A stretch of DNA of 64,000 nucleotides, from positions 310,001 through 374,000 of the forward strand of contig NZ_FOGD01000002.1 of the NCBI RefSeq assembly GCF_900111115.1. The letters run 5' to 3'. The notes under the pieces are model-generated. The model made no database searches and had not been told where the DNA came from. It saw only the letters and a program-made list of their open reading frames with translations. This document shows positions 1-64,000 of this stretch, piece by piece. Each line of letters begins with the position of its first letter. Positions within the stretch are counted from its first letter, which is position 1. Origin of the DNA: Giesbergeria anulus. Lineage in GTDB: Bacteria > Pseudomonadota > Gammaproteobacteria > Burkholderiales > Burkholderiaceae_C. The position numbers and the translations under genes are program-made.

Positions 1-669
1 TTCCAGCGTCTTTTGCTTTTTCAGCTTGCCCTGACCGTGGCAAGAGGTGCAAGGTTCTGGAATGATCTTGCCCGTGCCCCGGCAGTGTGGGCAGGTTTGC
101 TGCACACTGAAGAAGCCTTGGCGCATTTGCACCACCCCTGAACCGCTACAGGTAGAGCAGGTCTTGGGGCTGGTGCCGGGTTTGGCACCGCTACCGTGGC
201 AGGTGTCACAGCTCTCCCAAGCAGGGATGCGAATTTCGGCATTCTTGCCACGGGCCGCCTCTTCCAGCGAGACCTCCATGGCATAGCTCAGATCGCTGCC
301 CCGATAGACTTGGCGTCCACCCGCACCACGGCCACCACGTCCACCGCCTTGGTTAAACATGTCGCCAAAAATATCGCCAAAGGCTTCGGCAAAACCACCA
401 AAGCCCTCAGCACCGGGGCCACTGTGGCCCCGATTGGGATCAACCCCGGCATGGCCGTGCTGGTCGTAAGCGGCGCGCTTTTGTGCATCCGAGAGCATCT
501 CGTAGGCCTCTTTGACCTCCTTGAACTTCTCTTCTGCGCCCTTGCTGGCCTCACCCTGGTTGCGATCCGGGTGGTGTTTCATCGCCAGCTTGCGATACGC
601 CTTTTTGATTTCTTCATCGGAAGCGGTTTTTGCCACCCCGAGGATTTCGTAAAAGTCTCTTTTCGACAT
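1..669 (-). CDS. dnaJ: Chaperone protein DnaJ (Hsp40), N-terminal 223 residues; 3' end outside window
   Basis: Co-chaperone that delivers unfolded proteins to DnaK and stimulates its ATPase in the cytoplasm. The frame is open from ATG at 669 to the window edge, so the C-terminal substrate-binding domain is missing only because the sequence ends. Visible in order: J domain with the HPD motif (KHHPDRN, about residues 32-38), a Gly/Phe-rich linker (about 70-115), and all four CxxCxGxG zinc-binding repeats ([32 protein letters not shown]; about residues 145-215). It lies 91 bp downstream of dnaK in the same orientation, the usual grpE-dnaK-dnaJ order. Very sure of identity. Confidence 0.97.
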
Positions 670-695
670 AGATAGGTACCCGGTTGGAACAGGAA

Positions 696-735
696 CGCCG
701 CGCCGGACTCCCCGGTGTAGGAGCCTGGCGCGGCG
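696..735. repeat. Inverted repeat in the dnaK-dnaJ intercistronic gap
   Basis: Perfect 9-bp GC-only arms (CGCCGCGCC at 696-704 and GGCGCGGCG at 727-735) flank a 22-nt interior that can itself pair over 4 bp. Read in the direction of dnaK-dnaJ transcription there is no following T-run, so it is not a classical terminator. I infer an mRNA-processing or stabilising hairpin that could set the dnaK:dnaJ ratio. Confidence 0.6.
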
Positions 736-760
736 GTATGGGTCAGCGCAAGCGCTACCC

Positions 761-2737
761 TTAGCCCTTCTTGACTTCCTTCACCTCGGCGTCCACAACA
801 TTGTCGTCATCGGCAGGCTTGGCCGAAGAAGCATGGGCACCATGCCCACTGTGTCCACCGTGGGCACCACCTGCGCCCGCCTCGGCACCCGCAGCTTGCG
901 CTGCCTGTGCGGCTTGCTCATTGGCATACATTTTCTCGCCCAGCTTCTGGCTGGCAGCCATGAGGGCCGTAGTTTTTTCGTCGATAGCGGCCTTGTCTTC
1001 ACCCTTGAGCGCATCTTCCAAGGCTTTGACGGCAGACTCAATCGCGCTTTTTTCGGTGGCATCAAGCTTATCGCCATGCTCGACCAAGCTCTTGTTGACG
1101 CTGTGGACGGCGGCTTCACCTTGGTTGCGTGCTTGCACCAGTTCTAGCTTGCGGTGGTCTTCAGCGGCATTGAGTTCAGCATCTTTGACCATTTGCTGGA
1201 TTTCTTCTTCAGAAATACCGGAGTTGGCCTTGATGGTGATTTTGTTTTCCTTGCCGGTGGCCTTGTCTTTGGCGCCGACGTGCAAGATGCCGTTGGCATC
1301 AATGTCAAACGACACTTCGATCTGTGGCACGCCACGGGCCGAGGGAGGAATACCTTCGAGGTTGAACTCACCCAGCAGCTTGTTGCCCGAAGCAATTTCA
1401 CGCTCGCCTTGGAACACCTTGATGGTCACGGCAGGCTGGTTGTCATCCGCCGTAGAGAAGGTTTGGGCAAACTTGGTCGGGATCGTGGTGTTCTTGCTGA
1501 TCATCTTGGTCATCACGCCGCCCAGGGTTTCAATACCCAAAGACAACGGAGTCACGTCCAACAGCAGCACGTCTTTGCGATCACCCGACAGCACTTGGCC
1601 TTGGATGGCAGCACCCACGGCCACGGCTTCGTCGGGGTTGACGTCTTTGCGGGGTTCGCGGCCAAAGAATTCTTTGACCTTCTCTTGCACCTTGGGCATA
1701 CGGCTCATGCCGCCGACCAAAATCACGTCTTGGATGTCGGCAACGTTGATGCCTGCATCTTTAATAGCCATGCGGCAAGGAGCCATCGTGCGCTCGATCA
1801 GCTCTTCCACCAACTGTTCCAGCTTGGAGCGGGTCAGCTTGATGTTCAGGTGCTTGGGGCCAGAGGCATCGGCAGTGATGTAAGGCAGGTTGATGTCGGT
1901 GGCTGCTGAGTTGGACAGCTCGATCTTGGCCTTTTCTGCTGCTTCTTTCAGGCGTTGCAGGGCAAGCACGTCACGCGACAGATCGACGCCTTGGTCGCGC
2001 TTGAACTCAGCGATGATGAAGTCGATGATGCGTTGGTCAAAGTCTTCACCGCCCAAGAAGGTGTCGCCGTTGGTGGACAGCACTTCAAACTGCTTTTCGC
2101 CATCGACATCGGCAATTTCAATGATCGAGACGTCAAAAGTGCCGCCGCCCAAGTCATAGACGGCAATTTTGCGGTCGCCCTTTTCGGTTTTGTCCAAGCC
2201 AAAGGCCAGCGCTGCGGCGGTGGGTTCGTTGATGATGCGCTTAACATCCAAGCCCGCAATACGGCCAGCGTCTTTGGTGGCTTGGCGCTGCGCGTCGTTA
2301 AAGTAAGCTGGCACCGTAATCACGGCTTCAGTCACAGTTTCGCCGAGATAGTCTTCGGCGGTTTTCTTCATCTTGCGCAGCACTTCGGCGCTGATTTGTG
2401 GCGGGGCCAGCTTTTGGCCGCGCACTTCGACCCAAGCGTCGCCGTTGTCGGCGCGTGCAATGGTGAAGGGCATCAGGTCGATATCCTTTTGCACTTCTTT
2501 CTCGTCAAACTTGCGGCCAATCAGGCGCTTGGCAGCGTAGATGGTGTTTTTAGGGTTGGTGACGGCTTGGCGCTTGGCCGAAGCACCGACCAAAATCTCA
2601 CCGTCTTCTTGGTAGGCAATGATGGAAGGCGTAGTGCGTGCGCCTTCGCTGTTTTCAATCACTCTGGTGGTGTTGCCGTCCATGATGGCAACACAGCTAT
2701 TGGTGGTGCCCAAGTCGATACCGATGATTTTTGCCAT
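761..2737 (-). CDS. dnaK: Chaperone protein DnaK (Hsp70)
   Basis: ATP-dependent Hsp70 chaperone of 658 aa, slightly longer than the usual 635-645. The N-terminus reads [17 protein letters not shown] (phosphate-1 motif), and the nucleotide-binding domain contains the phosphate-2 loop [12 protein letters not shown] and the adenosine motif VGGMSRMP. The substrate-binding domain begins after the conserved linker [13 protein letters not shown]. The extra length is a Gly/Ala/His-rich stretch ([12 protein letters not shown]) just before the acidic tail ending [10 protein letters not shown]. The ATG at 2737 is preceded by GGAGAGAG at good spacing. It is transcribed from the grpE heat-shock promoter and possibly from a weaker one in the 91-bp gap upstream. 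Confidence 0.98.
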
Positions 2738-2783
2738 GATTTCTCTCTCCGCGATCTAAGTAAAATTATTGAATGCGTCTAAC

Positions 2784-2823
2784 GTGTGGCCTGTTGACAA
2801 GGCTTCAAGCCGGACAGGCCCAC
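2784..2823 (-). promoter_or_regulatory. grpE-dnaK intergenic hairpin and weak sigma-32-like boxes
   Basis: On the minus strand CTTGAAG (2803-2809), a 13-bp spacer and CCACAC (2784-2789) resemble a heat-shock promoter with a poor -10. The same bases lie inside an interrupted inverted repeat (GTGGCCTGT at 2786-2794 with ACAGGCCCAC at 2814-2823, plus an inner GGCTT/AAGCC). In the plus direction the hairpin is followed by seven T, so it would look like a terminator only against the operon. I infer a possible secondary dnaK promoter or an mRNA hairpin; neither is certain. Confidence 0.35.
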
Positions 2824-2828
2824 TTTTT

Positions 2829-3377
2829 TTATTTGGGTGCCGTGACAGTGACCAATGCCGGGCGCAGAATGCGGTCAGCAATCACATAGCCCTTTTGCAA
2901 CACCGCCACCACCGTATTAGGCTCCTGTTCTGCCGGAACCACGCTAATGGCTTGGTGGAAGTTAGGATTGAATTTTTCGCCTGCTGGGGGGTTGATGGCT
3001 ACCACCTTGTTGCGCTCTAACGCGGCGGTCAGTTGGCGCAAGGTGGCATTCGAGCCTTCGCGCAACTGCTGCGCCGTGGCGTTGGGCAGAGCCAGCGCCG
3101 CATCCAAACTATCACAGACGGGCAGCAGGCTCTCAGCAAAGCCCTCAATGCCAAATTTGCGTGCTTTGGCAATCTCTTCTTCGGCGCGGCGGCGGGCGTT
3201 TTCGGCCTCGGCCTTGGCGCGCAAAAACTGGTCGGCCAAATCGGCACTCTTGGCCTTGAGTTCAGCCAGCTCGGACTGCAAACGCGCCATCTCGTCAGAG
3301 GCATTGGCGGCCAGCGCGGCCTCGATCTCTTCGGGAGCGGGGGCTACGGCAGGAGCAGAAGTGTGGTTTTCAGACAT
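2829..3377 (-). CDS. grpE: Nucleotide exchange factor GrpE
   Basis: Exchanges ADP for ATP on DnaK. From ATG at 3377 ([11 protein letters not shown]) the protein is 182 aa, the usual family length. A long coiled coil (about residues 25-80, [32 protein letters not shown]) leads into the conserved GrpE core ([16 protein letters not shown]) and the C-terminal beta domain ([12 protein letters not shown]). An in-frame start at 3446 is rejected because it lies upstream of the heat-shock promoter elements, so the natural transcript would not include it. It is the first gene of grpE-dnaK-dnaJ. Confidence 0.95.
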
Positions 3378-3424
3378 GTCGGAAACTCTGGTAGAAGAAA
3401 CTGATAAAACAGTGTGCCCTGCAC

Positions 3425-3452
3425 AGATGGGGCGCTTACCACCCATTTCAAG
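3425..3452 (-). promoter_or_regulatory. Sigma-32 heat-shock promoter of grpE-dnaK-dnaJ
   Basis: On the minus strand CTTGAAA (3446-3452), a 13-bp spacer and CCCCATCT (3425-3432) match the RpoH consensus CTTGAAA-N11-15-CCCCATnT at essentially every position. The predicted start is near 3418, giving a 5' leader of about 40 nt before the grpE ATG. Confidence 0.88.
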
Positions 3453-3513
3453 GGCAGCGGCGCATCACAGGTTTGGGCTACCTACCCCAAATTGGGCAGA
3501 ATGGCTTGCCAAG

Positions 3514-3543
3514 TGTACAGGTGCGCTGGCCTAGGGCTATAAT
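3514..3543 (+). promoter_or_regulatory. Probable sigma-70 promoter of rpsF-priB-rpsR-rplI
   Basis: A perfect TATAAT (3538-3543) is preceded at 18 bp by TGTACA (3514-3519), a 4/6 match to the -35 box. Predicted transcription start is near 3550, about 60 nt before rpsF. Divergent from the heat-shock promoter. Confidence 0.6.
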
Positions 3544-3608
3544 CTTGGGTTTTGCCTTGCCACACTGCTACAGGCGCAGCAGGTGGTTCTCATCCAGAAG
3601 GAGTATGC

Positions 3609-4022
3609 ATGCGTCATTACGAAATCATTTTGTTGATCCACCCGGATCAAAGCGAGCAGGTTCCTGCCATGCTCGAACGTTACAAGGGCATGATCGTCGC
3701 TGGCGGCGGTCAAGTTCACCGTGTTGAAGATTGGGGCCGCCGTCAACTGGCTTACCTGATCAACAAGCTGGCCAAGGCCCACTACCTGTGCGTCAACATC
3801 GAAGCTGACCAAGCTGTGATGGCCGAACTGGAGCACGCCTTCAAGTTCAACGATGCCGTGCTGCGTCACCTCACCGTGCAAAAGAAGAAGGCTGAAACCG
3901 GCCCCTCTTCGATGATGAAGACCGTTGAGCGCGAAGAAGCCCGCAAAGCCAGCCAAGCCGAATACGCTGCTGCTGGTGAACGCGCTGAGCGTCCAGACCG
4001 CGCAGAGCGCACAGAGCGCTAA
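3609..4022 (+). CDS. rpsF: 30S ribosomal protein S6
   Basis: Small-subunit protein that binds 16S rRNA as a heterodimer with S18, encoded two genes downstream. 137 aa, starting [18 protein letters not shown], the typical S6 N-terminus, with the [16 protein letters not shown] motif near residue 40. The tail after about residue 100 is charged and repetitive ([14 protein letters not shown]), a feature common in betaproteobacterial S6 and comparable to the glutamate tail of E. coli S6. ATG at 3609 is preceded by AAGGAG (3598-3603). First gene of the rpsF-priB-rpsR-rplI operon. Confidence 0.97.
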
Positions 4023-4042
4023 GCCCTAGGCCTGCCACCGGA

Positions 4043-4333
4043 GTGGAAAACCGCGTCGCCCTGACTGCCTGTATCGCCGAGGCCGAGCCTTTGCGATTCA
4101 CGCCTGCCGGACTGCCCGCCATTGCCCTGCGTCTGGAGCACAGCTCGCAACAGCAAGAGGCCGGTCAGCCCCGCGAAGTCAAGGCCAGCATGAAGGCTGT
4201 GGCCTTTGGCACCTTGGCCGAGCAATTGGCTCGGCAGCCTGTAGGTAGCCTTTGGCAGTTCAGCGGTTTTTTAGCCACTCCGCGCAACGGCAGGCATGTG
4301 GTGCTGCACGTTCAGGATATTCAACAAAACTAA
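4043..4333 (+). CDS. priB: Primosomal replication protein N (PriB)
   Basis: Single OB-fold protein that binds ssDNA and PriA during replication restart. 96 aa, close to the 104 aa of E. coli PriB. The pattern ([17 protein letters not shown] near the N-terminus, [26 protein letters not shown] at the C-terminus) is that of PriB/SSB OB folds. It starts with GTG at 4043, with only GGA directly before it, so translation is probably coupled to rpsF, which stops 20 nt upstream. Position between rpsF and rpsR is diagnostic. Confidence 0.92.
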
Positions 4334-4350
4334 TTTTCAAGAGGTCCGCA

Positions 4351-4632
4351 ATGGCCACGTTCAAGAAATTCAACAAAGACAAGCGCCCCAAGCGCAATAC
4401 CCAATCGCTGCTGTTCAAGCGCAAGCGCTTCTGCCGCTTCACCGTCACTGGCGTCGAAGAAATCGACTACAAAGACGTGGACACCCTGCGTGACTTTATT
4501 GCTGAAAACGGCAAGATCATTCCCGCACGCCTGACCGGCACCCGCGCCATCTACCAGCGCCAGCTCAACACTGCCATCAAGCGCGCCCGCTTCTTGGCCC
4601 TGGTGCCTTACAGCGACCAGCACAAGATCTAA
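4351..4632 (+). CDS. rpsR: 30S ribosomal protein S18
   Basis: Partner of S6 on the 30S platform. 93 aa from ATG at 4351 ([16 protein letters not shown]), preceded by AAGAGG; an upstream in-frame start at 4252 would overlap priB and is rejected. The S18 signature is present: [19 protein letters not shown] followed by [29 protein letters not shown]. The stop overlaps the Shine-Dalgarno sequence of rplI. Confidence 0.97.
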
Positions 4633-4644
4633 GGAGCACAACCC

Positions 4645-5097
4645 ATGCAAATCATCCTGCTCGACAAGGTTGTGAACCTCGGTAACCTCGGTGATCTGGT
4701 CAAGGTCAAAGACGGTTACGCCCGTAACTTCCTGATCCCCACAGGCCGCGCCCGCCGCGCCACTGCTGCCGCTAAGGCCGAATTCGAAGCCAAGCGCGCC
4801 GAACTCGAAAAAGCTGCTGCTGAAAAGCTGGCCGCTGCTCAAGCCGAAGGCGAAAAGCTGGCTGGCAAGGTATTCAAGCTGACGCAAAAGGCTGGCGTTG
4901 ATGGCCGTCTGTTTGGTTCTGTGACCAACCACGACATCGCCGACGAGCTGAATAAGCAAGGCTTTAAGGTGCTCAAGTCGCAGATTCGTCTGCCCAACGG
5001 CCCCATCAAGACCATTGGCGACAACACTGTCAACGTGGCCCTGCACACCGATGTGGTGGCAGAAGTTACCGTGTCGGTGTACGGCGAAACCGCCTGA
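4645..5097 (+). CDS. rplI: 50S ribosomal protein L9
   Basis: Elongated large-subunit protein that binds 23S rRNA near the L1 stalk. 150 aa, the normal length. It begins [30 protein letters not shown] (N-terminal rRNA-binding domain), then a long connecting alpha helix (residues about 45-75, Ala/Glu/Lys-rich) and the C-terminal domain ([17 protein letters not shown]). AAGGAG at the rpsR stop serves as its ribosome-binding site. Last gene before the terminator. Confidence 0.97.
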
Positions 5098-5118
5098 TAG
5101 CGCCCTGCGCTGCCTAGC

Positions 5119-5146
5119 AACCGCCTTCGGGCGGTTTTTTGTTTTC
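5119..5146 (+). terminator. Rho-independent terminator of the rpsF-rplI operon
   Basis: AACCGCC (5119-5125), TTCG tetraloop, GGCGGTT (5130-5136), followed by a T-rich tail (TTTTTTGTTTT). A UUCG-capped 7-bp stem 22 nt after the rplI stop. Confidence 0.93.
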
Positions 5147-5180
5147 CCGTTAGCATCCCCGGCTTGCTCCAAGGAACCCG

Positions 5181-7652
5181 ATGTCTTCTGACCCCTTCAT
5201 GCCTATGGATGGTGGCTTTGCCCCCTACGATGACCGCGAGCTTTCGCAACTGCGCGTGCCGCCCCAATCCATCGAGTCAGAGTCCAGTGTGCTGGGTGGC
5301 TTGTTGCTGGACAACAATGCTTGGGAGCGGGTAGGTGATCTGTTGATGGAGACCGATTTTTACCGCCACGATCACCAGTTAATCTACTCCAGCATTGGCA
5401 AGCTCATCAACGAGAACAAGCCCGCTGACGTCATCACGGTGTATGAAAAGTTGCAAGGCATCGGCAAAGCCGAAGAGGTGGGCGGGCTGACCTATCTGAA
5501 CAGCTTGGCGCAGTACGTACCCAGCGCCAGCAACATTCGTCGCTATGCCGAAATCGTGCGCGAGCGCTCCATTTTGCGCAAACTGGTCACGGCCAGCGAT
5601 GAAATTGCCACCAATGCCTTCAACCCCCAAGGACGTCCAGTAGAAAAAATTCTGGACGAGGCCGAGCAAAAAATCTTCAATATCGGTGAAGAAGGCTCGC
5701 GGATGAAGCAGGGCTTTCAGCCGATGGAGCAGTTGGTCAGCACCCTAATGGGGCGCGTCCAAGAAATGGCCGACAACCCCAACGATATCACCGGCGTAGC
5801 CACTGGCTTTATTGACCTTGATCGCATGACTTCGGGGCTGCAAGCCGGGGACATGGTGGTGCTGGCAGCGCGGCCCTCGATGGGCAAGGCACAGCCACTG
5901 GATGCCCAAGTGCGCACCCGCACCGGCTGGAAGGCGATGGGCGACCTAGAGGTCGGCGACGGGCTGGCCTCAGTGGATGGCCGAGCCTCTATCGTTACGG
6001 GTATTTTTCCGCAAGGAGTGCGACAGGTCTATCGCCTGAGCTTCTCGGACGGGCGTAGCGCCGAAGCCTGCGCCGAACATTTATGGCGCGTGCATTGCCG
6101 ACACTGGCAAGCTGCCAAAGTACTCAGTACCGCTGACATCATGGCGTTGCTGGAAAAAACCCGCTACCAAGGGCGCTTATGGATAGATACGGCCAGTGGT
6201 GATTTTGGTCACCACGATCCCTTGCCCATCGACCCGTGGGTGCTAGGGGCTTTGTTGGGTGACGGTAGTTTGACAGGTACTGGCACGGTACGTTTTGCCA
6301 CGGCCTCGCCCCAGATGTTGGCAACCCTAGAGGCCCGTGTCGGTGCCGACATGACCGTGACCCATGCGCAAAACTATGATTACCGCATCGTGCGCCAAGA
6401 TCGGGGCCACGTGCTGGGGTTGCAAGGCGCACAGGCCAACCCCTTGCGGGTGGCGCTAGAGAGCCTACAGCTGTGGGGCTTGGCCAGCGATGCCAAGTTT
6501 ATTCCGCGTCTGTATCTGGAGGCCCATCGGGCCGCCCGTTTGGATGTATTGCGTGGCTTGCTCGATACCGATGGTTGGGTAGAGCGCTGGGGCAGCGTGC
6601 GCTTTTCTACCGCCAGCCCCCAATTGGCTCAGGATATGGCCGAACTGGTGCGCTCGCTGGGGGGCTGGTGCTCCATCAGCAGCAAAACGCCACATTACCG
6701 CAACAGCCACGGCCTGCGGGTGCCAGGGCTACCCGCCTATATTTGCCACATCGCCCATCCGCAGCCACGCTCACTGTTTCTGTTGTCAGAAAAACAGGCA
6801 CGCTTGCCGGTAGAGCGCCAACGGGCCAAGCGCCTCACCATCACTGGCATTGCTCCTAGCCGCGAAGCACCATGCCAGTGCATTGCCGTGAGCCACCCAG
6901 AACACTTGTACATCACCAATGACGATGTAGTCACGCATAACACCGCCTTTGCTGTGAACATTGCCGAGCATGTAGCCCTGCACGAAGGGTTGCCGGTAGC
7001 CATTTTCTCGATGGAAATGGGCGCTGCCCAATTGGCGGTACGGATCGTAGGCTCCATTGCCAAGGTAGATCAATCCCACCTGCGCAACGGCAGGCTGACC
7101 ACCGACGAATGGCCGCGCCTGACCGAAGCCATCGAAAAACTGCGCAATGTATCGTTGCATATTGACGAAACCCCCGGTCTGACCCCGTCAGAGTTGCGCG
7201 CCAATGCCCGGCGCTTGGCGCGCCAGTGTGGCCAGTTGGGGCTGATTGTGGTGGACTATTTGCAACTGATGAGCGGTTCGGCAGGCTCGCAAGGTGAAAA
7301 CCGCGCCACCGAATTGGGCGAGATTTCGCGCGGCCTCAAAATGCTGGCCAAGGAGCTGCAATGTCCGGTGATTGCGCTGTCACAGCTCAACCGCAGCGTA
7401 GAGACGCGCACCGACAAGCGCCCGATGATGTCGGATTTGCGCGAATCGGGTGCGATTGAGCAGGATGCAGACATCATCATGTTTATCTACCGTGATGACT
7501 ACTACAACAAAGACAGCAAAGAGCCCAATGTGGCCGAGATTATCATTGGCAAGCAGCGCAATGGCCCTACCGGTACCGTCAAGCTGTACTTTCAAAAATC
7601 CCAGACACGCTTTGAAAGTCTAGCTACGGGTGCCAACGACGGCGATTACTAA
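5181..7652 (+). CDS. dnaB: Replicative DNA helicase DnaB, interrupted by an in-frame intein
   Basis: Hexameric fork helicase that unwinds DNA 5'-3' and recruits DnaG primase. The ORF is 823 aa, but residues 237-587 are an intein; the spliced helicase would be 472 aa, the normal DnaB length. N-extein: primase-interacting N-domain (PPQSIESESSVLGGLLLD) and linker, then the RecA-like domain up to the Walker A AARPSMGK. C-extein resumes with TAFAVNIAEHVAL, restoring the P-loop SMGKTAF, and continues through Walker B (LIVVDYLQLM) and the arginine-finger/loop region (MSDLRESGAIEQDADIIMFIYRDDYY). Without splicing the P-loop is split, so the helicase should be inactive. AAGGAA lies before ATG 5181. 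Confidence 0.97.
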   Translation: MSSDPFMPMDGGFAPYDDRELSQLRVPPQSIESESSVLGGLLLDNNAWERVGDLLMETDFYRHDHQLIYSSIGKLINENKPADVITVYEKLQGIGKAEEVGGLTYLNSLAQYVPSASNIRRYAEIVRERSILRKLVTASDEIATNAFNPQGRPVEKILDEAEQKIFNIGEEGSRMKQGFQPMEQLVSTLMGRVQEMADNPNDITGVATGFIDLDRMTSGLQAGDMVVLAARPSMGKAQPLDAQVRTRTGWKAMGDLEVGDGLASVDGRASIVTGIFPQGVRQVYRLSFSDGRSAEACAEHLWRVHCRHWQAAKVLSTADIMALLEKTRYQGRLWIDTASGDFGHHDPLPIDPWVLGALLGDGSLTGTGTVRFATASPQMLATLEARVGADMTVTHAQNYDYRIVRQDRGHVLGLQGAQANPLRVALESLQLWGLASDAKFIPRLYLEAHRAARLDVLRGLLDTDGWVERWGSVRFSTASPQLAQDMAELVRSLGGWCSISSKTPHYRNSHGLRVPGLPAYICHIAHPQPRSLFLLSEKQARLPVERQRAKRLTITGIAPSREAPCQCIAVSHPEHLYITNDDVVTHNTAFAVNIAEHVALHEGLPVAIFSMEMGAAQLAVRIVGSIAKVDQSHLRNGRLTTDEWPRLTEAIEKLRNVSLHIDETPGLTPSELRANARRLARQCGQLGLIVVDYLQLMSGSAGSQGENRATELGEISRGLKMLAKELQCPVIALSQLNRSVETRTDKRPMMSDLRESGAIEQDADIIMFIYRDDYYNKDSKEPNVAEIIIGKQRNGPTGTVKLYFQKSQTRFESLATGANDGDY
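5889..6941 (+). mobile_element. Class 3-type intein with LAGLIDADG homing endonuclease in the DnaB P-loop
   Basis: 351-residue protein-splicing element lying exactly between Lys and Thr of the Walker A motif (SMGK/TAF). It starts with Ala rather than Cys/Ser (AQPLDAQVRTRTG). Block B has EACAEHLWRVH with His64 and Trp66; block F has CQCIAVSHPEHLYIT with Cys331 where most inteins have Asp; block G ends VVTHN with Thr349, His350, Asn351, followed by Thr as +1. Trp/Cys/Thr at these positions is the signature of class 3 inteins, which use the block F Cys as the first nucleophile. Endonuclease blocks C (VLGALLGDGSL, about 118-128), D (KFIP, 203-206) and E (LRGLLDTDGWV, 221-231) keep their acidic residues, so homing activity may be intact. 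No frameshift. Confidence 0.93.
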
Positions 7653-7667
7653 GCACGGAGCACAGCC

Positions 7668-8750
7668 ATGCCCTCCTTGGACTTTGAGCTCGAAGAAGCA
7701 GCCTTTCACGGCTTTCATGCCCAGCACCGCCAAGGCTTAGAGGCCGCCTTGGCGCAATACCTCGCCACACTGACCGAGGCGCTGGCCCAAGCCGGCGGCA
7801 TTGAGGTGTCACGGATGGAGGGCCGCATCAAAGACAAAGCCGAGTGTGTGCGCAAGTTCTCGCGCAAATACCGCACGGCACTAGAAGAGAGCAACACCCC
7901 CTACACCATCGCCGCCTACATCAGCGACCTGATTGGCGTGCGCGTGGTGTGCCTGTACGAAGACGAAATTGACAAAATCACGCAGGCCGTGCGCCAGCAT
8001 TTTGAGGTCATTGAGGTCACTGACAAAACCGCTGCCGTCGAGGGCACCGAAAGCGCCTTTGGCTACAAGGGCTTGCACCTCGATCTCAAGCCACGCTGGA
8101 GCGCAGAGACGGCACCCCTACTGCATGGCCTGCCGCTGGCCGCCTACCCGTTTGAGCTACAAGTACGCACCATTGTGCAAGACGCTTGGGCGGTGCTAGA
8201 CCACAAAATCAAATACAAAAAGTCGATTCCGGGCGCGCTCAAGCGGCGCATCAATGTGCTGGCAGCGTTATTTGAACTGGCCGACCGCGAGTTTCGCCAA
8301 ATTCGCGACGCCACCGAGGCGCAACTGCTGGCAGCCCCAGACGACACCGAGACCACCACCCCCGCCGCGCTGGCGCAGGAGCAAACGCCGGTGGTCAGCA
8401 GTGATCTGAACGCCTTCACCTTCCTGAAAATCGCCAGCCACTTTTTTAACGACTACAGCTTTGAGCCGCGCCGTGTGGACAGCTTTGTGGCTGATGTGCA
8501 GGGCTGGGCACCCGGCATCACGCGCACCGGCTTTAACACCCTGCTGCGCGAGAACATCGGCACCGTCAAGCGTTACAAGCAGTACATCGAAGAGCAGAGG
8601 GGCGGGCGTAAGCTCAACCCCTATGCCGTGATGCGCCACAGCCTGTATCTGGGCAACAAGGAGCAGTTTGCCGCAGCGCTAGGCCGTTTTGCCTGCGACA
8701 CTTTTGAGGCCTGGCTGCGCGAATACAAGCCCGCTACCGGCCCCAGTTAG
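7668..8750 (+). CDS. RelA/SpoT-domain protein, putative (p)ppGpp synthetase
   Basis: 360 aa. Residues about 45-210 match the RelA/SpoT synthetase fold: basic ATP-binding stretch (IKDKAECVRKFSRKYR), the acidic DLIGVRVVCLYEDEI segment, FGYKGLHLDL, and ELQVRTIVQDAWAVLDHKIKYK, which corresponds to the E-[LI]-Q-[VI]-R-T...W..-.[ED]H..-.YK motif of ppGpp synthetases. No HD hydrolase domain and no TGS/ACT domain, so it resembles a small alarmone synthetase with an unassigned C-terminal half (about 215-360). GGAG precedes ATG 7668; 15 bp after dnaB, probably cotranscribed. Product (ppGpp, pppGpp or another alarmone) cannot be told from sequence. Confidence 0.82.
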   Translation: MPSLDFELEEAAFHGFHAQHRQGLEAALAQYLATLTEALAQAGGIEVSRMEGRIKDKAECVRKFSRKYRTALEESNTPYTIAAYISDLIGVRVVCLYEDEIDKITQAVRQHFEVIEVTDKTAAVEGTESAFGYKGLHLDLKPRWSAETAPLLHGLPLAAYPFELQVRTIVQDAWAVLDHKIKYKKSIPGALKRRINVLAALFELADREFRQIRDATEAQLLAAPDDTETTTPAALAQEQTPVVSSDLNAFTFLKIASHFFNDYSFEPRRVDSFVADVQGWAPGITRTGFNTLLRENIGTVKRYKQYIEEQRGGRKLNPYAVMRHSLYLGNKEQFAAALGRFACDTFEAWLREYKPATGPS

Positions 8751-10597
8751 AGCACGTCGCTGGCAAAATCGGCCAAGCGTGAGCGCTCACCACGGGCCAG
8801 CGTGATATGGCCGCTGTGCGGCCAGCCCTTAAAGCGATCTACCGTGAAGGTCAGACCCGACGAGCCTTCGGTCAGGTACGGGGTGTCAATCTGCGCCAAG
8901 TTGCCCATGCAGACAATTTTGGTGCCCGGCCCGGCGCGCGTAATCAGTGTTTTAAGTTGCTTGGGGGTCAGGTTTTGCGCTTCGTCGATGATGACGTACT
9001 TGTTCATGAACGTGCGCCCACGCATAAAGTTCATACTCTTGATCTTGATACGGCTGCGGATCAGCTCATTGGTAGCAGCGCGGCCCCATTCGCCAGGGTT
9101 GCCGCCTTCGCCCTTGGCCAAGAATTCGAGGTTGTCGTCCAAGGCCCCCATCCACGGCCCCATTTTTTCTTCTTCGGTGCCGGGTAAAAAGCCGATGTCT
9201 TCGCCCACGCTCACGGTGGCACGGGTCATGATAATTTCGGTGTAGCGGCGCTCATCAAGCACCTGCGTGAGGCCAGCCGCCAAGGCCATCAGCGTTTTGC
9301 CGGTGCCTGCGGTACCCGTAAGCGTGACCAGATCAACTTCGGGGTCCATCAGCAGATTGAGGGCAAAGTTTTGTTCGCGGTTGCGGCTGTTGACACCCCA
9401 CACCGCATTTTTAGCATGAGCGTAGTCTTTGAGCGTGCGCAGTACAGCGGTTTTATCGCGGATTTCTGTGACGCGCGCATACAGGCTAGGCTCGCCGGGG
9501 GCCTCAAAATAGACAAACTGGTTAATCATCCACTGCGCCACCATCGGGCCACTGACGCGGTAGAAAGTGTTGGGGCCGCTTTGCCAACTCTCAACCGCCT
9601 TGCCGTGGCGGCTCCAGAAATCAGCAGGCAAGGCCAAGGCACCAGAGTAGAGCAGGTCGTCGTCATCCAGCGCCTTGTCGTTTTGGTAGTCCTCAGCGGG
9701 CAAACCCAACGCACGCGCCTTAACCCGCATGTTGATGTCTTTGGACACCAACACCACCTCACGCGGAGCGTGCAGTTTGCGCAGTGCCTCTACCACGCCC
9801 AAAATCTGGTTGTCGGCCTTGCCTTGGGGCAGGCTGGTGGGCAGTTGGTAGTCGAGCGCCGAGGTCTGGAAATACAAATGCCCAGTGGCTCCGCGCTGAC
9901 CGGTGGAATCGAGCTTGAGCCCTTGTCCAATGTCTGCACCTTGGGCCGCAGCCAGCCCGTCCAATGAGCGGCTGACTTGGCGGCCATTACGCGCCACTTC
10001 GGTCATGCCCTTCTTGTGCGCGTCCAGCTCCTCCAACACGATCATCGGCAGGTAGATGTCGTGCTCTTCAAAGCGGAACAGGCTGGTGGGGTCGTGCAGC
10101 AGCACATTGGTATCGAGGACGAACAGCTTGGTCGGGCCGCTGCTGCTGCGCACCGCCTTGCGGCTGCGGCTGCGCTGGCGGCTCTGGGGGGCTACCGCTG
10201 CCACGGCAGGGGGAACCACTACCACAGGGGCAGCACTGGCCGGTACAGAGGCCGCCACTGCGCTTACCACCACCGGTGGTGTAGCCGCTGGCGTGCTTGC
10301 TGGCACGGCTGCCACGACCGACACGGGAGCTTGCACCAATGCCGGTGTTTGCACACTGCGGCGGTTGCTGGTCACGGCAGGCACTGCCGCTGGAGCATCG
10401 CTTCGACGCCGCCCGCCTTTGCGCGAGGCGGTCGTTACCACCACGGTATCCACCAATGCGCTAGCCACAGCAGTGGCTGGCGCAGCCTCATAGGGTGCAG
10501 ATTTTTCGGTGGCACTGGCTTTGCGGGCTACAGGCTTGAATGCCTCAGGGGGCAATTGGGCGGCGCGCCGGGTGGGTGCGGGGGGCAAAGGTGGCAT
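8747..10597 (-). CDS. PhoH family protein: PIN domain fused to PhoH-like ATPase
   Basis: About 616 aa from ATG 10597 (MPPLPPAPTRRAAQL), preceded by TGAGG; a TTG five codons upstream is less likely. Residues about 1-155 are low-complexity Ala/Val/Pro. A PIN nuclease-like domain follows (KLFVLDTNVLLHDP with the first catalytic Asp, then IVLEELD), and then the PhoH P-loop ATPase with Walker A TGTAGTGKT near residue 430 and Walker B YVIIDEAQNLTPKQL. PIN-PhoH proteins (PhoH2 type) are linked to RNA cleavage and unwinding; the exact role here is inferred. Its stop overlaps the 3' end of the convergent RelA/SpoT gene by 4 bp. Confidence 0.9.
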   Translation of the reverse strand: MPPLPPAPTRRAAQLPPEAFKPVARKASATEKSAPYEAAPATAVASALVDTVVVTTASRKGGRRRSDAPAAVPAVTSNRRSVQTPALVQAPVSVVAAVPASTPAATPPVVVSAVAASVPASAAPVVVVPPAVAAVAPQSRQRSRSRKAVRSSSGPTKLFVLDTNVLLHDPTSLFRFEEHDIYLPMIVLEELDAHKKGMTEVARNGRQVSRSLDGLAAAQGADIGQGLKLDSTGQRGATGHLYFQTSALDYQLPTSLPQGKADNQILGVVEALRKLHAPREVVLVSKDINMRVKARALGLPAEDYQNDKALDDDDLLYSGALALPADFWSRHGKAVESWQSGPNTFYRVSGPMVAQWMINQFVYFEAPGEPSLYARVTEIRDKTAVLRTLKDYAHAKNAVWGVNSRNREQNFALNLLMDPEVDLVTLTGTAGTGKTLMALAAGLTQVLDERRYTEIIMTRATVSVGEDIGFLPGTEEEKMGPWMGALDDNLEFLAKGEGGNPGEWGRAATNELIRSRIKIKSMNFMRGRTFMNKYVIIDEAQNLTPKQLKTLITRAGPGTKIVCMGNLAQIDTPYLTEGSSGLTFTVDRFKGWPHSGHITLARGERSRLADFASDVL

Positions 10598-10629
10598 GGG
10601 CAAAGACCTCAATCAGGCAAGTTCAGAAA

Positions 10630-10660
10630 GCAAAAAGCCGCCGGGAAACCCAGGCGGCTT
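10630..10660 (-). terminator. Rho-independent terminator downstream of the peroxiredoxin gene
   Basis: On the minus strand AAGCCGCC (10653-10660) and GGCGGCTT (10635-10642) form an 8-bp stem, extended by TGGG/CCC in the loop, followed by TTTTTG. It sits about 70 nt after the bcp stop and upstream of the PhoH gene, so phoH is probably transcribed separately. Confidence 0.85.
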
Positions 10661-10731
10661 GGTGGTCAGAAAGGAGCTTCGCGGAGTTCAGCGGCATTGA
10701 TCCATTATGCACGCCAGCGATGCCAGTGCAA

Positions 10732-11217
10732 TCAAGCGGCTTTTTTCAGCGCCTTGAGCGATTTGACGGCCTTGAGCACCTCTTCGACATGGCCCGGCAC
10801 CTTCAGGCCGCGCCATTCGTGGGTCAGAATGCCGTCTTCGTTGATGAGGAAGGTGCTGCGCTCAATGCCCTTGACCTTCTTGCCGTACATGATCTTGTTT
10901 TTGACCACGCCAAACATGTGGCACATTTTTTCTTCGGTGTCAGCGATCAGCTCAAAGGGCAGCTCTAGCTTTTCACGAAACTCGTCGTGCGACTTCATGT
11001 TGTCGCGCGAGACGCCAAACACCGCAGCGCCCGCTTTGACAAAGTCTTTGTACTTGTCGCGGAACTGCATCGCTTCGGTGGTGCAGCCGGGCGTGTTGTC
11101 TTTGGGGTAAAAATACAAAACCATAACCTGCCCGTGATGCGAGGTATTGGTGACCTTGATGCCGCCAGTAGCGTTGGCTTCAAATTCGGGGAGGGGCTTG
11201 TTGACAACGATCGCCAT
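10732..11217 (-). CDS. bcp: Thioredoxin-dependent peroxiredoxin (Bcp/PrxQ type)
   Basis: Reduces hydrogen and organic peroxides with electrons from thioredoxin. 161 aa, typical length. The peroxidatic cysteine is in FYPKDNTPGCTTEAM (Cys45, with the conserved Pro-x3-Thr-x2-Cys arrangement); a second Cys at about 99 (EEKMCHMF) could be the resolving residue. The active-site Arg is in GIERSTFLINEDG. Cytoplasmic, no signal peptide. GAGAG lies upstream of ATG 11217. Divergently spaced from nothing on its 5' side; the next gene is on the same strand 115 bp upstream. Confidence 0.93.
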   Translation of the reverse strand: MAIVVNKPLPEFEANATGGIKVTNTSHHGQVMVLYFYPKDNTPGCTTEAMQFRDKYKDFVKAGAAVFGVSRDNMKSHDEFREKLELPFELIADTEEKMCHMFGVVKNKIMYGKKVKGIERSTFLINEDGILTHEWRGLKVPGHVEEVLKAVKSLKALKKAA

Positions 11218-11332
11218 ATAACTGCAGTCTCTCGGGAGTGTGGTCGTTGGAAGCCGGAGGAACGGATGTGTTGTTCTTGATTGCCTCCGACCGCAACCCG
11301 CGATTTTACCCCGAAACGGTTTTTGCTCTGTT

Positions 11333-11707
11333 TTAGGCCGTTTCTAACAGCAGCGCAGCCACCACATTGCGGCCTTCACCAGCCAAAATGTTGTAGGTGC
11401 GGCAAGCCGCTTGGGTGTCCATCGTTTCCAGCCCGATACGCCGGGCCATTAGGGGCTGCAACCACGCTGGCGGCACAAAACGGTTGCGCACACCGCTGCC
11501 AAACAAGATCAGTTCAGCCTCTAGCTCGGCCAGTGGCGCAAAGTGGGCGGCAGTCAGGTCCTCAAAGCGGGTGCAATCCCAAGGCAGGCGCAGGCCATTT
11601 GCCCCCAGAATCAGGCTAGAAGTCACTTTGTCTGGCCCTACGTTGATCCAGCCGGGGCCGTAGCCGGTAATGCTGTGAATGCTGTGGCGATCGGGCTGAA
11701 ATTTCAT
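11333..11707 (-). CDS. Mth938-like domain protein (DUF498)
   Basis: 124 aa from ATG 11707 (MKFQPDRHSIHSITGYGPGWINVG); an earlier in-frame start at 11737 is possible. Family features are the GYGPGWINVG motif near the N-terminus, LILFGSGVRNRFVPPAWLQPL in the middle, and the C-terminal ACRTYNILAGEGRNVVAALLLE. The fold is a small alpha/beta domain of uncertain function, related to mitochondrial complex I assembly factor NDUFAF3. It is divergent from alaA with about 85 bp between the two starts. Confidence 0.82.
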   Translation of the reverse strand: MKFQPDRHSIHSITGYGPGWINVGPDKVTSSLILGANGLRLPWDCTRFEDLTAAHFAPLAELEAELILFGSGVRNRFVPPAWLQPLMARRIGLETMDTQAACRTYNILAGEGRNVVAALLLETA

Positions 11708-11791
11708 GGCGGTGGCGTACTGCGTTCGCAGGTGCAAGAGGTGGCGGAACTGTGTTCAAATTATAGGTTTCGCCCTGCTGCCCTTGCTGCC

Positions 11792-13021
11792 ATGAAATCC
11801 ATTCGCAAATCTGCCAAGCTCGCCAACGTCTGTTACGACATCCGAGGCCCGATCATGGACGCGGCCAAGCAGATGGAAGAAGACGGCCACAAAATCATCA
11901 AGCTCAACATCGGCAACTTGGCGGTGTTTGGCTTTGATGCCCCCGAAGAAATCCAACAGGACATGATCCGCAACCTGCCCAACTCGGCAGGCTACTCCGA
12001 CAGCAAGGGCATTTTTGCTGCGCGCAAAGCGGTGATGCACGAAACCCAAAAGCAGGGTGTCAAGGGCGTGACCCTCGATGACATCTACCTAGGCAACGGT
12101 GCCAGTGAGTTGATCGCCATGGCCACCAACGCGCTGCTCGACACCGGCGACGAACTGCTGCTGCCCGCACCCGACTATCCGTTGTGGACGGCTTGCACCA
12201 GCCTCTCAGGTGGCACCCCCGTGCATTATTTGTGCGAAGAGGACAACGGCTGGATGCCCAGCTTGGACGACATCCGCGCCAAAGTCACACCACGCACCAA
12301 GGGTATTGTGGTGATTAACCCGAACAACCCTACGGGTGCGCTGTATTCAGACGAGTTGCTCAAAGGCATTGTGGCCATCGCCCGCGAGCATAACTTGGTG
12401 ATTTTTGCCGACGAGGTCTATGACAAGGTGCTCTATGACGGCATCAAGCACACGCCACTAGCCAGCCTGAGCGAAGATGTGCTCACGCTCACCTTTAACT
12501 CGCTGTCCAAAAGCTACCGCTCCTGCGGCTACCGTGCAGGCTGGCTGGTGGTGTCGGGCGATAAAAAAGCCGCCAAAGACTACATTGAGGGCCTGAACAT
12601 GCTCTCCAATATGCGCTTGTGCGCGAATGTGCCCGGCCAATGGGCCATCCAAACGGCGTTGGGCGGCTACCAAAGCATTAACGATCTCGTCTGTGAGGGT
12701 GGCCGCCTGCGCAAACAGCGCGATTTGGCCCATGCGCTCATCACCGCGATTCCGGGTGTCAGTTGCGTCAAACCACAGGCCGCGCTGTATATGTTTCCGC
12801 GCCTTGATCCGGCCATTTATCCGATCCAAGACGATCAGCAGTTCTTTTTGGAATTGTTGCAAGAAACCAAGGTCATGCTGGTGCAAGGCACAGGGTTTAA
12901 CTGGCCTGCACCTGACCACTTCCGCATCGTGTTTTTGCCGCACGAGGCCGATCTGCGCGAAGCCATTGGCCGCGTAGCCAAGTTCTTGGAGCAGTACCGC
13001 AAACGCCATGGCACCGAGTAA
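11792..13021 (+). CDS. alaA: Alanine transaminase AlaA-type PLP-dependent aminotransferase
   Basis: Fold-type I aminotransferase, 409 aa, closely following E. coli AlaA (glutamate-pyruvate aminotransferase, the main alanine-forming enzyme) from start to end: NVCYDIRGPIMDAAKQMEEDGHKIIKL, then APDYPLWTAC, VINPNNPTGALYS (cofactor-binding Asn), DEVYDKVLYD, the Schiff-base lysine in FNSLSKSYR, and GYRAGWLVVSG. ATG 11792 is chosen because alignment with AlaA begins there; the much longer in-frame ORF runs back over the Mth938 gene. No strong ribosome-binding site. It lies 26 bp before hom, so alanine and threonine genes are probably cotranscribed. Confidence 0.9.
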   Translation: MKSIRKSAKLANVCYDIRGPIMDAAKQMEEDGHKIIKLNIGNLAVFGFDAPEEIQQDMIRNLPNSAGYSDSKGIFAARKAVMHETQKQGVKGVTLDDIYLGNGASELIAMATNALLDTGDELLLPAPDYPLWTACTSLSGGTPVHYLCEEDNGWMPSLDDIRAKVTPRTKGIVVINPNNPTGALYSDELLKGIVAIAREHNLVIFADEVYDKVLYDGIKHTPLASLSEDVLTLTFNSLSKSYRSCGYRAGWLVVSGDKKAAKDYIEGLNMLSNMRLCANVPGQWAIQTALGGYQSINDLVCEGGRLRKQRDLAHALITAIPGVSCVKPQAALYMFPRLDPAIYPIQDDQQFFLELLQETKVMLVQGTGFNWPAPDHFRIVFLPHEADLREAIGRVAKFLEQYRKRHGTE

Positions 13022-13047
13022 CCCTTCTTTTTATTGAGTAAATTTTT

Positions 13048-14382
13048 ATGAAACCTATTCAAGTTGGCCTGCTGGGCATCGGCACCGTCGGTAGCGGCGT
13101 TTTTAACGTACTGCAACGCAATCAAGAAGAAATCAGCCGCCGCGCTGGCTGTGGCATCCAGATCACCATGGTGGCTGATCTGGACGTAGCACGCGCCCAA
13201 AGCGTGGTGGGCGAAGGCGTGCAGGTGGTGAGTGATGCCCGCGCCATCATTGCCAACCCCGATATCGACATCGTGGTCGAGCTGATTGGCGGCTACGGTA
13301 TTGCCAAGGCGCTGGTGCTTGAAGCCATTGCTGCAGGCAAGCATGTGGTGACGGCCAACAAGGCCCTGCTGGCCGTGCATGGCACGGAGATTTTTGCTGC
13401 CGCCTCTGCCAAGGGCGTGATGGTGGCCTTTGAGGCCGCCGTGGCCGGGGGCATCCCGATCATCAAGGCGCTGCGCGAAGGCCTGACGGCCAACCGCATC
13501 CAGTGGCTGGCAGGCATCATCAACGGTACCACCAACTTTATCCTGAGCGAGATGCGCGACAAGGGCCTAGACTTTGACGTCGTGCTGAAAGAAGCGCAAC
13601 GTCTGGGCTACGCCGAAGCTGACCCGACTTTTGATATTGAAGGCGTGGACGCCGCGCACAAGGCCACGCTGATGAGCGCGATTGCCTTTGGTATTCCGGT
13701 GCAGTTTGACAAGGCTTATGTTGAAGGCATCACCAAGCTGGGCGCTGCCGACATCAAATACGCCGAGCAACTGGGCTACCGCATCAAGCTGCTGGGCATC
13801 AGCAAGCGCACTGACAAGGGCATTGAGTTGCGCGTCCACCCCGCCCTAGTGCCTGCCAAGCGCCTGATTGCCAATGTCGAAGGCGCAATGAATGCCGTGG
13901 TGGTGCATGGCGATGCCGTAGGCACCACGTTGTACTACGGTAAGGGCGCGGGTTCCGAGCCTACCGCCAGCGCCGTGATTGCCGACTTGGTGGATATTGC
14001 CCGCCTGCACACCGCAGACCCACACCACCGCGTGCCGCACTTGGCCTTCCAATCGCATACGCTGGATGCCGCAATGGACAGCCTGCCAGTGCTGCCGATG
14101 AGCGAAGTGGTGACCAGCTACTACCTGCGCCTGCGCGTGGCCGACCAAGCCGGTGTGCTGGCCAAGGTAACGGGCATTTTGGCAGGTGCCGGTATCAGCA
14201 TTGACGCCATGCTGCAACGCGAAGCCGATGAAGTGGGCGGCGAAGGCTCGACGCAAACCGACCTCATCATCCTGACCCACGACACCCGCGAAGGCACCAT
14301 GAACGATGCCATCGCCCAGATGCAGCAGCTCCCTACGGTGCTGGCCAGCATCACCCGCATCCGCAAAGAAGAGCTGAACTAA
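13048..14382 (+). CDS. hom: Homoserine dehydrogenase
   Basis: NADPH-dependent reduction of aspartate semialdehyde to homoserine, the branch to threonine and methionine. 444 aa monofunctional enzyme: Rossmann fold GLLGIGTVGSGVFNVL at the N-terminus, VVTANKALLAVHG, the substrate-site signature GIINGTTNFILSEM, then the C-terminal ACT domain (LRLRVADQAGVLAKVTGILAGAGISIDAMLQ, about residues 355-440), which normally carries threonine feedback inhibition. Followed by thrC after 15 bp, forming a hom-thrC unit. Confidence 0.97.
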   Translation: MKPIQVGLLGIGTVGSGVFNVLQRNQEEISRRAGCGIQITMVADLDVARAQSVVGEGVQVVSDARAIIANPDIDIVVELIGGYGIAKALVLEAIAAGKHVVTANKALLAVHGTEIFAAASAKGVMVAFEAAVAGGIPIIKALREGLTANRIQWLAGIINGTTNFILSEMRDKGLDFDVVLKEAQRLGYAEADPTFDIEGVDAAHKATLMSAIAFGIPVQFDKAYVEGITKLGAADIKYAEQLGYRIKLLGISKRTDKGIELRVHPALVPAKRLIANVEGAMNAVVVHGDAVGTTLYYGKGAGSEPTASAVIADLVDIARLHTADPHHRVPHLAFQSHTLDAAMDSLPVLPMSEVVTSYYLRLRVADQAGVLAKVTGILAGAGISIDAMLQREADEVGGEGSTQTDLIILTHDTREGTMNDAIAQMQQLPTVLASITRIRKEELN

Positions 14383-14397
14383 GAGCGAGACACTGCC

Positions 14398-15825
14398 ATG
14401 CTGTACCTCTCCACACGCGGCCACCCCGACCGCAAGCATTTTTGCGACATCCTGCTCGAAGGTTTGGCCCCCGATGGTGGCCTGTACCTGCCCGAACACT
14501 ACCCCCAAGTGGACGACGCCACGCTCACGCGCTGGCGCACCGTTTATCACAAACAGGGCTACTCTGAGCTGGCGTTTGAGATTTTGTCGCTCTACATTGA
14601 CGACATCCCCGCTGACGACCTGCGTGCCCTGTGCCACAAGACCTACACCGCTGCCGTGTTTGGCACCGGCGAGATCGTGCCGCTGCGCCACATTGAAAAC
14701 AGCCTGTGGCTAGAAGCCCTGTCCAACGGCCCAACGCTGGCCTTCAAAGACATGGCAATGCAACTGCTAGGCAATCTGTTTGAATACGAGCTCAAGCGCC
14801 GGGGCGCACAGCTCAACATTCTGGGTGCTACCAGCGGCGACACTGGTAGCGCCGCAGAACACGCCATGCGCGGCAAAGAGGGCGTGCGCGTCTTCATGAC
14901 CAGCCCGCATGGCCGCATGAGCGCCTTCCAGCAAGCGCAAATGTTCAGCCTGCAAGACGAGAACATCCACAACATCGCCATTGAAGGCGTGTTTGACGAC
15001 TGCCAAGACATCGTCAAAGCCGTCAGCAACGATTTGGAGTTCAAGCGCAAGTACAAAATTGGCACCGTCAATTCCATCAACTGGGCACGTCTGTTGGCCC
15101 AAGTGGTGTACTACTTTGCCGGTTACATCCAAGCTACCGAGAGCAACGACCAAAAGGTCAGCTTTACCGTGCCCAGCGGCAACTTTGGCAATGTTTGTGC
15201 CGGGCATGTGGCACGCATGATGGGCCTGCCCATCGACACCTTGGTGGTAGCCACGAACGAAAACGATGTGCTCGATGAGTTCTTCCGCACCGGCGTGTAC
15301 CGCGTACGCGCCAGCGCTGATACGCATGAGACCTCCAGCCCATCGATGGACATCTCGAAGGCCAGCAACTTTGAGCGCTTTATTTTTGACCTGCTGGGCC
15401 GCGATGGTGCGCAAGTACAAGCGCTGTTTGGCGATGCTCTGAGCAAAGAAGGCCGTTTTGACCTCAGCGGCCACCCCGCCTTTGCCCAAGCAGCGCAGCG
15501 CTACGGTTTTGCCAGCGGCAAGAGCACCCATGCCGATCGCTTGGCCACCATCCGCGACACATACGCCCGTTTTGGCATGACGATTGACACCCACACGGCT
15601 GATGGCGTGAAGGTGGCACGCGAGCACCGCTGCCCCGGCATCCCGATGCTGGTGCTAGAAACGGCCTTGCCCATCAAGTTTGCCGAGACCATTGTCGAAG
15701 CCTTAGGCCATGCGCCTGAGCGCCCCGCCAAGTTCTTGGGCATTGAAGATTTGCCCAAGCGCGTGCAGGTGATGCCTGCCAACGTGGAGCAAGTTAAAGC
15801 CTACATCGCCCAGCACTGCGATTGA
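14398..15825 (+). CDS. thrC: Threonine synthase
   Basis: PLP enzyme converting O-phosphohomoserine to threonine. 475 aa, the longer proteobacterial/fungal-type enzyme: it opens MLYLSTRGHPDRKHFCDILLEGLAPDGGLYLPE; the PLP lysine is in NGPTLAFKDMAMQLLG, and LGATSGDTGSAAEHAM is the phosphate-binding loop. VPSGNFGNVCAGHVARMMG is the second cofactor motif. GAGCGAG precedes ATG 14398. Together with hom it supplies threonine; thrB is not in this window. Confidence 0.97.
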   Translation: MLYLSTRGHPDRKHFCDILLEGLAPDGGLYLPEHYPQVDDATLTRWRTVYHKQGYSELAFEILSLYIDDIPADDLRALCHKTYTAAVFGTGEIVPLRHIENSLWLEALSNGPTLAFKDMAMQLLGNLFEYELKRRGAQLNILGATSGDTGSAAEHAMRGKEGVRVFMTSPHGRMSAFQQAQMFSLQDENIHNIAIEGVFDDCQDIVKAVSNDLEFKRKYKIGTVNSINWARLLAQVVYYFAGYIQATESNDQKVSFTVPSGNFGNVCAGHVARMMGLPIDTLVVATNENDVLDEFFRTGVYRVRASADTHETSSPSMDISKASNFERFIFDLLGRDGAQVQALFGDALSKEGRFDLSGHPAFAQAAQRYGFASGKSTHADRLATIRDTYARFGMTIDTHTADGVKVAREHRCPGIPMLVLETALPIKFAETIVEALGHAPERPAKFLGIEDLPKRVQVMPANVEQVKAYIAQHCD

Positions 15826-15837
15826 ATGGGATTGAAC

Positions 15838-16167
15838 TCAGCAGGACGGCGCTTGCGCCGTCAGCTCGGGGCACGGCCACTCTAGCAACTCCGCCAGCCG
15901 CGTGACGATCCAAGTAGCTTCGGCCACTGAAACGCTCGCATCAGCAGCGCACAGCCCAGCATAGATGCGGCGCAATACCTCAAATTCTGACGGCACTTGC
16001 AACTGGTACAGCGTTTGCGCCTGCCCCACCAAGTGCCCGGCCAAGTCTTCACACAGCTCGTAACGCTCTCGCACCAAGGCGGTGCGCTCACGCAGGCGGC
16101 CACGGGCATCGCTGTACAGAGCGATGAACGATGGCGGGACAAAAATTTGGTTCTCGATGTCGGACAT
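15838..16167 (-). CDS. Conserved hypothetical protein
   Basis: 109 aa from ATG 16167 (MSDIENQIFVPPSFIALYSD), with a TTG two codons upstream overlapping the previous stop. Soluble, helical, with the pattern RYELCEDLAGHLV and WIVTRLAELLEWP. Similar short proteins in Comamonadaceae often carry an automatic 'ATPase with chaperone activity' label, but I see no Walker motif or other support for that. The ATG lies 3 nt beyond the stop of the upstream minus-strand gene, so they are translationally linked. Ends tail-to-tail 12 bp from thrC. Confidence 0.7.
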   Translation of the reverse strand: MSDIENQIFVPPSFIALYSDARGRLRERTALVRERYELCEDLAGHLVGQAQTLYQLQVPSEFEVLRRIYAGLCAADASVSVAEATWIVTRLAELLEWPCPELTAQAPSC

Positions 16168-16169
16168 AG

Positions 16170-16424
16170 TCAATCGGGGGTAAACAGGCGCTCAAAGCGG
16201 GCTAGATCGGCGGGCAGCTCAAACGTGACCAACTGGCCCATTTTTTGATCGGCCAAGCGGCAAGCCGCAAACAAGGTGGCGGCACCGGCTAGGTTGTAAT
16301 CTGGCAGGTGGATAAGCGCATAGGGGTAGGGCAAAAACAATTCGTGGACGAATATGGTGTTGCTGCTATTGCGCGGCGATGGATAGAGCTGGTAGGTGGC
16401 AGTAGTGATGGTAGAGGTAGCCAT
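16170..16424 (-). CDS. Hypothetical protein
   Basis: 84 aa, beginning MATSTITTATYQLYPSPRNSS and continuing HELFLPYPYALIHLPDYNLAGAATLFAACRLAD. No recognised domain, signal peptide or membrane segment. Coupled to the next gene downstream (stop at 16170-16172, next ATG at 16167). Base composition and codon use look like the neighbours, which supports a real gene, but the function is unknown. Confidence 0.6.
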   Translation of the reverse strand: MATSTITTATYQLYPSPRNSSNTIFVHELFLPYPYALIHLPDYNLAGAATLFAACRLADQKMGQLVTFELPADLARFERLFTPD

Positions 16425-16515
16425 AGCGTGCCAATGGGCGTTAAAGAGGCGTTAAAGTGCAGCCCATGCTACCGGCATTTGCGCCGGACTTGCACAACAG
16501 CAAAGAAAGACAACG

Positions 16516-16746
16516 ATGGCACGGGGAAAAAATGAATGGGCGACCAAGGTGTTTACACTGGTCAAATCGGGGCAACTGCCTGCGGCGGTGGCACAAATCA
16601 AGGTAGCGCCTACGGTGGCCGACCTGACCCGGCTGCAAACCCTGCTGGCCGCCTTGCCACCCACGCCAGCGCAAAAGCAACTGGACAAGGTGGTGGAGGA
16701 AGAGCGGGCCATGCTGGCTGCCCCGCGCCTGCACCGCTCGCCTTGA
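16516..16746 (+). CDS. Small hypothetical protein
   Basis: 76 aa, basic then helical: MARGKNEWATKVFTLVKSGQL, a Pro/Thr-rich middle (AALPPTPAQKQLDKVVEEE), and LAAPRLHRSP at the end. Divergent from the hypothetical pair at 15838-16424, with 91 bp between the starts. No known domain. Only a purine-rich stretch (AAAGAAAGA) precedes the ATG. It could be a chance ORF, but it has a plausible start and sits alone between the hypothetical pair and the tRNA promoter. Confidence 0.5.
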   Translation: MARGKNEWATKVFTLVKSGQLPAAVAQIKVAPTVADLTRLQTLLAALPPTPAQKQLDKVVEEERAMLAAPRLHRSP

Positions 16747-16770
16747 ATGTGTAGAAAATTGAGCACCTTC

Positions 16771-16800
16771 TTGAGATGATGGTGTTTTCAGGTATATAAT
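16771..16800 (+). promoter_or_regulatory. Sigma-70 promoter of tRNA-Pro
   Basis: TTGAGA (16771-16776, 5/6 of the -35 consensus), 18-bp spacer, perfect TATAAT (16795-16800). Predicted start about 16807, three bases before the mature tRNA 5' end. Confidence 0.85.
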
Positions 16801-16809
16801 TCAAGTCTT

Positions 16810-16886
16810 CGGTGTGTGGCGCAGCCTGGTAGCGCACTTGCATGGGGTGCAAGGGGTCGAAGGTTCGAATCCTTTCACACCGACCA
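16810..16886 (+). tRNA. tRNA-Pro, anticodon GGG
   Basis: 77-nt cloverleaf with encoded CCA. Acceptor stem CGGTGTG/CACACCG pairs perfectly; the anticodon stem CTTGC/GCAAG encloses loop ATGGGGT, giving anticodon GGG at 16844-16846 (reads CCC and CCU). T arm GAAGG-TTCGAAT-CCTTT. Discriminator A, as expected for tRNA-Pro. It stands alone between its own promoter and terminator. Confidence 0.96.
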
Positions 16887-16897
16887 ACAACCAGAAC

Positions 16898-16933
16898 AAA
16901 GCCGTCCAACCTAGTACAGGTGGGCGGCTTTTT
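16898..16933 (+). terminator. Terminator of tRNA-Pro
   Basis: AAAGCCG(T)CC(A)ACCT pairs with AGGTGGGCGGCTTT around loop AGTAC with two small mismatches, then TTTTTC. Starts 12 nt after the tRNA CCA end. Confidence 0.85.
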
Positions 16934-17112
16934 CATTGGGTGCATGCATTAGCCACTGTGCAGGCTAGGCTAAGAACACCAAGGCTGGCGGCTTTCACAC
17001 AGTACCCGCTGCAATCCCCGACTGGCAAGCTCTTTAGACACCCGTTGAATGCAAAAAATACAGCGCACCACCAGCATGTATTAGCAGCGCCATGCGCCAT
17101 GAATGGAGAAAT

Positions 17113-17667
17113 ATGCGTTCATTGAACTTCAAGGCAGCCACGCTGGCCGACCTCGACCGGATCATGGAACTAGAGGCCGCAGGCTTTGACCCCGGACACT
17201 GGGAAACACGGCAGGTCTATGCCCAGCGCATAGAGGTCTTTCCCGAAGGCTCTCTGCTAGCCTTTCACGAAGGAGAGAGCATTGGTTGCGTTTTCTGCGA
17301 GATGTGGCATGAAACGAGCGATGGCCCGGTACAAGCGGAACACTTTACCCTAGGACACGATATTCTTGAGCGCCACGACCCGGTGCATGGCAACACGCTG
17401 TATATCGCCTCCATGGTGCTAGATCCAGCGCTGCACGGGCGCGGCTGGAGCCAGCCACTGTTGCAGGGCTGCCTAGCACAGCTGGCCTCAGCCTATCCCC
17501 GGCTGCGCTCGGCGCTGCTGTTGGTCAATACCAATTGGACAGCAGCCCGGCGCACCTACACAGCGGCGGGCTTTCAGGAAGTGGCGCAGTTTCCGGGATT
17601 TTTTCAGCCCAGAGCACGGCCCGCCGAAGACGGCATCGTCATGCGCAGTCTACTGCTGCGCCCCTGA
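17113..17667 (+). CDS. GNAT family N-acetyltransferase
   Basis: 184 aa from ATG 17113 (MRSLNFKAATLADLDRIMELEAAGF), preceded by GGAGAAAT; a start seven codons upstream is possible. GNAT fold: N-terminal beta-alpha segment, then the acetyl-CoA-binding region YIASMVLDPALHGRGWSQPLLQGCLAQL, in which the canonical Q/RxxGxG/A loop appears as LHGRGW, and the C-terminal NTNWTAARRTYTAAGFQEVAQF. The acceptor substrate cannot be predicted. It converges with ihfA, 14 bp apart. Confidence 0.8.
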   Translation: MRSLNFKAATLADLDRIMELEAAGFDPGHWETRQVYAQRIEVFPEGSLLAFHEGESIGCVFCEMWHETSDGPVQAEHFTLGHDILERHDPVHGNTLYIASMVLDPALHGRGWSQPLLQGCLAQLASAYPRLRSALLLVNTNWTAARRTYTAAGFQEVAQFPGFFQPRARPAEDGIVMRSLLLRP

Positions 17668-17681
17668 CACTTGCCGGATGC

Positions 17682-18002
17682 TCAAGAAGCGGCGCGGGTC
17701 TGCACCAACGCTTTGAGCTTGCTGCTGGCGTGGAAAGTCACCACACGCCGCGCCCGGATGGGCGCTGGCTTGCCGGTGCGCGGGTTGCGTCCGGGGCGGG
17801 GTGGCTTATCACGCACCTGAAAATTGCCAAAACCCAGCAACTTGACCTCGTCTGCGGCCACCAGATGTTTGGTAATCAAGCCAAAGAAGGCATCGACGAG
17901 CTCTTGGATTTCGCGCTTGTTCAGCACGACTTCCTCTTGGAGCAGATCAATGAGCTGGGCCTTGGTCAGCACCGGGGCGGTGCTTTGTTCGGTATTGCTC
18001 AT
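17682..18002 (-). CDS. ihfA: Integration host factor subunit alpha
   Basis: DNA-bending nucleoid protein acting as a heterodimer with IhfB. 106 aa: VLTKAQLIDLLQEEVVLNKREIQELVDAFFGLI (dimerisation helices), LLGFGNFQVRDKPPRPGRNPRTGKPAPIRARRVVTF, which includes the GRNPRTG DNA-intercalating arm with its conserved Pro. The ATG overlaps the pheT stop (ATGA, 17999-18002), so it is translationally coupled to pheT, the same order as in E. coli. Confidence 0.95.
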   Translation of the reverse strand: MSNTEQSTAPVLTKAQLIDLLQEEVVLNKREIQELVDAFFGLITKHLVAADEVKLLGFGNFQVRDKPPRPGRNPRTGKPAPIRARRVVTFHASSKLKALVQTRAAS

Positions 18003-20446
18003 ACCCGCAGCTTTGCGCCAGTTTGTTCGGCCAGTTGGGCCACCACAGCAGCCACGGCGGCTTCGATCTCGGCATCGGTCAGGGTGGCCTCGCCACTGCC
18101 CAAGGTCAGGCGCACGGCCAAGCTCTTTTCGCCCACGGCCAGCCCAGTGGCTGGTGCGGCCTCTGCGCCCTTGACGGGCTTGGGACGATAGACATCAAAC
18201 AGCACGGCTTGGCGCAGCATGTCGGGCGACACGGCGGCTTCAATGGCAGCCATGAGTTGGGCATGGCTGACCTGTTCGGCCACGACCACGGCCAAATCGC
18301 GCTGCACGCTCTGGTGCTTGGGCACAGTTTTGAATTGGGGTACGCTGCGTTGCAGCACGGCGTCCAATTCCAACTCGAACAAGATGGGGGCTTGGGGCAG
18401 TTCCCACGACTGACGCCACTGGGGATGCAGTTCACCGACAAAGCCAATCGCCCGGCCAGCCAGCAACACACGGGCGCAGCGGCCTGGGTGCATAGCGGGG
18501 TGGGTGGCTGGCTCAAACTGCGCCTTGAGCGGGGCCAGCAGGGCCTCGACATCGCCTTTGGTGTCAAAGAAATCTACCGTTTGCTCTTTGCGGCCCCATT
18601 GCAGGCTGTCCGATGGGCCAAAGGCCAAACCGGCTACGCGCATGGGTTGGTCAAAGCCTTCGACGGTGTTGTCGCTGTTGGGCACGGCGGCATCGCGCAA
18701 GAACACCCGGCCCAGTTCAAACACGCGCACGCGCTCGGCGCGGCGATCGACATTGAACTTGAGCACCTGCAACAGCGAACCCAGCAAGGAGGAGCGCATC
18801 ACGCCCATTTGGCTGGCAATGGGGTTGAGCAGCTTGATCGGCTGGACATTGCCTGCCAGCTCGCGCTCCCAGCGCTCTTCAACAAAGCTGAAATTGATGG
18901 TTTCTTGGTAGCCCAGCGCTGCCAGTTCGCGGCGCACAGCAAAGGCGCTGCGGCGGTTTTCGGCACGCAACTTGGGGGTGATGGGGGCCAGCGGCGGTGT
19001 GGTGGGCAACTGGTTGTAGCCGACCATGCGGGCCACTTCTTCGATCAGGTCTTCTTCGATGGTCAGGTCAAAGCGGTACGAAGGCGGCGTGACGGTGAGC
19101 ACGCCATCGCCCTCTTGCACTGGCAGGCCCAAGCCCCGCAAAGCGTTGGCGCATTGCTGTTGCGTGACGGCCATGCCTAGCACTTTGGCGCAGCGCGCTA
19201 CGCGCAGGGTGACGGGGCTGCGCTCAGGCAGGGCGGTTTGCTGGTCGTCGATGGGGCCGACTGTGGTGTCGGGGGTGCCACAGACGTCCATCACCAACTG
19301 GGTGATGCGCTCAATGTGCTCTACCGTGTATTGCGGATCGACGCCGCGCTCAAAACGGTGCCCAGCATCGGTAGAGAAGTTATAGCGGCGCGAACGGCCT
19401 GCAATAGCTTTAGGCCACCAGAAGGCGGCTTCGATGTAGATGTGGTGCGTATCGTCAGAGACAGCAGTGGCATCGCCACCCATGATGCCTGCCAGCGATT
19501 CGACTTGGCTATCGTCGGCAATCACGCCCACTTGCTCATCGACGGTGATGGTGTTGCCATTGAGCAGCTTGAGCTGTTCGCCGGGTTGGCCCCAGCGCAC
19601 TTGCAGGCCACCGTGGATTTTGTCTAGATCAAAAATGTGCGAGGGGCGGCCCAGCTCAAACATGACGTAGTTAGAGATATCCACCAGCGGCGAAACGCTA
19701 CGCTGACCGCAGCGGGCCAGCTTGTCCACCATCCACTGTGGCGTTTGGGCGCGGGTGTTGACGTTGCGCACAATACGGCCACTGAAGCGGCCACACAAAT
19801 CAGGCGCTTGCACCGACACCGGCAGTTGGTCTGGGATGCCAACAGCCACGGCGGGAAACTCGGGTTGCAACAGCGGCGCGCCAGTGAGGGCGGAGAGTTC
19901 GCGGGCAATACCAAACACGCTCAGACAGTGGGCCAGATTGGGCGTGAGCTTGAGCGTGAGCAGGGTATCGTCGAGCTTGAGGTACTGGCGGATGTCTTGG
20001 CCGACCGGGGCATCCAGCGGCAGCTCCAGCAGCCCGGCGCTTTCTTCGGAGATTTGCAGTTCTCGTGCCGAGCACAACATACCTTGGCTCTCAACACCGC
20101 GCAGCTTGCCCAGTTTGATGATAAAGGGCTTGCCATCTGCGCCGGGGGGCAGTTCTGCCCCAACCAAGGCACAAGGGATTTTGATGCCGACGCGGGCATT
20201 GGCAGCACCACAAACGATATTGAGCAGCTCGCCCTGTCCGGCATCGACTTGGCAGACGCGCAGGCGGTCAGCATTGGGGTGCTGCACGGCCTCTTTGATT
20301 TCCCCGACCACGATGCGTGTGAACGGCGGTGCCACGGGCTGAAGTTCTTCGACTTCGAGGCCAGCCATGGTCAGCGTTTCGGCCAGTTGGGCCGTGGTGA
20401 GCGGGGGATTGCAAAATTCGCGCAACCAAGATTCGGGGAATTGCAT
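17999..20446 (-). CDS. pheT: Phenylalanine--tRNA ligase beta subunit
   Basis: 815 aa, the full-length bacterial beta chain that partners PheS in the (alpha-beta)2 enzyme. Begins MQFPESWLREFCNPPLTTAQLAETLTMAGLEVEE; then the EMAP/OB-like tRNA-binding domain (residues about 40-150, IVVGEIKEAVQHPNADRLRVC), the B3/B4 editing domain that hydrolyses Tyr-tRNAPhe, B5 (LTIEEDLIEEVARMVGYNQLP), and the C-terminal FDX-ACB anticodon domain (QRDLAVVVAEQVSHAQLM). 57 bp downstream of pheS and overlapping ihfA by 4 bp. Confidence 0.97.
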   Translation of the reverse strand: MQFPESWLREFCNPPLTTAQLAETLTMAGLEVEELQPVAPPFTRIVVGEIKEAVQHPNADRLRVCQVDAGQGELLNIVCGAANARVGIKIPCALVGAELPPGADGKPFIIKLGKLRGVESQGMLCSARELQISEESAGLLELPLDAPVGQDIRQYLKLDDTLLTLKLTPNLAHCLSVFGIARELSALTGAPLLQPEFPAVAVGIPDQLPVSVQAPDLCGRFSGRIVRNVNTRAQTPQWMVDKLARCGQRSVSPLVDISNYVMFELGRPSHIFDLDKIHGGLQVRWGQPGEQLKLLNGNTITVDEQVGVIADDSQVESLAGIMGGDATAVSDDTHHIYIEAAFWWPKAIAGRSRRYNFSTDAGHRFERGVDPQYTVEHIERITQLVMDVCGTPDTTVGPIDDQQTALPERSPVTLRVARCAKVLGMAVTQQQCANALRGLGLPVQEGDGVLTVTPPSYRFDLTIEEDLIEEVARMVGYNQLPTTPPLAPITPKLRAENRRSAFAVRRELAALGYQETINFSFVEERWERELAGNVQPIKLLNPIASQMGVMRSSLLGSLLQVLKFNVDRRAERVRVFELGRVFLRDAAVPNSDNTVEGFDQPMRVAGLAFGPSDSLQWGRKEQTVDFFDTKGDVEALLAPLKAQFEPATHPAMHPGRCARVLLAGRAIGFVGELHPQWRQSWELPQAPILFELELDAVLQRSVPQFKTVPKHQSVQRDLAVVVAEQVSHAQLMAAIEAAVSPDMLRQAVLFDVYRPKPVKGAEAAPATGLAVGEKSLAVRLTLGSGEATLTDAEIEAAVAAVVAQLAEQTGAKLRV

Positions 20447-20503
20447 AGTCAGACTCGGATACTTCAGGGGCCGGGCAGGGGAGCTGGAGGGGCTGGGTTC
20501 GCT

Positions 20504-21556
20504 TTATTGGAACTGCGACAGGAAGCGGATATCGCCGTCAAAGAACAGGCGCAGGTCATTGACGCCGTAGCGCAGCATGGTTAAACGATCCATGCCCATG
20601 CCAAAGGCAAAGCCGATGTACTTTTCGGGGTCTAGGCCCATATTGCGCACCACATTGGGGTGGACTTGGCCGGAACCGGCTACTTCGAGCCAACGGCCTG
20701 CCAGCGGGCCGGTTTGGAACTGGATGTCGATTTCAGCGCTGGGTTCGGTAAACGGGAAGAAGCTGGGGCGAAAACGCAGCACCAGATCATCGCTCTCAAA
20801 GAAGGTGCGGCAAAAATCGGTAAACACCACCTTCAGGTCTTTGAAACTGACGTTCTCGCCAATCCACAGCCCTTCACATTGGTGGAACATGGGCGAGTGC
20901 GTGGCATCGCTATCGACGCGGTAGGTGCGGCCCGGCACAATCACACGGATTTCGGGCATGGATTGGCCCGCATCAATCAGGGCGCGGTGCTGCTTGACGT
21001 GCTGCACGGCATGGCGCACCTGCACCGGGCTGGTATGGGTGCGCAGCAAATTGGGCGCTGTGGCCGAACCGCCTTCGACATAAAAAGTGTCGTGCATGGA
21101 GCGGGCGGGGTGGTCTTCGGGGGTGTTGAGCGCCGTGAAGTTAAACCAGTCGGCCTCAATCTCAGGGCCTTCGGCCACGTCAAAGCCCATCGAGCCAAAA
21201 ATGCTTTCGATGCGCTCTTGGGTCAGGGAGACGGGGTGCAAACCCCCCATGCCGCGCTGGCGACCGGGCAGGCTGACATCGAGTGCCTCGGCCTTGAGTT
21301 GGACTTGCAACTCTGCGTCGGCCAGCGCTTGGCGGCGGGCGGTCAGGGCTGCTTCAATGGCCTGTTTAGCCACATTGATGGCTGCGCCGCGCGATTTCTT
21401 TTCTTCTACCGACAGCTGCGCCATGCCCTTCATCAGCTCAGTGATGCGCCCGGCCTTGCCCAAAAATTGGGCCTTGGCATTTTCTAGCTCGGCGGGGGTG
21501 GCACTTTGCGCGAACAACTGCTGTGCGCTTTCGACCAGAGAGTCCAACTCGTTCAT
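20504..21556 (-). CDS. pheS: Phenylalanine--tRNA ligase alpha subunit
   Basis: Catalytic chain of class II PheRS. 350 aa from ATG 21556 ([15 protein letters not shown]); a GTG eight codons upstream is less likely. N-terminal coiled coil (residues about 1-85) binds tRNA. Motif 2 region with [35 protein letters not shown] for the Phe pocket, and motif 3 [22 protein letters not shown] are all intact. Lies 107 bp downstream of rplT, a gap filled with two strong inverted repeats and no terminator T-run. Confidence 0.97.
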
Positions 21557-21577
21557 TTTTTTCTGCTCTTGAAAAGG

Positions 21578-21649
21578 CACAAGGGCTAGTGCTTTGGCAA
21601 GCTCTAGCCCTTGTGGTTAGTGCGCTCACAGCTACTGCGGGCAGTAGCT
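21578..21649 (-). repeat. Two adjacent inverted repeats between rplT and pheS
   Basis: Hairpin 1 has perfect 12-bp arms (CACAAGGGCTAG at 21578-21589, CTAGCCCTTGTG at 21604-21615) with a 14-nt loop; hairpin 2 has 9-bp arms (AGCTACTGC at 21630-21638, GCAGTAGCT at 21641-21649) with a 2-nt gap. Neither has a downstream T-run on the minus strand, and there is no Phe-rich leader ORF like E. coli pheM. I infer intercistronic RNA structure (processing or stability) or a dispersed repeat unit. Confidence 0.7.
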
Positions 21650-21662
21650 ACGGCTGTGAAAC

Positions 21663-22022
21663 TCAAGCAGCCAGCTTGGCCTTGACTTGTTCCACGATGG
21701 CGCCAAAGGCGGCCTGGTCGTGCACGGCCAGATCGGCCAGCACCTTGCGGTCGATTTCGATAGCGGCTTTTTTCAGGCCGTTGGCGAATTGGCTGTAGGT
21801 CAGGCCCAGTGCACGAGCACCGGCGTTGATACGGGCAATCCAGAGGCGACGGAACACGCGCTTTTTGGCGCGGCGGTCGCGGTAGGCGTATTGGCCGGCC
21901 TTCATCACCGCCTGTTTGGCGATGCGATAGACGTTACCACGACGACCACGGAAACCCTTGGCCAGTTTCAGAACCTTTTTGTGACGGGCATGGGCCGTTA
22001 CACCACGTTTGACGCGAGGCAT
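21663..22022 (-). CDS. rplT: 50S ribosomal protein L20
   Basis: Early-assembly 23S rRNA-binding protein. 119 aa, begins [39 protein letters not shown], the L20 signature, with [29 protein letters not shown] in the second half. In enterics L20 also represses translation of rpmI-rplT from the infC mRNA. AAGGAG precedes ATG 22022; 26 bp after rpmI. Confidence 0.97.
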
Positions 22023-22048
22023 GTGTTTACTCCTTGTTCGTCAGTGAA

Positions 22049-22252
22049 TTACAAGCCGCACTTGGGCAGCATTTGCGCCATGTGACCCATATTGGTCTCA
22101 TGAACGGCAGCCACACCACGCAACTGGCGCTTGTTCTTGGTAGTCTTCTTGGTCAAAATGTGACGCTTGAAGGCATGACCGCGCTTGACGGTACCACCTG
22201 GACGAACGCGAAAGCGCTTTTTAGCGCTGCTCTTGGTCTTCATTTTGGGCAT
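22049..22252 (-). CDS. rpmI: 50S ribosomal protein L35
   Basis: 67 aa, very basic: [20 protein letters not shown], then [23 protein letters not shown], typical of L35. ATG 22252 has AAAGGAG at ideal spacing; the in-frame extension to 22303 is not needed. Sits between infC and rplT as in most bacteria. Unlike E. coli, no obvious L20-binding pseudoknot was searched for here. Confidence 0.96.
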
Positions 22253-22415
22253 GTGAATGCTCCTTTGTTTGTGCTCGTGAGGCGTTTGCAAACGGACTTG
22301 CAAACTTGTTGGCCCCGAGACACTTCTAAATGGCAGGCCAAGCCTGCCGCAAAGGGTGCGCTAGGCGCGCCCTTTGGTTTCCTGCACCAGCTTGCGCCAG
22401 TGCGGGCAATAGGGT

Positions 22416-23018
22416 TTAGTGGGCAGCGTCTGCGCCGCCGTCGGCGGGTTTAGCGCCGCCACCGCCACCAGCTTTTTTGCGCGCCGGAGCGATCATCATG
22501 ATCATCTGGCGGCCTTCAAGGCGGGGGAACTGCTCGACCAAGATGGTATCGGCCAAGTCATCGCGCAAGCGGTTGAGCAAGGCCAAGCCCAGTTCTTGGT
22601 GGGTGATTTCACGGCCACGAAAACGCAGCGTGATTTTGCACTTGTCGCCATCGGCCAGAAAACGACGGATATTGCGCAACTTGATGTTGTAGTCGCCGTC
22701 ATCGGTGCCGGGGCGGAACTTGACTTCCTTGATTTCAATGACCGTCTGCTTGGCTTTGGCTTCAGCAGCACGCTTTTGCTCTTGGTACTTGAACTTGCCG
22801 TAGTCCATCAGACGGCACACCGGCGGGTTGGCCGTGGCGGCAATTTCTACCAAGTCCACATCCAACTCGCCTGCCATGCGCAGCGCTTCCATCAGGCTGA
22901 CTACGCCCAAGGGCTCATTTTCAGGGCCGGACAGGCGCACTTCGGGGGCCGCGATTTCGCGGTTGAGACGGTGCTTGCGCTCTTCGCGGTGGCGACGATC
23001 ACGAAATTCAGTAGCTAT
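22416..23018 (-). CDS. infC: Translation initiation factor IF-3, probable AUA start
   Basis: Prevents 50S joining and proofreads start codons. The homologous protein starts at [28 protein letters not shown]; the codon before this is ATA (23016-23018), six nucleotides after the Shine-Dalgarno-like AAGGTG (23025-23030). No ATG is available; a GTG at 23025-23027 overlaps that ribosome-binding site and a TTG at 23031-23033 lies upstream of it. infC uses AUU, AUC or AUA in many bacteria for autoregulation by IF-3 itself. N-domain about residues 15-85 ([24 protein letters not shown]), C-domain about 95-185 ([23 protein letters not shown]). The tail is Gly-rich, then [11 protein letters not shown]. 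About 200 aa. Confidence 0.93.
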
Positions 23019-23103
23019 GGCTATCACCTTCAATCAAAATGCTACGAAAAGCGTAGCGGCTTTCAAGCAGTCAGCAAGCGCCACGCCGTGATTTTATTAA
23101 AAA

Positions 23104-25023
23104 TCACTGTTTAGCGACAACGGCTTGGGTGATGAGTTCAATGAACGCATCAACCGACATGACACCTAGGTCTTTATTGCCCCGGGCACGCACTGCGACT
23201 GTACCGGCTGCACGCTCCTTATCGCCAGCGACAAGGATGAACGGCAACTTCTGCATAGAATGCTCGCGTATTTTATACGTAATCTTCTCGTTACGAAGAT
23301 CTGTTGCCACACGCAAGGGGTGTTGGGGCAGTGCTTTTTGCAAACGCGCCGCTACTTCACGGCAATAATCGGCCTGATCGTCGGTGATGTTGAGCACCGC
23401 CACCTGCACCGGGGCCAGCCACGTAGGCAGGGCACCGGCGTGTTCTTCGATCAAAATACCGATAAAACGCTCTAAGCTGCCCACAATAGCGCGGTGCAAA
23501 ATCACTGGGCGCTTGCGTACACCGTCTTCGGCCACATACTCGGCATCGAGGCGCTCGCTCAGGTTAAAGTCCACCTGAATCGTGCCGCACTGCCATTCGC
23601 GGCCAATGGCATCCTTGAGCGTGTACTCAATTTTCGGGCCATAAAAGGCACCGTCGCCCTCCGAGATCACAAACTCGCAGCCCGAATGGCGCAGGCTGTC
23701 CATCAGCGCTTGCTCGGCCTTGTCCCACAACTCATCGGAGCCAATGCGCGCCGCTGGCCGGGTCGAGACTTTGTACAAAATGTTGGTAAAGCCAAAGTCG
23801 GCATAGACTTGCTTGAGCACCTTGGTAAAGGTGTCGCACTCAGGCAAAATTTGGTTTTCGGTGCAAAAGATGTGGCCATCGTCTTGCGTAAAACCGCGCA
23901 CACGCATGATGCCGTGCAAGCCACCCGAAGGCTCGTTGCGGTGGCACTGGCCAAACTCGCCGTAGCGCAGCGGCAAGTCGCGGTAGCTCTTGATGCCTTG
24001 CTTAAAAATCAGGATATGGCCGGGGCAGTTCATCGGCTTGAGCGCGTAATCGCGCTTTTCCGACTCAGTCACAAACATGTTGTCGCGGTACTTGTCCCAG
24101 TGGCCCGTTTTTTCCCACAGCGTCTTTTCCAAGATTTGTGGGCCTTTGACTTCTTGGTAGCCATTTTGGCGATAGACGGTGCGCATGTACTGCTCCACCT
24201 CTTGCCACAGCGTCCAGCCCTTGGGGTGCCAAAACACCAAACCGGGGGCGTGCTCGTCCATGTGGAACAAATCGAGCTCGCGACCCAACTTGCGGTGGTC
24301 GCGCTTTTCGGCTTCTTCTAGGCGGGTCAGGTACTGTTGCAGCTCGTCTTTGCTCGTCCAAGCCGTACCATAGATACGTTGCAGCATCTCATTGTGGTGA
24401 TCGCCGCGCCAATAGGCACCCGCCACCTTCATCAGCTTGAAATGCTTGAGTTTGCCGGTGCTGGGCACGTGCGGGCCACGGCACAGGTCTTCAAAATCGC
24501 CTTCGCGGTACAGGCTCACGTCCTCATTGCTGGGGATGCTGGCAATCAGCTCGGCCTTGTAGTTCTCGCCCAAACCCTTAAAGTAAGCCACCGCCTCGTC
24601 GCGCGGCAGCACGCGGCGCACGATAGGCTCATCCTTGTTTGCCAACTCGCTCATCTTCTTTTCGATGGAGGCCAAGTCTTCTGGCGTGAACGGGCGCTTG
24701 TACGAAAAATCGTAATAAAAGCCGTTGTCGATCACCGGGCCAATAGTGACTTGCGCCTCAGGAAACAACGCCTTGACCGCGTAGGCCAACAAGTGCGCAG
24801 TAGAGTGGCGAATCACTTCCAAGCCATCGGCGTCCTTGGCCGTGATGATAGCCAGCGGGCTGTCTTGGGTGATTTGATAGCTGGTATCCACCACTTTATC
24901 GCCAATTTTGCCCGCCAATGCCGCCTTAGCCAGACCGGCACCAATCGAGGCTGCGACTTCGGCCACCGTCACCGGGCCGGGAAATTGACGTTGCGAGCCG
25001 TCAGGAAGCGTGATGTTCAACAT
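23104..25023 (-). CDS. thrS: Threonine--tRNA ligase
   Basis: Class II synthetase of 639 aa, the full bacterial length. Order: TGS domain (residues about 1-62, [21 protein letters not shown]), zinc-dependent editing domain with [12 protein letters not shown] and the late [17 protein letters not shown], catalytic core ([37 protein letters not shown], with zinc ligand Cys), and the C-terminal anticodon domain ([19 protein letters not shown]). Its mRNA leader carries a Thr-rich leader peptide and an intrinsic terminator whose T-run ends 11 bp before the start codon, so expression is probably controlled by charged tRNA-Thr. Downstream genes infC-rpmI-rplT-pheST-ihfA may share this control. Confidence 0.97.
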
Positions 25024-25033
25024 GGGGCAATGG

Positions 25034-25062
25034 AAAAATAAAAACGCGGCTCTGGGGCCGCG
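25034..25062 (-). terminator. Attenuator terminator in the thrS leader
   Basis: On the minus strand CGCGGC (25057-25062), loop CCCAGA and GCCGCG (25045-25050) form an all-GC stem followed by TTTTTATTTTT. It lies 11 bp upstream of the thrS ATG, so it can only act as an attenuator for thrS or as the end of cheV transcription. Confidence 0.82.
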
Positions 25063-25108
25063 CTAAAAAACAAGAAAGAAAACCGGTGCAGGCGCGAACT
25101 GCCGCCCA

Positions 25109-25153
25109 TCAATGGGCAGAAACCAACTCCGTGGTTGTCGTTCGCGGTGTCAT
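25109..25153 (-). CDS. Putative threonine-rich leader peptide of thrS (14 aa)
   Basis: Reads MTPRTTTTELVSAH and stop (ATG at 25151-25153, TGA at 25109-25111). Five of 14 residues are Thr, four of them consecutive codons (ACG ACA ACC ACG). AAAGGTGC lies about 7-14 nt upstream. The leader RNA offers exclusive pairings: CGCGAAC inside the Thr codons (25140-25146) with GTTCGCG (25093-25099), or CGCGC of that second segment with GCGCG of the terminator arm (25059-25063). This is the classic layout in which a ribosome stalled at Thr codons prevents termination. Inferred from sequence; too short for routine gene callers. Confidence 0.68.
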   Translation of the reverse strand: MTPRTTTTELVSAH

Positions 25154-25225
25154 AACCTAAGCACCTTTCTTGCACTGAAAAAGGAGAAATCGAAGCCTCC
25201 ATTCTCCCATAAAACCCAGCGGCCT

Positions 25226-26194
25226 TTATTTGCTCCGGGCTGGCAATACGCCATGCAAGGTGGCGGCCAAGTCTTCGGCAGAGAACTTAGCCACATAACC
25301 ATCGGCCCCCACGCCGCGCACATGGTCTTCGTTGGCCGAGCCTGACAGCGAAGAGTGAATCACCACCGGTAGCCCCTTAAAGCGGATGTCACCCTTGATG
25401 TTGCGTGTCAAGGTAAAACCATCCATCTCTGGCATTTCCAGATCGGTGAGCACCAAGCACACCTTGTCCATGATGGTTTTGCCTTGGGCAGCAGCCTGAT
25501 CGGCCAACACCTGCAAGCGCTCCCAAGCCTCTTTGCCTGTTTTAACCATCTCATAGGGCGCATGCAGATGCTGCAACTCTTGCTCGATCAAGGTGCGGGC
25601 AACAAAAGAATCGTCGGCGGCCAAAATGATAGTGCCTGGTTTGATATTCAGGTCTGAGCGGGGCCGTTGCGCCTCATGTTGGGTTTGCTCTTGTGGCGAG
25701 ACCATCTGCAAAATGGCTTCGACATCCAGCACTTGAGCCAAGCGCGTGCCATCGGTGTTGCCATCGAGCCGTGCGATGCTCGTCACCAGCTTGCCAGCAG
25801 CACCACTGCTCTCGGCTGACAACACTTGGTTCCAGTCCAAGCGCACGATGTCTTCTACCGACTCCACGGCAAACGCTTGGGTGGTACGAGCAAACTCCGT
25901 CACCAACATGATGTTCAAGCCAGTAGCGGGCTTGCAGCCCACAATGGCGGGCAAATCGAGCACCGGGATGACCTGGCCGCGCAAATTGACCACCCCCAAG
26001 GAGTGGGCAGTGCCCCCGGCAATCGGGGTAATGCTGGGCATGGCCACAATCTCGCGAATTTTGAACACATTGATGCCAAACAGCTCTGATTGCCCCAGCG
26101 CGTTATCAGTCCCTAAACGAAACAGCAGCAGCTCAAACTTGTTGGAGCTGGTGAGGTTGGTCCGCTCATCAATCTCGTGTTGTACAGATTTCAT
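25226..26194 (-). CDS. cheV: Chemotaxis protein CheV (CheW-receiver fusion)
   Basis: Coupling protein that links chemoreceptors to CheA and can be phosphorylated for adaptation. 322 aa from ATG 26194 (MKSVQHEIDERTNLTSSNKFELLLFRLG), preceded by AAAGGAT. CheW domain about residues 20-170 (LFGINVFKIREIVAMPSITPI, LGVVNLRGQVIPVLDLPAIVG); receiver domain about 200-320 with acidic pair AADDSF, phospho-acceptor Asp251 in LVLTDLEMPEMDGF, and Ser/Thr and Lys positions (VIHSSLSG, YVAKF). No other chemotaxis or flagellar genes are in the window. Confidence 0.93.
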   Translation of the reverse strand: MKSVQHEIDERTNLTSSNKFELLLFRLGTDNALGQSELFGINVFKIREIVAMPSITPIAGGTAHSLGVVNLRGQVIPVLDLPAIVGCKPATGLNIMLVTEFARTTQAFAVESVEDIVRLDWNQVLSAESSGAAGKLVTSIARLDGNTDGTRLAQVLDVEAILQMVSPQEQTQHEAQRPRSDLNIKPGTIILAADDSFVARTLIEQELQHLHAPYEMVKTGKEAWERLQVLADQAAAQGKTIMDKVCLVLTDLEMPEMDGFTLTRNIKGDIRFKGLPVVIHSSLSGSANEDHVRGVGADGYVAKFSAEDLAATLHGVLPARSK

Positions 26195-26508
26195 TGAATA
26201 TCCTTTACGCGGAGTCTCGCGCTGGCAAATTCTAGGTTCTGGCGCGCAGTTGTACGAGACCGATTGCAACAAAAAAATCCTTTGAAACATTTCAAAGGCC
26301 ACTGGTGCGTGAGCACAGTTTACTTGCAGTACCAGCGCAGCGTCATAAGCAATACCTCTATGTTCGCTAACGCACGGACAACAACGGGCCTAGAGAACTA
26401 CCCTGCCAGCATCCGTACACTCTTTCTGGAGGCATACCAGTCCATGCCTTGGGGGTGGCGGTTATTTACGAGCCGACACTCGTCAACGACTACGACTGGA
26501 GCATCTCT
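26195..26508. other. Divergent intergenic region between cheV and the BON-domain gene
   Basis: 314 bp without a gene. It must hold the promoters of both neighbours. The only strong structure is a 20-bp palindrome near the cheV side (see 26267-26298). I see no consensus flagellar sigma-28 or sigma-54 promoter for cheV and no convincing ORF with a ribosome-binding site. Confidence 0.5.
26267..26298 (-). terminator. Palindrome with T-run in the cheV 5' leader
   Basis: On the minus strand CCTTTGAAA-TG-TTTCAAAGG (26279-26298) is followed directly by ATTTTTTTGTTG. It has terminator form but no gene lies upstream on that strand, so it could be an attenuator in the cheV leader or, read as DNA, an operator with 9-bp arms. 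Confidence 0.45.
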
Positions 26509-26823
26509 ATGATCATTCGCCCCTTCCTTGCTGCCGCCCTTGCCGCAGTGGCCCTGCTCAGTGCCACCGGCTGCGCCGTTGGCCGTGACCAAGAAACGGT
26601 TGGTGCCTACATCGACGACGCTGGCATCACCACGATAGTCAAGTCACGCCTGTTTGAAGACAAACGGGTAGCTGGCACCTCCATCAGCGTCGAAACTCTC
26701 AACGGCACTGTGATGTTATCGGGTTTTGCCAAGAATGCAGAAGAGAAAAGCGTAGCCGAACACATTGCCCGCCAAGCCAAGGGCGTGCGCTCGGTCAAAA
26801 ACGAGATTGCCATCCGTCCCTGA
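26509..26823 (+). CDS. BON-domain lipoprotein (OsmY/YraP-like)
   Basis: 104 aa from ATG 26509, preceded by TGGAG. N-terminal signal peptide MIIRPFLAAALAAVALLSATGC ends in a lipobox-like ATGC, so the mature protein probably starts at Cys22 and is anchored in the outer membrane facing the periplasm. A single BON domain follows: ITTIVKSRLFEDKRVAGTSISVETLNGTVMLSGFAKNAEEKSVAEHIARQAKGVRSVKNEI. BON proteins bind phospholipid and protect the envelope under osmotic stress. It is followed by csbD-like and DUF3309 genes, so this is a stress cluster. Confidence 0.88.
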   Translation: MIIRPFLAAALAAVALLSATGCAVGRDQETVGAYIDDAGITTIVKSRLFEDKRVAGTSISVETLNGTVMLSGFAKNAEEKSVAEHIARQAKGVRSVKNEIAIRP

Positions 26824-26872
26824 CACCGTTTTTTAGCAGCGTCCACATCACCACACACACAAGGAGTTCACT

Positions 26873-27088
26873 ATGAACTGGGATCAAATCAAGGGCAATT
26901 GGAAACAAGTAGCTGGCAAAGCCAAAGAACAATGGGGCCAGTTGACCGAAGACGATCTGGACATCGTTGCCGGACGCCGTGAGCAGCTCGCGGGCAAAAT
27001 CCAAGAGCGCTACGGCATTGCCAAAGAAGACGCAGAAAAGCAACTGGCCGACTGGGAACGCAAGGCCAGCGAGTCTTGGTTCAAGTAA
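26873..27088 (+). CDS. CsbD family stress-response protein
   Basis: 71 aa, the standard CsbD length: MNWDQIKGNWKQVAGKAKEQWGQLTEDDLDIVAGRREQLAGKIQERYGI. Small, charged, helical cytoplasmic protein of unknown mechanism, induced by general stress in many bacteria (YjbJ in E. coli). AAGGAG before ATG. 49 bp after the BON gene, probably cotranscribed; its own terminator follows. Confidence 0.92.
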   Translation: MNWDQIKGNWKQVAGKAKEQWGQLTEDDLDIVAGRREQLAGKIQERYGIAKEDAEKQLADWERKASESWFK

Positions 27089-27107
27089 CTAACCTGCTAA
27101 TCCATCA

Positions 27108-27132
27108 AAGCGGCCCCTTGGGGCCGTTTTGC
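27108..27132 (+). terminator. Terminator after the CsbD gene
   Basis: CGGCCCC (27111-27117), TT, GGGGCCG (27120-27126), then TTTT. Stem is nearly all GC; 20 nt after the CsbD stop. It ends the BON-CsbD unit and faces the minus-strand genes beyond. Confidence 0.88.
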
Positions 27133-27170
27133 TTTGCACCTATCGCCAGCCCATCGCTGGTAACGCTACC

Positions 27171-27395
27171 TCACCTCAACGCATGCGCGGCTCTCCCGGT
27201 CGGTTGACAGTGAACACCGCCTCCGGTGCTTTGGTCATTAAAACCAAAATGCTCAAAATTGCCGATTTCGCGCTCACTGGTAAAGAAACTCCCGCCAGAG
27301 CCCTTGCTTTCAAAAAAGTTGACTTGCGCGCTGGCTTGTTGGGTGGCCAGAGCTACCACGGTGAGGGCGCATGCAGTCTTGAATACGTCTTTCAT
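27171..27395 (-). pseudogene. Truncated beta/gamma-crystallin-like secreted protein
   Basis: 74 aa from ATG 27395 (overlapping the DUF3309 stop as ATGA). Signal peptide MKDVFKTACALTVVALATQQASA, then QVNFFESKGSGGSFFTSEREIGNFEHFGFND, which resembles the first Greek-key half of bacterial beta/gamma-crystallin proteins. Beyond FND the expected continuation (about SSVVV then Trp/Cys-rich second motif) is absent; the reading frame ends in an unrelated basic tail (PTGRAAHALR). Another frame gives TKAPEAVFTVNR, closer to the family, suggesting a frameshift. I call it a probable remnant; it could still be a short functional secreted protein. Confidence 0.45.
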
Positions 27396-27550
27396 AAACG
27401 CCCTGTCAACAGCATAATGAGGATGACCACCACCACCACACTCAACAAGCCACTGGGGCCATAACCCCAGCCACGGCTGTGCGGCCAAGAAGGAACAACG
27501 CCGATCAGCATCAAGATCAGCACAATCAACAATAGGGTACCCAAGCTCAT
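27392..27550 (-). CDS. DUF3309 family small membrane protein
   Basis: 52 aa: MSLGTLLLIVLILMLIGVVP, then SWPHSRGWGYGPSGLLSVVVVV and ILIMLLTGRL. Two hydrophobic segments flank the invariant SWPHSRGWGYGPSG turn, which is diagnostic for DUF3309. Perfect ribosome-binding site AAGGAGA seven bases before ATG 27550. The stop overlaps the start of the crystallin-like gene (ATGA), so they are coupled. Function unknown; these proteins often accompany CsbD/BON stress genes. Confidence 0.88.
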   Translation of the reverse strand: MSLGTLLLIVLILMLIGVVPSWPHSRGWGYGPSGLLSVVVVVILIMLLTGRL

Positions 27551-27584
27551 AGAGTGTCTCCTTGCATTGGTAGGTGAAGAACGC

Positions 27585-27824
27585 TCAATAGGGGGGCGCT
27601 GCTGGCGGGGCCACGATCACTGTGGTGCTTTTTCCAGATTGTCCGGTGGCACCTTGCGCCCCCGGTTTGCCATCCGTGCCACTGACTCCCTTGGGCCCAG
27701 CAGGGCCGGGTACGGCTGCCGGGGAGGCAGCAGGAACTTGGATCACCACGGGCGGCGGCTTGTCGCCACACGCCACCAAGCCCAGCGTCAGGAGCAGCAC
27801 TGCTGCCAGTGAAAGGGGAGTCAT
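27585..27824 (-). CDS. Small lipoprotein with collagen-like Gly-X-Y repeats
   Basis: 79 aa. Signal peptide MTPLSLAAVLLLTLGLVAC ends in a good lipobox (LVAC), then Pro/Val-rich spacer, then nine consecutive Gly-X-Y triplets (starting GPAGPKGVS, about residues 40-66), and STTVIVAPPAAPPY. AAAGGA lies before ATG 27824. Collagen-like repeats form triple helices, so it may trimerise on the outer membrane. 34 bp upstream of DUF3309, same strand. No specific function known. Confidence 0.72.
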   Translation of the reverse strand: MTPLSLAAVLLLTLGLVACGDKPPPVVIQVPAASPAAVPGPAGPKGVSGTDGKPGAQGATGQSGKSTTVIVAPPAAPPY

Positions 27825-27958
27825 TCAGGATCCTTTGAACCTAACTGGGAGCACCCAAAACGGCACCTCCGAAGGCTTGAAGGCTAGACACTCACCCCTT
27901 ATCGGTCGGTACGCTAGCGAACACAGTCCGCTTTTTACCGTGCTTGTAGCCGCTGAGG

Positions 27959-28678
27959 CTATTGCGCCAGCATTGCTGGCAGCAGCCGGTCGTACTCGCG
28001 CTTGACCACGGCATAACACTCGCAGGTGCGCAGTTCAATCCCCTTGCGGTCAAGTACCGTGATACGTCCGCGTGCATAGCGGATCAGGCCCGCCGCTTGC
28101 AGCCGGAGCGCCGCTTCGGTCACGCCCTCGCGGCGCACCCCCAGCATATTGGCCATTAGCTCTTGCGTCATCACCAGTTCATTGCCTTGTAGGCAATCCA
28201 TACTAAGCAGCAGCCAGCGACACAATTGCTTGTCTAGCGAATGGTGCCGGTTGCACGCTGCTGTTTGCGTCATTTGCGAAATCAGCGCTTGGGTGTAGCG
28301 CAGCAGCAGCCGCATAAAGGGGCCGGACAGATTGAACTCATTTTTAATTCTTTGCGCATTGAGCCGCATCCCCATCCCAGCGCTTTGCACCACGCCTCGG
28401 CTGGGGGTGGTGTCGCCGCCCAGAAACAGTGAGACACCAACCACGCCCTCGCGGCCAATCACGGCAATTTCTGCCGAAGCGCCACTTTCCATGACATAGA
28501 GCACCGACACAATGGCGGTGGTAGGAAAGTAGGCATAGGCCATCGGCTGCCCAGACTCATAAAGCACCTGCCCCAGCGGCAATTCCACAGGCTCCAGAAA
28601 GTGCCCTATGCGCTGCCATTCGATATCGGACAGCGCGGCAAGCAAATGGTTAGCTTTGGAATGGTTTATCTGGAGCAT
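27959..28678 (-). CDS. Crp/Fnr family transcriptional regulator
   Basis: 239 aa. N-terminal cyclic-nucleotide-binding-like beta barrel (residues about 20-120: LGQVLYESGQPMAYAYFPTTAIVSVLYVMESGASAEIAVIGREGVVG), long dimerisation helix (FMRLLLRYTQALISQMTQTAACNRHHSLDKQLCRWLLL), C-terminal winged helix (MTQELMANMLGVRREGVTEAALRLQAAGLIRYARGRITVLDRKGIE). No Fnr-type N-terminal cysteine cluster, so not an Fe-S oxygen sensor. It lies upstream of the lipoprotein-DUF3309 genes on the same strand and may regulate this stress cluster. Confidence 0.86.
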   Translation of the reverse strand: MLQINHSKANHLLAALSDIEWQRIGHFLEPVELPLGQVLYESGQPMAYAYFPTTAIVSVLYVMESGASAEIAVIGREGVVGVSLFLGGDTTPSRGVVQSAGMGMRLNAQRIKNEFNLSGPFMRLLLRYTQALISQMTQTAACNRHHSLDKQLCRWLLLSMDCLQGNELVMTQELMANMLGVRREGVTEAALRLQAAGLIRYARGRITVLDRKGIELRTCECYAVVKREYDRLLPAMLAQ

Positions 28679-28837
28679 GGAGCCTTTTTGGTGATGTGGT
28701 GGGGCGCAAATGTCTGCAAACCTACCTTACACAGTGCTCGCAGCACGCTGCCCTGAATGTTGCATTGTGCGCGCTTTCGTGGGGCTGCGCACAGACCAAA
28801 CCGCGTACTATTCCAAAACCACTGCAGGAGTCCTACC

Positions 28838-29287
28838 ATGCCGATGTTTGTCGATACCTCGCCGCCGGGCCAATGTATTTTTTGCCGCCTCGTGGCCGGA
28901 GAAATCCCCGCCGCCCGCGTCTATGAAGATGCACTCACCATCGCTTTCATGGACATCGGCCAAGTCAACCCCGGCCATGTGCTGGTGGCTACCAAACGCC
29001 ATGCCGCCACCCTACTGGACATCACCCCCGAAGAAGCCGCTGCCGTGATGCAAACAGCGCAACGCGTGGCCAGTGCCATCCAAGCCACTTTTGACCCGCC
29101 CGGCCTCACGCCGCTGCAAGCCAATGGCCGTGAGGGCGACCAGACGGTGTTCCACTTCCATTTGCATGTGGTGCCGCGCCACGCGCAAGACGGTATCGCA
29201 CTAAGCTGGCCGCGCAAGAACCCCGATGCTGCCACCTTGCAAGACTATGCTGCACAACTGACTCGCGCCATTGCGCCCACACCTTGA
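28838..29287 (+). CDS. HIT family nucleotide-binding hydrolase
   Basis: 149 aa from ATG 28838 (MPMFVDTSPPGQCIFCRLVAGEIPAARVYED), preceded by AGGAG; the in-frame start at 28757 is rejected. The two Cys of CIFC fit the zinc site of HIT proteins, and the catalytic histidine triad is HFHLHVVPR near residue 108. HIT enzymes hydrolyse nucleoside phosphoramidates or dinucleoside polyphosphates. Divergent from the Crp/Fnr gene and convergent with the deaminase, 17 bp apart. Confidence 0.9.
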   Translation: MPMFVDTSPPGQCIFCRLVAGEIPAARVYEDALTIAFMDIGQVNPGHVLVATKRHAATLLDITPEEAAAVMQTAQRVASAIQATFDPPGLTPLQANGREGDQTVFHFHLHVVPRHAQDGIALSWPRKNPDAATLQDYAAQLTRAIAPTP

Positions 29288-29304
29288 ACGGCAGCGGTAC
29301 CGGC

Positions 29305-30357
29305 TCAATAGTCGTGCTCGACAAAGAGCTCAAACACCTCTTTGAGCCGGTGCTGCCACAGGCGCTTGTCGGCCTCGGGCGCAAAGCTGGCCTCAAAGCT
29401 GTTGCTAGCCAACTGATAGGCATGGCGGGCCGTCATATCAGTGGCCGCAAACACCTGCACCAAGTTGTCGTTGAGGTAGCCACCAAAATAAGCCGGGTCG
29501 TCAGAGTTGACCGTCGCGCACAAGCCCGCCTCTAGCAACTGGGGCAGGTTGTGGTCTTTGAGGTTAGGAAACACACACAGCTTTTGGTTCGATAGCGGGC
29601 ACACCGTCAGTGGAGTGCGGTTTTGTGCCAGCCGTTGCACCAGTGCCACATCGTGCAGGGCTTGCACACCGTGGTCAATGCGCTCGGCCCCCAGCACATC
29701 AAGCGCACTCCAAATATAGGCTGGTGGCCCTTCTTCGCCCGCATGGGCCACCACATGCAGCCCCAACTCGCGGCAGCGGGCAAACACGCGGGCAAACTTT
29801 TCTGGCGGATGGCCCACCTCGCTGCTATCCAAGCCCACACCAATGAACTTGTCTTGCCACGGCAGCGCCTGCTCTAGTGTGGCAAAGGCATCTTCCTCGC
29901 TCAGGTGGCGCAAAAAGCACAAAATGAGCGTGGCGCTGATGCCCGACTCGGCCCGTGCATCTTGGCAAGCACGGTGCAAGCCGTGGATCACGGTTTCCAT
30001 CGGCACACCGCGCGCAGTGTGCGTTTGCGGATCAAAAAAGATTTCGGCGTGAACCACGTTGTCTTGCACGGCACGGGCCAGATAGGCACGGGCCATGTCG
30101 TAAAAGTCCTGCTCGTGCAACAGCACACTGGCCCCAGCGTAGTAAATATCCAAAAAACTCTGCAAATTGCTAAAAGCGTAGGCGCTGCGCAGCGCCTGCA
30201 CACTGGCATAGGGCAGGGTGACGCCATTGCGCTGGGCCAAAGCAAAAATCAACTCTGGCTCTAAGGAGCCTTCAATGTGAATATGCAGCTCGGCCTTGGG
30301 CATGGCACGCAGCAACTCCGGCAAACGGGCGGCAGATACAGGGGGAATCTTGAACAT
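29305..30357 (-). CDS. add: Adenosine/adenine deaminase family protein
   Basis: 350-aa amidohydrolase for purine salvage. Metal and catalytic residues are all present: HIHIEG near residue 25, [12 protein letters not shown], the GVGLDSSE substrate loop, HAGEEGP (zinc His and catalytic Glu), and [11 protein letters not shown] (metal Asp pair). The FFDPQTH and [10 protein letters not shown] patterns match the branch of ADA-like enzymes shown to be adenine deaminases in yeast (Aah1) and Pseudomonas, so adenine to hypoxanthine is at least as likely as adenosine to inosine. AAAGGAG before ATG 30357. Stands alone. Confidence 0.88.
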
Positions 30358-30524
30358 GATGAACGTCTCCTTTGTGCCAGCTTACTGCCAATCGCTACCG
30401 AGAGAAACCGTCATAGTTTTTATTGCTTTTTCGGCTTTTAGTTTGCGCCATTTTGGTGTAATAGCACTGTCACTCAAGAACGCTAGGCTCGGTGCATTCT
30501 CCCTCATGCACAGGACATCAGCAC

Positions 30525-32423
30525 ATGCCTTTGACCGCTTCTATAGCCTGCGAAAGAGTGCTTACCACCCTGTCACCGGCCCTGCGCCAAGGTCAGGGCT
30601 TGCTGGCCAAGCTGGTGCGTTCGGGCCAACTGCACTGCGTTTTTCAACCATTGGCCGATTTGCGCTCAGGCACCATCTACGCCCATGAGGCACTGATTCG
30701 CGGCCCCGAAGGCACCGCTTGGCACACCCCCGACACCTTGCTCGATCTTGCCCGGCGCGAACATTTGTTACAAGATTTTGAGATCTTTTGTGCCTACACC
30801 GCCTTACAGGAGTGGGGAGCCTCCGGCGCAGATGGGCGCGTGTTTGTCAATATCAGTGCCGATGCGCTGGTGCAGGCCCTGTCGTTGTCGGGCACCCAAG
30901 GGCTGGTCGGTATGGTGCGCAGCTGGGGCGTCAAGCCGCGCATGGTGGTGCTAGAAATCACGGAACACGAGCGCGTGGGCGATATGGCCCAATTGCGCCA
31001 CGCCGTGCAAAACGTTCATGCCGCCGGAATGCGGCTGGCCTTAGATGATTTTGGCGATGGGCGCTCTAGCCTGCGGGTGTGGTCTGAGATCAAACCCGAT
31101 TTTGTGAAAATCGACAAATACTTTGTGCGCGACATCAGCGCCCAGCCGCAAAACCTGCAAATGGTGCAGGCCATCAAGGGCATCGCCCAAGTATTTGGCA
31201 CCACACTCATTGCCGAGGGCATAGAAACCCCCGCCGACTTGCGCGCCATTCGCGATCTAGACATCACCTATGGTCAGGGCTGGCTGCTGGGCCGTCCGGC
31301 CCGCCAAGCGGCCCACGCCCTGCCCACTTTGGCGCAAGAGATCTTGCAAGACCAGCGCGTGGCCGTGTTGCCCCATGCAATGCAAACACCCACCCCGGCT
31401 GGCGTGCTGCGCCATATCTCTGTAGTGGCTGCCCCCACCTTGATGCCCGACACCGAAAATGATGCCGTAGCAGCGTGCTTCAAACAGCACAGCCACCTGC
31501 ACGCACTGGCCATTGTCGAGGACGAGCGCCCCATCGCACTCATCAACCGCCAAAGCTTCATGACCAACTACGCCACACTGTATTTTCGTGAACTGCATGG
31601 CCGTAAATCGTGTCTGGCCTTTGCCAATCTACAACCCAGAGTGGTAGAGCGCGACTGCGATGTCGCGCAACTCCTAGGCATCCTGACCTCACAAGACCAG
31701 CGCTATTTGAACGATGGCTTTATCGTGACGGACAATGGCCGTTATGTCGGCCTAGGCACCGGCGAGCAACTGGTGCGCGCCGTGACGGAAGCACGGGTAG
31801 AGGCCGCCCGCCATGCCAACCCCCTGACCTTCTTGCCCGGCAACATCCCCATCAGCCAGCATATCCAGCGCCTGCTCGACCACCATGTGGCCTTTGTGGC
31901 TTGTTATGCCGATCTGAACCATTTCAAGCCCTTCAATGACCAGTACGGCTACTGGCGCGGCGATGAAATGATCCGGCTGCTGGCACGCGTCACCACCAGC
32001 CATGCCGATGCCGAGCGCGATTTTGTCGGCCATGTGGGCGGCGATGATTTTTTGCTGGTGTTCCAAAGCCCCGACTGGCTAGCGCGCTGCCACGCCATCG
32101 TCAGCGAGTTTGCCCAAGAAGCACGTAAATTGTTTGACCCGGAAGCACAACGGGCCGGAGGCATTCAGGCCGAAGACCGGCATGGTGTGCTGCGTTTCTT
32201 TCCCTGCACCACGGTCTCGGTAGGGGCTACCTGCATTGCCCCCGGCCAGCTCACCCAAGCCGAAGATGTGGCCAACCTAGCGGCAATGGCCAAGCACGAG
32301 GCCAAGCGCAGCACCCTGCCGGTGGTGGTGCATGGTGGCGGCCAGCGCCCCCACCCACACCTGATGGCCGTGCCACGTAGCACCGACCTAGATGCTGCCC
32401 CACGCGAGGCATTGGTCGCCTGA
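30525..32423 (+). CDS. Cyclic-di-GMP signalling protein, EAL-CBS-GGDEF
   Basis: 632 aa from ATG 30525 (MPLTASIACERVL), preceded by AGGA. Order: EAL phosphodiesterase domain about residues 30-265 with the signature Glu55 in HEALIRG, FVNIS, LDDFGDG, PDFVKIDKYF and IAEGIET, so all main catalytic residues are kept; a pair of CBS-like segments about 280-415 (LHALAIVEDERPIALINRQSF, then NDGFIVTDNGRYVGLG); and a C-terminal GGDEF domain about 435-600, whose signature is GGDDF (about residues 505-509). The Asp in place of Glu makes cyclase activity doubtful. No membrane segment; probably a cytoplasmic phosphodiesterase regulated by CBS ligands. Confidence 0.9.
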   Translation: MPLTASIACERVLTTLSPALRQGQGLLAKLVRSGQLHCVFQPLADLRSGTIYAHEALIRGPEGTAWHTPDTLLDLARREHLLQDFEIFCAYTALQEWGASGADGRVFVNISADALVQALSLSGTQGLVGMVRSWGVKPRMVVLEITEHERVGDMAQLRHAVQNVHAAGMRLALDDFGDGRSSLRVWSEIKPDFVKIDKYFVRDISAQPQNLQMVQAIKGIAQVFGTTLIAEGIETPADLRAIRDLDITYGQGWLLGRPARQAAHALPTLAQEILQDQRVAVLPHAMQTPTPAGVLRHISVVAAPTLMPDTENDAVAACFKQHSHLHALAIVEDERPIALINRQSFMTNYATLYFRELHGRKSCLAFANLQPRVVERDCDVAQLLGILTSQDQRYLNDGFIVTDNGRYVGLGTGEQLVRAVTEARVEAARHANPLTFLPGNIPISQHIQRLLDHHVAFVACYADLNHFKPFNDQYGYWRGDEMIRLLARVTTSHADAERDFVGHVGGDDFLLVFQSPDWLARCHAIVSEFAQEARKLFDPEAQRAGGIQAEDRHGVLRFFPCTTVSVGATCIAPGQLTQAEDVANLAAMAKHEAKRSTLPVVVHGGGQRPHPHLMAVPRSTDLDAAPREALVA

Positions 32424-32443
32424 GCCTCTGGGGCTTGCCCCCC

Positions 32444-33883
32444 CTATCGGGCAGTGGCGGGTGCCGCCTCCGGGGCTTTCCACCCCCCACCGATGGCCTT
32501 GTACAGGGCAATCTGGTTTTGCCGCTGTGCCAACTGGGTTTGTGCCAGAGCCTGCTGGCTGGCAAACAGCGTGCGCTGGGCGTCGAGCACCTCTAGGTAA
32601 TTGGCAACACCATTGCGATAGCGCAAATCGGCTAGCCGAAAGCGCTCTGTCTCTGCCTGTGCCTGCTCTTGCTGCGCCTGCAACTGTGGCCCCAGCGTGG
32701 CAAAACCGGCCAGTGCATCGGCCACCTCACGGAAGGCCGTTTGGATAGCTTTCTCATACTGTGCCAGCGCCAAGTTGCGCCCCGCTTGGGCAGCCTCCAG
32801 ATTGGCCTGATTGCGCCCTGAATCAAAAATAGGCAACAGCGCCTGCGGTGCCAAAGTCCAACCCCAAGAACCGCTTTCGAATAAACCTGACAGCGCGCCA
32901 CTGGCAGTGCCTGCACTGGCCGTCAGCGCAATGCGCGGAAAGAAAGCCGCACGGGCTGCGCCAATATTGGCGTTGGCAGCCAGCAATTGCTGCTCAGCAG
33001 CCCGAATATCGGCACGGTGTATCAACAAATCAGAGGGCAGCCCCACTGGCACCTCGCGCAATACCGGCGCGCCCAGCGTACCAGCACCCGACTCCAACAA
33101 CGCTTCAGGCGGGGTGTGGCCCACCAACTGAGTCAGGGCATTGATATCTAAGGCGCGCAGGCGCTGCTGCTGGGCCAAGGTAGCTTTGGCCGACGCCAAC
33201 AAAGACTGGGCTTGGCGCACATCCAACGCTGAAGTCACGCCACGCTCAAAACGCAGGTGCACCAGCCGCAAAGAGTCTTCGCGCGTAGCTAAGGTGTGCT
33301 GCGTCAGGGCCAACAGTTCGTTGTTGGTTTGCAAACTCAGCCACGTGCTAGCCACCGAGGCCACCAAGCTAGTCTGCACCGCATTGCGCGCTTCTTGGGT
33401 AGCCAAAAATTGCGCCAGCGCCGCATCCTTCAGACTGGCAATACGGCCAAAGAAGTCGATTTCCCACGATGTCAACAGCAAGCCTGCGGTGTAAGCACTG
33501 CTAATGTTGCCACTGCCGTCGGTTTTGGGCTGGCGGTTACCTGTGACCCCGGCGTTGATGCTCGGGAGCTGATCCGCGCTACGAATCTGGTATTGCGCCC
33601 GCGCCTGTTCGATATTGGCCACGGCCACATGCAAATCGCGGTTGTGCTGCAAGGCCAGCGCCACCAGCTCGCGCAAACGGGTATCGGCAATAAAGTCTTG
33701 CCATGCGGCAACATCTGCTGCCGCAGGGGTGTGGGTAGCGATGGCGGTGCCCTGTGCCGGCCACTGCGCCGCCACGGGAGCCTCCGGGCGCACATAATCT
33801 GGCGTCATGGAGCAGCCCGCCAGAGACAAGACGGCCAGCAAGCTAGCCCAAGCCAAGGGCCGGAAAGAAAAATTCAGCGGCAT
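32444..33883 (-). CDS. Outer-membrane efflux lipoprotein (NodT/OprM family)
   Basis: 479-aa TolC-like channel of a tripartite RND pump. Lipobox in the signal peptide (LAVLSLAGCSMTPDY, Cys24). Two repeated coiled-coil halves typical of OEP domains: about 60-260 (DTRLRELVALALQHNRDLHVAVANIEQARAQYQI) and 270-470 (PSDLLIHRADIRAAEQQLLAANANIGAARAAFFPRIALTAS). AAGGAGCAC before the ATG, three bases after the pump gene stop, so cotranscribed. Last gene of the efflux operon. Confidence 0.94.
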   Translation of the reverse strand: MPLNFSFRPLAWASLLAVLSLAGCSMTPDYVRPEAPVAAQWPAQGTAIATHTPAAADVAAWQDFIADTRLRELVALALQHNRDLHVAVANIEQARAQYQIRSADQLPSINAGVTGNRQPKTDGSGNISSAYTAGLLLTSWEIDFFGRIASLKDAALAQFLATQEARNAVQTSLVASVASTWLSLQTNNELLALTQHTLATREDSLRLVHLRFERGVTSALDVRQAQSLLASAKATLAQQQRLRALDINALTQLVGHTPPEALLESGAGTLGAPVLREVPVGLPSDLLIHRADIRAAEQQLLAANANIGAARAAFFPRIALTASAGTASGALSGLFESGSWGWTLAPQALLPIFDSGRNQANLEAAQAGRNLALAQYEKAIQTAFREVADALAGFATLGPQLQAQQEQAQAETERFRLADLRYRNGVANYLEVLDAQRTLFASQQALAQTQLAQRQNQIALYKAIGGGWKAPEAAPATAR

Positions 33884-33886
33884 GGT

Positions 33887-36800
33887 TCAGTGCTCCTTGT
33901 GATTGATAGCTGGATGTTGCCCTTGGTGCAAGGCACGTTTTTCTGCTTCAGACAAACCTTCTTCCGCTTGGGCCAAGAAGGCAGCGCCTGCTTCGGCAGT
34001 GATACCTGCCTCTTCGGCATGGTGCTTAAAGCGCTCGCGCTGGCGCTCGCTGTCCTTAAACAGGCTGCGCACCACGACAAAGAAAATCGGCACCAAAAAC
34101 ACCGCCAACACCGTGCCCACCAACATACCCGAAATAACGCCGGTACCAATGGCACGCTGGCTGGCCGAGCTGGCCCCGGTGGCCATCGCCAATGGCACCA
34201 CACCCAGCATAAAGGCCAACGAGGTCATGATGATGGGGCGAAAGCGCAAATGCGCAGCCGCCAAAGCTGCCTCCAACACGCTCTCGCCTTGGGCTTGCAA
34301 GTCTTTGGCAAACTCAATAATCAAAATCGCATTTTTGGCCGATAAGCCAATAATGGTGATAAGGCCCACTTGGAAATAAACGTCGTTGCTCATGCCGCGT
34401 GCGCTCACGCCCAGCAGCACCCCCAACACCCCCAACGGCACCACCAAAATCACGGCCAACGGAATCGACCAGCTCTCATACAGCGCCGCCAGTGCCAAGA
34501 ACACCGCCAAAATAGCAAAACCGTACAAAATGATGGCTTGCGAGCCAGCCAGCTTTTCTTCGCGCGATTGGCCTGTCCACTCAAAGCCAAAACCCGGTGG
34601 CAACTGGGCGGCAAAACGCTCCATCTCGGCCATGGCGTCGCCCGTGCTGTAGCCCGGTGCCGCACCGCCAGAGATACGCATGGCCGGATAGCCGTTGTAG
34701 CGCACGGTTTGCATAGCCCCTGAAATCCAGCGCGTGCTAGCAAACGCCGACAGCGGCACCGCTTTGCCCATGTTGTTCACTGCTGTGAGTTTTAAGATGT
34801 CTTCAGGCTGCATCCGCTCTTTGGCCTCGGCCTGCACCACCACGCGCTGCAAGCGCCCAGCATTCGGAAAATCATTCACATAGGCCGAGCCTAACGCCGT
34901 AGAGATGGTGCTGTTGATGGCCGCAAAACTTACCCCTTGGGCATTGGCCTTGTCACGGTCAATATCTACCTGCAACTGGGGCGCATCCTCTAGGCCATCG
35001 GGGCGCACGCCCTCCAACACCTTGCTTTGGCGCGACATACCTAGCATTTGGTTGCGCGCCGCTACCAGCGCATCATGACCATTACCGCCACGGTCTTGCA
35101 AGCGGAAGGTAAAACCCGAACTGGTGCCCAGTTCTGGAATCGGCGGCGGATTGAGCGGGAAGATAAAAGCATCGCGCACGCCCATCAAAGCACCCATCGC
35201 CCGCTTGGCCAGTGCCTCGGCGCTGTGCGCCTCACCGGGGCGCTCGGCCCAGTCTTTCAGCGTCACAAACGACAGGCCCGCGTTCTGGCCTTGTCCAGAA
35301 AAGCTAAAGCCCAGCACCGCAACCATGCTTTTCACTTCGGGCTGCGCCAGCATAAAGGCTTCTACTTTTTCTGCCACAGCGCGGGTACGCTCTTGCGTCG
35401 CCCCCGGTGGCAACTGGATATTGACCAGCACATTGCCTTGGTCTTCATTGGGCAAGAAAGAGGTAGGCAAGCGCAAATACAGCACCCCCACAGCCGCCAC
35501 CAGTGCCACATAAATCACCATCACCCGGCCCGAGCGGCGCAGCAATTTGGCTACCCAGCCCTCATAACCTTTGGTACTGCGGGCAAAGCCCCGGTTAAAG
35601 GCTCCAAAAAAGCCGGTTTTGGCATGGCCGTGGCCTGCTTTGACCGGTTTGAGCAGCGTGGCACACAGCGCGGGCGTGAGTGACAGCGCCATGAAAGCCG
35701 AGAAGGCAATAGACACCGCCATCACCGCCGAAAATTGGCGGTAGATATTGCCCACCGAACCGGCAAAAAAGGCCAGCGGCACAAACACCGCAATCAGCAC
35801 CACCGTAATGCCGATGATGGCCCCGGAGATTTGGCTCATCGCTTTGCGCGTGGCCTCTAGCGGCGACAAGCCCTCCTCGCCCATGATGCGCTCAACGTTC
35901 TCCACCACCACAATGGCATCGTCCACCACAATGCCGATCACCAGCACCATGCCGAACATGGTGAGCACGTTGATGGAGAACCCCATAGCCAGCAGTGCGC
36001 CAAAGGTGCCCAGCAGTGCCACCGGCACCACAATGGTCGGAATGATGGTGTAGCGGAAGTTCTGCAAGAACAGGTACATCACCAAAAACACCAGCACAAT
36101 GGCTTCGAGCAGCGTCTGCGCCACCTGCTTGATGGAGATTTTGATGAAGTTCGAGCTATCGTAAGGAATAGACCACACTACGCCGGGTGGAAAAAACTTT
36201 TCCAACTCTGCCAGCCGCACCTTGACAGCCTCTGCCGCCGCCAAGGCATTGCCCGACGGCGACAACTGCAAGCCCATACCAGCGGCGGGCTTGCCATTGA
36301 GCCGTGCGCTGGTGGCGTAAGACTGTGACCCCAACTCAATGCGCGCCACATCCTTCAGGCGCACCGTAGAGCCATCGGCATTGGCGCGCAGCACAATGCT
36401 GCCAAATTCTTCTACGCTGCTCAGTTGGCCGGGCACCACCACCGTGGCCGAAATCGTTTGGCCCACCATGTGGGGCAATTCACCCAAGCTACCCGCAGAC
36501 ACTTGGGCATTTTGTGCTTGGATAGCCGCCGCCACCTCTGCTGCCGACAGGTTGTAACCCTGCAACTTGGCCGGATCGACCCACACACGCATCGCACGCT
36601 CGGAACCAAACAACTGCACTTGGCCGATACCCGGCAGGCGTTGTAACTCTGGCACCACATTGCGCGAGGCGTAATCGCTCAAGGCCGAAACATCCACCTT
36701 CGGGTCATTGGACGAGAGCATGGCAAACAGCAAGAAGTTGGAGCGCGCCTTGTCCACGCGCACACCTTGCTGGTTAACCACCGCAGGCAGGCGCGGCGTA

Positions 36801-37141
36801 GCGCGCGACAGGCGGTTTTGCACTTCCACCTGTGCCAGCTCGGCATTGGTGCCCGGCTCAAAGCTCAAAGTGATGGTGCCTGAGCCATTGGCTTGGCTCA
36901 CGGTTTCGACATAGGCCAAACCGGGCGCACCGTTCATCTCGCGCTCAATCACCGCCAATACACTGTCTTCCAGCGTCTGGGCCGAAGCACCGGGATAGGC
37001 CGCCGTGACCACGATGGTGGGCGGTGCCACTGCCGGGTACTGGGCAATGGGCAGCTTGGTGATAGACACCGCTCCCAGCACCATGATAAACAGGGCAATC
37101 ACCCACGCAAAAATGGGCCGGTCGATAAAAAATTTAGCCAT
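33887..37141 (-). CDS. RND multidrug efflux pump, inner-membrane subunit (AcrB/MexB/TtgB type)
   Basis: Proton-driven HAE1 pump of 1084 aa (usual 1040-1050; the extra residues are a charged C-terminal tail after about 1045). N-terminus MAKFFIDRPIFAWVIALFIMVLGAVSI is classic. Twelve predicted membrane helices; proton-relay Asp-Asp in TM4 (GIVVDDAIVVVENVERIMGEEGLSP), and Lys/Thr in TM10-11 (GLSAKNAILIIEFAKDL). Large periplasmic loops with SFLPNEDQGNVLVNIQLPPGAT. Preceded by AAGGAG. Substrates are probably hydrophobic drugs or solvents but cannot be specified. Confidence 0.96.
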   Translation of the reverse strand: MAKFFIDRPIFAWVIALFIMVLGAVSITKLPIAQYPAVAPPTIVVTAAYPGASAQTLEDSVLAVIEREMNGAPGLAYVETVSQANGSGTITLSFEPGTNAELAQVEVQNRLSRATPRLPAVVNQQGVRVDKARSNFLLFAMLSSNDPKVDVSALSDYASRNVVPELQRLPGIGQVQLFGSERAMRVWVDPAKLQGYNLSAAEVAAAIQAQNAQVSAGSLGELPHMVGQTISATVVVPGQLSSVEEFGSIVLRANADGSTVRLKDVARIELGSQSYATSARLNGKPAAGMGLQLSPSGNALAAAEAVKVRLAELEKFFPPGVVWSIPYDSSNFIKISIKQVAQTLLEAIVLVFLVMYLFLQNFRYTIIPTIVVPVALLGTFGALLAMGFSINVLTMFGMVLVIGIVVDDAIVVVENVERIMGEEGLSPLEATRKAMSQISGAIIGITVVLIAVFVPLAFFAGSVGNIYRQFSAVMAVSIAFSAFMALSLTPALCATLLKPVKAGHGHAKTGFFGAFNRGFARSTKGYEGWVAKLLRRSGRVMVIYVALVAAVGVLYLRLPTSFLPNEDQGNVLVNIQLPPGATQERTRAVAEKVEAFMLAQPEVKSMVAVLGFSFSGQGQNAGLSFVTLKDWAERPGEAHSAEALAKRAMGALMGVRDAFIFPLNPPPIPELGTSSGFTFRLQDRGGNGHDALVAARNQMLGMSRQSKVLEGVRPDGLEDAPQLQVDIDRDKANAQGVSFAAINSTISTALGSAYVNDFPNAGRLQRVVVQAEAKERMQPEDILKLTAVNNMGKAVPLSAFASTRWISGAMQTVRYNGYPAMRISGGAAPGYSTGDAMAEMERFAAQLPPGFGFEWTGQSREEKLAGSQAIILYGFAILAVFLALAALYESWSIPLAVILVVPLGVLGVLLGVSARGMSNDVYFQVGLITIIGLSAKNAILIIEFAKDLQAQGESVLEAALAAAHLRFRPIIMTSLAFMLGVVPLAMATGASSASQRAIGTGVISGMLVGTVLAVFLVPIFFVVVRSLFKDSERQRERFKHHAEEAGITAEAGAAFLAQAEEGLSEAEKRALHQGQHPAINHKEH

Positions 37142-37153
37142 ACCGTAGGCTCC

Positions 37154-38476
37154 TTACTGCTTGGCGGCACTGGCCGCTGCCGCTGGTGCTGGTGCTGCTG
37201 CGGAAGCAGCCTTATCGGTAGCTGGTGCTGGTGGCTGCGGCGCTGCGGGCTGGCCACCCAGTGCCTGCCACGGCACCGCCTTGACAGGGGTGCCCGGTGG
37301 CAACATTTGCAGCTTCTGGAAGCCATCGACCATCACCTGCTCACCGGCCTTCAGGCCATCTAACACTACCCATTGGTTGTTACGGGCGGCACCCACCTTC
37401 ACGCTGCGTGGCACCAGTTTGCCCTCGGCAGTAACAATCGTCACCTTGTCGCCTTGCTGGGTGCGCGTGACCGCCTGCTGCGGCAGCGTGATGGCATCAG
37501 ACACTTGGGCTTGCTCTAAGCGCACACGCACATACAGGCCGGGCAGCAACTCCCCCTTGGGGTTGGGCACTTCGGCACGCAGGGTGATTTGGCCGGTAGT
37601 AGCATCCACCGTCAAATCAGAGAACAACAGCTTGCCCGCCAAAGGATATTCACTGCCATCATCGAGCACGACACGGATACTGGCGGCATCCTTGCCCCCT
37701 GCGCGCTTGAGCTGCCCCGACTCCAAGGCGCGGCGCAGTTTCATCACCTCGGCAGCAGATTGGGTAAAGTTGACATACACCGGATGAATCTGCTGAATCA
37801 CCGCCAGCGGCGTGCTCTCACCCTGCCCCACCAAGGCCCCCTCGGTCACCAAAGCCCGGCCAATACGGCCCGAAATCGGTGCAGTTACGCTGGCATAGCC
37901 TAGGTTGATCTGTGCCGTCTGCACTGCTGCTTGGCCTGCTGCCACATCGGCACGCGCTTGCTGATGCCCAGCCACGGCATTGGCATACTCTTGCCGACTC
38001 ACGGCATCAGCCTCCACCAGTGGCTGGTAGCGTTCGGCCAGCGCTGCTGCTTGGCTCAAGTTGGCTTGTGCCCGTGCCAATTGGGCTTGGGCCGTTTGCA
38101 AGGCAGCTTGGTAGGGGGCGGCATCAATGGCAAAGAGCGGCTGGCCCTGTTTCACCTCAGCACCTTCGGTAAACAAACGCTTTTGCACAATACCTGCGGC
38201 GCGCGCCCGCACCTGAGCCACCCGTGAGGCTTCTAGCCGCCCCGGCAGTTCTGTTACCAGCCCCACATCGCCCAAGGCGGCCGTTACTACCCCGACTTCT
38301 GGGGGTGGCATCTTGCCTGCCGGGCCGCCCGGCCCCGCAGCGGGAGCCTCTGGCTTACCGCAGCCCGCCAACAACAAAGCAACGGCCAGCCCAGCAGCAC
38401 TGGCAGCACGAAAAGACCCGCGATGCCAGAACGGCGCAGGAGAAAAAACAGTTTGGGAAGGGCGCACAGCAGGCAT
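37154..38476 (-). CDS. RND efflux periplasmic adaptor (AcrA/MexA type)
   Basis: Membrane fusion lipoprotein linking pump and channel. 440 aa from ATG 38476 (MPAVRPSQTVFSPAPFW), with AAAGGA upstream; the longer in-frame ORF runs over the operator and tetR and is rejected. Lipobox VALLLAGCGKPE. Then biotinyl-lipoyl half (VRARAAGIVQKRLFTEGAEVKQGQPLFAIDAAPYQAAL), alpha hairpin (AQLARAQANLSQAAALAERY), second lipoyl half (VTAPISGRIGRALVTEGALV), beta barrel, and an Ala-rich C-terminal tail. First gene of the efflux operon. Confidence 0.95.
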   Translation of the reverse strand: MPAVRPSQTVFSPAPFWHRGSFRAASAAGLAVALLLAGCGKPEAPAAGPGGPAGKMPPPEVGVVTAALGDVGLVTELPGRLEASRVAQVRARAAGIVQKRLFTEGAEVKQGQPLFAIDAAPYQAALQTAQAQLARAQANLSQAAALAERYQPLVEADAVSRQEYANAVAGHQQARADVAAGQAAVQTAQINLGYASVTAPISGRIGRALVTEGALVGQGESTPLAVIQQIHPVYVNFTQSAAEVMKLRRALESGQLKRAGGKDAASIRVVLDDGSEYPLAGKLLFSDLTVDATTGQITLRAEVPNPKGELLPGLYVRVRLEQAQVSDAITLPQQAVTRTQQGDKVTIVTAEGKLVPRSVKVGAARNNQWVVLDGLKAGEQVMVDGFQKLQMLPPGTPVKAVPWQALGGQPAAPQPPAPATDKAASAAAPAPAAAASAAKQ

Positions 38477-38594
38477 GGCAGGAATCCTTTGGGGGAAAAA
38501 GGCAGTGCAAGCAAAAAATACCCACCATCTTGGCAAGGTAGCACACGCACTGCACTGTCCTGAGTCCGCAGGACAGTCAAAGAAGGAAAGCAGT

Positions 38595-38620
38595 ATACAT
38601 ACATTCTCGAATGTATGTAT
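38595..38620. promoter_or_regulatory. AcrR/TtgR-type operator between the efflux operon and tetR
   Basis: Perfect palindrome with 12-bp arms (ATACATACATTC and GAATGTATGTAT) around a 2-bp centre. The arms TACATACATT/AATGTATGTA are the same as those I recall for the 24-bp E. coli AcrR operator. It lies 119 bp upstream of the adaptor start and 35 bp upstream of the TetR start, placed to repress both divergent promoters. Confidence 0.85.
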
Positions 38621-38654
38621 AGTGCAACCTTTGCCCTTGACATGGAGATAATTG

Positions 38655-39353
38655 ATGGCACGACGCACAAAAGCCGAGGCGCAAGCCACCCGCAACAGCT
38701 TGCTCGATGCCGCAGAACAACTGTTCCAAACCAGAGGGGTCTCGCGCACCTCGCTCAATGACATTGCCACCGCAGCAGGCACCACCCGTGGGGCTATTTA
38801 CTGGCATTTCAAAGACAAGGCGGATTTGTTCAATGCCATGATGGAGCGGGTCACTCTACCGCTAGAGGAAATTCACGCCCAAGCCAGCGCCATGACCGAT
38901 GGCCATGCGCTGGGCCAACTGCGTACCGCCCTGCTCAATGCCTTGCATCTGATTGCCACCGATACCGCCACACGGCGGGTGTTAGAAATTGCCACGCAAA
39001 AAATCGAACTGACCAACGAGTTGGTGTCCGTACAAGAGCGCCGTTTGCACTCACACCGGCGATGCGTCGAGCAAAACCAATTGGCCTTGGCCTCTGCCAG
39101 CAGGGCAACGCAGCAGCCATTGACGATTCCTTTGGACACAGCAGCCATCGGCTTGCAAGCCCTGATTGAGGGGCTGGTGCAACGCTGGTTACTCGACCCA
39201 CAAGCGTTTGACTTGGAACAGACGGGCCAACAAACCATGGATGTTTACTTGGCCGGACTGGGCTTACCCATCAAACACTTGTCCCCAATAAAAACCCCCT
39301 GCCTATCACACAGATTGGCAGGGGGTTTGGGGGAAACACTCAAAGCTCAGTGA
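38655..39353 (+). CDS. TetR family repressor of the RND efflux operon (AcrR/TtgR-like)
   Basis: 232 aa from ATG 38655 (MARRTKAEAQATRNSLLDAAEQLFQTRGVSRTSLNDIATAAGTTRGAIYWHFKDKADLF); GGAGAT precedes it. The N-terminal helix-turn-helix is nearly that of AcrR/TtgR, and the C-terminal domain (EIHAQASAMTDGHALGQLRT onward) is the ligand pocket of TetR_C_2 type. Divergent from the adaptor gene across the palindromic operator. The last ~20 residues (from about IKTPCLSHRLAGGLGETLKAQ) are encoded by the hflC terminator hairpin and are probably not part of the ancestral repressor. Overlaps the hflC stop by 7 bp. Confidence 0.93.
   Translation: MARRTKAEAQATRNSLLDAAEQLFQTRGVSRTSLNDIATAAGTTRGAIYWHFKDKADLFNAMMERVTLPLEEIHAQASAMTDGHALGQLRTALLNALHLIATDTATRRVLEIATQKIELTNELVSVQERRLHSHRRCVEQNQLALASASRATQQPLTIPLDTAAIGLQALIEGLVQRWLLDPQAFDLEQTGQQTMDVYLAGLGLPIKHLSPIKTPCLSHRLAGGLGETLKAQ
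39285..39328 (-). terminator. Terminator of the hfl operon, inside the tetR 3' end
   Basis: On the minus strand AAACCCCCTGCC (39317-39328) and GGCAGGGGGTTT (39292-39303) form a perfect 12-bp stem with a 13-nt loop, followed by TTATTGG after the stem's own TTT. It is 19 bp beyond the hflC stop and completely inside the tetR reading frame on the other strand. Confidence 0.9.
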
Positions 39354-40246
39354 CGTGCTGCACCGGCCCCGCCACCACGAAACACCTTAAAGAATTCTGA
39401 TGAATTGGGGTCAAGCAGCAGCACATCGCTCTTCTTACTAAAGCTAGCCTTGTAGGCATCGAGGCTGCGGTAAAACTGCGCAAACTGCGGGTCGCGGCCA
39501 AAAGCCTCGGCATAAATGCGCGCAGCCTCGGCATCGCCCTCGCCCTTGACCTTTTGTGCGTCACGGTAGGCATTGGCAATGGTGATTTCGCGCTGGCGGT
39601 CGGCATCAGCGCGGATTTTTTCGCCCTCAGCAGCCCCTGTAGAGCGCAACTCGTTGGCAACGCGCTTGCGCTCAGCCTCCATACGGCGGTACACCGACTC
39701 AGTGATGGACTCAACATAATCGACGCGGGTAATGCGCACATCGACCACATCCACGCCCCAAGGCTTGGCACCGCCCCGCACCGACTCCAGCACCTCGCGC
39801 TTGACATCAGCCATCAACTGCTCACGCTTGGACGAGAGCAACTCCTTGACTGTGCGCTTGTTGATTTCTTCTTGGAAGGCATTGCGCACCACCCGATTGA
39901 GCTGGGTGGCCCCGGCGTTTTCGTCCAGCCCGACATTGCGGATGTATTCGGATGGCTCGCTGATGCGCCAGCGCACATACCAGTCAATCACCACCCGTTG
40001 CTTTTCTGCCGTCAGCATGGGTTCGGTGTCGGTGCTGTCGAGCGTGAGCAGGCGCTTGTCAATGTAAGACACATTCTGAAACGGTGGCGGCAGCTTAAAG
40101 CTCAGGCCCGGCTCAGTAATGACTTCCTTGATCTGGCCCAAGGCATAGACGACACCAAACTGGCGCTGGTCTACGACAAACAGCATAGAGTTAGCCAAAG
40201 CTAACAAGGCAAAAATAAAAGACGCAAAAAATCCAACGCGATTCAC
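39347..40246 (-). CDS. hflC: FtsH protease modulator HflC
   Basis: 299-aa inner-membrane SPFH/prohibitin-family protein that forms the HflKC cage around FtsH and limits degradation of membrane substrates. N-terminal membrane anchor MNRVGFFASFIFALLALANSMLFVV, then the SPFH domain (VVDQRQFGVVYALGQIKEVITEPGLSFKLPPPFQNV) and long helical region (MEAERKRVANELRSTGAAEGEKIRADADRQREI). 9 bp after hflK. Tail-to-tail overlap with tetR; hisZ and purA, which follow hflC in many Burkholderiales, are not here. Confidence 0.95.
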   Translation of the reverse strand: MNRVGFFASFIFALLALANSMLFVVDQRQFGVVYALGQIKEVITEPGLSFKLPPPFQNVSYIDKRLLTLDSTDTEPMLTAEKQRVVIDWYVRWRISEPSEYIRNVGLDENAGATQLNRVVRNAFQEEINKRTVKELLSSKREQLMADVKREVLESVRGGAKPWGVDVVDVRITRVDYVESITESVYRRMEAERKRVANELRSTGAAEGEKIRADADRQREITIANAYRDAQKVKGEGDAEAARIYAEAFGRDPQFAQFYRSLDAYKASFSKKSDVLLLDPNSSEFFKVFRGGGAGAARH

Positions 40247-40255
40247 ATCGTTCTC

Positions 40256-41623
40256 CTAGCGGACTTCACGGTCACGCGTGCGACTGTTGTCGCGGGTGCG
40301 CGAATCCACCGGCACATGCGTCGCTGGTGGCGAGGCAGGTGGGGTGGCGGCGGGTGCGCCCAGCAGGTCGGTGGCAGAAGCCACATTCCCCTGCAAAATC
40401 TTCTCCAGCGGCAAATACAGCATATTGCCCCCTTGGCGTGAATCCACCACCACCTTGGTCACATTGCTGTAAATTTGCTGCATCGACTCCAGATACATGC
40501 GGTCGCGAGTGACTTGCGGGGCCTTTTGGTACTCTGCCAACACAGCGCTAAAGCGCTGTGCATCGCCTTGGGCTTGAGCCACAATGCGGGCCTTGTAGGC
40601 ATCGGCTTCTTCTTTCAGGCGCGAGGCCGACCCCACCGCCCGTGGAATCACATCATTGGCATACGCCTCGGCCTCGTTCTTGGCACGCTCGCGCTCTTGG
40701 CCCGCCTTGAGCACATCATCAAAGGCCGATTGCACCTGCTCTGGCGGACGCACGCCACCTTGCTGCAAATTGATGCCCACAACCTCCACGCCCACTTTGT
40801 AACGATCCAAAATGGTTTGCATCAGGGCACGCACGCGGGGAGCAATCTGGTCGCGCTCTTCGGCCAGCGCCGTGTCCATGCGCATTTTGCTCACCACTTC
40901 GCGCACCGCTGTTTCGGCAGCTTGGATCACGGCATCTGCCGGATTTTTGCTTTCAAACAGCCAAGCCCGCGCATCATTCAAGCGGTATTGCACAGCAAAT
41001 TTGATCTCGACGATGTTTTCGTCTTCGGTCAACATGGCCGATTCACGCAGACCTGTGGACTTGATAATCGTATCGCGCCCAACATCAGTAGACCGAATTT
41101 GGGTCACAAACACCAGTTCATGGCGTTGCACCGGATAAGGCAAACGCCAGTTAAAACCGGCCCCCACGGTACTGTGGTACTTGCCAAACTGGGTAATCAC
41201 GGCCTGTTGGCCTTCTTGCACAATAAAAAACCCTGTGCCCAGCCAGATCAACACGGCAATGGTGGCAATCACGCCGATACCCAAGCCGGCACCCTTCATA
41301 TCGGGGGGAGTATTGCCGCCATGATTGTGACCGTTGCCCGCGCCACCGCCTTGTTTCTCGCCAAATAAACCGGCCAGCTTGCGATTGAGGTCGCGCCACA
41401 ACTCGTCCAAATCAGGTGGCTGCCCGGCTTGATTGCCCGTATCACGCCCACGCGGGGGTGCGGGGGGTTGCGGCTCGGACGGGGGGCGCTTGGGCTCAGG
41501 GGCCTGCTTGTCATCCGCCGAGTTGTTATCACCACGCCCCCAACGGGGATCATTGAGATTGAACATCCCACGCAAGCGCAGCAACCAAGGTGCCCGGCCA
41601 CGGAGAGAAGAGGGTTGGTTCAT
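40256..41623 (-). CDS. hflK: FtsH protease modulator HflK
   Basis: 455-aa partner of HflC. N-terminal cytoplasmic Gly/Pro-rich segment (residues about 1-100), single membrane helix (GLGIGVIATIAVLIWLGTGFFIVQ, about 113-136), then the periplasmic SPFH domain (GQQAVITQFGKYHSTVGAGFNWRLPYPVQ) and coiled coil (RERAKNEAEAYANDVIPRAVGSASRLKEEADAYKARIVAQAQGDAQRF). Pro/Arg-rich C-terminus (ASPPATHVPVDSRTRDNS). 27 bp after hflX. HflK and HflC are always encoded together. Confidence 0.95.
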   Translation of the reverse strand: MNQPSSLRGRAPWLLRLRGMFNLNDPRWGRGDNNSADDKQAPEPKRPPSEPQPPAPPRGRDTGNQAGQPPDLDELWRDLNRKLAGLFGEKQGGGAGNGHNHGGNTPPDMKGAGLGIGVIATIAVLIWLGTGFFIVQEGQQAVITQFGKYHSTVGAGFNWRLPYPVQRHELVFVTQIRSTDVGRDTIIKSTGLRESAMLTEDENIVEIKFAVQYRLNDARAWLFESKNPADAVIQAAETAVREVVSKMRMDTALAEERDQIAPRVRALMQTILDRYKVGVEVVGINLQQGGVRPPEQVQSAFDDVLKAGQERERAKNEAEAYANDVIPRAVGSASRLKEEADAYKARIVAQAQGDAQRFSAVLAEYQKAPQVTRDRMYLESMQQIYSNVTKVVVDSRQGGNMLYLPLEKILQGNVASATDLLGAPAATPPASPPATHVPVDSRTRDNSRTRDREVR

Positions 41624-41650
41624 GCAAAAATTCTCTGCTTCTGATTTCGG

Positions 41651-42847
41651 TTAGCTTAAAACAACGCTGCCATCGGGTGCATCCAGCGGCGGGTGCGAAG
41701 CATCGGCTGGAGCCGTCGTGCCAGTTAACGCGACCATCATCGCGGCCAGTTGGCTGCGCAGGCCCGCCAACCCAGCCCCTGTGCGCGCACTGACAAAAAC
41801 TCTGGGCGTCTGGCGGCCATCGAGTTCATAAACATCTTGCCACTGCACAGGCTGTTGGCCATCGGGCAGCACATCTGCCTTATTGAACACCAGCAATTGC
41901 GGTATATCGCTGGCACCAATTTCTGCCAGCACCCGCTGCACTTGCGCAATTTGTTCTGGAAACTTGGGGTTAGACGCATCAATGACGTGCAGCAGCAGGT
42001 CGGCGTCAATCGCCTCTTGCAACGTGGCTTGGAAGGCATCGACCAAGCCGTGCGGCAAGTCTTTGATAAAACCCACCGTATCAGACAAAGAAACGGAACG
42101 CTCTAGCTCACCAATATAGAGCTGGCGCGTGGTGGTATCTAAGGTGGCAAAAAGCTGATCGGCTGCGTAGGCTCTGGCCTTGACTAGCGCGTTGAACAGG
42201 GTTGATTTGCCGGCATTGGTGTAACCCACCAACGACACATTAAAGGTTTGGCGGCGCTCACGCTGACGCCGCTGCGTCGTGCGCTGGCGCTTGACCTTGG
42301 ACAGGCGCTCTTTGAGCCGCTTGATAGACTCGCCAATCATGCGCCGGTCTAGCTCAATTTGCGCCTCGCCGGGGCCACCACGCGCACCAATGCCGCCGCG
42401 TTGCCGCTCTAAGTGCGACCAGCGGCGCACCAAACGGGTGCTCAGGTAATTGAGGCGCGCCAACTCGACCTGCAATTTGCCTTCGTGGCTGCGGGCGCGC
42501 TGGGCAAAAATTTCTAGGATCAGAAAGGTGCGGTCGTTGACGGGCAACTCTAAGTGGCGCTCCAGATTTCTCTGCTGCGCCGGGCTGAGGGCTTGGTCAA
42601 ACAATACCTCGGCAGCGCCGTGCATCTGCGCCAACAGACGAATCTCGTCTGCTTTGCCACTACCCACAAAGAGTGCAGCATCCGGTGCCTTGCGCTTGCA
42701 CACCACAGAGGCCACCGGCTGCATACCTGCCGTTTGCGCTAGCAGGCCCAACTCTTCAAGTTGGGCATCAAAATCGGCTGCACCAAAATCTACCCCAACC
42801 AACACCACAGGTGTTGGCTCTGGTTGCTTGTTGTTATCTGATGTCAA
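41651..42847 (-). CDS. hflX: GTPase HflX (ribosome-splitting factor)
   Basis: 398 aa. N-terminal HflX domain (FDAQLEELGLLAQTAGMQPVASVVCKRKAPDAALFVGSGKADEI) and coiled arm (GGIGARGGPGEAQIELDRRMIGESIKRLKERL), then the G domain with P-loop VGYTNAGKSTLFNAL, DTTTRQLY, SDTVGFIKDLPHGLVDAFQATL and NKAD. Rescues stalled ribosomes after heat stress. The likely start is TTG at 42847 (MTSDNNKQPE); no ATG exists before residue 42, and GGTGG lies upstream. 12 bp after hfq. Confidence 0.95.
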   Translation of the reverse strand: MTSDNNKQPEPTPVVLVGVDFGAADFDAQLEELGLLAQTAGMQPVASVVCKRKAPDAALFVGSGKADEIRLLAQMHGAAEVLFDQALSPAQQRNLERHLELPVNDRTFLILEIFAQRARSHEGKLQVELARLNYLSTRLVRRWSHLERQRGGIGARGGPGEAQIELDRRMIGESIKRLKERLSKVKRQRTTQRRQRERRQTFNVSLVGYTNAGKSTLFNALVKARAYAADQLFATLDTTTRQLYIGELERSVSLSDTVGFIKDLPHGLVDAFQATLQEAIDADLLLHVIDASNPKFPEQIAQVQRVLAEIGASDIPQLLVFNKADVLPDGQQPVQWQDVYELDGRQTPRVFVSARTGAGLAGLRSQLAAMMVALTGTTAPADASHPPLDAPDGSVVLS

Positions 42848-42859
42848 ATGAGGCCACCA

Positions 42860-43108
42860 TCAAGCCGACTCCGGCTCGACATTTTCAGCAATAGAGAAGT
42901 TCACGGCACGCCCCGGAACGATGGTGGAGATGGCGTGCTTGTACACCATCTGCGTCACCGTGTTGCGCAGCAGCACTACATACTGATCGAAAGACTCGAT
43001 CTGGCCTTGCAGCTTGATGCCATTGACCAGATAAATCGATACTGGCACATGCTCGCGCCGCAAGGCATTCAGAAACGGATCCTGCAAAATTTGACCTTTG
43101 TTGCTCAC
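42860..43108 (-). CDS. hfq: RNA chaperone Hfq
   Basis: Hexameric Sm-like protein that pairs small RNAs with mRNAs. 82 aa from GTG 43108 ([67 protein letters not shown]). Sm1 and Sm2 motifs are intact, including FDQYVVLL and the YKHAIST His57-equivalent. GGAGA sits six bases before the GTG, which decides the start over an ATG 18 codons upstream. Short acidic tail. Order der-hfq-hflX-hflK-hflC is conserved. Confidence 0.96.
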
Positions 43109-43227
43109 GATATTCTCCGTGTTAAAAATAAAATGGAATGGAATGATAGTAATGGGAAGCAACCTTTACTAGGTTGCCCCCTCGACCGACAGGGTTGCAG
43201 ATCCGATCCGCAGAAAAACCAGCAAGA

Positions 43228-44568
43228 TCAAGAATCGGTGTTGGCATAGGGATTTTTAGAAGTTTTCATCTCTATGCGCAGTGGGGTACCCACCAAGTTA
43301 AATTCTTTACGGAAACGCCCCTCTAGGAACCGCTTGTAAGCCTCGGTGACATGCTCTAGAGAGTTGCCATGCACAATGATGACTGGCGGGTTCATGCCCC
43401 CTTGGTGGGCATAGCGCAACTTGGGCCGGAACATGCCTGCACGCTTGGGGCTTTGGAACTGTACCGCCTCTAGCAATAGGCGCGTCAGCACTGGGGTTGG
43501 CATTTTGCAGGTAGCCGCCTTGTGCGCTTGCAAGATAGCGGGCCACAGCGGGCCCAAACCTTGGCGCTTGATGGCCGAGATAAAGTGCAGCGCCGCAAAA
43601 TTGAGAAAGCCCAGTTTGGACTCAATGGCGCGCTCTACCAACTGACGTTGGTAGGCATCCAAGGCATCCCATTTGTTCACGGCCAGCACCACAGCACGGC
43701 CACTTTCTAAAATGTAGCCTGCAATATGGGCATCTTGATCGGTCACGCCTTGGGTAGCATCGAGCAGCAACAGCACCACGTTGGCCGAATCAATGGCCTG
43801 CAAAGTTTTAACCACCGAGAACTTCTCGATGGCTTCAAACACTCGGCCTTTGCGGCGCAGGCCCGCTGTGTCAATCAGTTCAAACTTTTGCCCGTCGCGC
43901 TCAAAGGGCACCGAAATGGCATCGCGGGTGGTGCCGGGCATGTCAAACGCCACCAAGCGCTCTTCACCCAGCCAAGCATTGATGAGGGTGGATTTACCCG
44001 CATTGGGGCGACCTGCCACCGCCAACTTGATGGTTGGCTCTGGCTCGGCTTCGGCCTCGCCATCAGGCTCTTCTAGGTGCAAGCGCTCTAGCGCCAGCTC
44101 AACCAAACCGCGAATGCCTTGGCCGTGGGCAGCAGAGACAGGATAGACCTCACCCAACCCCAGCTCGTAAAACTCGGACAACTGCACGCCTTCGAGCATG
44201 CCTTCGGCCTTGTTAGCCACCAGCAGGCATTGCTTGCCCAAGCGGCGCAGGTATTGGGCGATGTCGTGGTCTTGGCCAGACAGGCCCGCACGGGCGTCCA
44301 CCACAAAGACCACCACATCGGCTTCGGCCACGGCCTGCTGGGTTTGGCGGGCCATTTCACGGTAAATGCCCGAAGAGGCATCAGGCTCAAAGCCCCCGGT
44401 ATCAATGACGATATATTCGTGTTTGCCTTGCTTTCCAGTGCCGTAGTGACGGTCGCGCGTCAGGCCAGCAAAGTCGGCCACGATGGCATCGCGGGACTTT
44501 GTCAGGCGGTTGAAAAGGGTAGATTTGCCCACATTGGGACGCCCTACCAGGGCAATGACTGGTTTCAT
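43228..44568 (-). CDS. der: Ribosome biogenesis GTPase Der (EngA)
   Basis: 446 aa with two tandem G domains acting in 50S assembly. G1: [15 protein letters not shown] near residue 8, DTGGFE, NKAEG; G2: [34 protein letters not shown] near residue 187, [16 protein letters not shown]. The C-terminal KH-like domain (residues about 360-440) contains [21 protein letters not shown]. 14 bp downstream of bamB, the usual bamB-der pair. Separated from hfq by 119 bp. Confidence 0.97.
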
Positions 44569-44582
44569 TAAAAACTTATTTT

Positions 44583-45746
44583 TTATTCGGGACGGAAGCC
44601 GTAGATTTTTCCTGCCAGCGTCGTGACCACCAAGGTGTTTCCGGCCACTACGGGCTGCGCCGAGATGCCGGAGTCATCGGTGGTCAAACGGTTGAGCAGG
44701 CTGCCGTCGGTTTTGGAGAGGAAATAGAGGTTTCCGGCACTATCGCCTACCACTACGGAGCGGCCCAACACCAACGGCGCGGACAGCTTGCGATACTTGA
44801 GTTGCTCGGAAGACCATTGCGGTGAACCGTTGCTACGGTTCCAAGCGGTGACGATACCATTGCTTTCAACGCCGTAAAGCGACTGCGCATCGCCATTGAC
44901 GCCTTGCATTCCTTGGGATTTTTGCGTCCAAAGGATTTTACCGTTGCTGGCATTGAGGCAACCGACCGCCGACTGAAAAGCCCTGGCGCACACCACGCCA
45001 TTGCTTTTACTGACTGGCCCGACCACATCGACCAAGCGTTCGATTTCATTGGTGCCACGGGGAATCGACAATGGCGACTCCCACAACACCGTGCCGGTAT
45101 CGGGCTGAACACCGGCCAAACGCCCATAAATGCCTACCAGCAGGGTGTTGTTGATGGCAGTGAGCACGCCTGCTTGGCGCAGTACCAGATTCTCACTAGA
45201 GTTGGCTGGCGTTTGCACCCAAAGTTGGTGGCCCGAACCGGCGTCCAGTGCCAGCAGGTTACGGTCTGCGGTGAGCACAAACACCCGCCCGCCCGCCACC
45301 AACGGCGGCGTAAACACTGGTGCATTGAGGCGCTGACGCCATTTTTCTTGCCCGGCTACCAGCACAATCAGTTCATTGTGGGCCGACACCACCGCAGCCA
45401 CATCACCATCGGCACCGACACCGGCGGCCAGTGGCTCTTGCAATGCACGGTGCCACAACGGACGGCCTGTGCTGGCATCAAGAGCGGTTACTTCACCATC
45501 GCTGGACGCCAGCGTGAGGACTTGGCCCTTGGCCTGCATCGACAGTGGCGGTTTAAAGGCAGTACCGACTCTGGCTGTCCAAGCCTGTTGCACCCCCAAG
45601 AGTGGTGCATTGAGCACCACTTCTTGCGGTTTGTTTTCAGGGCTAGAACTCCAAGAGGAGCAAGCACTGACCAGCAACGCCGCAGCCATCGCGGCTAACA
45701 GACGCGACGGGCGGCCAAAACCACGTAGATAGATGCTATTTTTCAC
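44583..45746 (-). CDS. bamB: Outer membrane protein assembly factor BamB
   Basis: 387-aa lipoprotein subunit of the BAM complex. GTG start (45744-45746) overlapping the upstream stop, with AAAGGAGG inside the previous gene. Signal peptide with lipobox LLVSAC. PQQ-type beta-propeller repeats run through the whole protein: [87 protein letters not shown]. Attaches to the periplasmic side of the outer membrane. Confidence 0.96.
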
Positions 45747-46426
45747 CCTGGGCCTCCTTTATCCGACGAAGCCACTGCCGTGCTGTCGGGGTTAAATCCT
45801 AAAGCGTTGAGCTTGAATGCAACCAGACGCTTGAACTCAGGATAGGCTCCCAGTTTGTCATGGGCTTTGCGATACTGCTCCAGCGCTTCAGCGGGTTTTT
45901 GTTGCAGTATGCGAATGTCGCCTTGGCGATCAGCCACAATGGCCTCAAATTCTGGTGGCACTGGCGCAGACAACTGCTTGAGCGCATCGTCATAGGCCCC
46001 TTTTTCTAGCAGCAGGCCCGCCAAACGCAAACGTGCAATGGCTTTTTGGCCCTCATCGGCACCACTTTGCACCACCCACAGCAGGGCCTCCTCAGACTTG
46101 GCGGCGTTCTTGTTGTCTTGCCAAGCCTTAGAAGCCAGCAGACCGGCTTGCACCGATTGCTGGGTGCTGGCATATTTGTCACGGATATCTTTGAACGCCT
46201 GCTCTAACTTGGCATCATCTTTGGCCCGGATGGCTGCGTTCAATTCTTCCTGCAAAGCTGCAGCTTGCATAGACTGGCGGTTTTGCCAAAATTGATAGCC
46301 ATTCCAGATGGCTATCGATCCAAAAACGAGCAGCAACACCGAGCTGATCAGATTGCCCCAAGTATTCCAAAAATGCTTGAGCTGGTCTATTTGCTCTTGT
46401 TCTTCAAGATCGAGGTGGTTTGCCAT
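45743..46426 (-). CDS. YfgM-like tetratricopeptide membrane protein
   Basis: 227 aa. Cytoplasmic N-terminus MANHLDLEEQEQIDQLKHFWNTWG, one membrane helix (NLISSVLLLVFGSIAIWNGYQF, about residues 27-48), then a periplasmic TPR-like helical domain (YASTQQSVQAGLLASKAWQDNKNAAKSEEALLWVVQ). In E. coli YfgM binds PpiD and SecYEG and helps periplasmic protein folding. Position between hisS and bamB is the same as in E. coli. Stop and bamB GTG overlap. Confidence 0.9.
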   Translation of the reverse strand: MANHLDLEEQEQIDQLKHFWNTWGNLISSVLLLVFGSIAIWNGYQFWQNRQSMQAAALQEELNAAIRAKDDAKLEQAFKDIRDKYASTQQSVQAGLLASKAWQDNKNAAKSEEALLWVVQSGADEGQKAIARLRLAGLLLEKGAYDDALKQLSAPVPPEFEAIVADRQGDIRILQQKPAEALEQYRKAHDKLGAYPEFKRLVAFKLNALGFNPDSTAVASSDKGGPG

Positions 46427-46441
46427 GAGGTGAATCCGAAT

Positions 46442-47773
46442 TTAGGGGGTCGATTTTAGGATGGCCGCCCACTCGCTCACTTGGGCCATGGCGTATTCTT
46501 GCTGCTGGCCTTGGCCATCGCGCAGGGACTTGACGGTGACGCAACCACGAGAGACTTCATCCTCACCAAAAATCAGCGCATAGCGGGCACCACTGGCATC
46601 GGCCTTTTTAAATTGTGATTTCATGCTGCCCATGCCCTCACCCGCTTGGGTGGGAGTGTGCATTTGCACCGAAGTTCCTTGGGCGCGCAATGGTTGTAGC
46701 ACCCTAAAAGCCGCTGGCAACACACTGGCGCTGGGCAAGATAGCATAGACATCGGGGGCCACCGGCGACGGGGCAGCACCTTGCTCTTTGAGCAGTTCTA
46801 GCACCCGCTCTACCCCCAAAGCCCAACCGACTGCCGGTGCGGGCTTGCCGCCAATTTGCTCAATCAGGCCATCATAGCGCCCGCCCCCGCAAATGGTGCC
46901 TTGGGAGCCAAGCTGCTCGGTGATGAATTCAAACACCGTCAGGTTGTAGTAGTCCATGCCCCGCACCAAACGCGGGTTGATTTGCCAAGCAACGCCAGCG
47001 GCATCCAAAATCGACTGCACGGTGTGCAAATGCGCCAATGAAGCCTCGCCCAGAAAATCAAGCAGGCGCGGCGCGGCCTCTACCAAGTCTTTCATGGCCG
47101 GATTTTTGGTATCCAAAATCCGCAAGGGGTTGCTGTGCAAACGCCGACTGGCATCTTCATCAAGCTGATCGGCGTGGGCCTCAAAATAGGTGATGAGTGC
47201 AGCACGGTGGGCCTTGCGCTCTTCGGGCTGGCCTAAGCTGTTGAGTTCTAGCCGGACGTTGGTCAGGCCCAGTTCTTTCCAGAGCGCATCAGCGAGCAAA
47301 ATCAGTTCGGCATCAACCTCGGCCCCCGGAAAACCCAGAGCCTCTGCGCCAATCTGGTGGAACTGGCGATAGCGCCCACGCTGGGGGCGCTCGTGGCGAA
47401 ACATCGGCCCCATGTAGTACAGGCGCTTGCCGCCTTCGTACAGCATGGTGTGCTCGACCACGGCGCGCACCACGCCAGCGGTGCTTTCGGGGCGCAGGGT
47501 GAGCTGCTCGCCATTGAGACGGTCTTCAAAAGAGTACATCTCTTTTTCGACGATATCGGTCACCTCACCCAAGCCCCGAATGAACAGGCCGGTGTTCTCT
47601 AGGATAGGGGTGCGAATGTTTTGGTAGGCAAAGCGCGCCATCAATTGGCGCACCTTGTCTTCTAACCATTCCCATTGTGCAGAATGGGGTGGCAGGATGT
47701 CATTCATGCCCTTGATGGCTTTGATTTTTCCAGCTTTGGTCACAGTCTTATTGTTTTCGGTACTCACACGCAT
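46442..47773 (-). CDS. hisS: Histidine--tRNA ligase
   Basis: Class II synthetase, 443 aa with ATG 47773; a GTG two codons later is better spaced from GAGAG, so the first residues are uncertain. Conserved [21 protein letters not shown], motif 2 [29 protein letters not shown], histidine A motif [16 protein letters not shown], and motif 3 [16 protein letters not shown], followed by the anticodon domain ([39 protein letters not shown]). 15 bp before the YfgM-like gene; 34 bp after ispG. Confidence 0.97.
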
Positions 47774-47807
47774 CTCTCATCCATAAAAACCAGAATCTGC
47801 CACCGCT

Positions 47808-49073
47808 TCAGGCACCAAACCGCTGGGCTACATAGTTGTCCACAATTTGCTGAAACTCGGCAATGATCTGCCCGCCGCGCAGGGTAGTGACTTTTTCGCC
47901 ATCAATAAACACCGGGGCAGCAGGGGCCTCACCCGTGCCGGGCAAGCTGATGCCGATATCGGCATGTTTGCTCTCACCGGGGCCATTGACGATGCAACCC
48001 ATCACCGCCACCTTCAGGGTTTCGACCCCACGGTATTGCGAGCGCCACGTGGGCATCTGCTGGCGCAGGTAGTCGTCAATTTGTTTAGCCAACTCTTGAA
48101 ACGTGGTGCTGGTGGTACGACCACAGCCGGGGCAAGCGGTAACACTGGGGTTAAACATGCGCAGGCCCAAGGCCTGCAAAATCTCAGACGCAATGACCAC
48201 CTCTTGGGTACGCGACTCGCCAGGCTGCGGCGTTAAAGAGACACGAATGGTGTCGCCAATGCCCTCTTGCAGCAATACTGACAGCGCCGCCGCAGAGGCT
48301 ACCGTGCCCTTGGTGCCCATACCGGCCTCGGTCAGACCCAAATGCAGCGCATAGTTGCAACGGCGGGCCAACTCGCGGTACACCGAGATCAAATCTTGCA
48401 CGCCGCTGACCTTGCACGACAGGATGATTTGCTCACCAGGCATGCCCATTGCCTCAGCCGATTGTGCCGATTGGATGGCCGAGGTAATGAGTGCCTCGTA
48501 CATGATCTGCTTGGCATCACTGGGTACGGCACGCTGGGCGTTCTCGTCCATCAGCCGGGCCAGCAACTCTTGGTCTAAGCTACCCCAATTGACGCCAATG
48601 CGCACCGGCTTTTGCCAGCGCATGGCGGCCTCGATCATTTGACCAAACTGGCGGTCACGCTTTTCGCCCTTGCCCACATTGCCGGGGTTGATGCGGTATT
48701 TGGACAGGGCCTGCGCACAGGCAGGGTAGTCGGTGAGCAGAGTGTGGCCGTTGTAGTGGAAATCACCAATCAACGGTACGTCAATGCCCATGCGGTCAAG
48801 CTGTTCGCGCACGTAAGGCACGGCGGCGGCAGCTTCGGGGGTATTGACCGTGATGCGCACCAGCTCGGAACCGGCTTGGGCCAGCTCTTTGATTTGGATA
48901 GCCGTGCCAATGGCATCGACGGTATCAGTGTTGGTCATGGACTGGATGCACACCGGCGCATCGCCACCGATACGCACTTCGCGTGTGCCCCAAACTACCT
49001 TGGCTTGGTGGCTGCTGCGTGCCTTGGGCGCAGCAACAGGAATAGCATCTGTACTTGGTTGGAAGTCTTGCAT
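47808..49073 (-). CDS. ispG: 4-Hydroxy-3-methylbut-2-enyl-diphosphate synthase (flavodoxin/ferredoxin)
   Basis: Converts MEcPP to HMBPP in the MEP isoprenoid pathway using a [4Fe-4S] cluster. 421 aa. N-terminal TIM barrel ([58 protein letters not shown]). Cluster cysteines are in ACPGCGRT and in [26 protein letters not shown] 49073 overlaps the rodZ stop by one base (TAATG). Conserved partner of hisS and rodZ. Confidence 0.97.
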
Positions 49074-50029
49074 TACTTCACCTCAAATCGGGCTGTGTTT
49101 TCGCGGGTGATAGCAGCGAGTTCAAAACGCTCACCCCGAATATAGACATCAGTGACGTCGGCACGGCCCACGCGCACCGACAGGGGTGGCTCGTGGGACA
49201 CCGTGACGCTCTCGCCTGCACCCAAGGTACGTTGCAACACGGTCGTTCCCTTGGCATCGCGCACCTGAATCCACGAAGAGGCTTTGGCACTGAGTACCAA
49301 CAAACCTTGGGGAGGCTTGGCTACCAACGATGCACTGGGTGCTGGCGCTGGCAACACTGCGGCTGACGGCTGCTGTGGTTTGGTTTCTAAGGGTACTGGC
49401 GGCAATACCGCCGGAAGTGGCGCATTACCCAGCACGGGCACAGAAGCTGACGGGGGCGTAAGCGGCACGGTGGCAGGTGTGGGGCTACTCACTGGGGGCG
49501 GCAGGGGAGCCACTGCTGCTTCGGCCTTATTTTCTTCTGGCACCGCAGCGGGCACCGGCACAGCAGCTTCTTCTTCAGGTTCTGACGCCAGCTTTTGCGG
49601 CAGAAAAAGCACCACCAAAGCCCCCAACAACAAGGCGACGATGGCTAAAGTAACCCATTTTCCACCCAGCAAGGTCAACAGCGAGCGGCTGCGCTCGTCC
49701 CGTAACCGGGTATTGATACCTTCACTGTGGGCTGCCAAACGTGGCTGCAATCCGGGAGGCATGGCCGCAAGGATGGGTGCCGGATCAATTTTGAGCGCTC
49801 GGCAAACACTGCCTGCAAAGGCACGAACAAAATTGGCATCAGGAAACTGCGCAAAGTTGTCTGCCTCCAAGGCTTGGAGCTTGGGTACCGACACTTTGAG
49901 CGAAGCGGCCAGGACTTCAACATGCAAACCCTGTGCCTGACGTGCTTGGCGCAACAACGCGCCTGGAGAAACAAAAGATGCCGCTGGGGCGTCCGGCACC
50001 ACAGCCGAAGAGTTAGGCAATTCACTCAT
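49073..50029 (-). CDS. rodZ: RodZ-like cytoskeletal/helix-turn-helix membrane protein
   Basis: 318 aa. Cytoplasmic HTH_25 domain ([43 protein letters not shown], about residues 20-65), single membrane helix ([20 protein letters not shown], about 125-145), long Pro/Ala/Val-rich periplasmic linker, and a C-terminal DUF4115 domain ([36 protein letters not shown]). This is RodZ architecture (MreB anchor, cell shape). ATG 50029 overlaps the end of pilW by 8 bp. Context pilW-rodZ-ispG-hisS is conserved. Confidence 0.9.
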
Positions 50030-50834
50030 CAAAGCGACCTTTATCGTATAGGGCCTGCTCGGCGGAGTCAGGGAAACGCTTACGCAACTGATCGGCCAGT
50101 TGCTTCATGGCCACCATGTTGCCCAAAGCGCGCTCGACCTTAACGCCCAGCCACAATGTTTCTGCATTGGACAGATCGCTGTTGTTCAAGCGACGGATAT
50201 AAAACTGGGCGCGCACCAGCTCCTTGCGCTTAAACAACAGGCTGGACAAGTGGTAAGCGACCACCGGATTGCCGGCATCAAGCTCGTAGGAGCGCATCAG
50301 TGCCTGCTCGGCGGCAACGTCATCACCAGCACGGGCATGGCACAGACCTTGCGCCATCAGGGTTTTGCTGCGGGCCATGTAAGCAGGATTGGTAAGCACC
50401 TGCAAAAAAATCTCATTGGCCTGTGGATACCTTTGTTGCACGCAGAGCAACCAACCACGGTTGTGCAGCACACCAGAGTCGGCGGGACGCAAATCTAACG
50501 CACGCTGAAAGCTGGCATCAGCTTGGGCATAGTCATTGAGCCGCATGTGAATCAGGCCGAGTAGGTTGTAGGCATCGGCATAGGACGAATCAGTGGCCAG
50601 CGCCTGCTTGGCCTCGTCCAAGGCCACCGAAGTCTGACCAGATTCAAAATAATTGGCGGCCAACTCTAACCGGATGCGGGCGCGGCGACGCACATCAGTC
50701 TCTTGTGCCGACGAGATCGGATCACTGCCGTTGCCCAATGTGCCGGTGGCACAGCCCGACAGGCCACCGAGACAGCACAGCAACATCCCGACACCTGCCC
50801 AATAGCGGCCTTTTGTCGTCAGACCTAGGGGCAT
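50022..50834 (-). CDS. pilW: Type IV pilus biogenesis/stability protein PilW (PilF)
   Basis: 270-aa TPR lipoprotein, pilotin for the PilQ secretin. Signal peptide with lipobox LGGLSGC. TPR units: ARIRLELAANYFESGQTSVALDEAKQALATDSSYADAYNLLGLIHMRLNDYAQADASFQRALDLRPADSGVLHNRGWLLCVQQRYPQANEIFLQVL. Starts one base after rlmN ends and overlaps rodZ, so these are tightly coupled. No other pilus genes in the window, as is normal for this locus. Confidence 0.93.
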   Translation of the reverse strand: MPLGLTTKGRYWAGVGMLLCCLGGLSGCATGTLGNGSDPISSAQETDVRRRARIRLELAANYFESGQTSVALDEAKQALATDSSYADAYNLLGLIHMRLNDYAQADASFQRALDLRPADSGVLHNRGWLLCVQQRYPQANEIFLQVLTNPAYMARSKTLMAQGLCHARAGDDVAAEQALMRSYELDAGNPVVAYHLSSLLFKRKELVRAQFYIRRLNNSDLSNAETLWLGVKVERALGNMVAMKQLADQLRKRFPDSAEQALYDKGRFDE

Positions 50835-50835
50835 A

Positions 50836-51975
50836 TCAAGGCTTCTCCGGCCCGGGGGCTACTGGAATCAGTGGGATGGTGCGCCGCTGGGCCATGCGCT
50901 CAGTGGCGCGGGTGCGGTCTTGCACCTCACCGGCCAATTGGCCGCAGGCGGCATCAATATCATCGCCGCGTGTTTTGCGCACCGTGGTGATGATGCCCGC
51001 ATCATTGAGCAACTTACCAAAGGCCAATACCTGCGGCTGTGCCGAGCGCTGCAAGCCCGACGCTGGAAAGGGATTAAACGGAATGAGGTTGAATTTGCAC
51101 CAAGCCCGACCGTGGGCATAAGAGCGCACCAGATCGATCAATTGCTGGGCGTGCTCTGGCTGGTCATTGACGCCATCGAGCATGCAGTATTCAAAAGTGA
51201 TGAAATCGCGCGGGGCGTGGGCCAGATAGCGCACACAAGCCTGCATCAATTCATCGAGCGGGTATTTGCGGTTGAGCGGCACGAGGTTGTCGCGCAAAGC
51301 ATCGTTGGGGGCGTGCAAAGAGACGGCCAGTGCCACGGGGCAATCTACGGCCAGCCGGTCTATCATGGGCACGATGCCGGAGGTAGACACCGTCAGACGG
51401 CGGCGCGAGAGACCATAACCGTGGTCATCGAGCATGGCGCGCAAGGCCGGTAGCAGAGCGCCATAATTTTGTAGCGGCTCGCCCATGCCCATCATCACGA
51501 CGTTGGAAATCACCCGCTCTGACACGCCCAAACGCTGGCGCAAGGTGTGCTCGGCAAACCAGAGCTGGGCCAAAATTTCGGCGGTGCTCAGGTTACGGCT
51601 AAAACCTTGGTGTCCGGTGGAGCAAAAACGGCAGCCCACAGCGCAGCCCGCCTGTGAAGAAACGCACAGGGTGCCCCGGTCGTCTTCGGGGATAAACACG
51701 GTCTCAACGGCGTTGCCTGCACCCACATCAAACAGCCATTTGACGGTGCCATCGGCAGATTGGTGCTCACTGACCACAGGCAGGGCGCTGATGTGCGCGC
51801 AGGTGGCCAGCTTTTGGCGCAGCGATTTGGCCAGATCAGTCATCTGGTCAAAACTGCTGGCACCACGCTGGTGAATCCAGCGGAACAATTGGGTGGCCCG
51901 AAAACGCTTTTCGCCCAACTGCTCACAAAAAGCGGTCAGGCCTTCAAGATCAAAATCCAGTAGATTGGTGTTCAT
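50836..51975 (-). CDS. rlmN: 23S rRNA (A2503-C2)/tRNA (A37-C2) methyltransferase RlmN
   Basis: Radical-SAM enzyme, 379 aa from ATG 51975 ([38 protein letters not shown]). Cluster cysteines 111, 115 and 118 in [15 protein letters not shown]; the two further catalytic Cys are in [10 protein letters not shown]-type position ([15 protein letters not shown]) and in the radical-SAM core. SAM-binding [12 protein letters not shown]. The longer ORF to 52011 is not supported. Between ndk and pilW as in many beta- and gammaproteobacteria. Confidence 0.96.
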
Positions 51976-52071
51976 GTCTTTGCAAAAACGCTTTCGTGCT
52001 TGCCCCCACACACGGGCTGGTCATAAATCCGTACGGCGCTGAATGCCAAGCCCGGTATGGGGTACGCCATT

Positions 52072-52497
52072 TCAGCGCGAGAAAACGTTCAGGCCAGCGA
52101 AGAAGAAAGCGATTTCGACGGCGGCGGTTTCGGGGGCGTCAGAGCCGTGCACGGCGTTGGCATCGATGCTGTCAGCAAAGTCGGCGCGGATGGTGCCAGC
52201 TTCAGCCTTCTTGGGGTCGGTAGCGCCCATCAGTTCACGGTTTTTCAGGATGGCGTTTTCTCCTTCCAGAGCTTGGATCATCACGGGGCCGGAGATCATG
52301 AAATCGACCAGATCCTTGAAGAAAGGACGCTCTTTGTGCACAGCGTAGAACTGTTCAGCTTCGAGGCGCGACAGGTGGGCCATACGGGCAGCGACCACTT
52401 TGAGGCCAGCGGCTTCAAAACGGGCGTAGATTTGGCCGATGACGTTCTTAGCAACTGCGTCGGGCTTGATGATGGAGAGGGTGCGCTCGATGGCCAT
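52072..52497 (-). CDS. ndk: Nucleoside diphosphate kinase
   Basis: Transfers gamma-phosphate among NTPs and NDPs. 141 aa from ATG 52497 ([36 protein letters not shown]), preceded by AGGAAA; the longer ORF to 52674 overlaps rluB and is rejected. Catalytic His is in [12 protein letters not shown] (consensus NxxHGSDS), and Lys/Arg of the substrate site are present. Normal length. Confidence 0.97.
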
Positions 52498-52594
52498 AGG
52501 ATTTCCTGATGAAATAAGAGTGGATTTAAGAATTTGTCTCTGCCAAAGCAGAAACAAAGCTTTTGATTCTAACCGGCTGTGTTGGCCGCTGGGC

Positions 52595-53845
52595 TTAGCG
52601 GCGGCCCCGTGTGCCCGTGCCACGGCTGGTGCGGCGCTGCTCTTGGCGGTGGCGTGAGAGGCTATCGGTACCAATGTAGCCGACCGAGGTTTTCATCGGG
52701 TCGGGCTGGGCGTTGGCAGGCTGGCGCGCGGGGCTAGGCTTGTCAGGATTGGCCGCAGGCAGGCGACGTCCCATAAAGCTGCGCTGGGCTGGTGCATGAG
52801 GCTCTGTTTTTTGTTCTAGTTTTTTCAGGCCGGTAGCTTGCAGCAGGGCGTTGATGTCGCGCTCATCCAGCTCTAGCCAAGCGCCGCGCTTGAGACCGCG
52901 TGGCAGCACCATCGCACCATAGCGGATACGAATCAGGCGGCTGACGGCATGGCCCACGGCCTCTAGCATGCGGCGCACTTCGCGGTTGCGGCCTTCAGAG
53001 ATGGTGACGCGATACCAGCAGTTGGAGCCTTCGCCGCCACCGTCTTCAATCGAGCCAAACGAGGCCATGCCATCATCGAGTTGCACACCGTCGAGCAGGC
53101 GCTGCTTTTCTTCTTTGCTCAAGGCTCCGAGCACGCGCACGGCATATTCGCGCTCTAAGCCAAAACGCGGGTGCATGAGTTGGTTGGCCAACTCACCAGA
53201 GCTGGTAAACAGCAGCAAGCCCTCGGTATTCAAGTCGAGGCGGCCCACCGATTGCCATTTGCCCTGCATGAGGCGCGGCAACTTGCGAAACACCGTGGGG
53301 CGGTTTTGCGGGTCGTCTTGGGTCACGACTTCGCCCACGGGCTTGTGGTAGGCAATCACGCGCGGTGGCGGTGGGTCGATACGGTAGCGGATCGGCTTGC
53401 CATTGAGCTTGACGATATCGCCATACTGCACCCGTTGCCCGATATGGGCAGGCTCGTTGTTGACCGAGATGCGCCCTTCCAAAATGAGCTGCTCCATCTC
53501 TAGCCGCGAGCCCATACCGGCTTGGGCCAACACTTTGTGCAGTTTGGGCGTTTCTACTTGGGGCAGCAAAACCCGTTTGGTGGGCAGCACCACCTCGGCG
53601 CTGGTCTCATCGGCATCAAACTGGCCCGAAACCACGTCGGCAAATTGGTAGCCCTCGGCTTCTGCGGCCAAAGGGAGCGGTGCCGGAGTTGCCTTTTTGG
53701 GGGCTGTGCCAGGGCGGCGCTGCGCGGTAGCACCATTGCGCGCTGGACGCGCTTTGCCTGCGGGGCGCTGGGCAGCGCCTCGAGCTGGCTTACGGGGCTG
53801 GCCCGGTTGTGCGGCATCACCGCCGAAAGGAGTTTCTGGGTTCAT
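52595..53845 (-). CDS. rluB: 23S rRNA pseudouridine synthase, RluB type
   Basis: 416 aa from ATG 53845 ([31 protein letters not shown]); the start could be elsewhere because the first ~110 residues are low-complexity basic. S4 domain ([48 protein letters not shown]), then the RsuA-type catalytic domain with Asp in [37 protein letters not shown]. Basic C-terminal extension ([11 protein letters not shown]). Modifies U2605 in E. coli numbering. 78 bp downstream of scpB. Confidence 0.92.
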
Positions 53846-53923
53846 GGATATTTTGCGCAAGGCCAAAGCATTGCCGGAGATAGACAAAAAAAGAATAGCG
53901 CCTTTATGCCCGGTGCCTGATGG

Positions 53924-54535
53924 CTAGTGGACTTGCGGCGATATAGGCGTCATCGTGGGCAAACCATCGTCTGGCACCACCGACGCTAGGGTTTGCAAAA
54001 CTTGCAAGGCACCAGACGGCTCCGAGGGGCTTTCTAGTGCCGGTAGCTGACTCAGGGACTGTAGCCCCAGATCATCAAGAAACTGGCGGGTAGTAGCCAG
54101 CAAGGCCGGGCGGCCTGCGGATTCGCGGTAGCCAATGGCTTCTACCCAGCCACGGTCTTCCAATTGCTTGATGATGAGGCTATTGACGGCAACACCCCGG
54201 ATATCTTCAATATCGCCGCGCGTGACCGGCTGGCGATAAGCAATGATAGCCAAAGTTTCTAGCGCAGCACGCGAATAGCGGCTGGGCTTTTCGGGTTGCA
54301 ACCGATCAAGAAACTCGCGCATCTGCGGCCTGCTCTGAAAACGCCAGCCCGAAGCCACCTGTACCAACTCTAGGCCGCGCTGTTGCCAGTCTTGTTGCAA
54401 CTGTAGCAGCAGCGATTTGAGGGTGTCAGCCCCCAAAGCGCCGTCAAACAAGGCCCGCAACTCACGCAATTGCATGGGTTGGCTGCTGCACAACAGCACA
54501 GCTTCGAGAATCCGTTTGGCGTCCGCCGTATTCAT
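53924..54535 (-). CDS. scpB: Segregation and condensation protein ScpB
   Basis: Kleisin-associated subunit of the SMC condensin complex. 203 aa from ATG 54535 ([30 protein letters not shown]), which overlaps the rluD stop (ATGA). Two winged-helix domains: [14 protein letters not shown] to [21 protein letters not shown], and [51 protein letters not shown], the ScpB signature. scpA is not adjacent. Confidence 0.93.
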
Positions 54536-55572
54536 GGCTTGGGTAAATCGGGATTGTAGCCCAGCCCCCACAAAGAGAGGGCTTGCTGCATATCGACAGG
54601 CAGTGGCGCACGCAAATCGAGCGCTTGGCCCGTGCCGGGATGGGTGAAGGCCAAGCGAAAAGCATGCAGGGCTTGGCGCTGCATTCCAGCACCTTCGCTG
54701 CCGCCATACAAGGCATCAGCCAGCAAGGGGTGGCCGATATGCGCCATGTGCACGCGAATTTGGTGTGTGCGCCCAGTATGCAAAGTGCATTGCACCAAAC
54801 AGCCGGCATCCGCCTTGGCCAGCAATTGCACATCGGTTTTGGCCGTTTTCCCGGCATGGAGGGCCAAATCAACCACCGCCATACGCAGGCGGTTGCGCGG
54901 ATCGCGGCCTATGGGGGCGTTCACGCTGCGCTGGGCCGCACCTTGCCAAGGCCGGTGCGCCAGCGCCAAATATTGGCGGCGCACCTCACGGGCAGCAATC
55001 ATTTGCACCAAGGCATCCATGGTGCGGCGGTTGCGTGCCACCACCATCAGGCCACTGGTGTCTTTGTCCAGCCGGTGAACGATGCCTGCGCGCGGCATCA
55101 GGCTAGCCTGGGCATCACGGGCCAACAAGCCATTGAGCAGGGTGCCCGTCCAGTTGCCAGGGGCGGGATGCACCACCAGCCCGGCGGGTTTGTGCAGCAC
55201 CAATAGGTCTGCATCTTCATAGACCACCTCTAGAGCCATCGGCTCAGGCTTGAAGGCTTGGCTTTGCAGCGTAGCCCGCATCTCTAGCAAGACTTGATCG
55301 CCCACCTTGATGCGCTGAGCTGCCTTGCTAGCCACTGCACCATTGAGCCGCACAGCGCCCTGCTCTAGCAGTTGTTGCAGATAGCTGCGCGAGAACTCTG
55401 GCACCGTGTCGGCCAAGGCACGGTCTAGGCGCTGGCCATGCTGGGCCAGCCCCATGCTCAGGGTGCGCAGTTCTGCTTCTGGCGCGACATCGGTGTCAAA
55501 ATCAAACTCGGAAGAGGCGTCGGGCAACCCCGGCACTTCAGGCACCGGGGATGAAGGCAGTGTCGGCTTCAT
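54532..55572 (-). CDS. rluD: 23S rRNA pseudouridine(1911/1915/1917) synthase RluD
   Basis: 346 aa from ATG 55572 ([28 protein letters not shown]). S4 domain ([46 protein letters not shown]), then the RluA-type catalytic core with the invariant Asp in [19 protein letters not shown] and [11 protein letters not shown]-like [23 protein letters not shown]. No clear ribosome-binding site at 55572; 19 bp from nlpD. The N-terminal 45 residues are acidic and variable. Confidence 0.94.
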
Positions 55573-55591
55573 GAAACGGGTAGACCACTGC

Positions 55592-56434
55592 TCAACGGTT
55601 GGGCAGGTAACGCGATGGATCAACCGGCTTGCCCTGACGCCGGATTTCAAAGTGCAGCTTAACGCGGTCGGCATCGGTGCTGCCCATTTCGGCAATTTTT
55701 TGGCCCTTGCGCACCGACTGGTCTTCTTTGACCAGCAGGGTTTGGTTGTGGGCGTAGGCGGTTAAAAAGGTGTTGTTGTGTTTAAGGATGATGAGGTTGC
55801 CATAACCACGCAAACCAGCACCCGCGTACACCACCCGGCCATCGGCAGCAGCCATGACCGGATCACCAGCTTTGCCGCTGATGTCATAGCCTTTGTTGCG
55901 CGCCTCGTCAAAACCGGCCAGCAAAGAGCCACTGGCGGGCCAGATAAAGCCGACATCATCATCGCCACCGGATGCGGCGGGCGCTGGCTTGCTGACCACG
56001 GGTGCTGGGGTGGCCGCAGGCGCTTTGCTGTTGCTGGCCCCCGGTGCAATCACAGTGGTGACGACGGGGCGCGTGGTAACCACCGCCGGACTGTCAGGGG
56101 GAACGACGCGCAACACCTGCCCGACCTCAATCAGGTTGGGGTTATCGAGGTTGTTCCAGCGGGCCAGGTCTTTCCAGCTTTGGCCGCTTTCTAGGCCGAT
56201 GCGGATCAGGGTGTCACTGGGTTTGACGGTGTAGTAACCGGGTTTACCGGCGTTTTCTGCACCGGGCAAGGGCTTGTCCGCAACGAGCACAGTGCCCGGC
56301 TGAGTGATAGCTACTCCGGCGGAGGTTCCCCGGTCTTCGACGGGTGCCTTGGTGAGCCGAGTGCCACAGCCAGAGAGCACCACCCCCGCCAGCGCCACAG
56401 AACCCCAGACCTTCAGGCCACGCGATACCAACAT
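55592..56434 (-). CDS. nlpD: LysM/M23-domain lipoprotein, NlpD-like amidase activator
   Basis: 280 aa. Signal peptide with lipobox VVLSGCGTRL (Cys23). LysM domain about residues 65-113 (YYTVKPSDTLIRIGLESGQSWKDLARWNNLDNPNLIEVGQVLRVVP), Thr/Pro-rich linker, then a LytM/M23 domain (about 160-280). The zinc ligands are lost: NKGYD replaces the HxxxD motif and VKLHFE replaces HxH, so it should not cut peptidoglycan but activate an amidase, as E. coli NlpD activates AmiC. 12 bp after pcm. rpoS, the usual next gene, is absent. Confidence 0.92.
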   Translation of the reverse strand: MLVSRGLKVWGSVALAGVVLSGCGTRLTKAPVEDRGTSAGVAITQPGTVLVADKPLPGAENAGKPGYYTVKPSDTLIRIGLESGQSWKDLARWNNLDNPNLIEVGQVLRVVPPDSPAVVTTRPVVTTVIAPGASNSKAPAATPAPVVSKPAPAASGGDDDVGFIWPASGSLLAGFDEARNKGYDISGKAGDPVMAAADGRVVYAGAGLRGYGNLIILKHNNTFLTAYAHNQTLLVKEDQSVRKGQKIAEMGSTDADRVKLHFEIRRQGKPVDPSRYLPNR

Positions 56435-56446
56435 AAATCAATCCCT

Positions 56447-57238
56447 TTAGGCAATGCCTGATTTTAGAGGGACAAAATGCACCGACTCCAGAATGCTTTT
56501 TTTTAGCCCTTGGGGGGTTTTGTCCACTACCAGTAGCACCTGCTTGCCACCAGAGACTACGGTGGGCGCTACCAAGCGTCCGCCTACGGCCAGTTGTTCG
56601 CACCAGCTAGCGGGCAGGACGTCACCACCAGCAGCAGCAATAATGCCTGCATAGGGGGCCCCCTTGGGGTAGCCCAGCATACCGTCGCCCAACATCAGAT
56701 GCACATTCATGAGCTGCATGGGGCGCAAATTGACGCGGGCGCGCTCGTGCAGGCCGCGCAAGCGCTCCATAGAATACACCTCACGGGCTAGGCGACTGAG
56801 CACAGCGGCTTGGTAACCGCAGCCGGTGCCTATCTCTAGTATCCGCCCTAGACCACCGGCAGATTTGGCGATTTCGGCCCCCAACAGCAGCTCGGCCATA
56901 CGCGCGACAATGCTGGGTTTAGAGATGGTCTGGCCCAACCCGATGGGCAGGCTGGTGTCTTCGTAGGCTTGGTTGACCAGTCCGCTATCAACAAAACGGT
57001 GACGCTCTACCGCACCCATGGCTTGCAACACTGGCACAGAACTAATGCCGGCAGCGGCCAGCCTTTGTACCATGCGGGCGCGCACTGCTGCCGAATCCCT
57101 GCCCACCCCCACCGGGGTGGCCAAGAGCGGCAGGGCCGCCCCTGGCTTGCGCGGTGCTGGTGCAGGCACCGCTGCCGGTGTGTTACCCGAGAGCTGCGCA
57201 ATACGGGCAGGAAACCCAGGCCGACGTGGCTGCTGCAT
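56447..57238 (-). CDS. pcm: Protein-L-isoaspartate O-methyltransferase
   Basis: Repairs isoaspartyl residues using SAM. 263 aa from ATG 57238, which overlaps the surE stop by one base (TGATG). Residues about 1-50 are a variable basic/Pro-Ala extension (MQQPRRPGFPARIAQL) beyond the usual 208-220. Core: VPVLQAMGAVERHRFVDSGLVNQAYEDTSLPIGLGQTISKPSIVARMAELL, SAM motif I GRILEIGTGCGYQAAVLSRLAREVYSMER, and post-I LGDGMLGYPKGAPYAGIIAAAGGD. surE-pcm-nlpD is a conserved stress-survival operon. Confidence 0.95.
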   Translation of the reverse strand: MQQPRRPGFPARIAQLSGNTPAAVPAPAPRKPGAALPLLATPVGVGRDSAAVRARMVQRLAAAGISSVPVLQAMGAVERHRFVDSGLVNQAYEDTSLPIGLGQTISKPSIVARMAELLLGAEIAKSAGGLGRILEIGTGCGYQAAVLSRLAREVYSMERLRGLHERARVNLRPMQLMNVHLMLGDGMLGYPKGAPYAGIIAAAGGDVLPASWCEQLAVGGRLVAPTVVSGGKQVLLVVDKTPQGLKKSILESVHFVPLKSGIA

Positions 57239-58017
57239 CAGTCCCCCTTGTCTGGCGTGGCCGCCACGGGTGCCATTGCAACCGCTTGCCAAGCACCTAA
57301 GTGCTCGTAATCGGTCAAGTCCACGCGCAATGGCGTCAGGGAGACATGACCTTGTGCTGTGGCATAAAAATCAGTGCCTTCGCCGTTGTCTTTGGCAGCA
57401 CCGGCACCACCAATCCAGTACATGGTCTCGCCACGCGGGCTTTGCTGGGTAATGACGCGCTCTGCTGCATGGCGTCTGCCCAAGCGACACCACTGCGCCG
57501 GGCGCAGCGCCTGCAAAGGCAAATTGGGAATGTTGACATTGAGCAACCAAGGCTCCAAACCGATGCGCTGCTGCGCTTGCAACTGCAACACGATCTGGCG
57601 GGCCTGTTGGGCCGCTGCTTCTAACTCGCCCCAACCTTTGTCTACCTGCGAGAACGCAATGGAGGGAATGCCAAACAAATAGCCCTCCATGGCTGCGCCC
57701 ACAGTGCCAGAATAAATGGTGTCATCGCCCATGTTGGCCCCATTGTTGATGCCCGATACCACCAAATCGGGCCGGTAGCCGAGCAAGCCCGTCAGAGCAA
57801 TATGCACACAATCAGCAGGGGTACCATTGACATAGCGAAACCCATTGGCCGCTGTGTGTACGTACAAGGGCGAATGCAGCGTCAGGGCATTGGATTTGGC
57901 ACTGTTGTTGTGTTCTGGGGCCACCACCTCGACATCGGCCACAGCAGACAAGGCCGCATGGAGCGCCACAATGCCAGGGGCTTGGTAGCCGTCGTCGTTA
58001 GAAATAAGAATTTTCAT
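57238..58017 (-). CDS. surE: 5'/3'-nucleotidase SurE
   Basis: Metal-dependent phosphatase of nucleoside monophosphates and short polyphosphates, linked to stationary-phase survival. 259 aa from ATG 58017 (MKILISNDDGYQAPGIVAL); the much longer ORF is rejected because SurE always begins here. Metal ligands are in SNDDG, the conserved Ser/Asn in APEHNNSAKSNALTL, and VVSGINNGANMGDDTIYSGTVGAAMEG. First gene of surE-pcm-nlpD; divergent from the GGDEF gene, 150 bp between starts. Confidence 0.96.
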   Translation of the reverse strand: MKILISNDDGYQAPGIVALHAALSAVADVEVVAPEHNNSAKSNALTLHSPLYVHTAANGFRYVNGTPADCVHIALTGLLGYRPDLVVSGINNGANMGDDTIYSGTVGAAMEGYLFGIPSIAFSQVDKGWGELEAAAQQARQIVLQLQAQQRIGLEPWLLNVNIPNLPLQALRPAQWCRLGRRHAAERVITQQSPRGETMYWIGGAGAAKDNGEGTDFYATAQGHVSLTPLRVDLTDYEHLGAWQAVAMAPVAATPDKGD

Positions 58018-58167
58018 GGCGGATAAGCTGGGGCAGAGTGACACCAATTGTAGGCGGCCCGTGTGGTAGGGTAACGGCTTGCAGCAACAGTGCTTTGCAA
58101 ATGGGCAGTTTGTCTGCCACACTCGCTGGCCCTGCTGCCCCACTTTTCTTTGTACCGGTGCCCTGCT

Positions 58168-59712
58168 ATGGCGCAACGCCCCCCTTCGGATATAGCGCGC
58201 GAAACCCTCAAACAATTGGCGGTGCGCCGCCTGTCGCCTACACCTGCCAATTATCAAGCACTGTATGACGAGATTGCAGAAGTGCGCTCGCCAGTGCCCT
58301 TTCCTGAAGGGCCACTGCGCTATATCCTGCGCGTTATTCCGGGGCAGACCCCAGCGCAAAAACGCCTGCTAGAGCAGTTTGAGTCTGCCGTAGCCCTGCA
58401 CGATTGGGTCGGACTGCAAAATGTGCTGGTAGCCTATGCCAAGCTGGGCTTGCACCCCCTTGAAGCCAGCAACGCCGAGCCGCCACCGCCACCAGGCACC
58501 ACCACCGCACTGGCCGTGGTACTGCCCAACGAGCTGGCAGAACAAATCGCTCGCATGGTCGAATACACACTTCCAGCACTAGACTCTGAGGACGCACGCG
58601 TACACATGCTGGGCGAGCAGTTGATTCAATTTTTGCGCCAGCCCCAGCCCCCGGCCAGCACGGCACAGCTCATGTTGGCCAACTTTAGCTACCGGCTCTC
58701 TTTTGCCACCGAAGACCAAGCCGCCATCCGCAGCACTCTGCTGGAGCTGCTGCACATGATTTTTCAGAACATTGCTGCCCTCAGTAGCGATGACCAATGG
58801 CTGACGGGTCAGGCCGAAGCGCTGATAGCCGCTACCTCACAAACTCTGTCACTGCGCCGCTTAGATGATGTGCGCCTGCGGCTCAAGGATGTGATTTTTA
58901 AGCAAACTGAGGCCAAGGGCCGCATGGTAGAAGCCCAAGAGCAAATGAAGGAGCTACTGGCGGTGTTTATTGACCGGCTAGCCACCTTTAGCCAAAGCAG
59001 TGGTCAATACCAAGAACAGATCGAACGTTGTGCTGCACAATTGGAGAAGGCCACGGCACTGCACGAGATTACCCCGGTGCTCAAAGAAGTGATGGCGGCC
59101 ACCCGGTCACTGGCACTCGATAGCCGCGTGGCCCACGGCGAGCTGTCCGATCTGCGCCAGCGCACCGAAGAAAAGCAAGCCGAAATGGCCCGACTGCAAC
59201 AAGAGCTCGATCGCGTCAGCGCCCAAGCCCGCCACGACCCACTCACCGGCACCCTCAACCGTAAAGGACTCGATGAGGTCATGGAGCGCGAGTTGGCCCG
59301 TGCCCGTCGCCAAGGCACTCCGCTGTGCTTTGCCCTGCTTGATGTAGACAACTTCAAACAGATCAATGACACCCTTGGGCATGAGACTGGGGATGCCGCA
59401 CTGGTGCATCTGGCCGACGTGGTGCGTGAAGTGATGCGCCCCCAAGACATGCTGGCACGTTACGGTGGCGAGGAATTTGTGCTTGTGCTACCAGACACCA
59501 CCCTAGTGAAAGGTATGGATGCTATGCAACGCCTGCAACGCGAGTTGAGCACCCGGTTTTTCTTGCAAGGGCCAGAAAAAGTATTGATTACCTTCAGTGC
59601 TGGAGTGGCAGAAATCGAGAGTGGCGAGACCAGCACTGAGGCCCTGCGCCGCGCCGATCAGGGTATGTATTTAGCCAAGCGCACAGGCAAAAACCGGGTC
59701 ATGGCAGCCTGA
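58168..59712 (+). CDS. Diguanylate cyclase (GGDEF domain)
   Basis: 514 aa from ATG 58168 (MAQRPPSDIARETLKQLAVRRLSPTPANYQALYDEIA); the in-frame upstream start is less likely. The N-terminal ~330 residues are soluble and helical with no recognised sensor; the region VAHGELSDLRQRTEEKQAEMARLQQELDRVSAQARHDPLTGTLNRKGLDEVM is a coiled-coil signalling helix running into the cyclase. Active-site GGEEF is at about residues 432-436 (RYGGEEFVLVLPDT), so c-di-GMP synthesis is expected. I do not see an RxxD inhibitory site four residues upstream. Confidence 0.9.
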   Translation: MAQRPPSDIARETLKQLAVRRLSPTPANYQALYDEIAEVRSPVPFPEGPLRYILRVIPGQTPAQKRLLEQFESAVALHDWVGLQNVLVAYAKLGLHPLEASNAEPPPPPGTTTALAVVLPNELAEQIARMVEYTLPALDSEDARVHMLGEQLIQFLRQPQPPASTAQLMLANFSYRLSFATEDQAAIRSTLLELLHMIFQNIAALSSDDQWLTGQAEALIAATSQTLSLRRLDDVRLRLKDVIFKQTEAKGRMVEAQEQMKELLAVFIDRLATFSQSSGQYQEQIERCAAQLEKATALHEITPVLKEVMAATRSLALDSRVAHGELSDLRQRTEEKQAEMARLQQELDRVSAQARHDPLTGTLNRKGLDEVMERELARARRQGTPLCFALLDVDNFKQINDTLGHETGDAALVHLADVVREVMRPQDMLARYGGEEFVLVLPDTTLVKGMDAMQRLQRELSTRFFLQGPEKVLITFSAGVAEIESGETSTEALRRADQGMYLAKRTGKNRVMAA

Positions 59713-59767
59713 ACAAAGCCACGCCTCCTTTGCTATGTCCATAAGCCATACTTTGCCAAGGGCGCAA

Positions 59768-61603
59768 ATGGTATGGCGGCGCACCCTCACCACGCTGGCG
59801 GTGGCTAGCAGCATGGGGCTGCTGGCTTGTGCTGGTTTGCCCCAACGCAGCCCAGACGGCGGCCCGGCCCCGTTGCAGCCTGAAGCCGCCTCAGGCTATA
59901 CCCCCAAACCCGGCTGGGCCTATCCGCGCTTTGCCGTGGCAGCAGCCCATCCCTTGGCCGTACAGGCGGGCCAACAAATGCTCCAAGCCGGAGGCACGGC
60001 AATAGATGCTGCCGTGGCGGTACAAATGGTGCTGTCACTGGTAGAACCCCAATCGAGTGGCATTGGCGGCGGTGCCTTTTTGCTCTATGCCGATGGAGTG
60101 CAGGTACAAGCATACGATGGCCGTGAAACTGCTCCAGCCGGTGTGCATGAGCGCTGGTTTTTACGCCCAGATGGTCAACCACTGGGGTTTCATGATGCCG
60201 CAGTGGGAGGCCGAGCAGTGGGGGTGCCCGGCATGGTGCGTATGCTAGAGCTAGCGCACCGCGAGCATGGTCGCTTACCGTGGGGAGCGTTGCTACAACC
60301 AGCCATTGCACTGGCCGAGCAGGGCTTTGCCATTGGCCCCCGTTTGCACCAACTACTGGGACAAGATCGTTTTTTAGCCCAAGACCCGGTAGCACGAGCC
60401 TATTTTTATGATCCACAGGGCCTGCCTTGGCCCGTAGGGCATGTGCTGCGCAACCCTGAACTGGCCGTGGTGTTGCGGGCCGTGGCCCAACACGGGGCAC
60501 AAGCCTTGCACGAGGGGGCCATTGCCCAAGCCATTGTGGCCAAGGTGCAAAGCCACGCCCACAACCCCGGCACCCTCAGCCTGGCCGATTTAGCGGCCTA
60601 CCAGCCGCGCAAACGCCAAGCCCTGTGCAGTAACTACACAGCGCAAACGCGCAGTTATTGGCTCTGTGGCTTTCCTCCACCCAGTGCGGGCGGCATCGCA
60701 GTGGGGCAAATTTTAGGCATCCTGCAACACACCGCCGCTGCCACCATGCCATTGCAAAATGGTGCTCCCTCAGCGCAGTGGTTACACCACTACCACGAAG
60801 CAGCCAGACTGGCTTGGGCCGACCGGGCGCTGTATGTTGCAGACCCAGACTTTGTCCCGGCACCAGCTAGCCATTGGGCCAGCCTACTGGAGCCCAGCTA
60901 TTTGGCTGAACGCGCCCGCCTGATTGGCCCACAACCCATGAAAACTGCGCCCGCAGGACAACCAGCCAGCACCAGCACAGCCCGCTACGCGCCAATGCCT
61001 GAACAAGCAGAATATGGCACCAGCCACATCAGCATTGCCGACGCTGAGGGCCACACTTTGGCCATGACCAGTTCTATTGAAGACCAATTTGGTGCCCGCC
61101 AGATGGTCAGTACCAACCACCAGCGCTTGGGCGGGTTTTTGCTTAATAACCAACTGACCGATTTCAGTTTTACGCCCACAGATATCAACGGACAGCCGAT
61201 TGCCAACCGCATCGAACCGGGCAAACGACCGCGCTCTTCAATGGCCCCCACCTTGGTGCTTGACGCCCAGAGCGGTCAGGTACTGGCCAGTGCCGGTAGC
61301 CCTGGTGGTGCCCTTATCATCCATTACACCGCCAAGGCCCTGCACGGTATGTTGCAGTGGGGCTTGTCACCACAGCAAGCGATTGACCTGCCCAATTTTG
61401 GCACCTTGGGCGGGCCTTTATTACTAGAAACCGGGCGTTTTGACACCAGCACGCTGCAAGAACTGCAAACCCACGGTAGTCCATTCAAGTCCACGCCGAT
61501 GACCAGCGGTTTGCATATTTTGCACCGTGGTCAATCCAATGGCCAGCCAGTATGGCAAGGTGGTGCAGACCCGCGCCGTGAAGGTATTGTGTTGGGCAAT
61601 TGA
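59768..61603 (+). CDS. ggt: Gamma-glutamyltransferase (periplasmic, probable lipoprotein)
   Basis: Hydrolyses or transfers the gamma-glutamyl group of glutathione. 611 aa from ATG 59768 (MVWRRTLTTLAVASSMGLLACAG), preceded by AAGGG; an in-frame ATG at 59735 lacks a ribosome-binding site. Lipobox LLAC. Autocleavage nucleophile is Thr418 in EYGTSHISIADAEGH, splitting large and small subunits. Other signatures: GGTAIDAAVAVQMVLSLVEPQSSGIGGGAFLLY, DGRETAP, RPRSSMAPTLV and GSPGGALI. 55 bp after the GGDEF gene. Confidence 0.94.
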   Translation: MVWRRTLTTLAVASSMGLLACAGLPQRSPDGGPAPLQPEAASGYTPKPGWAYPRFAVAAAHPLAVQAGQQMLQAGGTAIDAAVAVQMVLSLVEPQSSGIGGGAFLLYADGVQVQAYDGRETAPAGVHERWFLRPDGQPLGFHDAAVGGRAVGVPGMVRMLELAHREHGRLPWGALLQPAIALAEQGFAIGPRLHQLLGQDRFLAQDPVARAYFYDPQGLPWPVGHVLRNPELAVVLRAVAQHGAQALHEGAIAQAIVAKVQSHAHNPGTLSLADLAAYQPRKRQALCSNYTAQTRSYWLCGFPPPSAGGIAVGQILGILQHTAAATMPLQNGAPSAQWLHHYHEAARLAWADRALYVADPDFVPAPASHWASLLEPSYLAERARLIGPQPMKTAPAGQPASTSTARYAPMPEQAEYGTSHISIADAEGHTLAMTSSIEDQFGARQMVSTNHQRLGGFLLNNQLTDFSFTPTDINGQPIANRIEPGKRPRSSMAPTLVLDAQSGQVLASAGSPGGALIIHYTAKALHGMLQWGLSPQQAIDLPNFGTLGGPLLLETGRFDTSTLQELQTHGSPFKSTPMTSGLHILHRGQSNGQPVWQGGADPRREGIVLGN

Positions 61604-61606
61604 CCC

Positions 61607-61638
61607 GTACACACACCTCTTTACAGTTTGTACACACA
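61607..61638 (+). repeat. Direct repeat GTACACACA upstream of the H-NS gene
   Basis: Two copies of GTACACACA (61607-61615 and 61630-61638), 23 bp apart centre to centre, just after the ggt stop and about 95-120 bp upstream of the H-NS promoter. Spacing of about two helical turns could suit a binding protein, but this is speculation. Confidence 0.4.
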
Positions 61639-61729
61639 TACACCTTGTGGATGCAGGAACCGGGCATATATCCATCGAGATCCTGTGTATTTGAATGGGT
61701 TTATGGTGCAAGGCGCACACTTACGATAA

Positions 61730-61735
61730 TATAAT
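61730..61735 (+). promoter_or_regulatory. -10 element of the H-NS family gene
   Basis: Perfect TATAAT in ACGATAATATAATGG, 32 bp before the ATG. The matching -35 region is poor (GTGCAA at 18 bp), and the surroundings are AT-rich, consistent with autoregulation by the H-NS product. Confidence 0.55.
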
Positions 61736-61766
61736 GGCTTCCTTTTAATCCCTTATTGCAAACATC

Positions 61767-62066
61767 ATGTCCAATTACAAAGAACTCCTGAAGAAACGCG
61801 ACATTCTTGAAGCCGAAATCCAAGAAGCCCGTCGTGCTGAGTTGGGTGCAGCACTGCAAACCGTGCGTGCTTTGGTGAATGAATTCCAATTGACCGAAGC
61901 GCAAGTTTTTGCTGCTCCACGTGGCCGTGGTGCGCTGCCTGGTGCCAATGCTGGCACCAAAGTAGCCCCTAAGTACCGTGATCCAGCTACTGGCCAAACT
62001 TGGACTGGCCGTGGCAAGGCCCCGAAATGGATTCAAGGCCAAAACCGCGAGCAATTCGTCATTTAA
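61767..62066 (+). CDS. H-NS family nucleoid-associated protein
   Basis: 99 aa. N-terminal coiled coil for oligomerisation (SNYKELLKKRDILEAEIQEARRAELGAALQTVRALVNEF, residues 2-40), flexible linker with GRGALPG, and the C-terminal DNA-binding motif KYRDPATGQTWTGRGKAPKW (about 70-89), the AT-hook-like core of H-NS/Bv3F-type proteins. Silences AT-rich or foreign DNA. Own promoter and terminator. Betaproteobacteria usually carry several paralogues. Confidence 0.93.
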   Translation: MSNYKELLKKRDILEAEIQEARRAELGAALQTVRALVNEFQLTEAQVFAAPRGRGALPGANAGTKVAPKYRDPATGQTWTGRGKAPKWIQGQNREQFVI

Positions 62067-62075
62067 TAGCCTGCC

Positions 62076-62110
62076 AGCCCTGTCCACTTGAGCGGATAGG
62101 GCTGTTTTTT
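62076..62110 (+). terminator. Terminator of the H-NS gene
   Basis: AGCCCT(G)TCC pairs with GGA(T)AGGGCT (stem 62076-62085 / 62094-62103) and is followed by G then TTTTTT. Nine bases after the H-NS stop. Confidence 0.85.
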
Positions 62111-62175
62111 CTCCAGTGCCCGCATAAAAATCCTACCAGCACATACAACACACACCCGTGTGGACTCAATTTGGC

Positions 62176-63381
62176 ATGAGAAAACAAGTCTTGATTGCCG
62201 GTGGGGGTATTGGCGGAATGGCATCTGCACTGGGGGCTGTGCGTGCTGGCTGGGATGTTCGTTTATACGAACGCGCTTTGACATTCACTGAAGTGGGTGC
62301 CGGTGTGCAACTGGGCCCGAATGTCGTGCGTTGTTTACAAGCCTGGGGATTACAACAGGGTTTGCAAGCCGTAGCAGCATTTCCTGATCGTTTACAGGTA
62401 CGCAGCGCACTCAGTGGCCAAACTTTGGGCACGCTGCCACTAGGCACGCAAACCATACAGTCTTATGGTGCCGCTTACGCGACCATTCACCGTGCTGATT
62501 TGCACCAGTTATTGCTAGATGCTGTGCGCACTTGCTCTGAGGTACAACTCAATCAAGGCATCGCTATCGACAGCTATACCCAATCCGATAGCGTAGTACT
62601 GGTACGCACCAGCCAAGGTAAAGATATTGAAGGTGATGCACTGATCGGTGCCGACGGCGTACGCAGCCGTATCCGCACCCAATTACTGGCCGATGGCCCA
62701 CCGCGCAGCACCGGCCATTTGGCCTACCGAGCACTAGCGCGCCAAGCTGCCTTGCCCAAACGCCTGCGCACCCAGCAAGTCACTGCTTGGCTAGGCCCAC
62801 GTTTGCATGTCGTGCAATACCCGGTACGTCGGGGAGAATGGCAAAATCTGGTGGTCATTGTGCAAGGCCCGGCCCCCGATGATCTGGAGCACTGGAACCA
62901 TGCCGCCAACGCGGCTGATTTGGCCCAAGCCTTGGCCGGAACCTGCACCGCCTTACAAGACATCATTCGTGCTGTGCCCGCCACCGGCCAAGGCTGGCGG
63001 CTCTGGCCCTTGGCCGACCGCCCCCCGGTGCGCCATGCCGACCAAATGGCACAGGGGCTGATAGCCTTGCTGGGCGATGCCGCCCACCCTATGCGCCCCT
63101 ATTTGGCGCAAGGCGCAGGCATGGCTATTGAAGATGCAGTGCAACTACAAAATGCGCTATCCATGCACGACCTCGAAGTGTCCTTGCGTCTGCGCCGCTA
63201 TGCGCTCAACCGCTGGCAACGCAACGCACGGGTGCAGGCACGCTCGCAGCGCAATGGGCGCATTTTTCATGCCACTGGGCTGGTGCGCTGGGGGCGTGAT
63301 CTGTCAATGCGCCTCTTAGGTGAGCGCCTGCTAGATGTGCCTTGGCTCTACAGCGGCGGCCCGATGCAACACCATTTCTAA
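62176..63381 (+). CDS. FAD-dependent aromatic monooxygenase (salicylate/3-hydroxybenzoate hydroxylase-like)
   Basis: 401 aa from ATG 62176 (MRKQVLIAGGGIGGMASALGAVRAGWDVRLYERA); a GTG six codons earlier is possible and neither has a clear ribosome-binding site. Class A flavoprotein hydroxylase: GxGxxG FAD motif at residues 9-14, DG motif in ALIGADGVRSRIRTQL, and second FAD motif LIALLGDAAHPMRPYLAQGAGMAIEDAV. Closest in pattern to salicylate 1-monooxygenase or 3-hydroxybenzoate 6-hydroxylase. It converges with kynB, so a role in kynurenine or aromatic catabolism is possible but not shown. Confidence 0.88.
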   Translation: MRKQVLIAGGGIGGMASALGAVRAGWDVRLYERALTFTEVGAGVQLGPNVVRCLQAWGLQQGLQAVAAFPDRLQVRSALSGQTLGTLPLGTQTIQSYGAAYATIHRADLHQLLLDAVRTCSEVQLNQGIAIDSYTQSDSVVLVRTSQGKDIEGDALIGADGVRSRIRTQLLADGPPRSTGHLAYRALARQAALPKRLRTQQVTAWLGPRLHVVQYPVRRGEWQNLVVIVQGPAPDDLEHWNHAANAADLAQALAGTCTALQDIIRAVPATGQGWRLWPLADRPPVRHADQMAQGLIALLGDAAHPMRPYLAQGAGMAIEDAVQLQNALSMHDLEVSLRLRRYALNRWQRNARVQARSQRNGRIFHATGLVRWGRDLSMRLLGERLLDVPWLYSGGPMQHHF

Positions 63382-63409
63382 GGGCTTAGGGCCGTTATCT
63401 TTATTGGTA

Positions 63410-64000
63410 TCAGGCAAGGCTACGCAACACAGCGCGCACTGGCGAGGCATCGGCCTGTGTCAAGCGCAAGGGCAGGGCAATCAGCTCATAGTCGCCCTCT
63501 GGCACCGCATCGAGCAGCAAGTTTTCTAGCACACGCAGGCCACGCCGCCACAGCACTTGGTGGCAGGGCAATAGAGCGCTGTCTGCCAAGTCCACGCTGG
63601 CGCTATCGGTGCCCACCAACAACACACCGGCATCAGCCAAGCGCTCTAACGTGTCTGGCGCAAAGGCTGTTAAGCACGCATCCCACTGCGTCGGGGCTTG
63701 ATGGTAGGTGCGCACCAACACACGCGGAGGCAAATCAACCAGCGCATGGGCCAAATGCTGCCACTCAATGAACGGGCCACAGGCCATCACATGGATGACG
63801 CGGCACGGCCCAATAAAAGGCTCCAGCGCCAGCAGGCCCACGGCAGCGCCATCGACGGCATAGTGCAAAGGAGCATCAGCATGGGTGCCGACATGCGGTG
63901 ACAGGGTGATGGCGCTGAGATTGACCGGGCCATCGTCGGGCAGGCGAGCGCACCAGCGCTGCGTATAAGCCACATCACCCGGATACACCGGGCTACCCGG
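63410..64000 (-). CDS. kynB: Kynurenine formamidase KynB, 5' end outside window
   Basis: Hydrolyses N-formylkynurenine to kynurenine in tryptophan breakdown. 196 residues are visible, about 90% of the usual 210-217; the frame is open to the window edge (PGSPVYPGDVAYTQRW). Cyclase-family metal ligands are intact: YPGD, SPHVGTHADAPLHY (His, His, Asp, His), and the LLVGTDSASVD segment. The GTG at 63988 is internal. kynU and kynA, expected next in a kynBUA operon, would lie on either side outside the window or elsewhere. Confidence 0.93.
   Translation of the reverse strand, partial: PGSPVYPGDVAYTQRWCARLPDDGPVNLSAITLSPHVGTHADAPLHYAVDGAAVGLLALEPFIGPCRVIHVMACGPFIEWQHLAHALVDLPPRVLVRTYHQAPTQWDACLTAFAPDTLERLADAGVLLVGTDSASVDLADSALLPCHQVLWRRGLRVLENLLLDAVPEGDYELIALPLRLTQADASPVRAVLRSLA

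Follow-up and report, generated by a model that had tools for sequence, protein, structure and literature searches.

The dnaB gene of the window, the 64,000-nucleotide stretch of DNA analysed here, is interrupted within its P-loop by an insert that is very probably a full-length intein of class 3, located at the position of the mycobacterial DnaB-1 (DnaB-b) intein, and we predict that this intein splices and homes. The features of the gene are as follows (positions in the window; residue numbers count from the first residue of the intein).

5181..7652, + strand: dnaB precursor gene (replicative DNA helicase), 823 codons plus stop; TIGR00665, 571 bits
5181..5888, + strand: N-extein, 236 codons, ending in ...RPSMGK (Walker A)
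5889..6941, + strand: class 3 intein, 351 codons (dnaB codons 237-587)
6069..6071, + strand: Cys61, block B position 7 (CxxH in place of TxxH/DxxH)
6078..6086, + strand: His64 (B:10), Leu65 and Trp66 (B:12; the W of the WCT triplet)
6225..6800 (approximate limits), + strand: endonuclease domain, residues 113-304, Pfam LAGLIDADG_3
6240-6266, + strand: LAGLIDADG motif 1 with Asp125
6495-6497, + strand: Lys203
6549-6575, + strand: LAGLIDADG motif 2 with Asp228
6873..6881, + strand: Cys329-Gln-Cys331; Cys329 is F:2 and Cys331 is F:4, the predicted first nucleophile
6933..6941, + strand: Thr349-His350-Asn351 (G:5-G:7)
6942..7649, + strand: C-extein, 236 codons, the first residue being the +1 Thr of the P-loop
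6942-6944, + strand: +1 Thr

Class 3 signature of the DnaB P-loop intein

The insert (AQPLDA...VVTHN) lies in frame between ...RPSMGK and TAFAV..., inside the Walker A loop of DnaB. Pfam splits DnaB_C of this gene into two stretches with LAGLIDADG_3 between them, and the NCBIfam models also find DnaB interrupted. A whole-genome search found a single dnaB, the other DnaB_C match being RadA. Thus, the original prediction of a 351-residue insert splitting SMGK/TAF of the P-loop in the sole dnaB was correct, including its coordinates and named residues. The prediction also held that no phage genes lie nearby; indeed, a scan with the general Pfam library, rather than a phage-specific one, found no phage families among the 15 flanking proteins of the window (761 to 26302). 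The flanking proteins are housekeeping, with dnaK, grpE, rpsF, rplI, a RelA/SpoT-domain protein, PhoH, threonine synthesis and tRNA synthetase genes.

The window intein matched the class 3 DnaB intein of M. smegmatis (6bs8) in phmmer (E 2e-10), with Cys331 aligned opposite Cys118, Trp66 opposite Trp67 and Thr349 opposite Thr137. Fold comparison (VIA-align 2) found the HINT splicing fold in the window intein, and in both sequence and fold its nearest relative is this proven class 3 intein (6bs8, DnaBi1). Both comparisons place Cys331 at block F position 4, the position on which the predicted class depended.

Conservation was counted over 86 DnaB P-loop rows (75 cellular rows, five of them fragments, and 11 viral rows). 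One prophage element is counted in both collections, as L076 and as L128, and the viral rows include two pairs of near copies. Two duplicates were removed (L016 of L116 and L027 of L118), L074 was dropped as its intein pieces are out of frame, and L129, which begins with Glu at the junction as read, was omitted from these counts. Position 1 is Ala, not Cys, Ser or Thr, in the window intein and Ala in 70/70 cellular and 11/11 viral rows covering the position. Cys331, Thr349, His350 and Asn351 are present in 86/86 rows, and Trp66 and His64 in 83/83 rows covering them, so chance is excluded for the signature residues. The +1 residue is Thr in 84 rows and Ser in 2. Taken together, the class 3 signature predicted for the window intein (Ala1, Trp66, Cys331, Thr349) is matched in 6bs8 and conserved across the family.

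The M. smegmatis DnaB-1 intein (DnaBi1) and the M. leprae DnaB intein share with the window intein the P-loop site after Lys, Ala1, His at B:10, Trp at B:12, Cys at F:4 and Thr at G:5. Identity to the mycobacterial DnaB class 3 intein over the splicing domain is 35% in the fold alignment. In contrast to the 351-residue window intein with its endonuclease, the mycobacterial DnaB inteins are described in PMC5222942 as mini-inteins of 139 and 145 residues that have no endonuclease, and their +1 residue is Ser rather than Thr. The founding class 3 member, the DnaB intein of mycobacteriophage Bethlehem, shares the class and the host gene, a likeness drawn from its description in PMC3196547 and PMC7664689.

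Pfam Intein_splicing, TIGR01443 and TIGR01445 gave no match to the window intein (5889-6941), while the same models do match the class 1 intein of another dnaB of the genus (L113). Because standard intein models miss the window intein, class 3 inteins are probably under-annotated.

Endonuclease and history within the genus

Both dodecapeptide motifs of the window intein keep their catalytic acids (Asp125 and Asp228), and Lys203 is also kept; together with the Pfam LAGLIDADG_3 match, this bears out the prediction of intact LAGLIDADG motifs. The endonuclease is under purifying constraint (dN/dS of 0.017/0.21 between the window and the congener G015). Its fold resembles that of PI-SceI, the yeast VMA intein, which differs in being class 1 and in another host gene, with 17% identity. 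Among cellular rows, Asp125 is present in 72/74 and Asp228 in 74/75. Asp125 is present in 4/11 viral rows; the remaining 7 viral DnaB copies (L122, L123, L125, L126, L127, L128 and L132, including two near-identical pairs) have Asn or His for this first Asp, compared with 2/74 cellular rows.

Of 26 genomes of the genus searched, one gave a partial match and two gave no match; among the 23 determinable genomes, dnaB holds the insert in five and is uninterrupted at this site in 18. Each of these 18 empty sites looks like the two flanks joined together, with 4-11 of 42 bases differing, mostly at third positions. Among the carriers, the window species, G015 and G003 have intact endonuclease motifs; the endonuclease is broken in G022, where a 52-residue deletion leaves an intein of 299 residues, and in G014, which has lost the Asp of motif 2.

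The original prediction suggested that the element may be recent in this lineage. Recent entry by homing would fit the empty site in 18 of the 23 determinable genomes and the comparison with G022, in which the intein has diverged less than the exteins, both in dS (0.64 vs 0.94; 16 of 1000 bootstrap draws reversed) and in dN (0.058 vs 0.099). However, the intein is present in all three members of a DnaB clade that consists of the window species, G015 and G022 (99/96; G015 covers only 42% of columns). The intein dS to G022 lies within the range of the neighbouring frames (0.22-0.81, not counting two antisense shadow frames with values of 0.04 and 0.16), and that to G015 (0.26, interval 0.18-0.36) is not below the neighbours (about 0.07-0.24; C-extein 0.34-0.41). 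Third-position GC, at 0.66 in the intein vs 0.71 in both exteins, also argues against recent entry. We therefore consider recent entry into the window lineage quite unlikely, since both close relatives carry the intein at a divergence no lower than that of typical neighbouring genes, and the G022 bootstrap alone leans the other way. We read these results as showing that the intein was already resident in the ancestor shared by G015, G022 and the window species, if not earlier.

The lower divergence of the intein than of the exteins to G022 was also considered as a sign of recent transfer and was rejected, as the neighbouring genes mark the exteins as the outlier. Because the intein dS falls inside the range of the neighbours, the difference points to fast G022 exteins rather than to a young intein. 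The dnaB gene of G022 (L116) is itself unusual in that its exteins are highly diverged (dS 0.94, dN 0.10) compared with neighbouring genes.

In our careful intein tree, one clade unites the inteins of the window species, G015 and G022 and is joined to Malikia (95/88), and the G003 and G014 inteins fall together in another part of the tree (96/95). G003 and G014 differ from each other by a dS of 0.6 for inteins and exteins alike. We propose two intein lineages in the genus; they are starred in the careful tree, yet a single clade for all five genus inteins is not rejected (AU p 0.23).

Other inteins were seen in the same genome and genus. The genome of the window (G000) has a second class 3 intein, of 297 residues with the endonuclease part-deleted (L110:11223-14048, - strand; contig C12 near 88545-89435). 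It sits in the P-loop (TTRAGK/T) of an SXT/TOL-type TraD coupling protein, whose gene adjoins MobH/TraI_2-like and DUF4400 genes, probably as part of an integrative conjugative element. A further DnaB intein, about 420 residues long and assigned to class 1 from its first Cys and the Pfam Intein_splicing match, occurs at DLRE/C...HN/SGAIEQ in L113 (G015), L082 and L114 (G014) and L115 (G012, partial); the window dnaB does not have it. A terminase-like protein in G021 (L112:5591-6607) carries a class 3-like intein with Asn replacing the block B Trp.

Distribution and movement of the family

Scanning GTDB species genomes yielded 76 loci and scanning viral contigs 36, and the search of the 26 genus genomes yielded the five carriers. 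With its own genome counted, full-length relatives of the window intein occur in 20/397 sampled species of the family (any match in 28/397) and in 4/397 sampled species of the phylum (any match in 8/397). Some relative was found in 553 phage records and 38 plasmid records. Class 3 inteins had been called rare; from these counts, the family is better described as patchy. The Trp, Cys and Thr triplet was present in 12/12 phage and plasmid examples examined (8 phage of 553 and 4 plasmid of 38).

Same-site inteins occur in viral DnaB helicases, with 44-57% identity to the window intein, and in L119 and L127 the intein-bearing viral DnaB is adjoined by replication initiation, primosomal or terminase genes. 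As to the proposed phage origin, these results show that phages can carry the P-loop intein; at 44-57% identity, the viral inteins do not point to a donor of the window copy. DnaB P-loop inteins 49-51% identical to that of the window were also seen in three genomes of about 2 Mb from one genus of the same order (L163, L164 and L165).

The family has moved horizontally at the DnaB P-loop site. Across 71 rows, the inteins are more alike than the exteins in 1180/2485 pairs, as in Dyella vs Trinickia (inteins 81%, exteins 56%), a Phycisphaerae MAG vs a Desulfobulbaceae MAG (68% and 43%) and the window vs a Thiobacillus MAG (74% and 58%). Several of the compared records are MAGs, but the pair of Dyella flagellata and Trinickia consists of named strains. 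In the DnaB tree, the two gammaproteobacteria L017 and L048 are sisters (99), and in the intein tree they stand far from each other. The exteins reject a group of 26 rows that the intein tree contains (AU p 1.6e-6); since the intein and DnaB trees conflict in this way, the intein travels without its gene. A single Comamonadaceae clade in the intein tree is not quite rejected (AU p 0.056); in view of this and of the AU result for the five genus inteins, dating from the whole tree within the genus was rejected as an approach. The careful intein tree omits the long or partial rows L124, L129, L039, L069, L075 and L077. A record named Chitinophaga pinensis MAG (L009) has a Malikia-like dnaB and intein, and its contig is probably misbinned.

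Another class 3 intein of a betaproteobacterium is that of Burkholderia vietnamiensis IcmO, as described in PMC5222942; it differs from the window intein in being a plasmid-borne mini-intein, in a coupling-type protein, with Cys at +1. Among the matches listed in a literature survey, there was no report of betaproteobacterial DnaB P-loop inteins; the survey covered sources other than InBase and most subscription papers, and an earlier listing is possible.

Predicted splicing chemistry and the additional cysteines

We infer that splicing would begin with a direct attack of Cys331 on the Lys236-Ala1 bond, giving a block F branched thioester, from which the N-extein would be transferred to the +1 Thr. 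Cyclisation of Asn351 would then free the intein, and an acyl shift would join ...SMGK-TAF.... DnaB would be unable to bind ATP before splicing, and replication would depend on it. The LAGLIDADG domain, if presently active, would cleave dnaB alleles that have no intein and so allow the intein to be copied into them.

It is very improbable that the +1 Thr instead attacks the N-terminal junction directly in a class 2-like manner, with Cys331 dispensable and the WCT residues serving a structural role. Class 2 and class 3 inteins both start with a non-nucleophile, and according to PMC5222942 they can be told apart only by mutating the F:4 Cys; on the other hand, Cys331 is invariant in the 86 rows and in the 118/118 rows of a wider tally (some duplicates among the rows), Trp66 and Thr349 are conserved, and the closest relative in sequence and fold is a proven class 3 intein. 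A decayed, non-splicing intein has next to no probability: the Arthrobacter class 3 pseudogene that sets the precedent has neither the F:4 Cys nor the B:10 His, as described in PMC3196547, whereas the window intein has both, contains no stops and is located in the sole dnaB found. An intein spliced by class 3 chemistry thus remains our reading of the window dnaB.

Block B of the window intein is Cys61-Ala-Glu-His64 (CxxH). Cys61 is present in 70/72 cellular rows, in 11/11 viral rows and in 8/12 sampled phage and plasmid inteins; because it is common in all of these, it is a feature of the wider group. Cys329 is present in 42/75 cellular and 2/11 viral rows. Besides Cys331, Cys61 counts as an additional active-site cysteine of these betaproteobacterial and phage inteins, and Cys329 lies two residues before the predicted nucleophile. 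A 2020 paper (PMC7891396) describes class 3 inteins as having no conserved residue at B:7, with Gly or Asp in characterised inteins and Ser in its own, and B:7 of DnaBi1 is Asp62, as given in PMC6195587, in contrast to Cys in the window intein. Among the matches listed for CxxH with class 3 in the literature, no intein paper contains CxxH, apart from a paper on restriction enzymes in which the term has another meaning.

The splicing of DnaBi1 is halted by a disulfide between Cys118 (F:4) and Cys48, as reported in PMC6195587; no cysteine counterpart of Cys48 is reported in the window intein. By analogy, Cys61 or Cys329 may form a reversible disulfide with Cys331 and so halt splicing, and with it the production of new helicase, under oxidative stress, a tentative idea that we regard as unlikely on present evidence. 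The conservation of Cys61 and Cys329 could equally reflect catalysis or packing. If the idea is true, the outcome would be the same as that of the mycobacterial DnaBi1 switch through a different partner cysteine. With these cysteines conserved, simple assays could test for a second, independent case of a redox-controlled replication helicase.

The results widen the range of class 3 inteins in the DnaB P-loop beyond mycobacteria and mycobacteriophages, to a full-length family, mostly with intact endonuclease motifs, that is spread across Betaproteobacteria with jumps to other groups. With empty, active-looking and broken states found within one bacterial genus, the homing cycle of this family becomes testable.
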